Below are positions 1 to 64,000 of a stretch of 64,000 nucleotides of DNA, in pieces. The notes under the pieces are model-generated. The model ran no database searches, was not told the DNA's origin, and saw only the letters and a program-made list of their open reading frames with translations. This DNA comes from Odiellus spinosus (Eukaryota > Arthropoda > Arachnida > Opiliones > Phalangiidae). How positions within the stretch are numbered: position 1 is the stretch's first letter; the number at the start of each line of letters is the position of its first letter. Position numbers and translations under genes: made by a program. The DNA is taken from positions 13,530,886 to 13,594,885 of the forward strand of contig OY987236.1 in assembly GCA_963920705.1 (NCBI GenBank), given 5' to 3'.

Positions 1-102
1 AACGGTTATCCAGGAACCTTAGCCTCTGTGGCTCAAAAATACGCGAGCCATCGGGTAACGGACAGTGCTATGTTCTACGTGTATGACGTGTCTGTCGTTT
101 AA
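1..102 (+). CDS. Possible 3' end of a gene cut by the window edge
   Basis: Frame 1 is open from the first base to TAA at 100-102, giving 33 residues of mixed composition that end in DVSVV. The stretch is clearly less AT-rich than the DNA beyond about 480. Frame 3 is open to about position 80 and the reverse strand is also open, so GC content alone could explain the open frame. The product is not recognised. It would be the last exon of a gene lying to the left. Confidence 0.2.
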   Translation, partial: NGYPGTLASVAQKYASHRVTDSAMFYVYDVSVV

Positions 103-924
103 TTCTTAAGAGAGCATTCCTGGAAGCCCAAGAGGGAAACACGTACGAACGTGAAAATCATCTCTTTTTTTTCCCCCACGCGTCACATCTCAGTATTTAC
201 GATTACATTTTTTACGACACTCGAGGGAGAGGGAGAATTTGGGATCTCTTCTATCAGATTTCGCGGAAAGCGGTAGTAATGGCACGAGGTTCTTGACCCG
301 GAATAGCCCGTCTATCTAAGGCTGTGTTGAATATACCAAGTCAATGGTCGATAAGGTGTGGGCATTACCTCTAACCCGACCAGAATCTCCTTATGCTTTC
401 ATTCTTCTTCTTAGAGGTTCGTGACGTCCACCACTGACTTAAAGGAATTAGACTTGAAGGGTTAGTCGCGACTATTAAGTTTGAAGCTTGAATGATATTC
501 TTTAAATATAATACTTTTAAATTTGAATATAATATTGCATTCTCTAAATGTTAAGAGGACATGTCAACATGTTTGATATACACTTTTCATATAGAGCGCG
601 AAACCCCAAACATGCATAGTATCTTTTGGATACTCCTGGTATACTTCCTCCATGAAAAACATAAAAATTTAAAGGTCTTTTATAAAATCAAATATATTTA
701 TATACCGAAATATAATTATTTTAATAGTTCATCGATTCTTTATCATAAAAGATTCGATTTTGTAAATTTTCTTTTCACTGTTTTTGCTCAAAATGGTGCA
801 ATAAACCCTTTAAAGGAAGGAAGAATTGTCAGAAATGACGTCATAAAGCGGAACTCTATTTTTCCAGCCTTTAGAACTTTTAAGTTGAAGCCCTTGGCTA
901 GACACCAGGGAGATTGTAGTCTGT
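103..924. other. Non-coding, no gene seen
   Basis: Moderately GC-rich to about 480, then strongly AT-rich. A pyrimidine-rich acceptor-like site ends at 415 and is followed by a 16-codon open frame to TAG, too short to call. A full cAMP-response-type palindrome TGACGTCA lies at 836-843 with no gene attached. Confidence 0.4.
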
Positions 925-1251
925 AAAGCCCGGTTCAGACGAGATAAACTTAGGATTGAATTTGGAGATCTAGGTGTCTAAATTGTTCGAGTTATTCCTT
1001 GGACTAGTTAACACCTATTTTAATAGATAAAGGTGAAAGTCAAAAGTAACTAAAGAATAGTCAGACGCCCACGTGTTTTTATTAGCTACTACATTTGCCA
1101 CTGTTTGCCGTTAGAGGACACAAATGAACGCCAGAAATCGTTTTTCATCTTTATCTATTAAGATAGGTGCCCACTGTTTATACTACAAACTCAATCTAAT
1201 TTTGTTTATACCAAGTGCGCTCCTCGTTTGTCCTCGTCTGAACCGGGCTTT
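925..1251. mobile_element. MITE, family A (327 bp)
   Basis: Perfect 19-bp terminal inverted repeats, AAAGCCCGGTTCAGACGAG at 925-943 and its complement at 1233-1251. The inner arms are also roughly complementary: a block near 1007-1030 containing TTTTAATAGATAAAGGT mirrors one near 1150-1172. No coding capacity. Related ends occur at 20164-20533 and 31088-31715, and an internal fragment recurs near 61760-61830. A run of T follows directly. The superfamily is unknown. Confidence 0.8.
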
Positions 1252-4239
1252 TCTGTTTTTTTTTTTTTTTTTTTTACATCGAGTCAATAAAATTGCGGTC
1301 CCTTCTAATTTTCCCCAACTTTCTTATAAATATATTTTTTCCTATTTCTTTTTTTCTTGTTATTTCCTGAATTTCAATATTGGGAAGCGGTCGCATAGCT
1401 TCCCCGAGAAATATCCCAAGAATGTTTGGTATTTTTGCCAGCCGAACTTATTATAATCCTTAAGTTGTTTATGTCGTCGGTTTGGTTGATATAACCTCCA
1501 TGGTAAATTGATATAGGCATATTATTGTGTTGTTACCCGAGTATTATATATTTCTCGAACAACTTAACTACGATTCTGCGATGTAATTTAAATCTGGTTA
1601 AATATATACCGTACTATATTATTATAGATTTGTTTTGGCATTTTTCATACGCCAAAAAATCCATAATAACCGAATATAAAATGTTTAAATTATATTCAGG
1701 ATTATATATATATATATGTTAATTCAAGAGGCGGTGGCTTACTGGCAAAAAGTGTGGATTGATAAACGATGTTAAACCACGTATTAAAAAGTAGTTCACA
1801 CTATTTTATTGGTCAATTCCACCTTAGCTTGGCAGTACGCGTAAACTTAGGTTACCCGTTATATCTATGATCTGTTGTGTTGAGATTAAATGAGCCTAGC
1901 ATTCCGCGTCCTGCCAACTTGAGATGGAATGGTATTGATTTAAACCTCATTGCCAACAGACTGTTTAACAGCGAGATTCCGATCTTTTCCATGGATCCTT
2001 GTTAAGCCTACTTACAAAAATTGTACATTTCTTGTAATCCTTTTCAATAATCGATTAGGCCTATTTAACTCGCTATTTCAATGTAGAAAATTATTCGTGT
2101 TCGAGCTTCAATTTCCCTTTAAACTCTGCCGACTTAAAATATTTCTACTGGCGCAGTGCAGTAAATGAATTTTACCACTTCTTATTAGGTATTCCGCATC
2201 TTTATGTAAGTCCATCTATTTGCAAACATTCCGTTTAGCTAATATTTAAATACTAAGTATCAAAATATTGATTTTAAAGTGAAGAGTACTAATTAGCGTA
2301 CTGGGCCAAACTCGAGGCAGGGAAATCTTTAAAGGAAAGGTCTCAGATCCACCGATTAAAAGGAGTAATATTTAATGTTAAAAATACCGTGATTTGGTAA
2401 TTGATTTGGTTAATTAGCCAGAAATTTACCGTCTTACGGTAATTGTTTCATTTGTATTTGAATTTCTGTTATTTTAATTACGGAGTATATCTTTTTTAAA
2501 CGCAAATTCATATTTCCGACTAAACAGCCGCTACACATGAAAAATGTCATGTTTTTCGTGATATGCTGTTTGCGTTTAAGTGACTCGGGCAAGAAAAATT
2601 AAAATATAATAACATATTCTTTACTGGATTCAAGCGCGTTTCGACGTCACGATTGAATATAGTATATATATTTCCAGTTTAGGCGAGAATCCCCAAAACA
2701 AATTACATTTTCCGTTATTTAAGACTAATCTTTGAAAATTCGTACTTATATTATTTATAATTCTATGTATTGCCGTCATTATAGTCTCATTTTTTCTCTC
2801 TCTCTCTCTCTTTGTGAAAACTGCTCAAGGCATTTTTTTCATGATGCCTTTCCTTTAATCGCCTACAGAGATTCATTTTAAGCAAACTGATTTAGTATAG
2901 TAATCCTCATCGTCTTCCACCCAACTCCTTTTATCCACATTCTTACAAGGCTTCGTCTCTTTGAAACATGCTTCTGAAATGTCATTTTATTTTCATAATT
3001 TATATGTAGTTCAATTTAAATTCTCGAGGTTTAAATCCCTCGGGGCTTTTGGAAAATTCTGATTTGATTTTAAAACTCTTGTTCAAGAAGATTTGGCAAC
3101 ACCTACTTTTATTCGTACGATATTTAATATTGCGTATTCATCCGACTTAACTTTTGCCATTACACTTAACTCTACCGCTTTAAGAAGTGTTCGTGCGTAG
3201 TTCAATTCGATGGAAGTTTTCTGAGACTTAAAAGTTGAAAATTTTATAAAATTCATGCCTATATTTATGTTTGGAAAATCGGTCTGTTCTGTAAATCATA
3301 ATTTTTGAAGATTCAAATTTATTCTTCATAATTTCCCATCATTTCAATGTCACGAGTTAGATTCATTTAGGCTTGGTTGTCATTTGATTGTCAATGTCAC
3401 CAATTTAGTCCGAGGCTATTCGAAAATTAGAGATGCGGATAAGTGGTTCTACGCCTATATCTTAAAATATGATATTATCGAGATTAACCCATTGAAGAAT
3501 TAATTTTATTCATTATTTATCTTTATTACAATGTCACATATTCAAATAAAATATTAGTTGGACTGATTTCGGACCTTTCGATTTGCAATATTTTTGTTTT
3601 ATCGTTTTAAAGGGTAGAAAGCATGTTTTAAATGTATTAAAACATGATTAGATTAGTGTCACGCGCGCTATAAGAGTATAGCGTAGCTTTATGTATATTG
3701 TATATACTAGATGATAACTCAAGATGAGATCAGACATTGAGATGAAATAATTGGAAAAGCAGTCGAGACTGAATTAATACAAAATGTTAAACCTCGTAGG
3801 TTGAGGTAACCTTTACCAACTTAATTTGAAACCCTATTATATACATATTCACACGCAGTTAATATTGATGTAACTCTATTATATTGCACTTTGCATAACC
3901 TTATTTCATTAATTAAATGAAATTGGTCAGGAATTATATCAATTTATTCGTAGTGATGCGATTAAATAAAATTATCTAGAACTGATAAGGTTTAAGGGAA
4001 ACTACCAGCAGTATAAACTATTTACAATGTCGAATTTCGGAGTAACAACTAAGTTAATATTTCCCACGAGGGTTAACGTATTAGCCTAAAGCTTTCTGAA
4101 GATTGCAACCTTATTATATTAATTGATATTTAAAAGTAGCATTCCCTTGTGGTAATTCTATTATATTAAAAACCCTCGGAGGGAAAGTTCCGAACGCCAT
4201 ATTCTCCTATTATTATAAACTTTAAACAACAAAATCTGT
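1252..4239. other. AT-rich intergenic DNA
   Basis: No convincing exon. It contains a T-rich tract at 1257-1275, short TA tracts and a (TC)8 microsatellite at 2795-2810. Open frames here are short and of AT-driven composition. Confidence 0.5.
2795..2810. repeat. (TC)8 microsatellite
   Basis: Sixteen bases of perfect TC dinucleotide repeat inside AT-rich DNA. Confidence 0.9.
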
Positions 4240-4468
4240 GTTCATACTAGAGGCCTTCGAGTCGCTACAGTCATGTGATCTGGAATGCTTATTCAGTAAT
4301 TAATTTCTCTAAACTGCTTCGGGAACTAGTTTGAAACTGATTCGGTTTCATCCACCCACAGAATCTTTTTGAAGATCATTTCTTTATTAAAACGATTCTG
4401 AGCGATTTAAATATAGGTTTGATTTTATCGTTTAAAATCGATTTGGATACACTAGTCTGGTCGTAGCT
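4240..4468. mobile_element. MITE relic, family B
   Basis: Begins GTTCATACTAGAGGCCTTCGA and ends ACTAGTCTGGTCGTAGCT, a degraded form of the family B terminal repeat (AGCTACGTTCACACTAG type). Internally it shares the CTGCTTCGGGAACTAGTTT and ACGATTCTGAGCGATT blocks with the copies at 10238, 37180 and 41654. No coding capacity. A smaller related fragment is near 4575-4640. Confidence 0.65.
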
Positions 4469-5400
4469 AAAGCCCTCGTTTTTGAATCTTTTTCACGTGC
4501 GGAAGTAATCCTTCGGCTTTCTAGTTGCATTCTCCCTTTAATCTTAATGAAGAACACGTTTGAAAAAAATATACATGAAGTTGTCTTCACACTAAAGCTA
4601 CTTTAAAACCGGTTTTAACCCTTTTGGAAAGACCACATTGTAATTTTTAGGATCAGATATAAAGATTCTTTGCCAAAATATGTAAATATTAGCTTGAAAA
4701 GTTAATTAGAACGAAGCTTAACTAAATCAGTCTTCCTTCTCCGATTATTTACTTCTGGTTAACTCATTGTGATACTTGATATCCTTGGGAGTCGAGATTA
4801 ATTTTAACTTTTAAACACGGAGATTTCTATTTAATCAGATGCCGTTAATTTCAAACTGATGCTTATATGGCAATAGGCTATAGGGGTTTGCCGATCGAAA
4901 ATTCTTGAAAGACGAAGCTAATTAAGATTTAATAAATTTACCTAGGCGAGCTCCTGTACTTCGTATGTTCTTGATCTCCTAATATGCCATCTTTCCTTCT
5001 ATTTCTCATTTTATATAAGTTCGTGCCATCCTTGTCAAAAGCTACCTTTTGACCTCTTCTCCTTCCTTAGCTCTTAAAAGGTCAAGTTTCGTAGAAAAAT
5101 ATATATTTTAGGTTTTGTATTTTAAAGGAACTTGAATTGGATAAAAATAATTAGACCTTTCGGTCAAACGATCCTACACCATATAGGGTTAAGAGGTACG
5201 AGGGATGAAGCTATATCGATTTCTTAGTAATCTTTAAATAGGCCCTAAATCATTGACTAAATTATCGTATATACACGATAGTGTTCAATTTTCAACGGAA
5301 ATTAACAGCCACACCTTTAATCTAAATACAGCTTATTGTATTTGGTTTGCTTTTTTATTTTGATTTTATTAAATTGCGATTGTTTAAATTATTCTTTAAA
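4469..5400. other. AT-rich intergenic DNA
   Basis: A family B fragment near 4575-4640 (TTCACACTAAAGCTACTTTAAAACC...) and otherwise nothing recognisable. Confidence 0.4.
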
Positions 5401-5540
5401 TTGGGCTCGATTCTTTTCTTTTTATGGGCTGGATTATTTTTAGTTGGGCTCGATTCTTTTTAGTTGGGCTCGATTCTTTTTAGTTGGGCTCGATTCTTTA
5501 TTTTAGTTGGGCTCGCTTCTTTTTAATTGGGCTTGCTATT
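5401..5540. repeat. Tandem repeat, unit about 20 bp
   Basis: About seven copies of TTGGGCTCGATTCTTTTTAG. The central copies are perfect and the flanking ones carry substitutions and small insertions, the usual pattern of array edges. Confidence 0.85.
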
Positions 5541-6179
5541 TTGGGAGAAAAATTAGCTGCCAAAGAATCAATAAAAGTTCATAAATTAATTAAGGAATAA
5601 TACTTTCTTAATTAGACGTAAGCTGTTATGAAACACTCCATTCGATACATATTATATTATTTCATTATGATTAGCCAAAATTACCAATGGTTAAACTGTA
5701 GGATAAACCAAGTAAAATGTCGTAGGGGAAAAAGTAGTTGCAAACTCTTCTCTTGAACCAGTCTAGCAGAACCTGGACATTGTGGCGACTTCAGTTATAT
5801 TTTTTAATCTTTTTGAAGTAATACTTATGAAGTTGGGAGACTGTTTTATTAGCGTTACCTATACTGCTCATTTCTCCTTCCTCCAATATCATTTCATTGT
5901 TTCAAGAAACTTAAATGAAATTAATTCCTCTGGTAGAACGCGTAGGTGAGGCGCTAATCCTTGTCAAACGCAGCTGCTGCCTCTTCAACTAGATTATAAG
6001 GAAGTTTTGGGGCGTATCCCTTCCTAAATTCTTTCTTTTTCTATCGCGCGTCTTTTGATTTGGTTGTTAGGATGAAATTTTGAGTCTAGGATGGGGGATC
6101 TTTGCTTCAAATTAGTTTTCTGGTGATATATTACTCTGGACACTTCTGTTCAAAGAAAGTTTACATTACTACTTTTATT
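5541..6179. other. Intergenic DNA, nothing recognised
   Basis: AT-rich with a slightly GC-richer patch around 5930-6030. No exon, RNA gene or repeat that I can support. Confidence 0.4.
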
Positions 6180-6608
6180 GAAGGGAGAATGCAACCTGAC
6201 AATTAAGCTACGTTCAAACTATAGCAATTTTGAATCCATTTTTTTCGGGAACCGGTTTCAGACCAATTGGTCTTCAATAACTTTCAGATCAAATTATAAT
6301 ATAAATGTTTATGATGATGGTGTTTGAACAGATGACACTTAAAATGATTCCTAGTGATTTTATTTTAAATTTGAGTTATCGATTACACACTAGACTTTTT
6401 GAAACCGTTTTCAAACCGTTTCGAATATTCAAATCGACTTATTCAGAAATTAAACCCATTTTTTTTGACAAAGAATCTGCAGTTGAACCCCAAATTTCCA
6501 TTTTGACCTTTCCAAAACGGTTAAAAACGGTTTCAAGTCTTCAGTGTGAACTCGACTTGGGATCTTTCCAAATCTGTTTAAAACTGCCCCTAGTGTGAAA
6601 GCGCCTTA
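6180..6608. mobile_element. Family B MITE abutting a family C end
   Basis: Family B ends AAGCTACGTTCAAACTA (6205) and CTAGTGTGAAAGCGCCTT (ending 6608) are imperfect inverted repeats. The interior carries repeated AAACCGTTTTCAAACCG-like blocks. Immediately left, 6181-6199 matches the terminus of the TTAA-type family C (AGGGAGAATGCAACC), so family B may have inserted into or beside a C element. The 97-codon open frame inside is an artefact of the AT-rich repeat. Confidence 0.6.
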
Positions 6609-7198
6609 AGAAATTGTGTAGGAAAGGTCGAAAGGAAAAAATTTAGGTTATAAAAATAATTATTAACTTTAAATAGTTGATTTGACATTCTAAACGGACT
6701 CAGTGTCTAGTGTGAACGTAGCTTCGTTGTCGGACTCCATTAGCCCTTTAATTGAAGAATAACCAAGCTCTTATTCCCCCCACCCCCGTTTCACTAGAAA
6801 ACTTATAAAGATGCGATTTCGGGCTGTTCCGGTAACAGCTTGGTTTCCTAGTAAATGCGGTTAATTTCTTGATTAAATCTTGTTTGCCAGACGGTTTTTT
6901 ATATACGAATTTGCAATTTATGGTTTCCAATTTATAATTTTGATTCTAAAGTTTATTATATGTAAAGTCGAGCGTTTATTTAAAAGAATTATGAAAACTA
7001 GGTACATATATTTTTATCTCTTTTGATCGTTAAACAAAAGTTTATCGTTAATTTTCAGTTAACTAAATCCGAAGAAGTATAACTTTTTATTCTTATAAAA
7101 CAATAATACAAATGTCAGAATAATTTAGAGCGAATCAAACCGTTTGGTTTCGACTTAGTTCGCTTGACGCGCGTGAAATGTTTTGAAATGATAGTAAA
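6609..7198. other. AT-rich intergenic DNA
   Basis: No gene or clear repeat. The 60-codon minus-strand open frame at 6748-6930 shows no recognisable features. Confidence 0.4.
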
Positions 7199-7975
7199 TC
7201 TCAGTTTATTTGAACAGGGCTATGATTTGTTACCCCTTAAATTAACGTGTTCTGAAATCTTCCCGTAAATAATACCGATGCATCATGGAAACCCCACTTT
7301 CATGATGTATCGCTGGAATTTACAGGATAATTGATCAGTACATGAGTCATTAAACATCTCAGTTATTTGAACAGGGCTATGATTTGTTACCCCTTAGATT
7401 AACGTGTTCTGAAATCTTCAGGTAAATAATACCGATGCATCATGGAAACCCCACTTTCATGATGTATCGCTGGAATTTACAGGATAATTAATCAGTACAT
7501 GAGTCATTAAACATCTCAGTTATTTGAACAGTGCTATGATTTGTTACCCCTTAGATTAACGTGTTCTGAAATCTTCAGGTAAATAATACCGATGCATCAT
7601 GGAAACCCCACTTTCATGATGTATCGCTGGAATTTACAGGATAATTAATCATTACATGAGTTATTAGACATCTCTGTTATTTGAACAGTGCTATGATTTG
7701 TTACTCCTTAGATTAACGTGTACTGAAATCTTTCCGTAAATAATACCGATGCATCATGGAAGCCCCACTTTCATGATGTATCGCTGGAATTTACAAGATA
7801 ATTAATCAGTACATGAGTCATTAAACATCTCAGTTATTTGAACAGTGCTATATGATTTGTTACCCCTTAGATTAACGTGTTCTGAAATCTTCAGGTAAAT
7901 AATACCGATCCATCATAGAAACACCACTTTCATGATGTATCGCTGGAATTAACAGGATAATCAGTCCTTTAACAT
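7199..7975. repeat. 157-bp satellite, about five copies
   Basis: Five head-to-tail units start near 7201, 7359, 7516, 7673 and 7830 with a period of 157-158 bp and high identity; the last unit is truncated and more diverged. Each unit holds an inverted repeat with 12-base arms, CGATGCATCATG and CATGATGTATCG (first at 7276-7312), around a loop containing ACCCCAC. No coding capacity. I looked for ribozyme cores on both strands and found none in the unit. Confidence 0.93.
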
Positions 7976-8275
7976 TTTAGTCAATTAACACTTCGCCCAA
8001 TTTCTATTCTAATTAAAACAATAATCCAAGAACAATTAAAAACAGACATTTTACGCTCGCCAAGCGAACCCTTAAACACGCGCTTTGAATAGCCGCAGTT
8101 TTGCTGACATTTGCATTACTGTTTTAATCAATAATAATGTGAAATAGAGATAGACTCTGTATCAAAATATCAATTTGTAAATTAACTGTAAAATTAACAA
8201 GAAATCTTTGAGTTTTAATATTTTAATCGTTTAAATATAACATCTTACTAAATACTAATCTTAAGTATTGGCTTT
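7976..8275. other. AT-rich spacer
   Basis: Nothing recognisable between the satellite and the hammerhead-bearing element. Confidence 0.4.
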
Positions 8276-8409
8276 TAAAATCTTCACAAGGAAACTCTGC
8301 ACTATGTAACTAAACTCTTTGTTAGTTTGACAACGTTTCGAAGCTATCACTTCATCATCAGGTCATTATCTACTCTGCACCGTAGTGCAGTTTCCTTGCG
8401 AAGATTTTA
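8276..8409. mobile_element. Small inverted-repeat element carrying a hammerhead-like motif
   Basis: About 30-bp arms, TAAAATCTTCACAAGGAAAC at 8276 and its near complement ending TTTTA at 8409, enclose about 75 bases that include the ribozyme-like core. Total length 134 bp. The outer element resembles a MITE, but the core is typical of Penelope-like elements, so this may be a processed or fold-back fragment of such an element. Confidence 0.6.
8328..8365 (-). ncRNA. Minimal hammerhead ribozyme-like motif
   Basis: Reading the minus strand from 8365: stem I strand TGAC; core CTGATGA; one unpaired T; stem II GAAG with loop TGATAG and CTTC; core GAA; ACGT (A15.1 to U16.1, a self-complementary tiny stem III); T as the cleavage-site nucleotide; stem I strand GTCA. 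All invariant positions of the hammerhead core (CUGANGA, GAA, A-U, H17) are present and stem I pairs perfectly over 4 bp. Minimal hammerheads with such tiny stem III are known from Penelope-like retroelements and retrozymes, where they act best as dimers. The unpaired T at the base of stem II is unusual. Activity is inferred, not shown. Confidence 0.6.
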
Positions 8410-8842
8410 AAAACTAACAAGAATTTTACCTGCAACAAGAATAGGAATAATGAAATAATCTTAATTATCCAATTTTATATGTACCTCGTCTCTGTCTCGT
8501 TAAGGAAATTTGCACATAGTCCTCGTAATTCCTTTAGATACATTTCCCTGAAAAATTGTATTCTTCGTCTTAAAGGCTTCTCTAGACATCACGTAAATTT
8601 CAGTTTAATCCGTACGCAAGTCGGAACAGATTTAATTTTTTAGCTTTCCCTATATATTTAAACACCGTAGTCCGATAATACTTCCTGACTAAGGAGGTGC
8701 GTTTCTGTGAAGGGTTCCTAATATATTATTAAAACTCAGTCCATTTCCGAATATAAGATTAGTACACGCATTTCCGTCTCTCTAATATTCCGTTTTGAAA
8801 CTACAGAAGTTCTAACGACCATAATTATAGGAAATATTTTAA

Positions 8843-9326
8843 AGTGAGGCTGTCACAGATTTTTCACGAGCTCCAAATGGAATTTGACAAGCATTTTTAT
8901 TCAAAATATATACATATGCCATAAAGTTGATATAATATAAATTCAACTATAAAAATTAATATAATATTATCCTTATGCCTTCGGTAAAAACATGGTTACA
9001 GCATGGATTAATCAACCTCACCGGGATAATTCACTCTGATAAAATGATTGTTCGAATCGCACCGTGGTGACAAAAATTGTCTCTACACCGGAAGTTTCTA
9101 GCTACCGATACACGGGGTGAAATATTGAAGGGGAAAAAACTCTAAAGCAGACTATGCTCTCCTGGATTACTTCCGGATTTGTATCGGTAAGGGGGTAAAA
9201 TTGAGGGGCCGGATAAAATGTCTGGCAGCCATGTTTGAAACAAACATCTTAAACTACTAGTATAGCAAATCGTACCAGAGTTAATTATCCCTGTGAGGTT
9301 GATTATTCCATGGTTACAGCCTCACT
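8843..9326. mobile_element. TTAA-flanked element, family G (484 bp)
   Basis: Body bounded by AGTGAGGCTGT at 8843 and its complement ACAGCCTCACT ending at 9326, with TTAA on both sides (8839-8842, 9327-9330). TTAA duplication is the piggyBac signature. The same end occurs singly or paired at 32383, 37598, 39443, 49584, 50290 and about 56004. A second element is nested at 9002-9308. No transposase. Confidence 0.78.
9002..9308. mobile_element. Palindromic element nested in the family G copy
   Basis: 307 bp flanked by the direct repeat CATGGTTACAG (8991-9001 and 9309-9319). The ends form a 34-bp inverted repeat (9005-9038 against 9276-9309) with about four mismatches, containing AATCAACCTCAC. 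The interior is much richer in G+C than the host element. The unusually long target duplication (10-11 bp) could be partly coincidental, since the element also begins CATGG. Confidence 0.65.
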
Positions 9327-9330
9327 TTAA

Positions 9331-10237
9331 ATAATATTTTAGTTTGATTAAAATTTCAAAGTTTTAATTGAAATATATTTCAATTTTTAATATGCTTTTC
9401 TAAAATCAAATTGAAAGGGGAAATAATACTTGATAAAAAGTATTCTTTTAATAATTTTGTATCTCTAAAATTCGAATCTATGGAGAATTTTAAATCTCGC
9501 CTGTGTCTACGGCGAATTTTAGAAGATATCAAAATTCCCATGGAAATGTTGGTTTTCTGTTAGGAATTTGATTCATTTCAAGGTTATAGTTGAATATATA
9601 GCGTTGTACGTGCTGAAAACTCAAAATAAATATTTTCATATTAATGCTCTGTTCGCCTCTAGGGTTACACCCTTTTTTACTTTAAAAATTCAAACCCTAT
9701 GACGTTATTCAGCAAAATCCCCCCTCCTAGTAGAGTGCCAAAAATATCACATTCACACGCCCCAAGAATGTAATTTTCTAAGCCACCCAGCCAGACTTGG
9801 AATTTCTTTTTTTACGCTTATATTACATAATTTTAAGTTTATTTCTTGGGCGTTTTTGGACTTTTCATTTTATAATTTATCTTTGTATATATAGAAAGTG
9901 TCCTTATTCTACGCCCTAGCTGTTTCCCATCGTCAATACTTGTGTTCAAGATAATGTGGCTTAAAGTTAGGCAGTGCGGTTTTTTTTTCAAATGGAGAGT
10001 AAATATTCGGAGAGATTGTTGAAAAACTATTCAAAATACAAATGGCATAGGAATACATCATTTGTTTTTGCAAGAGCGATTAATTGCAGCGACCTAAATA
10101 TGGCATCGGCTTATTTTTGTTCTATTTTTCACGTGAAAAATAGGACACAGTCATATAAATATTTTTCGTACGACAGCAGGACAACCAATCACTTAACAGA
10201 AAAAAATTCAGAATTAGGTCTCCATACTTTACTCCAT
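9331..10237. other. AT-rich intergenic DNA
   Basis: No gene or repeat that I can support. The open frame from 9974 runs into a family B element and is not coding-like. Confidence 0.4.
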
Positions 10238-10518
10238 AGCTGCGTTCATATTAGGCCTTGGAATCGATTTAAACTATTTAAAAATGTTTCGATCGTGTGA
10301 ACAGGAAACTTATTTTCTCGAATCGATGTGATTTGATTTCTCGAAACTGCTTCGGGAACCAGTTTCATACAGATTCGGTTTCAACAACCGATAGATGAAG
10401 CTACAATAAATCGATTTATGTGTGAAAATGTGACGCTTAAAACGATTCCTGGCGATTCGAATATCGGTTTGATTTTGCAGTTTCAAATCGATAAAGAAAT
10501 GCTAGTGCGACCGTAGCT
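10238..10518. mobile_element. MITE, family B, tandem copy 1
   Basis: Ends AGCTGCGTTCATATTAGGCC and TGCTAGTGCGACCGTAGCT are imperfect inverted repeats. The interior has the family blocks AATCGATTTAAAC, GTGTGAACAGGAAAC, CTTCGGGAACCAGTTTCAT and ACGATTCCTGGCGATTCGA. Arms are complementary over much of their length, so the transcript would fold back. Confidence 0.8.
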
Positions 10519-10537
10519 CATGTTTTATGTATATATA

Positions 10538-10808
10538 GCTGACTTGGAATCGATTTAAACCGCTTCAAAACGTTTCGCTAGAGTCGTGTGAACAGGAAAC
10601 CGTCTTTTCTCGAATCGATTTGATTCGATTTCTCGAAACTGCTTAGGGAACCAGTTTCATACCGATTCGGTTTCAACAACCGATAGATGAAGCTACGATA
10701 AATCGATTTATAAAGATAATGCGTGAACACGTGATGCTTAAAACGATTCCTGGCGATTCGAATTTTGCAGTTTCAAACCGATTCAGAAATGTTAGTGTGA
10801 CCGTAGCT
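10538..10808. mobile_element. MITE, family B, tandem copy 2
   Basis: A second copy in the same orientation begins 20 bp after the first and shares nearly all internal blocks with it, so the pair probably arose by local duplication rather than two insertions. It differs by a deletion of about 15 bp near 10760. Confidence 0.8.
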
Positions 10809-11078
10809 TATGTGCCTCTTTTTGGGCTATTTAAACTCATGAAAATAGGATATATCTTCAATTTCTATGCCACCTTCTTCACCTTATAACATCGCTTCGT
10901 TTCGATACGTTTCGTGTAAAATTTATAAACCAACCATTATGATCTATTTCATTTAACATTGCGTATAAATCCACCTCAACTTTCCTTATTTTGCAAACTC
11001 TAAGTTTTGACTTGTATATTCATATATCTGCGCTTCGAAAGGAATTCGCCTGAGAATATGAGAGGCTGTGAAGTGAAA

Positions 11079-11110
<32 letters not shown>

Positions 11111-11609
11111 TGGAGAAAAATTTGGTCATGGCTAAAATTCTATTTCGAAATCCTTTGAAAGTCGTAAATAACTTTTGGGAAGCGAATGAGCAAGGAGTAA
11201 AGAGAAGAAGGTGGAAAATTCTAGTATGCTCTTGGGACTCGCCCGTATACGATCTTTCTTCATGATATATTCCTTTGTTTTATGCTTTTTATATACATTT
11301 CGCGATTGTCGTTAGGTGCGAAGGGAAAAGCTTAGACTAGACGCTTTAGAAAATAAACTTTCTTTACTCAGAAACCTGAGTTTCTATGGGAATTTACGTT
11401 CCTTGCTTTATAGGAATAGTAAAAATGTAACACCCTTTTAAGAAGTTCAATGTTCTGCGAAACGTAATAAGGGAACTTTTGCTGGCTATTGCCTTAACCA
11501 CTCCCGCATTTCTCATATATATATATATATATTTTTTTTTTTCTGTATTTCAATGTGTACCTATAAGTTCCTATAATTTCCATCCAACATTTTCCTTTTT
11601 TGAGTCACA
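10809..11609. other. Intergenic DNA with a long poly(A) tract
   Basis: Unbroken run of 28 A at 11082-11109 and a short TA microsatellite near 11513-11531. No gene seen. Confidence 0.5.
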
Positions 11610-11764
11610 ATAGGGAGACAGCAAAGAGCCCAGGGGGGGGGGGGAGGAAGCCTTACTAGGGGAGCGCTTGTAAGGACGAATACTGTAACTCCCTCACTAA
11701 GGGGGAAGATACGGAGGTGAGAGATAGGAACCTCTGACGTATGTCTCCCTTGCTGACTCCCTAT
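11610..11764. mobile_element. Small GC-rich MITE (155 bp)
   Basis: Ends ATAGGGAGACAGCAAAGAG (11610) and the near complement of CTTGCTGACTCCCTAT (ending 11764) form inverted repeats of about 19 bp with 2-3 mismatches. A run of about 12 G lies inside near 11633-11644. The minus-strand open frame at 11561-11848 overlaps it and is attributed to its GC content. A single copy in the window. Confidence 0.6.
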
Positions 11765-13547
11765 AGCGTTCATGCCGCCACTTGAAAAGGCAGGTGCATA
11801 CATGCGTAATACGCGAGTAACTCGGAATGTTTCTTCTCGCTTAGACAAAGAGTTCTATCGCTCGCTATGGACCCATAGTGTTAGCTTTGGTGCATATGCA
11901 CCATTTAGGTTTTTTCATACCTATAATTTTTTGGGTTTCTGTTGTAGTAACCCTGTTCGAAGTCTGTACACTGGTTACGCAATTACGTTAATGAATATAT
12001 CATTGGTAATACCTAGGCAGTTTAGTAGTCTTAGCTACACTGTTGTGTGACAGTGATTTTATGTACACGTTTAAATATATGTATAATAATGCACCGTGGA
12101 CACTTTATGATAGTGGTTCGATTTTACTTCTCCTAAAGTTGATCTTCAAGCGCATTTTTAACAGAACTAAAGTCGTATAGTGATATATATCCTTTAATTT
12201 TAAATACTGAGGTATTAAAGTTTGAGCTTGAAAATATTTGGGTTAAAAATCTGTAAGCTTGGCGAAAATTCTTTTTTTCCACGTGTCATAACGTCAATGG
12301 CAGCTGTAAGCCATAACTTACAACTATTTTCAATATGAGGTCGCCCAAAAAAGACACACATCAGCGAAAAACATTATGGCCTAAGAACGAAGGTTCTCCT
12401 TAGCCGATCTTTCAGAGTCTTTTAAAGTTTACCTTAAATTTAGAAACTTTATATATTGCTTAACTTTTAAGTTTATTATTAAATAGTTTCATAGACATTT
12501 TGGTTAGAATTATTACTTCATTTTAATTTATGTATATTTTATATTTTACTTAATTGAGGCTTTCACCTTTTTTTTTTGGAATGTCTATGGACTATATTTT
12601 TTTCCAGTTCACACGACTCTAGCGAAGCATTTTGAAACGGTTTAAATTTATTCCTAGGCCTAGTATGAACGCGGCTTTAGAGAGAAGGAATTGGCTTGAT
12701 ACTTTCTGAAAACTCCAACTGATTCTTACAATAGCTTAATTTAAGTTCTTAGAGAAATATAGCTAGAGTTTAGGTTTAATAGCGCTGCAATCACTTGTTG
12801 AAACGAGATGTAGAAATAGCTTATAAACATCAAATATTCTGGTCACGAATTGGACCTCGTTAACGGCGTGAGAGATGTGATTTCAACGAGATGCTCCTTA
12901 GAGAACCATTTCTCTATATCATCTTCTATCCCAGTAGTCCAGACCACTTAGAATTTTCTACGCGTACAAAGATAGTCCTTTTTTATCTCTGTTTTTATTT
13001 TTATTTTTTTTTAATGAAGATAAAGAGATATGCTATAGTTGTGCGTACTGGAAAACCGCGATGGAATAGGTTAAGCTGTTTGTTTCAATTGGAATGTTCC
13101 ATATCTTGAAAACCACAGTCACGTAGGAGTGTGCTGGATTTATTTAGGCTTCACCATTTTGGTTGAATGTTTAATGGATATATTTTAAGCCTTTTCATAC
13201 TATTAAATAGCTATACTTAAATGTTGTCGACTTTGAACCCGCGTGTTATTAAAAAACTTCGAAAGTAATTAAGGGTAAATAACATTCAATTTGTTCCTCT
13301 TGATGACTAGACGCAAATGCGAAAGAAAGAAGTTAAAACTTGATTGAACGATAAGTTAAGGAAAGGTGGAACCTTTTTGTCAATTGATATAGGCTATTAA
13401 GTACTTTTTAGGACAGCTAGAAAACTAGAGAAAGCAGCCGAATCACGTGCTAAAACCCTATAAAATTTAATTTTTTGTCTTTTTACTCTGGTTGTGACAC
13501 GAAAACACGAAAACACGAAGAGAAACTTCGAAAATATCCTCGTTATA
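11765..13547. other. Intergenic DNA with a family B fragment
   Basis: 12603-12676 is the end of a family B element (AGTTCACACGACTCTAGCGA ... TAGTATGAACGCGGCTT). The rest is AT-rich with no recognisable exon. Confidence 0.5.
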
Positions 13548-13685
13548 CCCTCTTCTGACGAGTCATAATTAACCGAGGTTTAATCAGATTTAACCGAGGT
13601 TTATTGAACTGAGAAGACCTTGTTGTAAACCTCGTTTAAATCTTATTAAACCGGCTAATTACGCCTCGTCTGAACTTCTGAAGAG
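13548..13685. mobile_element. MITE, family V, copy 1
   Basis: Terminal block CCTCTTCTGACGAG and internal AATTAACCGAGGTTTA are mirrored by TAAACCGGCTAATTACGCC and CTCGTCTGAA at the right. It shares AACCGAGGTTTATTGAACTG with the copy at 42645-42747. Non-coding. Confidence 0.6.
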
Positions 13686-14750
13686 AGTAAATTACTTAGC
13701 GCCGAAATGGCCGGTCTAACGTTATCATAATACCAATCTTCATTTAGTGAAGTAAGCCACAGTACGCTGTTGTACCCGAAATGCCATTCGACATTTTGGG
13801 ACATTTTCGTAGTTCCTCATGTCCAAACCCGAGTAAAAGAACACTGATTCGACCGTGAGTCTGACGTATAAAGTAGACAATCTTTGTTCCCACAAAAAAT
13901 AGGAAATCCATAATTTTTTTGCTTTACTTTTATGCCAATTTATGGATTAAATTTTTATGGTATTTCCGAAAAAGCTACAAAAGTTCCATTTAATGTTCTT
14001 AAGAAATTGATGACATGATATGTTTTTATTGATTGGTGATAAGGCCAGGAGTTGGTTTGGAATCATACATTGTAAACTCGGTTGGGGAATAAAAATCGTC
14101 CAATTTTTCCACCATCCAATTTGCTTCTTATATATTTTGGGCTTTCAACGCTATCATCCATCTGTTTTTCAAGAACTGTTTGCGAAACTATTTTCACTTC
14201 CTATATGGTTTTACATTGCGTATTAATCCGCCCTATATTAGACTATCATGCAAACTTATCTTCAATACAAGTTTATTATTTTTATTTTGTCTTGGAAGCA
14301 ATGAAATCGAAAGGAGGGCGAAAAGAGATAATCATAATGTTTTTGCTATCCTATTTTTCTTTCGGACTCTCTTTCAGTAAATATAGTTTCAAATTCATTA
14401 AATGGAAAACGTTTTTCGCTATTGAGTTGGTCCAATTTCAGGCTCACTTTGAGTCTATGAGCTAAAAACTTTAGAAAACCTTCTTTCACGACGTTTTTAT
14501 TCAGCTATGGTGGTTTATATAAGACGGGGAAAAATTGCCAAAAATATCAGATTCCCTATTGGCCAATTGTCTAACACATCTTCGCTTGATGTTACAAACA
14601 GGACTTTCTCTGAATGTCAAGTTTTTTATATTTCTATCTGAGATGAATTCATTGATGCTAGTTTCTCTATAAGCTAGATCTGTATACGAAATGACAGCTC
14701 TATAAATAGAAATAAAACAGTATTTTTATCAAGTAAACACCTAAGATGGT
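13686..14750. other. Intergenic DNA; weak exon-like patch
   Basis: 13745-13865 is GC-richer. On the minus strand it follows an acceptor-like TTATACGTCAG, but two frames are open at once, so it cannot be called. 14100-14260 weakly resembles family U. Open frames at 14020-14465 overlap one another and are low-complexity. Confidence 0.35.
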
Positions 14751-15060
14751 TTAAAGGGATACTAAACTCTGAAAATTTAATTTTTAATCAATTCGGACTG
14801 TTAAAGTATGCGTCAAAATATCAAAACTCACCGAAGGCTTCGCACTAATTTGCAGCTAATTATCAAAATTGCAAACAGAACTCACTTATCCTAATTTATT
14901 TTCGAATAAATTTCATACTCTAAAACGTCTAAAATAGCGCATTGATCTCGCGCCAAGCTCGTGAATTTAATCTTCAGAACGAAAGAAATCGACTTACCTA
15001 ATGAGGAAAAATCTAATTTGGTCAAAAACGGTCCATGTTGTAAATTTCCGACTTTGTTTA
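14751..15060. mobile_element. TTAA-type element end (family S) joined to a family R segment
   Basis: Starts TTAA then AGGGATACTAAACTCTG, as at 37160 and, more degraded, at 56638. From 14938 it carries the family R block GATCTCGCGCCAAGCTCG, also found at 43326-43864 and 51020-51250. Probably a mosaic of two old insertions; the right boundary is unclear. Confidence 0.55.
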
Positions 15061-15131
15061 ATTCATTTTTTATTTTTTATTTTGTCTATTTGGTCGAATT
15101 ATGTTGGAATTTTCTAATTTGGGACTATTCT

Positions 15132-15414
15132 TAACCAAATTTGAAAGAATAGGCCAGCGTAAACCTTAGGCCTCCAACGCCAGCCTATTCTTTTAATGTA
15201 AGTTCCATTACATGTCCCAATGTAAGGACATATTGAAGGCTGAAATAATATGCTTGATATGAACTTATTCTTACTTTTATTCAAACTTAACCAAACTACA
15301 GAAAAAATTATTTAAACACCGAAAATTGCGAAAACTTTTTTTTTTTTGCTATGTTGTCATTGCGAAAATAAATTCAAAAGCTGTTACATTTTTAGCTCCA
15401 AGTTTTCCTTTAAT
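15132..15414. mobile_element. Family E palindromic repeat, copy 1
   Basis: Shares AGCCTATTCTTTTAATGT, TTGAAGGCTGAAATAAT and the right part AAATAAATTCAAAAGCTGTT with the copies at 53165-53580 and 62840-63110. The centre is an imperfect palindrome (GAATAGGCCAGC ... CCAGCCTATTC). Non-coding. Confidence 0.65.
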
Positions 15415-16068
15415 ATTTAAATCAATCCGCACATATTGCTTAAAGTAAAATAACTGATTTAAATCAAACAACCCTAATTATCGCGAAATCTTTGGTTTTG
15501 ATGAAATAGCCAAACATACAGACACGTATGTTTCCTCATTATGGGAATACTTAGTGTTGCCTTCTCCACATACAGTTTCTGACCTTGAACGATTAGTACG
15601 TGATTCGTGTTTACGAAGTGTAGTTACCGTATATTTCTGAATAATTTTCCAAAGTTCTGGCATGAGCATATCTCGCGTTTCACGCTTCCTTTAAAGATTA
15701 ACTTAAGCTATCTACTGAAAATGAACTATATGTGTCTATTAAGTTTAGCCATCAGGTTCAGAGTATCTCTAGTCTCCAGTTTGAGGCCAAGTGGCGATCC
15801 TCAAACGTTAATCCACGCGTACGATACTTAATGGGAAGCTACTAATACGATTCAAACGAAATACCTATATACCTTTAAAGCTATACTCCGACGTTTCTCT
15901 AGATTGCTTATCCTTCCTCATCCTCTTCGACCCTTCAAATAGTATCAAATATCTAAGGTCCTCTCGAAAACACGATTAGCGGCGCAATACACGATACGAC
16001 ACTTCTCTGATGCTGCAATTTGTAGTCGTCGCCTTCTAATGATGTCTTAACTAAGAAACCGGAACTTC

Positions 16069-16071
<3 letters not shown>

Positions 16072-16106
<35 letters not shown>
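16072..16106. repeat. (TC)17 microsatellite
   Basis: Thirty-five bases of perfect TC dinucleotide repeat. Confidence 0.95.
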
Positions 16107-16108
<2 letters not shown>

Positions 16109-16621
16109 AATAGCCTCAAAACTGCTGACCCTATAAGCTTCTCTTCTAATAGAATAAGTTCACTTGAGAGAAAGAATTTTCATAGCGTATGATTTGTATC
16201 TATATTTAATTACATATTAATTATATAAATTCATAATTACTATGGTTCAGACGAAGCCAGCTTTTGTAAGGGGTTTTTAATTTTCATATTTCAAAGATAT
16301 ATTTAGGAAAGAGAGAGATAATCCTACTACGTAAATGGCGCACCCGTTTTTTGGGTTTGGACCATATTTTAAATTTTGACTATAGGGTTGAAAATTTTAA
16401 TAAATATATTTTATTGAATTGGGGTGGCTCTTTCTGTATGTAGCGAAATAAGTTAAAAAAAATATATATATATATTATTTTGGAGTGCCTAACCATAAAT
16501 TTCAGCTATGATACTAATTCATTTGTCACTCTGTCTTAAGATTAGGCATCTCTCCTTTGCTCTAACTGTTAGTGGGACGTTGATTTTGAACCCCTATTAA
16601 GCTGACCTAATCTCTCTGCAG

Positions 16622-16722
16622 TGCTTCTCGCTGAACTTGGCGTCTTGGAGATGTGTATAAGTCCTCCTTCCTGGTTGGTCTTGCACGACGACGTACTTAA
16701 TCGAAGGCGCTTAATAAATTAG
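16622..16722 (+). CDS. Candidate terminal exon, product unknown
   Basis: Preceded by a good acceptor (CCTAATCTCTCTGCAG). Read in phase 1 it gives 32 residues beginning LLAELGVLEMCISPPSWLVL and ends at TAG (16720-16722), with an AATAAA at 16713-16718 overlapping the end. The minus strand of the same interval is also open for about 47 codons, which weakens the case. No upstream partner exon was found. The protein is not recognised. Confidence 0.18.
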
Positions 16723-16910
16723 ATTCCGAGCGGTTTGTACCCCTGTAACCTTCCATGTAAAGGGAAGACTAAAAGTATAATTTCTAAATATATATAAGTT
16801 GGTTAATGACCCCGCAACTTGAGGATGAAAAGAAATAATTAAATATTATTATTAACTTTGATAATTGTGAATTACCGCTAAAGCATTGGTAATTTTTCTT
16901 AATGTTTTAA

Positions 16911-17322
16911 AGGGAGAATGCAACCTAACAAGTGATTTTTTTATATATATTCTTTATCGTTTAAATAGGCATATAATCTAACAAATTACAAACATATATT
17001 AAACTAGAAATATATTTAAAACTTGCCATCAAAATAGGCTTAGCTGGATTCATGGAGATATGCTGAACTCCCCGTATAAGGACTAGCCACCCATGACATT
17101 GATCATGAAGATCCTGCATTCCCCATATAAGAGCCATTAATCAATGTCATTGGTCGATAGTCCTTATATATGAGGAGTTCAGGTGATCTCCATGAATCCA
17201 GCTAAGCCTATTTTGATGGTAAGTTTAATATTTGATTTAATTTTTTTTTACATTTGGATTAGGCGTATTTAAACGATAAGGAATCGATTAAAAATCACTT
17301 GTTGTTAGGTTGAATTCTCCCT
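16911..17322. mobile_element. TTAA-type palindromic MITE, family C, copy 1 (412 bp)
   Basis: Starts AGGGAGAATGCAACCTAACA after TTAA (16907-16910) and ends with GAATTCTCCCT before TTAC, a mutated TTAA. A long inner inverted repeat pairs 17021-17060 (ATCAAAATAGGCTTAGCTGG...) with 17184-17221. The loop holds further copies of CCCCATATAAGAGCC-like motifs. Copies 2 and 3 are at 48429 and 59891. Confidence 0.85.
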
Positions 17323-18222
17323 TTACCACTTATTTTAATTAATTTTACAAATTGATTCAAAATAACTTATTTTTGGGGTCTTATTGCTTGTCTATGAAGC
17401 AATTGCTTTTACAGCCTCACTTTGTATAGGAAAGATGGAGGAATTCACTGGGGGACAACCGGAATCTACTAAAACACTTTCATTAAGAAGGGGTTTCAAA
17501 GACCCCAAAGTTAGCTTTTCCATCTTAAGCTAGCTGTGTACGGTTTATCCCAGGCGGAGTACGAGACGAAAGCAAAAGCTTAGTTTTCCGTTTGAGCAAT
17601 TTCACTATATACAACTTATAATCTCTTTCAGATTAGCTGCCCTTCTCATTTGGAACGTTTAGAAAGTTCCGGATGGATTAATATTTTAACTTTTCGTTAC
17701 TTTTGATGAATTAATCGTTTACGTTTGGATAAGGGACTTTTAGAGAATCGATCGATATTTGGTTACTTAACTCGCTAAACTGTAAATGTAGTTTTGTTCC
17801 ACTGATGTGTGGAACTAAACTTCTAAATTGGTAATTGTGATGTTTCGTATAGGTTGAGGTTTTAGTGAAATTAAGTAGCCATTTTGCAATACCAAATTCC
17901 AAAATTAGGGTAATTTTACAACTCTTAACTCGGGAAAACTAGTAAATCTATTAGCTAATCTATTAGTTAGAATATCATAGAAACAATAATGTATTGTTTA
18001 TCTCGCAGCGAACAAGTATAATTTAAAGAAGACGTTTTGTCTAGCAACAGATTCAATTAGAGCTCAATAACTGTTTCAAAATTAGACCAATCAACAAGTA
18101 TTTCGTTAGTTAGGCTTAGCACACTGTTTTTTTTATTATATTTGGTATTTTAAAGGTATAATGTAAACTCGCAATTATTTTCTATAGATTCCTAAACTAA
18201 AACAATAAAATAATTCAAGTAG
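17323..18222. other. Intergenic DNA, nothing recognised
   Basis: A solitary family G-like motif, ACAGCCTCACTTTGTATAG, near 17411 with no partner. No gene. Confidence 0.4.
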
Positions 18223-18229
18223 GCTTAAC

Positions 18230-18529
18230 CAAGAAGGATCAGACAAGGAGAGGAAAAGTGGGGCTGCGTTGAGTTAGAGAGAAGAGCCAACCTCCCACTC
18301 GGGTGGAAAGGGGGATAGGAAATTCTCGAGGTAAACTGTTGTCACGTGGTCGCTAGCGTCGTCGGCTACTACGCGTCTCATAAAGAATCCGTTTTACCCA
18401 CGTGACAGCAATTTACCACGAAGCATCTCTACCCCCGACTGTCCCCCGTTCTCCCAGAGTAGGAGTTTAGGCCGATGCAGTAGGAACCGCGCCGTTCCCT
18501 CTTTTCCTCTCCTTGTCTGATCCTTCTTG
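18230..18529. mobile_element. GC-rich MITE with clean target duplication (300 bp)
   Basis: Terminal inverted repeats of about 30 bp start CAAGAAGGATCAGACAAGGA at 18230 and mirror at 18500-18529. The direct repeat GCTTAAC flanks both sides (18223-18229, 18530-18536; extendable to 8 bp as GGCTTAAC). An inner inverted repeat (TTGTCACGTGG and CCACGTGACAGC) surrounds the centre. The 7-8 bp duplication fits hAT-like elements. GC content is far above the surroundings, so the insertion looks young. Confidence 0.85.
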
Positions 18530-18536
18530 GCTTAAC

Positions 18537-20163
18537 AAAGATTCTTGTTAAGTATACTTTTCGAGTAAATTAAAAAATTTAAACGATAACGACTCGATAT
18601 AAAATCAGTCGAGCTTTATTGTCCCTTTAAATAATTCTTTCTCCCAAATGTCAATATTCTGAGAATATGAGATAACCATTTCGATTCCTGAAAGTATATC
18701 TAGAAAAAATAAATAAATATTTCAATATAGAAATGTATGCGAACTAAAATTCCAAAAATATCTATTCAAAAACTCTATCTTATCAACTCTAAAATATACA
18801 AAATACATAAAAATTACAATAGACCACAGGGGAGAAAATTGTCAAATATTGTATGATAGTGCTGCGCATTTTTTTACCTCTTCCAAAAATTTTAAAAGGG
18901 GAAATCTCCTGCCAAAAATTTGCTTCTGCATTACTTTTTTCACCATAAGATACCAATATATAAACATTTAGAGGCTTCGAAGGGCATACATTCACTTACC
19001 AAAAACGTATTTTCTAAGGCAGTTTTAGTTATTTGTAAGCTTGTAATTCAATTGAAAAAAAGTTGGTGTTTATCTGAGGAGCAGAACTTTTTTCAAAATG
19101 GAACTTCCGTCCAAAGATATATTTATGTTCAAGCGCTGTTTACATTTAAGAACTGTTGCGGATACTTACTATAATGTTAAATCATATAGATAAGAAAATA
19201 GTCTGTACAAGCTCTACTTTCATTTTGATACATACGTATCTTCTAGATTATATTATAGCAATGATGTAAATGTATATATTTTGTTTATGCTGCCGATTTA
19301 GCATGCAATATAGATCATATCGAGTCGAGAATATAGTAAATATTACGCCAAGGAGCAGTGAAATCGACCACCCTTAATTGTAATTAGTCGTTTTTACATT
19401 TTACTTCTAGCCCATTTAAATCGATTTTAATCGATAAAATGAAACCGATATTTAAATCGCTCGTTTTGAATCGAATCCAAGGCCTAATATGAACGCAGAT
19501 TTTGTAATATGGGCGGCAAATTATGGCATATAAGGACGGAAAATAATTGTGTTGACCAACCTGACTTAAAACTTTTGGTCAGCCTCGGACGAAGGCCCCA
19601 ATATTATTGGTCAGTCAGACTGGAGTTTCGCCCTAACCTTTAACCATAACTCCCGCTAGGAGACCCTGTAATAATAAACAAAAATACTTGATTTAGGTAG
19701 AAAATATACAAGCTTTGATGTATACGAATGTAATCCTTGAATTCCTTATGACACGTGGAGTTTTTCCTATACCCCTGTGTTTGACACTGCTCGAAAATCC
19801 TTGTTGAGATGGACCTTATATTTGTCACGTTGACCGCATAAATATTCAATTTCCTCTATATACTTAACCTTTTAGATGTCCCCGTCGATAAATTCGTCAA
19901 AACTCTTGTCAAAATACACCCCTTTCCAAGATAAGGTTTAACTCTTTCGACGTATTGAAAGCAGCACTTGTGAAAAGATGGAATGTGTCTATATTTACTA
20001 AGCACCTAACAGCGGGTTTTTCTCAATTGCCTCCTACATTTCTACGTTGATTCTAATAAACCGAACAAATTGAATATGGATTGGAGGGAAAAGGGGGCTG
20101 AACAATTCCCTATCCATTCGTAATTGGATTTGGTGTTCGGTGGATGGTAGCTGGTAAAAGGTT
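18537..20163. other. AT-rich intergenic DNA with a family B end
   Basis: 19408-19500 is a family B terminal segment ending AAGGCCTAATATGAACGCAG. A minus-strand open frame at 19640-19849 (69 codons) has mixed composition but no recognised motif. 19540-19640 is GC-richer and unexplained. Confidence 0.45.
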
Positions 20164-20533
20164 AAGCCTTGTTCAGACGTTACAACTTTTTGACTCAGTC
20201 AGCAAAAAGTATCACTAATTATCCAATTTTTTCTAATCAAATTTTTTGGTGACTAAACTTATCCAACTTACTCAATTATTTGACTAAACCAGTTACAGTC
20301 AAAATTATATTTCTAAAATTGCCCTGACTTAGACATGAAAAATTACATTAGCCTGTCCTTAAGTTGTCAATTGAATATTGGACTTACAGACGATTTAAAA
20401 CGTCCAACTTTGACCTCTTTTATCAATTATAAATTACTTTTTCTGGTAATTTAACCAGTGCACACCGTAAATTAGCATTACCCTGGCAATTTTTAGAACC
20501 CCAGTCGAATGTTGTATCGTCTGAACGGGCCTT
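20164..20533. mobile_element. MITE, family A, copy 2 (370 bp)
   Basis: Ends AAGCCTTGTTCAGACG (20164-20179) and CGTCTGAACGGGCCTT (20518-20533) are inverted repeats with 3 mismatches and match the ends of the copy at 925. Interior AT-rich, non-coding. Confidence 0.75.
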
Positions 20534-21796
20534 TTGGAAGAGATTCCATATGCACGTGGTTGCGGCGATATTTGTATTTGGACACGGAAGCCCTAGCGCC
20601 TTCTTATCTCTAGGCTAAATATATTCGGACTATTCGTATGTGCTATGTTGTTTGAAAGGTATTTTTTTATCCCTTATGGAGGTTTAGTATGTGAATTAAT
20701 CCGCTTTGGTTCTTGCTTCAGTGTAACTGTTCATAGAAAAAAAGTATGATCACGATGTAATTGAGGTTTCACCGTCACGTAGATACCGAGTTATATGATT
20801 CCCATCTTTAAAGGATGAATGAAATATTTTTATCAATTTTTCTGATGGTAAATTTTTTTAATTATTCCTGAATTTAGAGTCAGTCAGTTTAAAATTAGCC
20901 TAATTGTCCTAGCGCTTTTAGGGCTTGTTACGGCCCATGTATTCGTGGCTTTAGTTATGCGTAATTTGTTTAGAGAGACCAAATCTAGAATGCGTGATTT
21001 TGCAAATATATGGATCTTAGCTCGCCTATAAAACTTAAGTGGGCCTCTGAACAATTTATTGCTAAAATACATGTTTAACTTCCTTTGAAAGTAGGTGTAT
21101 AACAGGGATTGAGGAGGAGATTTATAACGGATGCTCCGATTAATCACCAGCTTTTTGAATCGCTACGTTGTTTTAATTTCCTTCATACTTATATTTTAAT
21201 ATTTTTAGAAAATGAAATGCCCAATTAGAAAGCTCTCACTTAGTATATATTACGTATATAGTTATGCCATATGACCATTGATTAATCAATATTAATAAAA
21301 ACCGGGTAATAGCTAGTATGAAATAGTTTGTATCGAAAGAAAGATACTCATGGGATTTATAAAGTAAGAAATTAATTATTTTAAAATACATTGTTGGGTG
21401 AGAGAGCTTTCTGTTTTCTATATCCCTTTTCAGTTTCGGTAAATTTATTTTTTTGAGATTTGAATATGGATAATATAATATACAAAATACAATGCGTTTT
21501 TTTTCTACTAGGTGATAAATGGCTGAAAAAATATAGTTTCTTCAAAATGTAATTAAGTTGGATAGGAAAAAAAATATCAAATTATTTTGCTTGAATATTT
21601 CCATTTATTTTCTTAAGGGTGTCAGAAAACGAATTAAATTTTCTTGACTATGTACTCAAGAGGAGCCGAAAAGAGTTTGCAACGAATATACCTTTTCCCG
21701 ATTTGGTTTCAACATTAAATATAAACCCGCATTAGCTCTTTTCAAGTTGCCAAAACATCTTGAACAGAAGTTCCCCATTTTTTATTTGTATATCTA
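20534..21796. other. AT-rich intergenic DNA
   Basis: No gene or repeat that I can support. The minus-strand 87-codon open frame at 20884-21147 shows no recognisable motif. Confidence 0.4.
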
Positions 21797-21929
21797 CACT
21801 GTAAAAAATAAAGGGTCGGATAAATACCTTTAAAGGTATTTCTGCTTGCCACCCCAGGCGCACCCTTTTAGGTACTTATTAATACCCTACTTTTGGGGTA
21901 TTATAAAATACCTTCTATTAAGGGTATTA

Positions 21930-22325
21930 ATGAAGACCTTTGGGGTACTATTTAGCACCATATATGGTATTTATTCAGACTTCAAAAAAATACTATTGGG
22001 GTTCGAAAAAAGACCTTTTGGGTCATTAGGGGTACTAATTGGTACCATATATGGTATTTATCCAGACTTCAAAACTTCGCTTTAGGGGTACGAAATAATA
22101 CCTTTTCGGACATTAGAGGTAATAATTGGCACCATATAAGGTATTTATCCAGACTTCAAAACTTCACTTTAGGGGTACGAAATAATACCTTTTCGGCCAT
22201 TAGAGGTACTAATTGGCACCATATAAGGTATTTTTCATACTTCAAAATTTCGCTTTGGGGGTGTGAAGAAATACCTTTTCGGCCATTAGAGGTACTAATT
22301 GGCACCATATAAGGTATTTTTCGGG
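21930..22325. repeat. 87-bp subterminal tandem repeat
   Basis: Four to five units, 85-88 bp apart, each containing GGTACTAATTGGCACCATAT, AAGGTATTT and AATACCTTTTCGG. It lies just inside the left terminus of the 3.7-kb element, where transposase-binding repeats are often found. Confidence 0.85.
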
Positions 22326-22912
22326 AAAATAAAAGATACTTCTTTCATTATTTAAATAGTAGCAAACCTGGAAGATTTATTTGTACAAAATAATGGGTTA
22401 TCATACATCACAATGATTTAAAAATCAAAATAAATCCAGATTTGTATTATGGTTTCATGCATTTGAAAAAGAGGTTTTAACACGAGTTGATGCACTTTGA
22501 GAAATTGGTTTTTCACGAGGTTACAAGTTTGTTAACTTTAATTTTAGTACAAAGTTATGGGTTTGAAAAGAGGTTTTTAACAAGTTTATGATTTTGGTTT
22601 TTAAAAGAAGTTCATTAATTTGGAAAAGAAAGCTTTTTATAAGACGTTTATGCATTTTGAGAAAGATGGGTTTTATGGATTTTGAGAAATGGAATTTTAT
22701 CACAAATATATGAATACGTTAGTTTTAATCACAAATTTATGGGTTTAGTATTTACCACAAAGATGGGTTTCAAAAAGGCCTTTTACAACAAACTTATTTT
22801 TAAATACTAATAATGAGTCATTAAATACTAATAATGAGTCTTTAATTACTAATAATAAACCATTAAATACTAATTGTGAATAATGATTTATATAAAATTA
22901 CTATGAATTATT
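22326..22912. other. AT-rich interior of the 3.7-kb element
   Basis: A degenerate series of GGTTTT..ACAAG..TTATG..TTTGAGAAA motifs, then three copies of a 20-bp unit, TTAAATACTAATAATGAGTC, near 22803-22870, leading into the satellite. Confidence 0.6.
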
Positions 22913-23079
22913 TATTACTAATTATGAATTAAATATTACTAATTATGAATTAAATATTACTAATTATGAATTAAATATTACTAATTATGAATTAAATATT
23001 ACTAATTATGAATTAAATATTACTAATTATGAATTAAATATTACTAATTATGAATTAAATATTACTAATTATGAATTAT
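22913..23079. repeat. 21-bp satellite, type 1 (about 8 copies)
   Basis: Nearly perfect 21-bp units containing ATTACTAATTATGAATTAA. They change abruptly into type 2 units at about 23075; the two share period and much sequence, so one probably evolved from the other. Confidence 0.93.
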
Positions 23080-23640
23080 TAATTATTTAATACGAATTAT
23101 TAATTATTTAATACGAATTATTAATTATTTAATACGAATTATTAATTATTTAATACGAATTATTAATTATTTAATACGAATTATTAATTATTTAATACGA
23201 ATTATTAATTATTTAATACGAATTATTAATTATTTAATACGAATTATTAATTATTTAATACGAATTATTAATTATTTAATACGAATTATTAATTATTTAA
23301 TACGAATTATTAATTATTTAATACGAATTATTAATTATTTAATACGAATTATTATTTAATACGAATTATTATTTAATACGAATTATTATTTAATACGAAT
23401 TATTAATTATTTAATACGAATTATTAATTATTTAATACGAATTATTAATTATTTAATACGAATTATTAATTATTTAATACGAATTATTAATTATTTAATA
23501 CGAATTATTAATTATTTAATACGAATTATTAATTATTTAATACGAATTATTAATTATTTAATACGAATTATTAATTATTTAATACGAATTATTAATTATT
23601 TTATACGAATTATTAATTATTTAATACGAATTATTAATAA
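23080..23640. repeat. 21-bp satellite, type 2 (about 26 copies)
   Basis: Near-perfect 21-bp units containing ACGAATTATTAATTATTT. Three consecutive units at about 23345-23398 lack AATT and are 17 bp long, a cluster that shows local spread of a variant. Almost pure A/T. Confidence 0.95.
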
Positions 23641-24000
23641 GAGAAATTAATCCAGTAATTATTAAATTCTGATCTAGTATTAATAATCCATGAAAAATCC
23701 ATTTTAATTATAATTGGTCTAATCATAGTTAATTTGATTCTATCATCAATAAATTTCAATCAGTCATAAAGCTTTAAATAAATTTAATCACTTTTATTGG
23801 TAAAATTGTGATAAATTTTAATTTAGATTAGGATTAGCTTCATCGATTAGATTTATTTTTGATTATATTTAAATTATAATTATTAAAATGGAATTAAGCG
23901 TTTAAACTGTGTTAATCGATTTTATCATAATTAAATTAATCTTCTTCATCATTGTTCGATTGTCACGTGAATCAAAATATTATGTCTAAAATTCTGTTCG

Positions 24001-24560
24001 CCAAAGCATTTTCTACCGCTGGCAGCCAGTGTCAGTTAAAATTTCAAACCAGTGGGGTTATTTTTTCATGGTGATTTTCAGTCAACACTTTCTACCCCAT
24101 CCTCCCTTTGCGGTAAGCCTGATAAAGAAAAATTCTTCACTCCACTGCTCTGTATAATACAACAACGGTTGTTAAAAGCCTCCTCCATTCGATCCTTGCT
24201 TTTACGTGTCGGAACCACAGGTCGGTTCTTGCCCTGTAGTTGGATTAGACCAACACTTCTGTTCTGCCGTTAATAGTCTCATGTGTAGGCCTTGGTAGCT
24301 CAGTTGGTTAGAGTGTGGGACAGTTACTGAACGACCCTGAGGTGTGTCTTATGTTGTCATATCAGGATTCCTGTTTATCCACTTAAATCATGTTTAAACC
24401 GTACCTAATGGTTGTTAAAAACCTTCTCCATACCATGTTATTCTATCTTTTAGGACAGTGATCGGCAGAATAAACTTTCCCTTTTCTGTTATATCAGAAT
24501 CACATTCAGTTTGTTCCTGAAAAAATAAGAGTCCTTCACTCCTTCTTCAAGTTGAAATAA
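24001..24560. repeat. SINE-like segment inside the 3.7-kb element
   Basis: GC-richer than its surroundings. Two imperfect repeats of GGTTGTTAAAA(G/A)CC(T/C)(C/T)CTCCAT at 24168 and 24411 flank a tRNA-like head. Weakly supported as a SINE, because no 3' tail or second copy is visible. Confidence 0.35.
24288..24345 (+). pseudogene. tRNA-like sequence (decayed tRNA or SINE head)
   Basis: GGCCTTGGTAGCTCAGTTGG followed by TTAGAGTGTGGGAC matches the acceptor and D-arm of a tRNA, including a good A box (TAGCTCAGTTGG). The anticodon arm is only partly recognisable and no B box (GGTTCGA type) follows at the right distance, so it is not a working tRNA gene. Confidence 0.5.
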
Positions 24561-25269
24561 CTAGCAAAGGCTTAAGCTTGATAGGATTATGCTAAGCAGC
24601 TAACATACTCGTGAAGGAATTATTGCATATGTTCGAAACTTGAAATTTGGAAAATCATGAAGATTTATAACATATATAAATTAATAGATATGCCTACCTT
24701 TCAATCTGCGTTTCAGCAACCTTCGATTTCAAAGAGTTAAATACAAGTTAAGCTTGCGCCTAAATTGATGGCTCGGTCGCGTCTCTACTACGAAGAAAAC
24801 AGAGAGAATACTTAAACGAAGGAGGTGAAAGAGACTGCCCGTTTTCCCGTTCTAACGCGCTTACCGCTTATTGTGCGCTAGGTACAAGCTTCCACTCGTT
24901 TGTTACTCACTCAGAGATAGATATCACCTCCGCCAAAAAGTGACGCGGCACCAAGCGTTATTCTCTCGTCAAGGTTGCTAGAGATATTTCGCTGGGTTCT
25001 AGTCTCCCGAGCGTTAACATTTGAATCCACAAAAATACAATTTAAACCTTGGGGCGCTTGTTTTAGTTTACCTTCTATTAATGACATTAGATATTTTACT
25101 TTTCTCCAATTAAGATCCCAATAAAACATTAATATCAACAATATGTATAATAAGACTTACAATGATTTTGGAATAAAATTTCCAGCGTAGTTTTCATATC
25201 GCGGGGTTTCCGATTGTTAAGCCTAATTTGACAAAAGTAGGCGTAGGAAAAAAATTTCACGAGCTCGGT
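24561..25269. other. Interior of the 3.7-kb element, GC-rich patch
   Basis: 24745-25015 has many CpG dinucleotides in otherwise AT-rich DNA. A 76-codon minus-strand open frame (24911-25141) overlaps it, with no recognised motif. It could be captured host DNA. Confidence 0.3.
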
Positions 25270-25492
25270 TCGATAATACCTTTTGGGGTTTTAAAAAAGA
25301 CCTTCTTTACTCATTAAATACCCTTCGGAAGTCGAAAATACCCTAATGGTATTGAAAAGAACCCTTAAAAATTCATAGGGTGTGTTTAAGCGCCATCGGT
25401 AGTACTAATAAATACCTTAAGGTGTTTTTCCATTAAAAGTACCTTTTAAGGCGTTTAAAACGACCCCAAAAATACCTTCATTTTTTACAGTG

Positions 25493-27611
25493 TAGTATTT
25501 CTTGTTCTTTGTCTGTAGGGACACGTTCGTAAAAAGCCCTATGATATTTACCCAGAGAAAATAGTTATTTTTCTTTGAATGTGTCGATATACAATACTAT
25601 GCAAGTTCTATATAGCATTCCTTTTTTCTGTCCCATTATTTGGATACCGTTATTTGATTAGATAGCGTTTGCCTAGGCATAGGATGATTATTACTATCTT
25701 TATCTTGCTACCCAAATTGATAAGGCTTTTTTTCCTCTATAATGTTATACAGTCTTATGGGATTTCTTATAAGATGATATTGTAATTATTCTGTTGCTAG
25801 TCTTGTCGTCCTGGGCTTTGACTTGATCCATATATTCATGAAGGGCAGAATGAAGTGAAAGGCTAGACGTTATTTCCTATTCAATGTCATCTTAAAAACT
25901 ATTTTTCCTTTTCCTAACCACGCCGAGCATAAATTAATATCCCACGGAACTCTTTATAAGTTGTATCTTGTCGGGAAAACTTGAGAAAGTTAAGCAACTT
26001 GGAAATATTGAACCAAAGATTTAGAAAGTGTTAAACGAAGGCTTAGCTTACTCTGGGATAGAGAATAAGCTAGGGGATTTGGAATTCAAATCAAAAGGTC
26101 GGGAAAACTCTTCCGGATTTTCCATATTATCAGTTAAAGTTCAGGAAACTTGATAAATTAGTTAATTAGTCATGGGAGAATTTAGGGAACTTGAAAAATA
26201 ATTTAGAAAGTCGGAAATTTTAAAATTACATTAAATGTTGATGATAAGCTTATGGGGTTGGAATATTATAGGTCGAAAGTTCAAGATAAAATAAGGTTAA
26301 AATGTTTTAATAATAATTAAAAAAAAACCGATTTAATCATATCAGTTGCAATACTAACTAACGCTCTTGAAATGTTCGTACTCTCATAATACCCAAGACA
26401 CCACGATATACCGTATTTTTGAGGTTGACGCTACAAATTATAATGCCAAAACAAAGATAACTTTTCAAATTAATTATATTAAGAAAATAATGACTTTTAG
26501 ACTCTGTAACCCTTTTCAAAAGTAACTTTCATCTTTCTGAATCCACTCATACCAAATTAGCCATGTTTATGGTTAAAAAGCTAGCGCATATAAGGTTTAG
26601 GTTTGCATGCACTCGGTGATACACCCTTTTGAAACAGGGCGACTCCCAAGATAGGGAACCATATATTTTCTACGAGCGCCTGTAAAAGTGTTTCAACCTC
26701 GGTTCACCGAAGTGTAGGGCAAAGCCGACGAGTAGGAGATATTAACGAAAATAATCTATGAAAATTTAAACAAATTTACAACAGTTTTTATTCATAATTT
26801 AAATACATGTTCCTCCCAAAACATATTTTAAATTAAAACTAATTCATCGTAATTCCAATTAATAGTTAACATAATTCTATTTTTTTTTCATAAAAGCAAA
26901 TTATTTTTAAGTATATTGGTATATTGGCACTCTATTTTATTTATTTTTATTAATCCTGGTAGCTAAGCTTTAATTATAAGCGCTTCTATAATTGGTTGGT
27001 GGTGTTTTGATAATGACGTCAGAGAAATCTCCACCAATCACTAAGCGATAGGGAGCCCCATACTCCTCAATAACCGGCCATGATCTTTGATTCCATTAGT
27101 CATTATTTATACAAATTCTTTTTTTTTTTCAACAAATATTTAAATATTTATCATATTTACACATATTTTAACGGCATTCTATACATTATGACGTCACGAG
27201 TTTTTTATATATATATACCACAAATTACTTAATATAGGTATATTATGCCGGCTAAAGAGATGTACCCTAATACCTAGTTTAGGCTTCGAAATCTCAACAT
27301 CATAATTTTACATAGGTTATACTAATTTTCTAAATCAATTAATTTATATTTTCCCCCGGTGATTATTTTTTACCTACAAGTGAGCGGTTTTATTCTTTAA
27401 TTTTAAGGTTTCATACTATTATTATAGGTTTTTTTATAACTTTATTATTATAAAATATATAATTTAAACACTTTTCTTAAATTATATTTTATATTTCATT
27501 ATTAATACTTTGTCCTTAACTTCTAGTGTGTTATTTCCGTTTACGAAGGTTGAAACGTCTATTTAGTTAAACTCCCTTAAATAAACGACGGCAGGATAAA
27601 CGTTTCAGAAG
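25493..27611. other. AT-rich intergenic DNA downstream of the receptor gene
   Basis: Mostly featureless. 26600-26735 has imperfect inverted arms. 26991-27040 is an inverted repeat (ATTGGTTGGTGG ... CCACCAATCAC) enclosing the palindrome TGACGTCA at 27014-27021; another TGACGTCA is at 27189-27196. Confidence 0.45.
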
Positions 27612-27617
27612 TTTATT
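27612..27617 (-). promoter_or_regulatory. Candidate poly(A) signal for the NPF receptor
   Basis: This is the first canonical AATAAA on the minus strand after the stop codon, and it implies a 3' UTR of about 480 bases. No AATAAA lies closer. A second candidate is at 27441..27446. Position only; no cleavage-site evidence. Confidence 0.3.
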
Positions 27618-28094
27618 AGATATATATACGGTAGTGATGGCGATTTTACGGGTTTTAACTGTCGGAAATTATTATTCAGTTGACACAATATATCCACCAC
27701 TGACGTTTAAAGGTTAAACTAATATTGAATTATTTTTTTTTTTTCCAAGGTTTTTTCGTAACTTATGTTTGTTTTATAAATCGTATACTTATATATAATA
27801 CTTTTTTAACATTCGGTAAAAATGGGAGGTTATTTCTACTGTTATATACTGTATAAAGGATAAATATCATGGTGGTTTTTATATTTCATTTCATTGACTT
27901 TCCCGTGTTTTTGGTTTAGTTTCGATATATAAAAAATATTATCATTCAATTATCAATTTTACCAAGAACAATCATTTTCTGTTTCTGACAGGATCTTTTT
28001 ACGTTAAATTGGCACCGTATTGTTTAGTAATTATAGGGTTAGGGTATTGTTTAAAGGTTTGAACGGGTGTAATTAAGGGTTAACGACCGTCGAA

Positions 28095-29893
28095 TCATAC
28101 GGTTTCGTTTTGAGTCGTGGCGATTTGTAATCGTACGGAATCGGTGTCGGAGCTGTAACGAACGGACGTTGGTATTTCTTTGATTTGTAAAGGGGGTGTT
28201 GAAACTGCCAATAACGTGGTACTGGTGCCGTCTTTAGTAGAGAGCCCGTTGCCCGTTTTGGGTAGTAGAGACTCGTGACCCGTGTCGTGGCCGTTGCACG
28301 TCCTCTCAGCGGCTGGGACGTACGATCTCCTGGCCCCCGAGACGAAATTGGCGGCGACCCCGCCACCTACGCCTTCTTGGAAACAGGGTAAGACCAGTTT
28401 GAACTCCTTTCGGAAATTCTCGTTGAGCCAAGCGTAGAGAAAAGGGTTGTAGCAAGTAGAACTCATGGCGGCGGCGTGCGATAGAAAGTAGAATACGCTG
28501 ACGTAACGCCAACTCGAGGCCGGGATGTAGAAGTCTTGCAAGAGGTTATAGACGTTGAGCGGCATCCAAGAAGCGCCGAAGATGACCACCATGGAGATTA
28601 ACATTCGGTTGGTGCGTCGGGTTCTTTCCCTTTCCATTTCTTCCTTACGAAGACTCTTGGCTCCTGGTTTGAATTTGGCCCGGTCGCGCAGACGAACGCA
28701 CACCTGCAAGTAGCACAGGCTAATGATGATGAAAGGAATGACAAATTGGAGCACCGACGTCGAGATTGAGAACCATTTGCGGGTCGTTTCGTGCGGCCAT
28801 ACCTGTTAAATGAAATTAAAAAATAGTTTTCAAAATTTCCCTTTCCCTTTATGGACATCATTCCGTTATTTACTACATGAAGGCAAGTGGTGTAAATTAA
28901 TCGCGGGGCTAACGCTGTGGAGGCCTTTACAGCGAAACGTGTGACTATCCTACCACAGTACACCGTATATACGAAGCATTCCCACCACTGATGGGGTCTA
29001 ATATTGTGTAGTGATTCCTCCACCTTCAAAAAGATTTTCCGCGAAAAAAAAAAAAAAAAAAAAGCTACGTCGTTTTCAAATGAAACGAACCACGGTAAAA
29101 ATATATTCATTTGTACATATGTACTTTCCGTGTCAAGAAATTATAGCATCTATACATTATCTCACGCGCTGAAAGAAGCGTTCGAATATTTGAAGACTCT
29201 ATCGTTTGTCTTATCGCTTACCTCTTCGCAATATAGATTTTCATTTTGGTCGACCACACTCATGAAAATTCCATAGGGTAGCGTGAGGAGAGCGGCGGCC
29301 AACCAAACGCCAATGATGATCAGAATACAGAAGGTAACCTTCAGTCTCGACTTGAACGGGTAAATGATGACGAAAAATCGATCGATGGCGATGGACATGA
29401 GCGTGAAGGCCGAAATATAGACGCTGACCCCTTGCGCGTACGGAACCAAATGGCACAATACCGTCCCGAAGACCCATTGGCTCAAGAAGGTATATAAGGG
29501 AGTGAAGGGCACCGCGAACATGCACAACAGAATGTCCGACAACGCCAAGTTGGTGATAAAGTAATTGGTCACCGTTTGCATGTTACGATTACGAAAGACC
29601 ACGTAGCAAACCAACACGTTTCCGCAAATGCCCACTACGAAGATGATGACGTAGAGGCAACAGAAAAAGGCTTGCACCGCGGGTAATTGGATAATAGTGT
29701 CTTCCGCCATCTTGTCTTCGTCTTGGGAGTAATTTAAATTCATCAGGGAAACGTTTTCAGAGGTTAAGTAAGCCGATAGTGCGGCGATATTCGCGAAGGG
29801 TAGATTATTCACCAATTTTAAATGTAGTGGCGTTTTGGCCCACGGATCTAATCCATCCTGTTCGGGAGTTTCCATTTCTAGACTGATTGACAT
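28095..29893 (-). CDS. NPFR: Neuropeptide F / NPY-type G protein-coupled receptor
   Basis: Two coding exons: 29893..29222 (224 codons) and 28802..28095 (235 codons plus TGA), joined by a phase-0 intron, give 459 residues, a normal length for this family. The start ATG has A at -3 and an in-frame TAA 15 bases upstream. Visible class A landmarks: N-glycosylation sites N47 and N54; TM1 with GN (N92); TM2 LALSD (D120); C147 paired with C222 in loop 2; DRF at 171-173 in place of DRY; W197 in TM4; TM6 with FGASWMPLN (299-307); TM7 NPFLY (343-347); a helix-8 segment NENFRKEFK and a likely palmitoylated C364. The spliced junction reads CEE-VWPHE. The segment from RTNRMLIS to ENFRKEF is the hallmark of protostome NPF receptors and molluscan NPY receptors. 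These receptors sit in the plasma membrane, bind NPF peptides and usually couple to Gi/o. A related RYamide-type receptor is less likely. Non-coding 5' exons cannot be excluded. Confidence 0.9.
28803..29221 (-). other. Intron of the NPF receptor gene
   Basis: A 419-bp phase-0 intron with donor AG|GTAAGC (GT at 29221-29220) and acceptor TTTAACAG|GTA (AG at 28804-28803). It splits the second extracellular loop just after the conserved cysteine, in the CEE/VWP segment. It holds a 20-base homopolymer, T on the coding strand (A at 29044..29063 on plus), which probably arose by slippage. Open frames running into it from both exons are read-through artefacts. Confidence 0.88.
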
Positions 29894-31087
29894 TTTGTCG
29901 CTATTTTATGACGTATAAGTTTCCTGTGTGGACTAAGCCTCGCGCCTTTCACGATTTTATCGAATATAAAGTTGTATGTAGATTATTTTACAGGCACCAT
30001 CGTACGTGGCACGCAATTGCAATACCGAGAATTTTTAACTCTTATTTTGTCCGTACACGTATTGAGTGATTGAGTATTTCGTTTCTTTCATGCTCGGATT
30101 ATTTTATTCCCGTTTTTATTTTAACATTTTTTGGTACGTGAAGAATTGGTAAAAATGCTGTTGTTTTGGTGTAGATAAATCTGTCGCATTTCTCATAACT
30201 TCCACCAATATTTATTTCTTAGGTTCAATGTTGTATATACTGAAAGCAAGGTGTATGTCGTGGCTGGGAAAAGATTTCGTTGAGAGTTTTAACCTTGGGA
30301 GTATTTCCGTGAAACTGTAAAGAGAAAGATAGCAGAAAAAAGTTAGGTTATTGATTATTGCAAGATGAAAAAACAGTTTAGACTGAAATGCTAGAATAGT
30401 CATTTAATAAAATTCCCTTCAGATTTGCTTCTCAGGAAGACTTAGGTACAAAAGTGTGGTCTTTCGTGGTTGGTCAAAATTTTGGCCAACTTGATATTGT
30501 CAAAATTCCAACCGAAAATGCCATTGCCATACTACACCAAAAGGTTATACTGCTTGAGGCCTGCTTGAATGGAATTTTTATTTAGTATTTTTTCATTTTA
30601 AGTTGGCCTAAAGGGAAAGTTCGTAGGAAGAGATCGGGGTTTGGACAAAATAATCCACAACTATCAGTTAATCAGTTAAACATAAAAAATAATCGGAAAA
30701 TTATTCGCGATTACTCAAGCGCATATTGTATCCCTTGGCAGCTTGCTTAAAGGGAGAATGCTACCTTTAATTGTCAATCTAGTTTGATTTTAATACAATT
30801 TGTTTCGTTTAGCTCAATTTTTTATATTTTTAGATAAAAACGTGAATTTTCGTGAGAATTGTCATTAAGATTAAAGTAATTTATTTCCAATATAAAGGCG
30901 AAAAAAGTTTATACACTTTAATGATCGCAAGTCGACCCCAAAAATATATGAAATAGATTTTATAAGAAAAATAACTCTTGTTAAGAATCAGTTTGAGAGC
31001 TTCAGCGATTATATAAAAATATTAAAAAAAAAAAAAATATTTGAGTAATAGAAGTTATTACAAACAGTAGGATAGAAAACTAGGTTC
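29894..31087. other. Upstream region of the receptor gene
   Basis: No core promoter could be identified with confidence. GATTTTATCGAATATAAAGT near 29953 recurs at about 32203. 30631-30735 is a partial family Q copy (AGATCGGGGTTTGGACAA). A lone family C end after TTAA is at 30747-30770 (AGGGAGAATGCTACC). Confidence 0.4.
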
Positions 31088-31715
31088 AAGCCTTGTTCAG
31101 ACAATACACCACATTGATCCAACTCGATGAGTAAGCAAAAATTGGTCTCTGATCTTAAGAACCAAGTTTTTGGTGGCAAATTCTCCAAATTATATTCACA
31201 GGATACAACCAACGATATAGAATATATTTTTAACTGGATGCAACTAGTTGACTGAGCCTCTCAATAGGGAGAGGGCAATTAACAATAACTGGCAATATTA
31301 AGCATTATCTAGTGAGAAACAATGGCTACATGCCGTAACCAAGAAAGTATAGAAGTTACGTGGGGACTCTTAGACCACTTTTGGTATTACTAGCAGAGAT
31401 ATCTCTGCGCTATCTGATTGGTCCATGGCGTCAAAACGTTTACGACACACAATTTAGCATCTTAATGAGAATGGGCGAGATATCCTGAAAATAACTGAGA
31501 ATAATTGTAAAGATAGAACCAAAATATGTCGTGCTAAATAATTTGTCTCTCAATCGGTATTTTTTTAAAACTAAGCGATTAAACCTGGGTTTCTTTCTAA
31601 CCCTCACGTTAGACAAGTATGTTTTATTGGTTACACAATTTATCCTTTAATTTTTCCTTTAAATTAGGCTTAATATCGTGTTGTTTCAAAAAATTGAATC
31701 ATCTGAACAAGCCTT
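31088..31715. mobile_element. MITE, family A, copy 3 (628 bp)
   Basis: Ends AAGCCTTGTTCAGA (31088-31101) and TCTGAACAAGCCTT (31702-31715) are inverted repeats with one mismatch. The longer interior suggests internal insertion relative to the 327 and 370-bp copies. Non-coding. Confidence 0.65.
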
Positions 31716-32378
31716 TAGTTTCACGATAGTTTTCCGTAACGTTTATTTTGGGAAAGAAATATCATTAGGAAGTATATTTTATTTCTTAAAAGAAAAGTTT
31801 TTTCTGTAAATTCTAGATTTGATGTAGATCCCATAAATCGTTAACCATTTCTTTTAAATTCAACGTAACACCGAAGTACGATAAATAAATGAAACAGGTG
31901 CTGTAGTCCTATTTTTTTAATGGGAAAAAGTAGTAAGGTAAACTCAATCGTTTACGCTATCCCGCCTCTAACTACACTATCAACTTTCAATTGATAAATA
32001 TTTCTACTGGGAATATCATCTCTTTTCAGCCCCTCCAACTTTTTCAAAAGTTGTCAGAAAAATCCGAGTAGAATTTATTTTCAAATACGAAAGTTATAAA
32101 TTATTCCGCTTGCACCGTATATATATTTTTTATTATTTTTGAAAGCTGAATACGCCAGTGTTCAAGAATGAATTTGTAGAACTACTTTAATTTCGTATAA
32201 GATTTTATCGAATATAAAGTCCCCCTCAATCTTCTCTATACTTTTATATAAAAAAAGGGTTGGAAAAGTAAATTATAGTAGAAGTGGCGGTAAAAACAAA
32301 CAATAAGAAAGTTGTACCAGTCGTTTTAATATTTGTTTCCCACAGAATATATTCCATATGTTCCCCCCTTAGATTAAT
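31716..32378. other. AT-rich intergenic DNA
   Basis: Nothing recognisable except the 20-base repeat noted at about 32203. Confidence 0.4.
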
Positions 32379-32382
32379 TTAA

Positions 32383-32816
32383 AGTGAGGCTGTCATGAAT
32401 TTTTCGTGGAATCCAAATGAAAATGGAGTAGCATTTAAATATATATCAAAAGTTTATTACTTTATTATAAACGTTAACATCGCCCCTTAGCTTAATACTA
32501 TCAGTGAGGTTAGTGTAATGTAATGTGAGGTTATGTAACGGCAGATTCTGATTCGAGACACTATGTGGGCCGCAGTCCACGTGTAAATACTGAAATCGGA
32601 AGCCCCACCATTTGGAGAAATTTCTATGTTGGGAGGGAAGAAAATATAGCCAAGCGCGGCCCACCTAAATTTCGTCCCTCTCTCCCGACTCAAAATATTG
32701 AGGAACAGTCCAAATCACTGGAGCCAGACAGGGGTGATGACTTTTTGGCTACTTTTATAAGTGATGGGCTATGACGTAAAAGTAGACCCTTGCTGTTAGC
32801 ATTAAGCTACGGGGCC
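32383..32816. mobile_element. Family G end plus family F element, copy 1
   Basis: TTAA (32379-32382) and AGTGAGGCTGTCATG start a family G element. Inside, 32482-32816 is family F with ends CGCCCCTTAGCTTAATACTA and the complement of TAGCATTAAGCTACGGGGC. The GC-rich core (GATTCTGATTCGAGACACTA ... ATATAGCCAAGCGCGGCC) recurs at 49690-49870 (inverted) and 56875-57150. Open frames in the core are discussed as a finding. Confidence 0.65.
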
Positions 32817-32960
32817 TTGTTTACTTTTATTGAATAATGTAGTAGGCTTTTGTATAAATATATACACACATATGTCACAGAAAAATTTAAATTAACAGTA
32901 AAAATACATATTTTATAATCGCCTTTTCGAAATTTTTAAATAAAAATTGCCCACATCTCT

Positions 32961-33055
32961 GTGGTCACGTGATTTCGCTTTTGTAGAACATACAGTTGAT
33001 CCCCTAGCGATCTGGCCCGTAATAAGGTTGCTTTCGCGAAGTCGATTCGTAAAAG
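32961..33055. repeat. Family H segment, copy 1
   Basis: Contains GGTCACGTG, GTAGAACATACAGTTGAT and TAATAAGGTTGCTTTCGCGA, also seen at 36384, 38391, 50095 (inverted) and 55845 (inverted). These segments tend to lie a few hundred bases from a family G terminus. Confidence 0.7.
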
Positions 33056-33562
33056 TACTTTAACTTTTGATATGCAAGGTGTATAATAAAGTTGGTGCGC
33101 TGAATTTATTTTACCGGTTGCCTTGGAGATAAATATATCGTTAAGTCGGACCGAGTTCGTTTTCTAATTACTGTTACCGTAGAGATAAGTATTTCGGAAA
33201 GTCTTAAATTTAGTTCAAACAAGAGATTTTATAATACCGAACTTTTTAAGATTAACGGATATTTACGGCCAATGGAATTTTAATTCTCAGATCAAATAGT
33301 TTTTATGGTTTATGTATTAGAAGTACCAGTAGTAATCCCACTTAGCATTTTCTCTATTCAGAATTCTCGATGCAGAATGTTTTAAGGATATAAGAATTGC
33401 TCCTATTAAATTTCTGCTTAAATAGAGGGTGAAAAGGAAAATGTCGTAATAATCTTTTTACCGATTTTACTATTAAATATAAGATTTGTTCGAGTATTAT
33501 AACATGGGAATTATTCCAAAAAATAGTAAAAGATTCATATTTCATGGTATTCAATTAAAAGA

Positions 33563-33900
33563 AGACCCTTTAACTAATCAGAAGGCTCCTCACCTTTGGC
33601 TTCATAAAATATCCGCGACACGCGCTGTTGTACGCACGATTGAACTCTAGAGATTTAACGCGATTCAAAGAGCGTGCCGCTGCACGTGTTGCGGGGATCT
33701 TCTTAAGTCAAATTAAGGGTGTCTTTTGATTAGTTCCGAGGTTCTTCTTTTATATGAATGCCAAAATCTGGAAGTTTCCGATTTTTTGTGCAATTCTTAG
33801 ACACTTCCTGAATGTTTTATTACGCAAACAAGTCTTATTTCTAAGAATCATAATCATTCACCCTCCCTGTAATCATTTTTTAATGCTGCAAGTTTTGGGA
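33563..33900. mobile_element. Family U element, copy 1
   Basis: Inverted blocks CTTTAACTAATCAGAAGG (33570) and TCTTTTGATTAGTTCCGAGG (33722) bound a segment with GTGTTGCGGGGATCTTCTTAA; it continues into ACACTTCCTGAATGTTTTA. Matches 45690-45960 and more weakly 52510-52640. Non-coding. Confidence 0.55.
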
Positions 33901-35199
33901 TGTAACGAGGCATATAGAGATCAAACAAGAGTGCAGCGTAGTTTTATTCCTTTAATTCCATTAAAATTGCAAATATATAAGGTCTTGGAACATTTTTCAA
34001 TAGTCGTAAGTTTCAAACTTTTGCATCTAAACTGTTTGAAAGCTTTTAAAACCTTTTCCCATTCGTTATGAATATAAATTTATATTTAAGAGCATTTGTT
34101 GACTTTGATAAGCTTTTATACCCCGGTGACCCAACATCATATACCTTTAAATACGCAAAATCTTTACCGGGTACAGTATATTTAAAACCTTTTAATAATC
34201 TCTCTCGTTCAAATGTTTAATGCGATGCTATCATCATAAAGTCAAATGTATTTTTTTAGGTTATTTATAATATTTAAAATCCAAATTCAAAGTTTTACAT
34301 CTTATTAAATACAGATTTTATTTTTTATTTATTTTTTCTGGAACGACAAGATTATCGATAAGTTTAAAATGAAAGGCAGGACTTTCTTAATTAATGACGT
34401 TCACGAAGAAGACTATACGCAAGCAATATACATACGTGCCAGAACTGTCTTATCTAAAATTTATAATTCTCCAGAAGCGTCTGTCTGTCTGCTTGTGGGG
34501 AACTCCAAAATTTTCATACAAAACTAGATGCATGTTGATTAACTTTGTTGCAAACTCCGGTTCAATTTGGTTTTTATTTCTTTTTTTGACAGGTATTAGC
34601 TAGATCGAATATAATTCTTTCTCTTGTGAAATGTTTTTATAGCGTATTTGCCTTGATTTTTTTTTTACCTTCTTTCCAAAAATTCTATTCAAATTCTAAA
34701 TGGTTTTGATTAGAAATCAGTGACAGCGTCACTTTAAATCCTTTTAAGATTTCAAATCGAGCCTCGTTTGAAATTTAAATTATCTCGCTATTTCGTAGTT
34801 CCTTAACTGAAACTGTGGTTTTAATTATGTTCAACTCGATACCGCGTACAATTTGCCTAAATACAACAAGATGATGATGATGATGAAAATGGCACATTCG
34901 TAACGCGGTACTGATGGGATTGTTGCCTTCTCACTAGATCGAACCAATCAACGTCTCAATTATAGCTAGCTCGCTATGAAATTGCCGCAATTATTGGAAT
35001 TCCTTCTAAGTCTCCGTGGATCGTTAACCCCGGCTCTCAACCAAATACTATTACGCCTTAAGCTGTCTGGGAAGTTCAGTAAATTTCCAAAATATTTTGT
35101 TTTTAAGTAACTTGGCTTTAAAGGGATGATTAAGTAGTCAGATTTATATTGAAAAAATAAATAATAATGATACAAACCCAAGTTAAAATGATAGAGAAG
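33901..35199. other. AT-rich intergenic DNA
   Basis: Short (GAT)n-type tract near 34868-34884. No gene or transposon recognised. Confidence 0.4.
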
Positions 35200-35622
35200 C
35201 GGTTTTCCAATTGATCAACTTTCAAATGAACGACTAGGGGTTACTTCCAATTGATCGACTTTCAAATGATCGACTAGGGGCTATTTTCAATTGATCTACT
35301 AGGGCGATTTCAAATGATCGACTATGGGTTATTTCCAATTTATCGACTAGGGGCTAGTTTCAATTGATCTACTAGGGTCTATTTCCAATTGATCGAATGG
35401 GGGTTATTTCCAATTGATCGACTTTCAAATGATAGGTAAGAGGTTATTTCCAATTGATCGACCAGGGATCATTTCCAAATTATCGACTTTCAAATGATAG
35501 ATAAATGGTTATTTCTAATTGATCAACTTTCAAATGATCGACTACGTGCTACTTCCAATTGATCGACTTTCAAATGATCGATAAGGGGTTATTCCCAATT
35601 GATCAACTTTCAAATGATTGGC
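35200..35622. repeat. Degenerate tandem repeat, unit about 40 bp
   Basis: About eleven units alternating CAATTGATCGAC, TTTCAAATGATCGACTA and GGGGTTATTTC. Unit lengths vary because the GATCGACT half-motif is itself duplicated. Old and diverged. Confidence 0.85.
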
Positions 35623-36383
35623 ATTAGCTTAAGACCAAATAGCTTTGATCCCAAATCATCAAAGATGCCATTTCGATTTTTTTTTCTCGTGTCTTTTGTT
35701 CATTGCAACTAAATGCTCGAAAAAAGTATATTGAATGAGTTTATTCTTCCTTTAAAAAAAGTTGGCTTTTCCGAGAAGTGTTTTCAAAAATAAGATTTCG
35801 GCCTTGTATCTTGACTTTTAAAGGAAAGTTCTCCTTTTAAATTCACGTTTTTGGTTACCAAGAATATAACTCTCTGAGAGGCGAGTTACGAATTTAAGTT
35901 TTATTGTATTTATTTTAAAATCCTTTCGTGACGTCTAAAACGCGTGAAGTGAGTAAACACGTTCTAAAATAAAGTAACGCGACATTTTTCATACACGTTT
36001 TTAAAAAATGACGTTGAATTGGAAAAAATATGCCTGTGTCCATTCCAATATTCGATTTCTATAAGAAGCATATTCCATAAGATTTAGTAAACTTTAAAAA
36101 AGAATAGCTGTCTTATTTGTTGTCAAACTTTGACGTAATTTGTCTCAGTTTGAATTTTTAATCGAACTCTGTGGGAAAAGTTATTTTTTATGAGACCTAC
36201 CCTTTAAACCTTTAACGAAATATGATATGGTTCTGGAGTGGAAGTGGTTTTTTTAATATTAGCCGTTGATTTAAGTTTCTGCCTTTGCGTTATTTTAGTA
36301 GGACTCATATTTTTTTAATAACTCAACACCATGTGTTTTTTACACCAAATGTCATAAAAACTAGTTGTTTACCTACTAGACTA
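35623..36383. other. AT-rich intergenic DNA
   Basis: Nothing recognised. Confidence 0.4.
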
Positions 36384-37598
36384 TGGTCACGTGGCTATAT
36401 TGTAGAGCCTACAGTTGATTCTCTCGCTTACTGGCACGTGATAAGGTCGCTTTCGCGAGGTATTTACAATTTTTCATAAAAGTCTTAGCTTTCGTAGGAA
36501 AATTATCGTTAATTTACGTTCCAGAAATAAACTATATACAGAAAAAAAACATTACCCATATATTTTTGACAGTTTCATTTTTAGTTTCTTAAGAACGTGT
36601 CAACCCAAATGTATGAAATTTTGAATGGAGTTTTATTAGTATGATAAAAACCAAAAATAATCTATAGGAATCGGAAAAAATGGTCACAGCTTTAACCCTA
36701 TTATTTGAAGTACCACCAAAAATTCCTTTGGCCATGTACACAAATGCAATGACACCAACGTTTTAGAACATTTTCAACTTTTTCAATTTTGTTTTTATTA
36801 TTGTTTATCTGAGATTTGGGAGCTGTGGCACGAAGCCTTTTACGCCTATTTTATCTATATACGTTCCATAAACCTCTTCGAATTCTCTTCCACGAAAGAT
36901 TCCAAGCACTATATATATACTTTTTTTAAAGCTAAAATTCTGGCTAAGCAATTGAAACCCGTCGACTCGAAGATTATATGGGATTTTTTCTTCTTCTTAT
37001 AGTTTTAGTTTTATAGGTCAAAAAGAGCTTTAAAGAGATTTTGACTGTTTCTCGGTTTGATATTTTTTTAACTGTTAGCCGAGGAAACTATTGCTTCTTC
37101 GTGCTCACTATAAACCTCAATTTTTTCCTTGTTTCTGTAGACCACCATTGTGATTACAATTAAAGGGATACTAAACTATAGCTACTTTCACACTAGTCTA
37201 TCCAAATCGATTTCAAATCATGAAATCTAACCGATATTTAAATCACCCCGAATCGTTTTAAGCACATGACCTTTGTAAACCGATTTATTACTTTATCATC
37301 TGTCTGCTGTTGAAGCCGAATCGGTTTGAAGTTGTTTCCGAAGTTTCGATTCGAAAAAGTCGTTTTCCAGTTCACACAACTCCATCGATACGTTTGCAAA
37401 CTGTTTGAATCGATTCGAAGGATTAGTGTAACCGCAGCTTATGATAACAAGTTAATTTTAAACGATTAGTTTAATATCTTGCCGTTTTCTCTGTATAAAA
37501 GTTTAATTTCATCTATATCTTTACCATGGTAAATGATAAGTTTAACATATAAAAATATTTTCTATTTAGCCTTAGAAGAAAATAGTAACAGCCTCACT
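36384..37598. mobile_element. Family H/G element, about 1.2 kb, with nested insertions
   Basis: Left part GGTCACGTGGCTATATTG ... CTGGCACGTGATAAGG (family H), middle block AACGTGTCAACCCAAATGTA (36600), right end ACAGCCTCACT before TTAA (37599-37602). The same order recurs at 38391-39443. A family S end (TTAA AGGGATACTAAACTATA, 37160) and a family B MITE (37180-37440) lie inside and account for the extra length. Confidence 0.6.
37180..37440. mobile_element. MITE, family B, nested copy
   Basis: Ends AGCTACTTTCACACTAG (37180) and the complement of ATTAGTGTAACCGCAGCT (ending 37440) with the standard internal blocks (ACCGATATTTAAATC, GAATCGGTTTGAAG, AGTTCACACAACTC). Near full length at 261 bp. Confidence 0.8.
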
Positions 37599-37602
37599 TT
37601 AA

Positions 37603-38390
37603 ACAGCAGAGACTAAAATGCTACCCAAAATTTTCTCTTAAGAATTTTTAGAACCAAACCTCTGATTGTAAGGTAATTTCACACTGATACAGTAGTTAAT
37701 CAAGATAAGTTGGAGTGATTATACTTTTTCTTTACAATTTTAATATGGTGTATTAATCCGACACAACCTTTTTCATTGTGTCAACTCCTAGTGAAGATAA
37801 GTATAGAAAGAAAATAGCTCTGAAAAACTCCAGAATGATAGAAAGTGAATTTAAGTGGAATTTTCTCAAAATCTGTTTTATATTTCTTTTGGCGCCCACA
37901 TAATGGTTTGTTGCAAACTTAAAAGGGAAGCATTGTACACGCGAATAAACCCGTTGTTTTTATGAGGATTAAGAACCTTCCATGGTTGATATTCTCGTGT
38001 TTCAAATTGGAGTTGACAATGGCAGTTTTTTTCTCTAATCTTTCTATTTAGAGTTTCGGGGCAAAGTTTAAAAGAGGCGTAAGGCGAATGGTGTGGTGTT
38101 TAAAATTGGATTAAATAGTTTAACTTTGGGATTGGACTTTTTAAGGCTTAACTTCGTGCTCTAGAATTTTAAAAAGTTATTTTAGTACCTTAAAAACTTT
38201 AGAGAATAAATCAAATTTTACGGGTTAGATTTTCGGGGTTAAAGCGGTTAAATAGGCTAAACCTTTTCTTAAAAATTAAGCGCTTGAATTTAGGTTCGTT
38301 TTATTTTATATTTCTTCTTTAGTGTTTAACTGATTTTGATTATCTTGTGGAGATAGTAACTATTAAATTCCCGGCGTACTATGTCATCAC
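37603..38390. other. AT-rich intergenic DNA
   Basis: Nothing recognised. Confidence 0.4.
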
Positions 38391-39443
38391 TACGGTCACG
38401 TGGCTGTTATTATGAAGCATACTGTTGATTCTCGTGCATTCTGGCACGTGATAAGGTTGCATTTGCGCTGTCTTTTTCGTGAAAGTACATAACCCAGAAA
38501 ATCCTACCTTTCATTCGAAACTTATCTTTAATTACTGTCGAAAATAAAATTACGTCGTCAATTGAAAAAACTTGTCCATTTGGGTCGATTCGCGATCACC
38601 GACATTCCCATTCGCTCAAATAATTTAACTAAACTCCGCTTTTGACAAAAAATTGCAACCTAACCAAACAGAACTAAACGAGCCATTACTTTTTAATCGA
38701 TCCAATGGAAATCGTTCCAACAAGAAAGGATACAAGTTGCACGGGGAATTCTTTAAGTGACGAGTTGTGGCCTCGTTCAACTTCAAATATTCCAATAGTC
38801 TTATTCCTACTTTTAATTAATTTCAATTAATTAGTGATGACTGTTTTTCAATTTAGAGAGATAGGAAAATGGTTTCTACATTGCTAGTCTTAACCGAATC
38901 ACATTTACAACAATTATTCCAACGCACTTATTCGAAGAATGAAGTTTTATTTAGTCCTTTTTCTACTTTGGTTAATTCTAATTAATTGGTGACTGTTTTT
39001 CAATTTGGAGAGATTGGAAAATAGTTGCTACATTGCTAGTCGTAACCGAATCACATTTACAACAATTATTCCAACGCATGCATTCGAAGGATGGAGTTTT
39101 AATTTATCCTATTTCTTTCCTTGGTTAATTCTAATTAGTTAATTGTTTTTCAATTTGGAGAGATTGGAAAAGAATCTCTTCATTGTTAAACACTTATTCC
39201 AACACACACATTCATTTTTTTACCCCGAACGAAAATTACTACAAGTACTTAAAAATTCCTAGTGTAACTTCTATCCTTTCATGATACAAATAGTTTTCTT
39301 CCCAAAAGACTCATTTGTCGCATTTTAGTTTTAACGTTTCTTAAAAATGCGTCAACCCAGACATGCAAAATTTTGAAAATATGAAAAAACTAAATATATT
39401 CTTAGACTTTGAGGAAAAAAAAAATAAATGTGACAGCCTCACT
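38391..39443. mobile_element. Family H/G element, about 1.05 kb
   Basis: TACGGTCACGTGGCTGTT at the left, CTGGCACGTGATAAGGTTGC, the middle block AAATGCGTCAACCCAGACATG (about 39345) and right end GACAGCCTCACT with TTAA (39444-39447). It parallels 36384-37598. Its middle has been expanded by a 152-bp tandem repeat. Confidence 0.6.
38795..39215. repeat. 152-bp tandem repeat, 2.7 copies
   Basis: GACTGTTTTTCAATTT(A/G)GAGAG recurs at about 38840, 38992 and 39142. Units 1 and 2 also share TAACCGAATCACATTTACAA and ATTATTCCAACGCA. The third unit is partial and has a deletion. Confidence 0.88.
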
Positions 39444-39661
39444 TTAAGTAAACTACATCATTTTATATCCGTCTGGGTTTACGTGTACTCCCCTAAGCAG
39501 ACACAATGGCACCCATCTGGCTTAGACTACAATATTAATAATGTTGACGATTGAAGATACTAATACTATGATCTCCCATTATCTTCAATATAGTATTCAT
39601 TGCTTCATTAATATTGTATACGTATTAATAATTCAAATTGTATATACATAATCGATTAGAT

Positions 39662-39799
39662 CTATAACAAGCCGTACCATTGTGGCGCGTTCCAATGCTT
39701 GGATATCTTCGATTGGTCCATATAGTAGGTCAGTTGTCCGTCATATAATATTGATGATACCCATTCACTCGCGTTTATATCGTTGCCACGATAGCCGCA
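39662..39799 (-). CDS. Candidate 3' terminal exon, product unknown
   Basis: On the minus strand a strong acceptor (TTATACTCTCTTTCAG) is followed in phase 0 by 45 codons and TAG (39664-39662). The reading begins CGYRGNDINASEWVSSILYD and ends WNAPQWYGLL, a tryptophan- and tyrosine-rich, non-repetitive sequence. The other two frames after the acceptor stop early, but the plus strand is partly open too. No upstream exon or close AATAAA was found, and I do not recognise the family. Confidence 0.3.
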   Translation of the reverse strand, partial: CGYRGNDINASEWVSSILYDGQLTYYMDQSKISKHWNAPQWYGLL

Positions 39800-41083
39800 C
39801 TGAAAGAGAGTATAAGAATTGAGGACGATCGAGACATTGGGAAGGATTCAAGTTGATTTAGTAGCGTGTATAAAGGTAGTGAATCCCTTATCTCTATAAT
39901 TTATTTACTTATAGTTCTGAAGGGACCTTGTAGCTTCTCGTGCGCTGTCAGATCAAAATGATATAGAATATATAGTTCGGTCAGACACTTTATATATTCT
40001 TTCGATATTCGAAGATATCGTAAAATGAAAAGAAGATGCTCAAGACGTATTAAATATTTCGGAAATGATATGGAGTAGTGAAGTTTATGGTTGGGGTTTG
40101 CTAAGCCCGACGTGTTGGTCATTTGTCTTTTTCATCTATGGGATTTTATGATTTTAGAGAGATTTAGACATTTTTAATCTATTTTTGAAGAGATTTTTGA
40201 TTTCGATGTTGATTTCCCGTACTAGCTGCGTTCATACTAGGCCATGGAATCGATTTAAACAGTTTCAAAACGTTTCGCTAGAGTCGTGTGAACAGGGAGC
40301 CGTCTTTTCTCTGATCAATTTGATTCGATTTCTCGAAACTGCTTCGGGAACCAGTTTCATACCGATTTATAGCCCCGAATTCCCGGGCAACGAAATAATG
40401 TGATCTCGTAGTAAACGACATCACTCTATTGGATAGTCAGTCATTCGCTAAATTTCGGTTTTTGTTCGTATAATAGTAGTATTTCTCCTATTTAGTAGGA
40501 ATAGGGAGTTTTTCTGTTTTTGTTTCTAGATTGTTTGATTGTCAGCCGTGTTTTAGGCGAGAGTAAATTTCAGAAAGAGTAAAAAGCACTGCTCACATCC
40601 TTCAAAAAACCCCTTTTTTTATGTTTCTAGTATGTATAATGGCAGGATTTCTACTGTATCCATGAGATATTATGTATTTTTTATCTTGATAGACTTTTAA
40701 ACTCAAAGCCAGCCATATCCATTTGCCCTACATTCATAAATCCCTATTTTTATAGGTTATTTTGTTGGTATAATAGTAGTTTATGTTCTCAATTTAATAG
40801 AATTATAGAATTTATTTCGTTCTGACTGAAAAGCGTATTTTATCAGTTCAATACCTTTTAGGAATAAAAATACTTAAAAGCGAAAAAAGTCCTTACGTAA
40901 GTTCTATTCCCTAAAAAGTTGTAAAATTGGAACTCGGCACAGATGGCCACGCCATGTATAGCAGTGATTGACCCGAAATAAAACTTTGGTGATTGAAGTA
41001 AGACTTCTTATAAGACCTCGTTCAATCAATTGCACTATATAGGTTCTCGTGTGATATAAACTTCCCCTTTCTTTTTATTCTGC
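39800..41083. other. Intergenic DNA with a truncated family B copy
   Basis: 40224-40369 is the left half of a family B MITE (AGCTGCGTTCATACTAGGCC ...) broken at CCAGTTTCATACCGATT. A 73-codon minus-strand open frame at 39901-40122 has no recognised features, but if the 39662-39799 exon is real this interval would hold its intron and earlier exons. Confidence 0.4.
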
Positions 41084-41473
41084 TTATTGAATTCGGTTTT
41101 TTTCATTCTTTCTCGGAACTATATTTTTTCTCCTTGGCCCACACTGTATCAAACATAGGTATATGTTGCCCTTGGCTATATTATCGTGAGAATCTGTTCG
41201 AATTTTCAACAAGCTAGTCCATAGAAAAAGGATACATTTTGACTCTTTTATTATAGATAAAGAGTCGACAATGTAGGTTTGTAAGTACTGTAATCTCAAT
41301 TTGATTCTGACTATAGATTGAGAGTCAGACACCCAAAGATACCGGTAATGATATAACGCTCTAAGGGAGAGTAAAACAGAATATTCCTCTTTAAATGGAA
41401 GGTGAAAAGTAACTTCTGGTAAATTTGTCGATTCTTCTAACAATAATTTCAAGCTTCCAACCTTTTTGGACAT
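41084..41473 (-). CDS. Hypothetical 129-residue open frame
   Basis: ATG-started and uninterrupted, with leucine/isoleucine-rich middle and a basic tail ending KNRIQ. No signal peptide, motif or family is recognised. By a rough estimate for this base composition, about one frame of this length is expected by chance in 64 kb of both strands, so it is weak. Confidence 0.15.
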   Translation of the reverse strand: MSKKVGSLKLLLEESTNLPEVTFHLPFKEEYSVLLSLRALYHYRYLWVSDSQSIVRIKLRLQYLQTYIVDSLSIIKESKCILFLWTSLLKIRTDSHDNIAKGNIYLCLIQCGPRRKNIVPRKNEKNRIQ

Positions 41474-41653
41474 TTTGCGGAACTCAGGGTTGTTGAATGC
41501 TTTCTAACACAAACAAATCTCTTGTACGAAGCTACCCGTTGAAAATTTCCAGAGCTTTCAATTAGACGTTAGATAATATTCGACCAATCACAATTAAGAC
41601 GTAGTAAAATCCAAGTCACACGCTTTGTGGTACGTTGTGATGCGAGTGACAAA

Positions 41654-41879
41654 AGTTACGTTCATACTAGCCTATCCAAAACAATTTCAAACCGTAAAAT
41701 CAAACCGATATTCAAATCGCTCTGAATCGTTTTAAGCGCAATTTGTTCACATATTACCTCTATAAACCGATTTATCATAAACATATCTGTCTATTGTTGA
41801 AGCCGAATCGGTTTGAAACTGGTTGCCGAATCAATTTCGAGAAACCGATTCAAATCGATTCGGGAAAACACGATTTCCA
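41654..41879. mobile_element. MITE, family B, truncated copy
   Basis: Begins AGTTACGTTCATACTAGCC and follows the family through GAAGCCGAATCGGTTTGAAA to AAATCGATTCGGG, then loses similarity; the right end is missing. Confidence 0.7.
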
Positions 41880-42210
41880 CGATACGAGCTAATGTCTTCA
41901 GTTTTTGTGGACGAAAGGGGGCGCCCCAGTTTTAAAACTTTATCCTGGACTATAACCAATCACTTATTTTTATACCAAAATGCGGCCAAGTTTAGAGCCT
42001 TTCCTCTGAGTGATAACCAAACATGCCACTTATGCTGCCCTCCTTATTAGTTACCGATCGTCAGAGAGGAGCTTTTTATAATAAAAAAGTGGGGCATCTT
42101 GTGATTAGTCGGAGGCTATGCTTTTATTATCTCTAAACAATTCGGATATACTTTCTGAATACGTAAATATACGTAAATATGTCTTGTTATATTATCGTTA
42201 AAATAATCAA

Positions 42211-42369
42211 TTGATTTTAATCTTCATCCTCCCTTATTGAAATATATTTCTTCAGACGCGTTACATCCACCCTTTATAAGGAAAGAATATTGATTTTAAT
42301 CTTCATCCTCCCTTATTGAAATATATTTCTTCCGACGCGTTACATCCACCCTTTATAAGGAAAGAATAT
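42211..42369. repeat. 79-bp direct tandem duplication
   Basis: Two adjacent 79-bp copies starting TTGATTTTAATCTTCATCC differ at only one obvious position (CAGACG against CCGACG), so the duplication is recent. Confidence 0.93.
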
Positions 42370-42644
42370 ATAGCTTCAGGAAACAATCTCTCGTTCCGAC
42401 GTCCGATGCCTTTCACGCCCTTGCGGGGCTTTAGGATTGTCGAGCAAGAAATAACAAGCTTTTAACATTTTATCAGTGCCTGGATTCCTTCTTTATATCT
42501 CTTTCGTAACTCAATCTTTTCAATACTCTCTTCACCTATAGTCCGTATCAGTTCGAATTTCCAACACGTATAAACTTACGGCGGAGGGATTCATATTATT
42601 AGTATACTAATTCCAGAAGTATATTAAGAGGCACCCTTATCAGA

Positions 42645-42747
42645 AGAGGCGCAACTAGCCTGTTTATTCAGAATTAACCGAGGTTTATTGAACTGAGAAG
42701 GCTATGTAAATCTGATTAAACCACTGCTAATTACGTCTCGTCTGAAG
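42645..42747. mobile_element. MITE, family V, copy 2
   Basis: AATTAACCGAGGTTTATTGA, CTGATTAAACC and CTAATTACGTCTCGTCTGAA match the copy at 13548-13685. The ends GAAGAGG are inverted. Confidence 0.6.
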
Positions 42748-43325
42748 AGGGTATTAGGAGATAAAGTTTATTCAGTTTCACCGCGCGTTACTTTTCATCT
42801 TGGTGTGGTTTAGTTGATTTTTACTTTTTTCGTCTTATTCCACAACTACATCGCATTACAATACCCTAGACCCATCCCCTAGTAACCATGGGAAAAGCAC
42901 CCCCTATTACTTGCCGCACTTGCTTGTAGTATAAGTCGAACAAATGTTATAGATCCGAATAAATATGCTATTCCCATTACGTTTGGTTTTTTTTTTTTTT
43001 TTCTTTTCCTTTCCCGCCACTGGATATTTTTCCTCTTCTTCCATTGGTTGTTACTCTTTCCCCGCGGACTCTGTTCTTGATGATAGATATTTATTCTCTT
43101 GTGGCGGCTTTCTAGCTCATTTATGCCCTTGCATGAACCGAAGCATCCGCAGGCAGTTTACTAGCGTAGACCTTCGAGTTTTCGACTACAGCGCATAAAC
43201 TAGCCATATTATCCAAAGAGTATATGAAGTCCTCATTAATTGTCGAAATTCTTATAGCTTTTTTATAAACTAATATTATTCATACAAGAAATGATAGAAG
43301 TTTCAATGATAGTTCTTAAAGTTGG

Positions 43326-43864
43326 CACGCAATCTAACTCGATTTGAGCCTTGTCGAATTGATCTTGCGCCCAGCTCGGGAATTTAATCTTTAGAAAGTG
43401 AAAAATAAATCCGAGAGGCTGACGTTGGTTTTACTTTTTATTTAGAGGTCGGAGTTTGGACAAGAGAATCCACAAATATTTGTTAAATATTCTCGATTAC
43501 ATAGGATTCATCATATAAATTACGAATCAAATATCTTGTCCAAACCCTGACCTCTATTTTCGTTTCAATATGTTCCCGTATAATAACGAAAGTAATCTAC
43601 TTTCCAAACCAGGATAATTCGAATTTGGTCAAAAAATTGGAAAATTCCTTCTGAATTCGTAAAAAAATAATGTTACATTACATTTTCCACATTGGCTAAG
43701 CCGTTTCCTTTCTTTATTCTATGGGAGCACATTGGAATGAAAAGCGAAACAAACGTCACGCGTATATGTAAAAATAGCCTCCGGAATTTTAATTTTCAAA
43801 GACTAAATTCGCGAAATTAGCGCGAGATCAACTTGACAAGATCCGAATCGAGTCAGATTGCGTG
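43326..43864. mobile_element. Palindromic element, family R, interrupted by family Q
   Basis: Arms start CACGCAATCTAACTCGATTT (43326) and mirror at 43845-43864, and stay complementary inward past GATCTTGCGCCCAGCTCG for over 100 bp. A family Q element is inserted at 43443-43556. Without it the element would be about 425 bp. Related sequence at 14938-15060 and 51020-51250. Confidence 0.78.
43443..43556. mobile_element. Small MITE, family Q (114 bp), nested in family R
   Basis: Ends TAGAGGTCGGAGTTTGGACA and its complement (ending CCTCTA at 43556) form inverted repeats of about 23 bp. The related family R copy at 51020-51250 runs straight through this site, which gives a paralogous empty site. 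Confidence 0.82.
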
Positions 43865-45689
43865 TCGAATTTAATTACTTTAATTACCGTGGACACTGTC
43901 ATTTAAAATTCGACTATTTATTTAGTCAAGACTAAAATTCACTCCCGGTTATGGGCTCAGAAAAAAGGTTTATATGGCTACTTGGCCAGCTTTAGTTATT
44001 TGACCATGTTTCTTTGATGTTCCAAATATATGCCTTCTAAAGGATGGATAGAGAGTTAGTCCTTGGTTAGTATATATAAAGTATTATAAATATCAAGTGA
44101 CGTGTATAAGGGGACTATCTATCTATATATTTAAGCTTAACGATAAGCTTGTATGCAGGTTGTTTTGTTTTTATTCGTAAAAAAAAAAAAAAAGGGTTGT
44201 AACCTTTGTGTAAAAGACAAAAGGGAAAAAACATTGAAAACCAAGAGTGAAATATTATACCATGGGCTTCCGCATACGCTAAGCTGTAGAAGATAGTGGG
44301 GTTTACGATTATCGGTAATGGGGTCCTCTGGAATAAGCCCAGTTTTTGTAGCTCTTTCTTTATGGGTTAACTTTTTCACTTAACTTACGTACCCTTCTTC
44401 TATAAATAAATTTCTGCTAAACAATGCGTTTGTATTTAACCTAGTGGTAGTAAAAAACTAACACCATTCCTACGAATAACTAACTATAGTAGAACCGTTC
44501 TTGTACAATGATAGACTTGTACCAGAAAGCAATTACTGATACGATTAAGTCGTGAGAACTTACTAGGGGTATTTAAACTTTTTAACCAACACAATTTGGG
44601 TGGAAGTGGGTAACCAGGCTCTGATATAGCATTATTTACCGTAATTTAAAAAATCTAAATTATTCTCTGTTTAAATTAAATGATAAGAAGTTAAAGGACC
44701 ATTTAGTTTGTACGTTTCAAATTTTATTGACCATTTTAGGTTTAAATTCAATTTGGCAATCGATTTTTTAATAAAGAGTGAAAGCTTTAGGACATTCCTT
44801 TTATAACTTCTACCACTAAACTTCTGTTCAAGGGTAGTTGGCGGAATGGAAAAGGCTCTGGCGTATTGATACAAGATGTATTATTCAATAAGAGAAGTAA
44901 ATAGTCCGTGTCAATTCATTTTGAATACGAGTTGGTTTCTATTCGTGTACAATCTTGAATGCGAAAAACCATATAATTTTAACAATGTGGGGAAAACAAT
45001 TTAAATTCAAATATCAAATGTTATATAGGCGTATATATCCAATAAAACCATTCTTATAAATTTAATTTAACATCCAAAACCTATATATAAAGTGAAATAC
45101 ACGTAATAAAAAACGCAATTTCGAACTTTTCCATTAAGTTTTAAAAATCAATTGTACTCGGGTTCAAAGGGAAGTAACAAAATTTATATTGTTTTTCTTC
45201 TGCGAGGTTTATTATTTTGGTTCAATCTGTCTTAGTTTTTTTCCATTACGACATTTCTACTTGAATCGAAGTATAAATGAAACTACGATGAGTTCAAGGC
45301 TATGAAAAATCGACCAGGTAAAAGGTCGAACCAATAAAATTACATACAAGAAAATAATCAAAAGAATTTAGCCTAAATTTTATTACCAAGGCTTAGCTAT
45401 TGATGTTACGATCGGACATCCGATTTGTAAAACTTTTTAGTAGACTTAATTGTAAGAAAACATCTTGGCTAACTACCATTACGTTTAGATCTTGAATTAA
45501 ATCGTGTTTTAATTTAAAAAAAATTAAAAATTTCTCGGCGGAGGAATCGAAACCTTACCTTTCCACAATGGACTTGGATAGTAAGCATTATTTGTTCAGT
45601 TTCTCATTCTCCTCTCGCGATGTGGGGCTTGTTCGACTATACAGTATACAAGACTATATACAAGAGCAGTCTCTAGCGTCAATTTCGGA
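43865..45689. other. AT-rich intergenic DNA
   Basis: Poly(A) tract near 44178-44193. The 80-codon minus-strand frame at 44137-44379 begins with varied sequence (GLIPEDPITDNRKPHYLL) but then runs into the homopolymer, and no splice signals support it. Confidence 0.35.
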
Positions 45690-45960
45690 TTGTGAGCGTG
45701 AAAATTTTATTAAGAATGGTATTTAACGCGATTTAAAGATTTTGCCACAGCGCGTGTCGCGGGGATCTGATTAAATTATGCCAAATGTGGGGGCGTCGTT
45801 TGATTAGTAGTAGGTTCTCCTTTAATCAGAGAGTTTCTAATGTTTTTTACAATTCATATACACTTCCTGTATGTTTTAATACGCAAACATGTCTTAGTTT
45901 TAGAAGACGAATCAATAACGAATCACTTCATTTTCTCCTTTATCCTCACTTTAAAAAAAA
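45690..45960. mobile_element. Family U element, copy 2
   Basis: TTTAACGCGATT, GCGTGTCGCGGGGATCTGA, TTTGATTAGTAGTAGGTTC and ACACTTCCTGTATGTTTTA are in the same order as in the copy at 33563. Non-coding; the overlapping open frames are by-products. Confidence 0.55.
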
Positions 45961-46233
45961 ACTGGCCAGCGAGATTAAATTATCATGAAATGAAAAAGGT
46001 ATATTCAAGCTTAAATACCCCCAATTCAATGCTCAAAGGTCTGTGTGTCTTTGAAGAAAATAAATTGGCTTTGAACTTGCTCAATGTTAATTCTATTTCT
46101 CAATGGAATCAATCGAGTTTTTTATCTTATGTAAAAACCAGCCCATATATATCCATCTCAGCTTTCGCAATAGTTTGTAAGAAAAATAGTTTATAATGAA
46201 AACCAAATTCGTTCCTTTTCCGAGAAAACTTAA

Positions 46234-46533
46234 TTAGGATCGCCAATGTATAGAGCGATAAAATAAAAAAAAATGTCCTTGATAATTTAGGAAAAGCCTT
46301 TTATCGTATAATCTTATATTCGGCATACTGGAACCTTTTCCTTTTGAGAGCGAAGAAACTCTAGAGCGGAAATCTTTAATGAACGTCTTGTCATATACAT
46401 TTATTTTCTTTGCCTCTCTCTCGTAATTATTTAAATTGGAACTGAAATATTTGTTGACATAATATTCCGAAGAGTCTTCTGGGAAATATAAAACCCTACA
46501 CATTTCATTAATATTATTATGTAAAAATGACAT
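46234..46533 (-). CDS. Hypothetical 99-residue open frame
   Basis: ATG-started minus-strand frame with unusually balanced composition for the region (many D, E, R, K, Y), for example EMCRVLYFPEDSSEYYVNKY and KTFIKDFRSRVSSLSKG. No homology is recognised, no splice sites or poly(A) signal single it out, and length alone is not significant. Possibly a gene fragment. Confidence 0.2.
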   Translation of the reverse strand: MSFLHNNINEMCRVLYFPEDSSEYYVNKYFSSNLNNYEREAKKINVYDKTFIKDFRSRVSSLSKGKGSSMPNIRLYDKRLFLNYQGHFFLFYRSIHWRS

Positions 46534-46859
46534 ATCGACTTAATTTATTCAACTGCATATATGGTGTTGCCAGAGATCAACAAACATTCTACAACCGTGT
46601 TCCCTTAATTTTACCTGACCTCTAAGGGTTCGTATAAATCTGGGAAACTTGATTAAAAAAAGAGGAAAATATCAGGGAAATTTTAGAACTTGGCATAAAT
46701 CAGGGAAATTTTTGCGCTTATGAGTACGTTAGTAGTAAACTACTCGCACATAGACGAAAATATTTCTTGGGAATCAACTTCCCGATATGGGCAAGGACAC
46801 TAAAATACGTACGACCTCAGTCAGTTATAGTTGAACAGTTTTATTACGGTTTTCCAAAC

Positions 46860-47479
46860 TTTAATACACAAGGAAATTCAGGGAAAATTTGATGAAAATA
46901 TCAGGGAAAATTCATTGAACTAACCTGAAAATATCAGGGAAAATTCATTGAACTAACCTTAAAATATTGGGAAAAATTCATTGAACTAACCTTAAAATAT
47001 TGGGAAAAATTCATTGAACTAACCTTAAAATATTGGGAAAAATTCATTGAACTAACCTTAAAATATTGGGAAAAATTCATTGAACTAACCTTAAAATATT
47101 GGGAAAAATTCATTGAACTAACCTTAAAATATTGGGAAAAATTCATTGAACTAACCTTAAAATATTGGGAAACATTCATTGAACTAACCTTAAAATATTG
47201 GGAAAAATTCATTGAACTAACCTTAAAATATTGGGAAAAATTCATTAAACTAACCTTAATATATCAGGGAAAATTCATTGAATTATCCTGGAAATATCAG
47301 GGAAAATTCATTTAACTAACCTGAAAATATCTGGGAAAATTCATTGAATTGGCCTGGAAATATCAGGGTAAATTCATTGAATTAGCCTGGAAATATCAAG
47401 GTAAATTCATTAAACTAACCTGAAAATATCTGGGAAAATACATTGAACAAACCTAAAAATATTTGGGAAAATACATTGG

Positions 47480-47512
<33 letters not shown>

Positions 47513-47640
47513 TGGAAGTATTCATTGAAAAGGCCTCTGAATATTTATTGGAGAAAATCTTGAAATATCGATTAAGAAAGAACCTGAGAATATTCATAGG
47601 AATATCGTGGGATTATCATAGAAAATGTATTGAAATAAAT
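46860..47640. repeat. 33-bp minisatellite array with poly(A) interruption
   Basis: Core at 46934-47245 is nine near-identical 33-bp units containing GGGAAAAATTCATTGAACTA. Diverged units (ATCAGGGAAAATTCATTGAA) extend to both sides from about 46640. A run of 31 A (47480-47510) splits the right part. Because 33 is divisible by three, the minus strand reads as an 11-residue repeat, MNFSQYFKVSS; I see no sign that it is expressed. Confidence 0.93.
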
Positions 47641-48424
47641 GTAAATATATGGGGAATTTGTTTGAAAACATTGGTAAATATCAGCTGGAATGGTGTAATA
47701 AAACTCGTTATTATGTATGGAAATATACTGAAGGAAACTTGGATAAATTGGAAAATTAAAAATGGAAAATGTTTTCGTATCCTTCATAGAAGCGGGATAC
47801 TGAACTATTTTAAATTTCAGCTTTCCAATCCTTCGCGAAGACAGCCTCAGGAAGTAAAATTATTTTTAGATACATATTTTATTCCACCTCTAGTTTCTAG
47901 CAAAATCATAGCTTTGTTATTACCCATCATATTTATGATTCATTGATTAAAATATAAAGGAAACCAATATCTTCCAACTCTTAAGTTTAATAAATTAAAT
48001 TTAGTAACGAAACTTTCAACTAAAGTTCCATCTATATACTCTGAAAAGCTGTACAATAAATAATCCTTTAAAAATTAAAATATTCAATAATGCGCGAAAT
48101 TATATGTAAATAAGTACGGCATTAAACCTATACTTAATTTAAACATCGGGAATTGATCGAGTTGAATAAATTGGTTTTATTTATTTAAAATTTATTTAAA
48201 TAGAATCTGCAAACTAAAAACCGAAGCCTAGTTTCTTGAAATGTGCCCAAGATAGATACGAAACGAATAGAATATAAATATTAGAAATTAAACGTAAAGC
48301 TAAGAATTAACATGAATACAATGTTTAAACTGAAAGTCCATGAATTATTACTTCATGCTTGCTTCAAAGGATAATCTCATTGATGCTTTGGTTATATCTA
48401 AACCATCTCTACATTTTGAATCGT
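47641..48424. other. AT-rich intergenic DNA
   Basis: Nothing recognised. The 167-codon plus-strand frame ending at 47946 begins in the minisatellite and poly(A) run and is not credible. Confidence 0.45.
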
Positions 48425-48428
48425 TTAA

Positions 48429-48993
48429 AGGGATAATGCAACCTAACAACAAGTGATTTTTTTTTATCCATTCGTTATCGTTTAAAAAATTTACAAACAA
48501 ATATTAAACTAGAAATAAATTTAAATCTTACCCAGAATATATGCTTAGCTGGATTCATGGAGATTATCCTGAACTAAGGACTAGCGACCAATGACATCGA
48601 GGTGGGCAGACACTCGCGAACTTGGGTGTACAAAATTTTATAACTCTTTGCACTATCAAAGCTCAACTCAGAGATCATAAGAGTTCACTGAGCTAAACTC
48701 AGTGAACTCAGGTGTACAGCGAATTCAAGAGAGTCTGATCTGACTCCTCGAATGACGTTGATCGTGGAGTTCCTGCGTTCTCCATATAAGAGACATCGAT
48801 CAATGTCATTGGTCACTAGAACTTATACTGGGAGTTCAGGTGATCTCCAATGAATCCAGCTAAGCCTATTTTCCGTGTAAGTTTTAAATTTGATTGTAGT
48901 TTAATATTTGTTTTTAATTGTTTTTACTGTTGAATTAGGGTTATTTAAACAATACGGATTAAAAATCACTTGTTGTTAGTTTGCATTGCTCTT
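48429..48993. mobile_element. TTAA-type palindromic MITE, family C, copy 2
   Basis: After TTAA (48425-48428) it starts AGGGATAATGCAACCTAACA; the decayed right end is GCATTGCTCTT. It carries the family inner arms GCTTAGCTGGATTCATGGAG and ATGAATCCAGCTAAGCCTA. A 153-bp element is nested at 48598-48750. Confidence 0.8.
48598..48750. mobile_element. 153-bp element nested in family C copy 2
   Basis: Flanked by AATGACAT (48590-48597) and AATGACGT (48751-48758), an 8-bp duplication with one difference; absent from copies 1 and 3. Ends CGAGG and CCTCG are inverted. The centre holds a perfect hairpin with 12-bp arms, GAGTTCACTGAG and CTCAGTGAACTC (48681-48709), loop CTAAA. An 8-bp duplication fits hAT-like elements. 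Confidence 0.75.
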
Positions 48994-49579
48994 TTCGAAA
49001 ATGACACTCAAATTCTATATTTGAAGCTCGTTAAAAATCCTCAATTATGTTTAATTTTAATTGAAGGTACCAAAAAATCTTCAGTATTTCGGAATGAAGA
49101 TATATAAAAACAAATTTATATTATTTAGTTAAATTCTCTATTATATAATCAAACTTTAATAATTTAACATAATAATAGCAACTGAATACTGAAGATTTTT
49201 TTTAAATCTTCAATTATGCGTGCGATTCTAAAGGGGCTATGCTATTAAACCTAATTTAAATAAAAGTATTGAACGAAATAAACTATAATTGGATTTATAC
49301 CTTAATCCCTTTAAGACTAGAATAAAAGAATTAGAGTCGAAAGGGAATAATATCCCCAAAAGTCTGTGAAAATAGACTTGTATAAGAAGCCATTACAGAA
49401 GATAGAACCCTGCCTTGAATTTCTTTTACTTTCCTTATACATGTAGGAAATGATAGTCTAATCGTGGGAGGGGGATTTTCTTTTATGTCCTTACGCGTAA
49501 AACCGTTAAAAACGAAAGAGTTGCTGCATGCTTATTCGAGCAACCAACCCTTCTTGAAGAAGTTTTTTTTCTCTTTGGC
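48994..49579. other. AT-rich intergenic DNA
   Basis: Nothing recognised. Confidence 0.4.
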
Positions 49580-49583
49580 TTAA

Positions 49584-50290
49584 AGTGACTCTGTCACTGA
49601 TTTTTCATGAGCTCAAAATAGAAAATGAATAACATTTTCAGAAAGATTGTTTAAAAATGGTTCAAAATATATGAAAGTCCAACTTCCAGAAGCAAAGGGC
49701 CAGATAAATGTACTAGCCATCACCCCCTGTCTCGAGTGACTTGGAATTTAGGCTGGCCGCGCTTGGCTATATTGTCTTCCCCCAACTCCGGAATTTCTCC
49801 AAAGATTGGCGCTTCCGATTTCGCTATTTATACGCCAACTGCGGCCGCTATAGTGTCTCGAATTAGAATCTGCCGATACATCATTGTAGAGGTCGGGGTT
49901 TGAACAAGATTATCCACAAACATTTGGTTAATCATTTAATCATAAAAACTAATCGGTTAATTATTCGCGATTACATTGCATTTATCATAGACTTCCCGTG
50001 GATAATTTCAAAATATGAATAAAGATAAAACAAACAGAAATTATCTTATCCAAACCCCGACCTCTACATCTTTGCTGATAGTGGACTTTTGTATATTTGT
50101 CGTATGTAGGCTCTACAATAGCCACTCGAGCACAGTGATAATGTATTGCGAGGAATGTTCATTTTAAAAATCTCGAAAATGACGATTATAATATATATTT
50201 TTATTGTTGCGGTATATTTTCTATTGAGTCCTTTTTTAAACGATCTTTCCGGAAAATGCTACTCAATTACCTATTCGTGAGAGTTTCACT
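49584..50290. mobile_element. TTAA-flanked composite element (family G ends, F and H segments, nested Q)
   Basis: TTAA at 49580-49583 and 50291-50294 with degraded family G ends (AGTGACTCTG; GAGTTTCACT). Inside, in order: family F core inverted (49735-49870, GGCCGCGCTTGGCTATATTG), family Q MITE (49886-50067), and family H inverted (GTAGGCTCTACAATAGCCAC, 50107). This is the only copy in which both G ends, F and H are seen together. Confidence 0.65.
49886..50067. mobile_element. MITE, family Q, 182-bp copy
   Basis: Ends GTAGAGGTCGGGGTTTGAAC and CAAACCCCGACCTCTAC are inverted repeats over about 24 bp with one mismatch. Longer interior than the 114-bp copy at 43443; shares AATCGGTTAATTATTCGCGA with the partial copy at 30631. 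Confidence 0.85.
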
Positions 50291-50294
50291 TTAA

Positions 50295-51019
50295 AGTATG
50301 TGATACTATCCCTTTAATCTTAGAAAACCAATAAATATAAGAATGAAAGGAAGAAATATAGAAAGGCAAAGATGTGGGATCACATGTTAGCTTATTTTCG
50401 GAAAACCGATGCAGGCTTATGTACTAAACTTGCAGTCTTAAAAATATACGTATTTCTCAATTTAAAATCAATTTTTCAATGAGAATGTGGGATTTTCTAA
50501 GATTGTAAAGGTGGAGATACGCCTCGAGGCAGGATAACTTTTAGTTAGTTTTCTCTCATAAATATTTAGTAGGCACTCACTCTCTCACGCTCTCATTTAC
50601 TAAAAAAAGACCAACATTCTTTTTGTTTTGTTTTATATTGTGAGCTTAAAGCTGATTTGACGCCTTTAACTTAATGCGATGGCTTTTCTTTTTCTTGATT
50701 TATTTTCGTGTTTTTCGAGCTTGACTTGTAGGCGTATATTTGGAAATTTGTGTGGATTTATTTTGCATTTAAAGGGAAACGATCAGAAAAATATTTTTCC
50801 TTCTCTTGAAATCGGCGTAGTATTTTACAAATATTACTCTATAAACAAAATGGCACTGAAAAAATGTTTAACCGTTTTCTAGCAAACAGAAATTGAAACT
50901 CCCGATTAGACCCGATTGTTTTCGTTAAAATTAGAATTTTTAGAAAATGGACGGGGTCAGTTATTGCGCAATTGCTAGATCCCGACTTAAATATAGCTAT
51001 CTAATACTTATAACGTTTA
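50295..51019. other. AT-rich intergenic DNA
   Basis: A TTAA-adjacent motif GATACTATCCCTTTAA (about 50307-50322) looks like an isolated family S end. Nothing else. Confidence 0.4.
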
Positions 51020-51250
51020 AAGTTTACGTGGAATTGGACACGATTCGGGCCTTTGCAAATTGATCTCGCGCCAAACTTACGAATTTGATTTTTAGTAATT
51101 GAAATTCGCGAGACTTTTTTACATACGCGTGACGTCGGTTTTACTTCATTTCAATGTTTTCCCATATAATAACGAAAGCTTTCCCAATGAAGGAAAATTT
51201 AATTTTGTCAAAAATGGTCAAACAAAAAACCCGAATTCAACAAAATTTTC
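51020..51250. mobile_element. Family R segment, uninterrupted
   Basis: GGACACGATTCGGGCCTTTG, GATCTCGCGCCAAACTTACG, ATACGCGTGACGTCGGTTTT and CATATAATAACGAAAG run collinear with family R, without the family Q insertion seen at 43443. Only one half of the palindrome is present. Confidence 0.6.
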
Positions 51251-51285
51251 ACGAAAGCGGGTGCGACAAATCTCTAAATAATTAT

Positions 51286-51468
51286 AGCAGCGTTCATACT
51301 ACAGACTTTCAAACCTTTTATCCATTTTGGAAAGGTCAAATTATAAAATTTTTGGGGCTCACTCGTGTAGACCTTTGATCAAGAAACAAAATAATATCTT
51401 AAAAAGTCGATTTGCACATTCGAAACGGTTTGAAAACGTTTCTAAAGGGTCAAGTGTGAACGTAGCTT
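51286..51468. mobile_element. MITE, family B, short copy
   Basis: Ends AGCAGCGTTCATACTACAG (51286) and AAGTGTGAACGTAGCT (ending 51468) are inverted; the interior is shortened to 183 bp. Confidence 0.75.
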
Positions 51469-52039
51469 ATGTTTCTTTGATCGAAAATGATGTTAAAGTT
51501 GTTTTTCGAGGAGTTTCCATTTGAAATCCTCTCAAGAACTAAGCGGGCGAACAAATTTGCATGATTCTAGCTATATAACGAATTTTAAAATTGCCGAAAG
51601 TATATTTTTTCTTCCTTTAAACTTAAAATATCACATTTTTTTAATGTTTTCTATTTATTTTGGGATTTTGAAATTTTTATGCCACTAGAACTTCAATTAT
51701 CTTGAAAGCACTACTTTGTATGATAAATTTATACTTCGCAAAACTTTTATATTATAGTGTTTTGAATAATAGTGAAACTCAAATCCCAAATTTAGTAATA
51801 AGTTTATAAGTAACATAATATATAATGGAATGACACTTCATATTGTTTCAATGCCTTATTTATTAGTCGAGGGAAACTCAAAAACCTTTGGTCTATATCA
51901 CCATTGACTTTTTCTACCATAGCGTAATTTAAAATTGACCAATCCTACTGTAAAATTGAGGAATTCGAAATATCCATACTCATAAACCAACTTCCAGGGG
52001 CTAAGACCAATAGGGTACAAATATACTGATAAATTTTTA
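51469..52039. other. AT-rich intergenic DNA
   Basis: Nothing recognised. Confidence 0.4.
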
Positions 52040-52400
52040 CAATAGATAGCGCGCATGCACCTCACTCTATCGCTCGCTCTCGTGCCTATCCACGTATTAC
52101 AAACGTTGCTATGGGAAACGCGTCCAGTCTCGAAGCGCGAAGGGAGGGGTTACCACCTAGTTTGTCTCTCTCGTCATGGCTTAGCAAATAGCGACATCTC
52201 TTAACAGATCGGCGCGTAAAGAGTGTACCCGAATAGCACGCTTTCCCTGCAAGTTCCTCTTGAATTTCGAATTTGTCTAAGGACTTGTAAAAATATTCGT
52301 TTTGACAATGGGGGATCATTGGCGGTATTAGGTAAATTTTTATATTGAGGCGGGGGTTACAATGAGACTGCCAGAGAAAGCAGTTTCTACCCAAGATAGT
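52040..52400. promoter_or_regulatory. GC/CpG-rich island, possible promoter
   Basis: An abrupt GC-rich stretch (strongest 52045-52240) with many CpG sites, in AT-rich DNA, unrelated to any repeat in the window. GTTGCTATGGGAAAC at about 52105-52119 fits a relaxed RFX X-box with a 3-base spacer. A 102-codon minus-strand frame (52086-52394) covers it. Alternatives are a coding exon on the minus strand or a GC-rich MITE; no inverted ends were found. Confidence 0.25.
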
Positions 52401-52895
52401 TTTACAATAACGATACCTGGATTAATGTAATTAGCTAAAACTGAGTCGTTTAAAGTTTACGGCCACTAGGGATCTCTATCACGATCGATTTTGACTCAAA
52501 ACAAATATTGGATGGCGGATATAATGCTGCGGGGATTTTATAAAGATTCTGCTTTTAGTTGATTGCCAAAATCATGTTTTTTTTTTTTTTTTTTGTGCAA
52601 TTCAGAGACACTTTCTGTATGTTTTTTAGAAGCAAAATCAATCAACTTAAGTGGTTTTTGTTTAATTTTTTAAAGTTGAATAGTTTTCGCGTTAATTTTT
52701 TCCTAGTTAAAAGTTTTTTTCCCTCTAAGTAGGCTCTGAGCTTAATTACTGCCGCGGACGATTTGTATCTAAAAATCTAGTTAACACGCTTCAAAAGTGG
52801 AGTTGAAAACGGTTTCAAAGTGACTAGTGTAAAATTTCGCGAAACTTTTTTCTTTTTCGCATTACCCTTATATAAATAATTAGCTTAAGGATAGC
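52401..52895. other. Intergenic DNA with family U and B fragments
   Basis: 52510-52640 resembles family U (GCTGCGGGGATTTTATAAAG, GACACTTTCTGTATGTTTT) with a T-rich run near 52580. 52790-52840 carries a family B end (GTGACTAGTGTAAAAT). Confidence 0.45.
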
Positions 52896-52899
52896 TTAA

Positions 52900-53046
52900 A
52901 GGCCTAAGATTACTTCTGCCTGTCACCCTGGAAACAAACTCACCCTCTAGGCTTTCTCTTGCCTTTCTATCCAAAAAGGGAAGCTCAGAAGGTGAGCCCA
53001 CTTCCAGTGAAACAGGCAGGTTACAGGCAGAAGAAATCCTAGGCCT
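52900..53046. mobile_element. TTAA-flanked MITE, family D, copy 1 (147 bp)
   Basis: Flanked by TTAA (52896-52899 and 53047-53050). Ends AGGCCTAAGATTACTTCTGC and the complement of CAGAAGAAATCCTAGGCCT give inverted repeats of about 28 bp including CTGCCTGTCACC. The two halves are largely complementary throughout. Copy 2 at 63250-63394. Confidence 0.88.
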
Positions 53047-53164
53047 TTAACATTGTAAAGGTCTGCCAAATGAAGTTGATACAAACGATATCCGATATCA
53101 AAAAAATGAACAAACTATAATGTAAACCATGAACGCCAAGGCTTCAAAAATCTTCTCTCATCGC

Positions 53165-53580
53165 TCTTCATTCCCGGAAAAAAGTTGCTATGCCAAAAAA
53201 TTTAAGAATTTTTTCCGAATTTTTATACACTTTTTTGAGGTTTAAATTAATTTCTAAAGTTTGATCAAATTTGAATAAAAGCAAATATAAATTTGGATCA
53301 AGCATATTATTTCAGCCTTCAACAGTGCTTTTGATGGCCAACGTCTTCAAGGTCAAATCCCGGCCTATTCTTTTAATGTTAAGCCATGTTGAAGGCTGAA
53401 ATAATGATTGGTCCGAATTTATATTTACTTTTAAAGAAATTTAACCAAACAAATTAATTAAAATACCAAAAACGTGTCTAAAATTGTGAAAAAATTCTTA
53501 AATATGTGTTTTTGGCACGGTGATTCCAAAAATAAACTGAAAGCTGTTCCATTTTTAGCTTCCCTATAATACCTGTCTCT
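53165..53580. mobile_element. Family E palindromic repeat, copy 2
   Basis: The most complete family E copy: CATATTATTTCAGCCTTCAA (53307) and TTGAAGGCTGAAATAATG (53392) are inverted around AGGTCAAATCCCGGCCTATT. The outer parts, AGTTGCTATGCC and AAGCTGTTCC, are also weakly inverted. Confidence 0.7.
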
Positions 53581-55844
53581 TTCTCACCACGCGTCAATAT
53601 TACCTCGAATGGTATTTAAAGAGTTGACCCAAAAAGCATTTTTTCCACAATACTGTGTATTATTTATTCGTACTTATACACAATGTAAAACCTCGTAGGA
53701 AATAAAGTAGTTACGAAAAACTCATCTCGACTAGGAATATACCTGCAATGTGCTTCTAAAAATACATTTCATCTAGCTGAACAGGATGACATCACCCAGA
53801 ACAGTCTTAAACCACCCTTATCTGATATAGTAAAAATCTCTTCAACAAGTTGAGATAGGATTTTTACCAGATTTTTTCCTTTCGTTCGCGTTCAATCGAT
53901 TAATAGTAAGGTAAAGCTGATCAGATTAGGTTTTCATCAACTACGAAGGTATAGATTTTCTTAGATCTTATCTAAACTTCTTGAAGATGTTCGTATTCAA
54001 ACGCAAATATTGATTTTTGTTATAAAATCAGATCTTGCCTGCTTTGTATCTTTTCCACCTTTTAACTTTAATTCATTTATGACTCATTGCGGATAGAATC
54101 GTGATGTCTGTCCGTGGTTCAGGCTTAAAATAAGTTTAAAAGGTTACTTACACCAATTTTTAGATATTCCCCGAGAAAGATTACGTCATTGATATTGATT
54201 TTTATTGGTTGCCCATATCACGTGTTTTCTACGGGCATAGACCGGAAATATTTTATTTTTGATAAAAATCCTTCGAAGTAAATTATAGTGATACCACAAA
54301 ATGCTCCTATTTTAACCAAAGTTTGAAATTCAAATTCTAAAATTTATTTTAAATGTTTTATCAACTCTAAATTGATAGATTTGAAATTTATTTTTTATTT
54401 AAAATTAATACTAGACTCAGGAAATAAGTAATTTTTAAATGATTTGGAACGTAAAAATATGCGTAAAAGGTATTCATTACACGATATTTCATAAATTGCA
54501 CTCAAAGTTTGGCTACCTGTTATTTCCATAGTTTCATTTTACAGATCAAGAGAGCATATTGCTATAATTTTAGCTATGTTAAGCCTTTTTGTCTCACGAA
54601 TTAAAAATAATCCCTACAATGACGTATTTTATGCTATATCTAAAATGGATAATTTATTGTAGAAAATGTTCAAGACATTTTAAAAGTTTTAATGAAGATT
54701 AATTTGTAAATAATGGTGGGTTTAGCTCCCTATCCCTTTAAGACTTAAACGAGCTTGGATTCTTACGTAAGGGTTTGTTAGCGTCGTCTACTTGACTTCA
54801 TTCAGCAATATTTCACGTACGAAGTATGTATAGTTCGTCCATTGTTCAAGGGTGAATACAAGCTGAAGGCTCGAAGGTGTTTGTTTGAAAGCTTTATTCA
54901 CCACTACCTGTTTTTTCATCAGGTGTAGTATATATAGTCACTGGTTCTCTAGCAACAGCCGTTTCCCAAGAACGTGTATTCGTAATTCTGTTCGTGGCAG
55001 CTTCGCGAGATTAAATCAAAATTGCGGCAAAATGGAGTAGAAAACGAAGGCAGCGCGGAGCCGTTATATAGTCGAGTCTTGTATGAACGGTAGACATTTG
55101 CGTAGGGGGGAAATTGCCTTTGACGGGAAACCCGGGATTGAGAGAGACATTCGAAAAGATAGGGGGAGGACGACGAGTTAACGGAGAGTAACGTTTTACA
55201 CCTTAGAGCCTTAATATCGTAACTGAAATAACTGGTAATTGGGGTTAAAAGGTCATGGGAGAGATTAAAAACTTAACCAGTTATTTTTAAAATGATACTT
55301 AAACCTGGTTAGAAAGAAACCTTAAAATGAAAGTGTCATTAATACATATAGGTAATTTTTTCCCGATATATGATGTAGTTTACTTCTGGAACGTAATTAA
55401 CGATACTTACAAGAAGATAAGCATTTGGCGCCTTATCTACGAACAAATTACTCGTTTTCAAACGTATAACAATGGATAAGAAAATTCAATTTCCAGAATC
55501 ACACTAAAATATAAGAAAAATATTTAAAATTGACTTTTAATTTGAAGGATAAAAATAAAACTAAGATTTTAAATTATATTTTATTTCATTATTTTTCACG
55601 AAAATAAAATTTGAATTTTTTTATCCGAATGTATAACACGAATAATTTTCTAAGATAAAGCCAATTTCGGATAAAAATGGATATGGATTAAGTTTTTTAC
55701 TTTATCTTTGAATAAGTTAACTCGTATGAAAAATAGTCTATTTTTAATCAAACAGATAAAATTCAGTATATTTTATCCTATTAATAAAAATTATACGAAT
55801 TCCGAGCTCTATTCTTATCACGTTTCAAAACTCGCGAGAATCAA
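53581..55844. other. Intergenic DNA with a GC-richer unique patch
   Basis: 54760-55200 is clearly less AT-rich than its flanks and unlike any other part of the window. On the minus strand it includes CTGATGAAAAAACAGG followed by GAATAAAGCTTTC, loosely like retroelement ends. No open frame of note. Confidence 0.35.
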
Positions 55845-56004
55845 CTGTAGGCTCTACAATAGCCACGCGACCATAGTGATGACGTGATATTACGGGGAAT
55901 TTTTATTTCAAAAATTTCGTAAAGGCTATTATAATTTTTTTTTTTTTTTTTTTTTCTGTAGCAGTAATTATAGATATATTTCCGAAAATCCTTGACAGTC
56001 TTAC
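55845..56004. mobile_element. Family H segment (inverted) with a family G end
   Basis: GAGAATCAACTGTAGGCTCT and ACAATAGCCACGCGACCATA are the complement of family H. About 110 bases on, GACAGTCTTACT abuts TTAA (56005-56008), the same arrangement as at 50095-50294. The left end is missing. Contains a T run of about 20 near 55937. Confidence 0.6.
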
Positions 56005-56008
56005 TTTA

Positions 56009-56789
56009 AAATTTTGAATTTTTTTTTTTCAAAAAAAGGTTTCGCTCCAAAATACGGTTGCGGCGTTTTTTCACAGCTATATGCTAAAGAACTCCATTAG
56101 AAAAGAGGGATAGGCAGGATGAGTATGAAGATGAGGATGGGGAGGGAAATCCGGGTAAAGAGAAAATAGGGATAAAAAGTTTAGGAAAAATCCCCAGGTG
56201 ACGAGAACCAAGCCGCTATAATAGATGCTGACTGCAATAGACAGTCGTAACGCGCGTGCTTCTCGGCTCACACCAAGTCCATCAACAATTCACGCTTGCA
56301 TCTACGCCTTTTTTAGTCCCAGATTTCATTAAAATGCGCTTTACTGGATTTGCCGAAAGGCAGTTGGTCTAGAAGAAGACTAGAACCCACGTTCTGTTTA
56401 CCGTTCTGGGACGTTTCTCCCCTCCCCTACCCCTACTTTTTTTTATTATTTTCAGCTGCCTTTTTGAGTGAAAAGATTTGAATGTGCGTGTGAAAAAAAT
56501 TGTTTTCGCTATACGATTCGGGGGATTTTCCTAGGAAGGAAATGTGTGTTTTATAATATATACCATGCATTACGTTTTGGCGAAAGGAAAAAAAAGGGAC
56601 ATTGAAGCTTTTTATCAATTATTACGATTTCAAAGTTAAAGGGATACTATATAATCTGGAAGCAATTTACGCTTTAATTGATCTAGACTAAACATTATCA
56701 AACTCGCCAAAGGTTTGTGCTAATGTTAGTTTAATTATTGAAGTTGTAAAATTAGGTTAAAAATTTAGGGTTGAGCCCCAAATTTTAGG
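56009..56789. other. Intergenic DNA
   Basis: 56070-56290 is GC-richer; the minus-strand frame there has no recognised features. 56638 onward begins like family S (TTAA AGGGATACTATA) and shares ACTCGCCAAAGG with 14751-14870. Confidence 0.4.
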
Positions 56790-57150
56790 AATGAGTTTAA
56801 GCAAAAGTCTATCACTTTATTCAATAAAAGTAAACCGCTACTATCAGCTGTAAAAGGTCCAGGAAAATGTACCTTCAGATTCTGATTCGAGACACTCTAG
56901 CGGCCGCAGTCGGTGTAAACATTTAACGGAGGAAGCGCCACTCTTTGGAGAAACTCCGCATTTGGGAGGGAAGACAATATAGCCAAGCGCGGCCCGCCTA
57001 AATTCCGTCCCTCTCTCCCTATTCAAAATATTGAGGAAGAGTCCAAACCACTCGAGCAAGACAGGGGTGATGACTTTTTTGTCTATTTTTAAGTGATGGG
57101 CTATGACGTAAAACTGGACCTTTGCTGAGGGTATTAAGCTACGGGGCGAA
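56790..57150. mobile_element. Family F element, copy 2
   Basis: Contains the conserved core CAGATTCTGATTCGAGACAC, GAGGGAAGACAATATAGCC, AAGCGCGGCC, GTGATGGGCTATGACGTAAA and ends ATTAAGCTACGGGGC, collinear with 32540-32816. The left arm holds TTTATTCAATAAAAGTAAAC, whose complement flanks copy 1 on its right. Confidence 0.7.
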
Positions 57151-58081
57151 GCAATTTAAGCTAAATAGGCATGGCATATAGTATGATTGAAGAAATAAAA
57201 AATAATAATAGTATGCCAAGAAAATATACTTATGTGGTAAAACGTTAGGTAATGGAAAGTTTTATGGCAAAACTTTTCCAATATTATCGTATATGGCTCT
57301 TCTAGTTAGTCATTTCAGAAATCAAACTGCCCGTGCAGTAGAATCCTTTATTCAAGTAATATCGGAGAAAGTCGGCAAATGAGAAAATCGTCTCAACCAC
57401 GTATCCGTATATAGTCATTTTAGATATCTACATCCGAACGGGATCCCCATTACGGCCAAACAAAAGAGAAAGAAAGAAAAAAACTCGATATCCGCTTGTC
57501 CTGTTATCCCTCTTATCCGCCTCTCCTTTATACAAGTATGGATATATATACAATTCTTTATGTTCAGGTATATTAGAAAAGGGAGAGAAATGTCTTATTC
57601 CATATTCCTTTAGACTCTCTGTTATCTTCATTTGAGACAATGAGTACGAAGCTGAAAGCGAATGATTTTCTATTTGATCCCTCTTACCTCGGTTTTTTTC
57701 TTTCCTCGAACGTCATTTCATTGACTCTATATAGCTAGCATTGTTAAACGGACTCGAAAGAATAGGAAGAACGTTTCTTTCTTCGTAAGTTCGTATACAG
57801 TCAGGGGAAGTAACGGGTAAATTGCGTGTATTAGGGGACGATTTTCTAAAGGGCTAGTGTCATTCAAATTCAAGTTATTAAGCATCGGAAGTCGTACGAT
57901 TCGATATAATTTCAATGAAAATTTTTTTATATTTTTAAATTACATGTATATTTACACTTTGAGGAGATTGTTTTGTGATTCTAGAGTGGTGAATTGATTG
58001 GGCAGTGAATTTTATCCAAGATGCACTCGTCCTTTAGTACGTACGATTGTAGAGCTATCTATCCCGCCCTTGATAACAACT
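57151..58081. other. Intergenic DNA with two adjacent protein-like frames
   Basis: Minus-strand frames at 57727-57915 (62 codons) and 57428-57640 (70 codons) have mixed, non-repetitive composition. Between them lie a good donor (GAG|GTAAGAG) and acceptor (CGCTTTCAG), but only about 36 bases apart, too short for a typical animal intron, and no frame joins convincingly. Not called as a gene. Confidence 0.2.
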
Positions 58082-58497
58082 TTACATGTAAATCATATGC
58101 AAATATTGTACAATATGTAAATCATATGCAAATATTGTACAATATGTAAATCATATGCAAATATTGTACAATATGTAAATATGTAAATATTGTACAATAT
58201 GTAAATCATATGCAAATATTGTACAATATGTAAATCATATGCAAATATTGTACAATATGTAAGTCGGATTCAAATATTGTATAATATGTAAATCGGATGC
58301 AAATATTGTACAATATGCAAATCGGATGCAAATATTGTACAAAATGTAAATCAGAAGCAAATATTGTACAAAATGTAAATCAGAAGCAAATATTGTACAA
58401 AATGTAAATCGGATGCAAATATTGTACAAAATGTAAATCGGAAGCAAATATTGTACAAAATGTAAATCAGAAGCAAATATTGTACAAAATGTAAATC
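58082..58497. repeat. 29-bp minisatellite, about 14 copies
   Basis: Unit contains the palindromic core AATATTGTACAATATG then TAAATCATATGCA. The left half is homogeneous and the right half drifts to AAAATGTAAATC(G/A)GAAGC. One unit near 58180 is shortened. Inverted single units occur at 58655-58705. Confidence 0.93.
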
Positions 58498-59886
58498 AAA
58501 TTATGTAATCGGATAAATTTGTTACCAAGGGGTCGAGGGCATCTTGAATAAAATACACTGCCGATCATGGTCCACAAAGTTTACCCCCCCCCCCCCATAA
58601 TCACAATCTCCATGAAATGTAAATATATATGTAAATTTATGTTATATACATATATTTACATTTGATTTACACGTACAATATTTGCATTTAATTTACATAT
58701 TTAAAATCTTTTGTTTAAAGAGATTTGTCCTTGAAGCACCCTCTATGCTAGCTCTTTCTTATCCCCTTGACGTCATTGTATTGCGTCAAATACCTCGAAC
58801 AAACCCTTTCGCGATATAAAGCGTATGAAGAGAAACGTATTGTGATCGTTACCAACGCCTATGGTGTTCTGTTATCTGGTCAACCTTTCAGTCTATATAC
58901 ATAACAGTACAATACCTTGAACGGACCCTCGGGCTCGCGTAATTCCCCAACCATATGACCGGTTAAGCTTATATATCCTATAAGAAAATCGGAAAAACTT
59001 CCAGATTTCCCTCTTTCATCCCTCTCTTCCTTTCTATAAGTTGTCCTATCGGGGTTTTGTCCATTGTTTATTTTTCTCTTTACGAAAAATGTGTAAGTTT
59101 CATCTTGATTTGAATGTACACTAGAAGGTATGCTCCATAAATTTCTTAGAGGTTAAATCTTAGAGATAAGTGCTGCCAATTTAGAATGAAATTTGAAAAT
59201 TATATGCAAATTGATATTACTAGGTTTGTTAAATAAACCCTGGAAGGTAGCTTTTCCTCGCGCTAGATTGTACGGCAGCTAAAACATTTTTACAGGCGCC
59301 GGTAGAAAATATATGGGATATTTTTCCCCTACCTGTTCGTTTCATTCAAGGCATTATTAATTTATTTCAGCCTGCCAGGGGTAACGACATTTCCGTGTTT
59401 ACAAAAATAGTCGTTATAAGGCATAGAGGTGATATTAGAAATTACAATATATCTCGTATCTCATCTCCCTGACTTAAGTGTATTGCCTTGAAACCAATTC
59501 ACGTAATATGGTAGGAATTTATTTCTTATATCGCTTGGTATTACAAGGGGGTGTATGCAATTTAGCTTGCCAAGGTGATTGGGAGCTGTCTCAATGGTAA
59601 TTTTCTTCAGCTCGTATAACACGCAGTGTCTTATTATCGAGATATATATAGAGATTCCATATAAATCAACATTTATTGCATACTTGTGTTAGAAGCATAG
59701 TGAAGTCTAAGAACTTTGGTAGAATTATTAACGAAGTAAATGATTTTAAACTCAAAGTAGGTTTAGTTGCGTTTGAAGAGGCATTTGAATTGCCGGATAT
59801 GGCAATTTGAATCAAAGATCACCTACCAATCAACAAACACGAGTTTATCTTATGTTTTGATATCTGAAGATTATTATTATCCCCCC
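58498..59886. other. Intergenic DNA with a 121-bp imperfect duplication
   Basis: C run at 58584-58596; inverted minisatellite units at 58620-58710. 58740-58860 and 58861-58980 are diverged tandem copies (AATACCTCGAACAAACCCTT, then AATACCTTGAACGGACCCTC). The first copy is open in one plus frame and includes RYKAYEEKRIVIVTNAYGVL before a stop; without splice support I do not call it. Confidence 0.35.
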
Positions 59887-59890
59887 TTAA

Positions 59891-60258
59891 AGGGAGAATG
59901 CAACCTATCTATTTTTTATCGATTCCTTATCGTTGAAATAGGTCTAATCCAGCAGGAAAAAATTACTAACAAATATTAAACTAGAAATCAATTTAAAACT
60001 TACCATCAAAATAGGCTTAGCTGGATTCATGATATCTTGAACTCCCCATATAAGGGCTAGCGACCAATGACATTGAGCGATGGCTCTTATATGGGGAATG
60101 CAGGGTCTTCATGAATCCAGCTAAGCCTATTTTCCAGGGTAAGTTTTAAAATGATTTCTAGTTTAATATTTGTTTGTATTTTTTTTACTGGTGGATTAGG
60201 CCTATTTGAACGATAAGGAATTGATAACAAATCACTTAATGTTAGGTGGAATCTACCT
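59891..60258. mobile_element. TTAA-type palindromic MITE, family C, copy 3 (368 bp)
   Basis: TTAA on both sides (59887-59890, 60259-60262). Ends AGGGAGAATGCAACCTA and TAGGTGGAATCTACCT are inverted. Inner arms CCATCAAAATAGGCTTAGCT and AGCTAAGCCTATTTTCCAGG pair. The least degraded target duplication of the three copies. Confidence 0.88.
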
Positions 60259-60262
60259 TTAA

Positions 60263-61568
60263 GGCGCGTTCGCCGATTGGCTGAGGATATTTCTTGTCAT
60301 TTCTTTTAAATTAACATGGTTTCCAGATAAACTTATTCTTTTATTAAAGTTTGTTGAATGAATTGGTCCTTTTTGGGTGCATATTGGCAATCTTCATTCT
60401 ATCTTTAACGTGTCATATATTATTCCTGAAGATACTCCCTAGGCTGGTGTGTTATCAATGTAATAAATGATTAAATCGATAGATGATTTATTATTTACTG
60501 GCTTAGATATAAATAGATATTCGATAGACAGCGAAGAGCTCATGACGTGAATAATATCTGATAGTTTATACTGTAGAAGGCATTTGCAATGAAAACTTAA
60601 CAAACCGAATTTGTTTACAAAACTGTTTGGTCTGAAAAAATTTACCCTTGTGACGTCACTACGTCTAAATACGGCATAACTCTTTTTTTTTATTTTATTG
60701 AAATTGTCTAACGTTGTTGACATCTATGACCTTTCCAAGTAATTAACCCAAATTTGCTTTTCTAATTATTAAATGAATCAATTTTTATGGTATTTTTGAT
60801 AAAGCCTTATTAAATACGTCAGTCACCTCGCTATAAAATTCAGACGTTAAGTTATAGTAATTTAGACCAGTAGTATTTGAATTAGATTGACAAAAAAGTC
60901 GTACATTTAACCATATGTTAAGTTTAGATTTCCAGTTTCACAATTAGATCAATGAAGTATTTAAATTCAAGTTTTAAATTATGCAAACTGTTTAGTTTTT
61001 TCTGTAACAAGTTAGAGAAATAGTCATGTTTTCTGAATTTACCGCAGCCTTAATCCCGTAATATCTAAATAAAAAAATGAAAAACATTCCTATTATAAAA
61101 ACTACAACACTGAATGTAATATAAAGTAATAACATTTTCTCCATGGCTGTCGGCAAAAACATACTTTTGTTCAATAAGAATTTATTGAAAGAAAGGCTAT
61201 GACGTATTAATACCCAATGTTAAACCTCATAACGAAAAAAGTAATAGATATCAAATCCCTTTGAACACGAGTAAACCAATATAAAGTTTAAAAGGAATCT
61301 TTAAAAAAACCTCCATATTTGACTCGAGGGGGGAAAGACCATAAACCATAAAGTTATGTCGGAGTTATACGCTGTATTTATTCTCATATGGTTATAAAAT
61401 AGTTCCGGATGTTTACCTCCTAAATCCATAGCAAATAGGTTAGATTTCTGGGGAAAAAAAGGAGCCGGTATAAAATAGAACAAACAACAAAAGAACTTTG
61501 GTCAAACCATACTCGAATTCATAGGTTATAAAATATGACCCAGACGCGTCAAGGGAAAGTCTTAGCAG
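60263..61568. other. AT-rich intergenic DNA
   Basis: No repeat recognised. The 94-codon minus frame at 60439-60723 has a T-rich start and no recognised motif. If the 61.6-62.1 kb gene is real, this interval would hold its earlier exons and introns. TGACGTCA at 60651-60658. Confidence 0.35.
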
Positions 61569-62136
61569 AAAAAAATTGGGTCTAATATTCCCACTCTTCT
61601 CTGTCGGAGTAAGTTTCCAAAATCCGGGAGTGGTCTAGTAAAAGGTCTGGAATTTGCATTTTTGAGACAGGGTGTATGTTCACCAGCTAGCACTTAGAGA
61701 AGCGGGGAGAGTGGTAAACTAGTTCAGTCGAAGCTACCTCCCTTGGCCTTGATCTAGGACTACTAACACCAGTTTTAATAGATAAAGATTAATAACAAAG
61801 CGTTCATTAGCGTCCTCTAACGGCAAACATTGAGGGTAAAAGTAGAAACTGTCGGTTTTTTATATCTATATTGCAGACAAGCGTGAAATTTTCTTACTGT
61901 ACTTTTGTCACTCTTTGAGGACTCTTATGAAAGCCATAACCAATCCCTTGAGTAAATTGATCCCTCAAGCTCATATATTTCAGAACCTTGGGTTTCAAAT
62001 GATGGTGGCTGGATTATTTTTACTATTTTTAGATCATACTAAGTTTCTTATTCCTAAAGTTATGGGTAGTAGACCTTTAAACACTCTGAGAACGCGGTAT
62101 GAGAAGGAAAACGCTTTGAAAAAAAGGAAAAAATAG
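61569..62136 (+). CDS. Probable 3' end of an unidentified membrane-protein gene
   Basis: Terminal exon 61877..62136: acceptor TATCTATATTGCAG, then (entered in phase 1) 86 codons and TAG. It reads NKREIFLLYFCHSL after splicing, a hydrophobic stretch FQMMVAGLFLLFL, and the basic C terminus ENALKKRKK, which resembles an ER-retrieval tail (lysines at -4 and -5). The other frames and the minus strand are closed. AATAAA follows at 62202-62207. A possible preceding 40-bp exon 61569..61608 (CAG| acceptor, A|GTAAGT donor) reads KKIGSNIPTLLCR and leaves exactly one base, matching phase. The 268-bp intron contains a family A fragment near 61760-61830. Earlier exons were not found and I do not recognise the protein. 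Confidence 0.42.
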
Positions 62137-62201
62137 AAAATCGAATGTTCGTTTCTCGACGATTCCCAAATAACGCCCAGCAAAAGTGAACAATATTATA
62201 A

Positions 62202-62207
62202 AATAAA
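62202..62207 (+). promoter_or_regulatory. Candidate poly(A) signal
   Basis: AATAAA 66 bases after the TAG of the candidate terminal exon; another AATAAA follows at about 62236. In AT-rich DNA such motifs are common, so this supports but does not prove the exon. Confidence 0.35.
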
Positions 62208-62839
62208 AAATAGGGAGGTATATACTTCGGATCAAAAATAAAGAAGTATATATGTACTAGAAAAAAAATTATAGGAGGAGTTCTTAAGAAAGAGTCAGTT
62301 CGAATTTTTTTCCGCTAAAATAAAAGCGTATAAAGATTGAATTCTTTGGAAAATATTGTAAGGCCTCTTAGCCTCTTAAAGGTTTTTTCTTTTCTTCAAT
62401 GGGTTGAAGGATATTTTTCCTTTCTTTTATAAGATTTCTTTGACCCAAAGGGATGAATTTGATAAAAGGATGGAGATAAATTATTTTAAAAGGAGATTGA
62501 ACCTGGAAAGTCACTTGGATTTTTAATTCAACCATATTCTAGAGTGTTTAAGGCTTTTTTAATTATGCTGAACTCTGAACTCTATATAACCTTGTCTAGA
62601 TTATTTAAAACTAACCTAAAAATGGAATGTTCTAAACTAAAAGTTGAGGACTAAATAAATTATTTCGCCTAAATAAGAACCCACTTTCGACCTTGGTTTT
62701 TGGTTTATGTTGGGCTAATTACGTTAAATTACGTTGGTTTTTAATGCTTCTTCGTACTCATAAATATGCAAAATATATGTAATGCATTATAAATGTTAAA
62801 ATCTTTGGATTTTATTTAAAGGGAAACTCGGAGCTAAAA
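62208..62839. other. AT-rich intergenic DNA
   Basis: Nothing recognised. Confidence 0.4.
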
Positions 62840-63110
62840 AGATAACAACTTTTGAATTTATTTTCGGAATTACTATGCCAAAAAACGTATTTGAGATGTC
62901 CAACGTCTTAGGCATCAAACTCAGGCCTGTTCTTTAATGTTAAGACACTGTTGAAGGCTGAATAATATGATTAGTCCGAATGTATATTTGCTTTTATAGA
63001 AATTTCACCAAACTTCGGAATTTAAATTAAATTAAAAATTATGAAAATATTCTCGGATACGTTTTTTGTCACGTTGATTCCCAAAATAAATTCCAAAGCT
63101 GTTTCCCTTT
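62840..63110. mobile_element. Family E palindromic repeat, copy 3
   Basis: ACTATGCCAAAAAACGTATT, TCAAACTCAGGCCTGTTC, TGTTGAAGGCTGAATAATAT and AATAAATTCCAAAGCTGTTT are collinear with the right half of the copy at 53165-53580. Confidence 0.65.
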
Positions 63111-63249
63111 GAATAAATTCTATCTCAATTTGTAATGAATATAATCCAATGCATCGAGTAGATCATAGGAACATTTTGTCTGAATATAATTTCTCCTTCC
63201 AGTGAACGTGGATATTTTTGTCACGTATTAGGGGGTTTTTGTCTCTTAA

Positions 63250-63394
63250 AGACCTAGGATTACTTCTGCCTGTCACCCTGGAAACAACCTCGCCCTCCAT
63301 GCTTTCTCTAGCCTTGCTACCCAATAGGAAGCTCAGTTGGTGAGCCCACTTCCAGTGAAACAGGCAGGTGACAGGCAGAAGAAATCCTAGGCCT
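63250..63394. mobile_element. TTAA-type MITE, family D, copy 2 (145 bp)
   Basis: TTAA at 63246-63249; the right flank is TTTT, a decayed TTAA. Ends AGACCTAGGATTACTTCTGC and CAGAAGAAATCCTAGGCCT; interior nearly identical to copy 1 (GTGAGCCCACTTCCAGTGAA). Confidence 0.87.
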
Positions 63395-64000
63395 TTTTCA
63401 GGGAGATTTTGAATATATTTTTCCCCTAAATAGGGTGATTTTTGTTTTTTATTACAGGATTTTGGGGTATTTATATTTATTATACTTGCTTGGAGTTATT
63501 TTTACATACGTGCGTGACACTATCTCTTTTGTCAAACTAATTCAAATTTAGTATATTTCCTAGTCTATAATATTTGTTTTGCATCTTATATCATCAAAAC
63601 GGGTTATAAAAATATTTAAATTAGAAATAAATCGGAAATAGGAATTTATGGAAAGTATTTTTTCTTGTAAAAGCAAATTATATTTTCGGTGGTCGGAAAT
63701 AAGCGCGGTATATTGGATAAAATAGGTTTATTTTTCTACAAAAGTTTTAGTTTCCGGTATGAGAGGGAATAAAAATGAGGTTACTAGATCAAATTAGTAC
63801 ATATAGTCTACGTAAATATATTACCCGTTTATAAAATCCATCACAATATCCGTTCTGATTTGCTTTTTCAAGGAAATACCAAATCTTTCTCATACAAAAT
63901 TCATTTTATAATAAAAATATAGCTTTGTTTTAGCACTTCTAAAATGTGCTTATATACCAAATTTGGGTATTATTTCAAGAAACAGCACTTTTAATGAGTG
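63395..64000. other. AT-rich intergenic DNA
   Basis: Nothing recognised to the window edge. Confidence 0.4.

Follow-up and report, generated by a model that had tools for sequence, protein, structure and literature searches.

The window studied here is a stretch of 64,000 nucleotides from Odiellus spinosus (13530886-13594885 of contig 14), and the genome searched is the 443-Mb assembly, in 286 contigs, from which it comes. At 8328-8365 of the window lies a minimal, stem-III-poor hammerhead core, and the hairpin around it is very likely a dead, short insertion relic of a Penelope-like element (PLE) that still bears the hammerhead motif. The hairpin element is identified by arm alignment as two PLE 5' ends placed head to head, one tailed and one tail-less.

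The hammerhead motif and its relatives

Each piece of a minimal hammerhead named in the original prediction was found on the minus strand of 8328-8365, in the order that it had given, which confirms the observation. The pieces are as follows, read from the sequence unless another basis is mentioned.

8365-8362, minus strand: stem I, 5' side, TGAC
8361-8355, minus strand: core, CTGATGA
8354, minus strand: extra T (U), between A9 and stem II
8353-8350, minus strand: stem II, GAAG
8349-8344, minus strand: loop II, TGATAG
8343-8340, minus strand: stem II, CTTC
8339-8337, minus strand: core, GAA
8336-8333, minus strand: palindromic stem III, ACGT
8332, minus strand: cleavage nucleotide, T (U)
8331-8328, minus strand: stem I, 3' side, GTCA
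between 8332 and 8331, minus strand: predicted cut (motif layout)
8328..8365, minus strand: whole minimal hammerhead ribozyme motif (sequence, descriptor and shuffles, covariance model, covariation in 49 relatives)

A strict descriptor was used that comprises CTGANGA with at most one insertion, a 4-bp stem II with a loop of 3-30, GAA, a stem III made of a closing A..U and an inner pair that encloses at most 29 nt, an allowed cleavage base and a 4-bp stem I. It matched once in the 64-kb window, compared to a mean of 0.023 matches per shuffle in 300 dinucleotide shuffles; any match was found in 7 of these 300 shuffles, and a four-base stem III like that of the window in none. The simple patterns CTGANGATG (one occurrence in the window versus 0.81 expected) and CTGANGA...GAAAC (one versus 0.51) are not significant alone. 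A covariance model built from 49 relatives without the window copy recovered the window motif with 74.1 bits and an E-value of 3.6e-18, the next-best site in the window having an E-value of 0.28. The Rfam hammerhead models, which had been suggested as a check, reported none in the window at the gathering cut-off, nor in 8000-8700 or in 12 sister loci at E-values up to 10, and no Rfam family of any kind passes its gathering cut-off in the whole window. In the lowest-energy fold predicted for the isolated 50-nt stretch, stems I and II form and GAUG of the core pairs with CGUU. The long fold-back hairpin is a predicted competitor of the hammerhead fold, and the window element contains no second hammerhead copy on the same strand.

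With the 150-bp element as query, 56 matches were obtained in the genome (best 40 of 79 candidates scored), many of them as inverted pairs, and the core pattern gave 63 exact matches genome-wide, compared to none for the reversed-pattern control. From 61 unique arms, 46 chosen by similarity of the element and not of the core were aligned, the remainder stopping short of the core. The core positions are conserved in 41-46 of these 46 arms and the ACGT columns of stem III in 44-46; the free hammerhead position N7 is conserved in 37 and the positions of loop II in 19-36, with the exception of one that is T in all 46. The unpaired T beside stem II, first regarded as atypical, proved to be the norm of the family, since it is T in 46/46 aligned arms and, among the 63 genomic pattern matches, T in 58, A in 4 and C in 1. 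According to the available text of PMC10085705, known hammerheads can have an insertion of one or two nucleotides beside CUGAnGA.

Covariation was assessed in 49 of the 56 distinct relatives, the window copy being excluded and the others differing in loop length or register. Standard pairs occupy 90% of the stem pair cells, versus at most 67% when the pairing is slid. Changes on both sides were counted in 17 cells of stems I and II, compared to 4.1 after shuffling (none of 500 shuffles as high) and to a slid maximum of 12. The covariation score was likewise reached by none of 500 shuffles in these relatives; two coarser measures were weaker (pairs with a both-side change, 11/500; further pair types, 43/500). 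The alignment of other copies, proposed with the motif, thus yielded a core that is mostly kept and stems I and II that covary. For a chance hammerhead-like string in an unrelated hairpin speak the silence of Rfam and the 0.51 occurrences of CTGANGA...GAAAC expected per window; against it stand the rarity of the full descriptor, the independent match of the covariance model (E 3.6e-18) and the relatives, which keep the core and covary, and this explanation is ruled out with near certainty.

Minimal hammerheads in PLEs were reportedly described by Cervera and de la Pena in 2014 and by Lunse, Weinberg and Breaker in 2017. They are reviewed in PMC6155905 and PMC7761336; the available text of the latter describes them as minimal type I hammerheads devoid of helix III or loop contacts and calls their role unknown. 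As far as the available texts go, the known PLE hammerheads and those of O. spinosus are alike in being of type I, in their conserved core and near-absent palindromic stem III, and in their location in PLE pLTRs, with copies dispersed in the genome. A possible difference is the near-constant extra U after CUGANGA in the O. spinosus family (58/63). A further one is the arrangement of neighbouring exact copies, which in O. spinosus is head to head and not in close tandem.

The Penelope-like source element

The motif was thought to be a minimal hammerhead of the Penelope type, and this assignment is supported by the kept core, the covarying stems and its presence in PLE pLTRs adjoining reverse transcriptase (RT) ORFs. 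Its location in the pLTR is read directly in relatives and is assigned to the window copy by homology. In the copy at C8:3749-3752 kb, whose layout was read from its ends, two 204-bp pLTR repeats that are 98% identical flank the coding region, each with a hammerhead; the ORF ATG comes just after the first pLTR, and the RT match holds one stop. Stem II of this copy is GGAG/CTCC, a change on both sides relative to GAAG/CTTC. As the pLTR-ORF-pLTR layout matches that of Penelope-like elements, the source is taken to be a PLE. The PLE features present are direct pLTRs around the ORF (in one copy), tails and short target duplications (in 7 of 21 fold-backs).

A 708-aa PLE ORF was compared to the genome (64 matches listed; best 63 of 752 candidates scored). 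Of the 63 exact motifs, four are found on the same strand as one of the 64 RT matches listed and 184-238 bp downstream of it, and in the sister loci L035, L034 and L033 the motif lies just downstream of an ORF. Judged by eye, these three ORFs contain RT motifs or a GIY-YIG-like C-terminal stretch. RVT_1 matched with an E-value of 4.9e-6 and 26.8 bits, which is under the Pfam cut-off of 29.6, and a group II RT model with 6e-7, far under that family's own cut-off. Searched against PDB, the whole 708-aa ORF had no match and its RT part matched a group II maturase (E 0.013); the ORF had no relative in the phage collection or viral contigs. Pfam reported no GIY-YIG domain for the PLE ORF; by eye, its stretch YEI..KYIGETKRT..ER..EH resembles the motif of that family. 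The absence of an RT nearby, pointed out in the original prediction, holds for the window, in which tblastn with a sister PLE ORF found no PLE coding sequence in the 64 kb (best E 0.88), but not for the sister copies: the search for a Penelope RT beside other copies, also suggested there, found sister RT ORFs and the C8 copy with two pLTRs.

Two further loci, C5:18260807-18266667 and C14:1808116-1812636, hold head-to-head pairs of open PLE frames (853 aa and 775 aa). The match scores are identical within each pair, as if each were one inverted duplication.

Of 35 rows flagged as other than fold-back, many of them related, 23 have some TATA-like word and 16 have one at 39-44 nt upstream of the core; the background is 10% of random AT-rich 60-mers. 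The inner ends were compared in 38 hand-picked rows of 69, mostly from subfamilies A, B and D, 37 of them against one reference. In the 11 nt next to the core on its upstream side, 25-36 of the 37 hand-picked arms agree (18 at one A/G position), and from the 12th nt the agreement falls to 10-18. The drop is blurred when the 68 comparable arms are taken together, among which are subfamilies whose flanks differ (29-65 over the first 11 nt, 21-37 from the 12th). For 12 arms chosen for sharing a 12-mer, inner identity is no evidence. The fall in conservation about 12 nt upstream of the core would coincide with the place of a TATA-directed start; from motif position only, the transcript would begin about 12 nt before the core.

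Anatomy of the window element and its sister fold-backs

The fold-back had been described as 134 bp long. It is real, its 29-nt arms being 90% complementary and its minus-strand folding z-score -8.18 relative to shuffles, but it is larger than described, covering approximately 8269-8455. Its parts, each with its basis, are:

8256..8268, no strand: left target-site duplication, TAATCTTAAGTAT (duplication test)
8269..8373, minus strand: tail-less arm, PLE 5' pLTR stretch with the hammerhead (arm alignment, inner-end comparison)
8375..8390, no strand: centre hairpin CTGCAC-CGTA-GTGCAG at the arm junction (sequence)
8385..8455, plus strand: tailed arm, inverted second PLE 5' copy, shortened and without hammerhead (arm alignment)
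8419..8455, plus strand: tail of about 36 bases, equivalent in relatives to roughly codons 1-12 of the PLE ORF (tail motif)
8456..8468, no strand: right target-site duplication, TAATCTTAATTAT, with one mismatch (duplication test)

The 13-bp duplication with its one mismatch has a shuffle p of 0.01. The tail-less arm aligns with positions 1-108 of the 144 of arm A at 95% and is 97% identical over 101 bp to C1:18.293 Mb; its inner end, 8373, would be the RNA 5' end, 12 nt before the core, and its other end is near the boundary of the ORF start. The tailed arm aligns with positions 71-144 of 144 of arm A at 90.5% and has a tail score of 21. The tail corresponds to about the first dozen ORF codons, because relatives read these bases from ATG as MNFTCNKNRNNE, MFSCKKNKNYKI, MYTCNKNRNYKI and similar; in the window the start codon is lost. 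The outer ends of the element thus lie near the ORF start on one side and about 12 codons inside the ORF on the other.

The very stable minus-strand hairpin and the intact core would suit a locus in present use, as a candidate small-RNA precursor hairpin or an active ribozyme site. However, the arms differ, the equivalent of the start codon is lost and nothing observed would point to selection on this copy itself; such a use is very unlikely. The window hammerhead is probably a passenger with an intact core, neither having a present role nor being a working site.

The original prediction also considered a ribozyme-bearing non-autonomous family, which would be MITE-like or retrozyme-like and multiply as a unit. 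The genome does contain about twenty short fold-backs with arms like those of the window, some with target duplications. However, with up to 3 mismatches allowed, the 31-mer at the centre junction of the window element was found a single time in the genome (repeat counts being lower bounds), so that the element looks like a single insertion and not like a member of a self-propagating ribozyme family. Moreover, there is a gradation from the sister head-to-head copies to others that retain PLE coding sequence, several pairs holding such remains of varying length, and the 63 exact motifs have no tandem neighbours within 20 kb, unlike metazoan retrozymes. The proposal is therefore very unlikely. 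A MITE or fold-back DNA transposon, with shared ends and centre, is not supported, the centre of the window element having been found once in the genome; the other centres were compared by eye. The available text of PMC7229834 describes metazoan retrozymes as units of about 150-450 bp, repeated in direct tandem and bearing canonical hammerheads, which the present elements are not; the non-LTR ones resemble these elements in being non-coding with type I hammerheads. The lack of tandem neighbours among the exact motifs also speaks against a metazoan retrozyme; one looser same-strand pair was found at C1:29.055 Mb.

Tails and duplications were scored in 21 hand-picked head-to-head fold-backs. L045, L046, L013, L031 and L036, in which the box of one arm is missing, were left out of the 21; L045 and L046 are one-tailed by the extent of their alignment. 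At a tail threshold of 11, one tail was found in 18 of the 21 fold-backs, two in none and no tail in 3, an excess of single tails with a permutation p of 0.00075 when the same ends are paired at random. The rule depends on the score threshold, because L019 becomes two-tailed at a threshold of 10 (17 with one tail, 1 with two, 3 with none; p 0.0067). The tails of L022, L047 and L050 score just 11, which is the maximum among 3000 random sequences, and two of the three tail-less pairs (L043, L071) show what resembles the first part of a tail. Duplications of 12-13 bp with a shuffle p of at most 0.01 were found in 7 of the 21 fold-backs, and a convincing duplication is absent in the other 14, among which L005, L043 and L070 have weak ones and L004 a poly-T match that was not counted.

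Head-to-head arrangement also prevails among neighbours. Within 10 kb, the RT matches (63 after merging; best 63 of 752) form 9 head-to-head, 5 tandem and no tail-to-tail neighbours, the tandem ones including pieces 46 bp apart that are possibly one copy, and within 20 kb the 63 exact motifs form 6 head-to-head and no tail-to-tail neighbours.

Three fold-backs (L016 1445-1551, L067 153-263 and L055 80-294) gave matches to Rfam microRNA precursors below the gathering cut-off, with E-values down to 2.2e-24, apparently because they are long, nearly perfect hairpins.

Other features of the window were recorded in passing. About 300 bp separate the element from the end of a 157-bp tandem repeat at 7198-7961 (4.8 copies, 94% matches), in which CTGAAGAT occurs and which matches the PLE-hammerhead model weakly (E 0.28-0.45). 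The repeat was rejected as a hammerhead, with no Rfam hammerhead and no CTGANGA with GAAAC within 30 nt. A 29-bp tandem array of 14 copies at 58086-58716 is also strongly inverted-repetitive. Other inverted-repeat pairs, at 9002-9312, 16908-17325, 18229-18530, 48484-48924 and 59911-60232 (for example one of 34 nt at 97%, and nested ones of 55 and 52 nt at 88-89%), are candidates for additional insertions of a fold-back or MITE-like kind. On the minus strand, 28095-28805 and 29162-29905 encode parts of a rhodopsin-family G-protein-coupled receptor (7tm_1, 3.1e-20 and 2.7e-35), which by eye resembles an arthropod neuropeptide receptor; this spliced receptor gene and the retroelements mark the DNA as eukaryotic.

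Origin and meaning of the fold-backs

For the window element, a two-ended insertion step is somewhat favoured. In this scheme, the protein of a PLE whose transcript carries a minimal hammerhead near its 5' end would cut both target strands about 12 bp apart; reverse transcription would be primed on each strand and start at one of two internal sites by the ORF start. Both cDNAs would be extended as far as the 5' end of the RNA, about 12 nt before the core of the ribozyme, and be joined at that point, giving head-to-head arms. The left arm extends upstream of the cleavage site, and its template would therefore have been uncut by the hammerhead.

Several of these steps have a counterpart in Poseidon PAc of Anolis carolinensis, the protein of which cuts and extends both target strands (PMC11167929). 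Reverse transcription by this protein begins inside the RNA, at two sites close to the start of the ORF that map 111-118 bp into it (PMC11167929). The dominant template there is RNA uncut by the hammerhead, and the Anolis hammerhead is cleaved solely in the presence of the element's protein (PMC11167929). In both PAc and the O. spinosus PLE the hammerhead is located at the pLTR/ORF start. Initiation at either of two internal sites, as in PAc, would explain the optional tail, although the outer ends differ in position, being at about the start codon and codon 12 in O. spinosus. They also differ in symmetry: 18 of 21 O. spinosus fold-backs have exactly one tail, whereas for PAc no difference in start site between the strands was reported in vitro (PMC11167929). 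Independent priming alone does not explain the one-tail rule, because no strand difference in RT start was reported in PMC11167929.

The same PLE insertion could have acquired its second arm by self-priming or template switching of a single cDNA that snapped back, a possibility that we regard as real but rather unlikely. Self-priming has been proposed for Penelope of Adineta vaga from palindromes at head-to-head junctions, according to the available text of PMC3846280, and is thus a published precedent. The small hairpin at the centre of the window element (8375-8390), the sister fold-back centres, several of which are palindromic by eye, and the near-identical arms that can occur within a fold-back (L070 1.00, L016 0.98, L038 0.98) all suit it. 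However, snapping back predicts equal outer ends, yet in 18 of the 21 fold-backs (17 if the lower threshold is used) one arm is tailed and the other tail-less. In addition, for 14 of the 21 fold-backs the best arm of another locus matches at least as well as the partner arm (with ties in 3), a weak comparison, given stretches of 52 nt and the advantage of choosing the best among about 40 others.

The A. vaga elements described in the available text of PMC3846280 resemble the O. spinosus ones in several other respects: inverted pLTRs, a 31-bp tail on one of them, target duplications of 8-10 bp, palindromic head-to-head junctions, and a pLTR plus tail that reaches into the ORF. They differ in that the pLTR itself has 12 codons and the pLTR plus tail 22, and the word hammerhead is missing from the main text of PMC3846280 as available. 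Unlike in A. vaga, about twenty of the O. spinosus insertions are two 5' ends with no ORF between them.

To return to two-ended insertion, we tentatively suggest, at a lower level of confidence, that the fold-backs record a coordinated form of it. The cuts would be staggered by about 12 bp, the RT starts would almost always differ between the strands (start codon versus about codon 12), and the cDNAs would end at the capped 5' end of an uncut transcript, the first dozen nt of which would form the stem I strand. If this were true, each RNP or dimer would enforce one tailed and one tail-less end, and the hammerhead would be placed so that its cleavage takes off the cap-proximal leader. Where an element is intact, its ribozyme probably serves to trim tandem pLTR-ORF-pLTR transcripts, either as a dimer or helped by protein. 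Hammerhead dimers require a palindromic stem III loop and a tandem arrangement, according to the available text of PMC6466107, and the ACGT of the window motif fits the palindromic requirement.

In a limited literature search, which lacked the content of the primary papers on PLE hammerheads, no report was found that joins PLE hammerheads with such fold-backs. The window ribozyme as such would be one more PLE hammerhead, ordinary in kind and of an already known type. More useful is the genome set: a single assembly holds about twenty short PLE insertions that lack an ORF, their outer ends lie at two discrete positions, their inner end recurs, and a third of the fold-backs have target duplications. 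Against this natural record one may test self-priming, two-ended target-primed reverse transcription and where in the PLE cycle hammerhead cleavage belongs.
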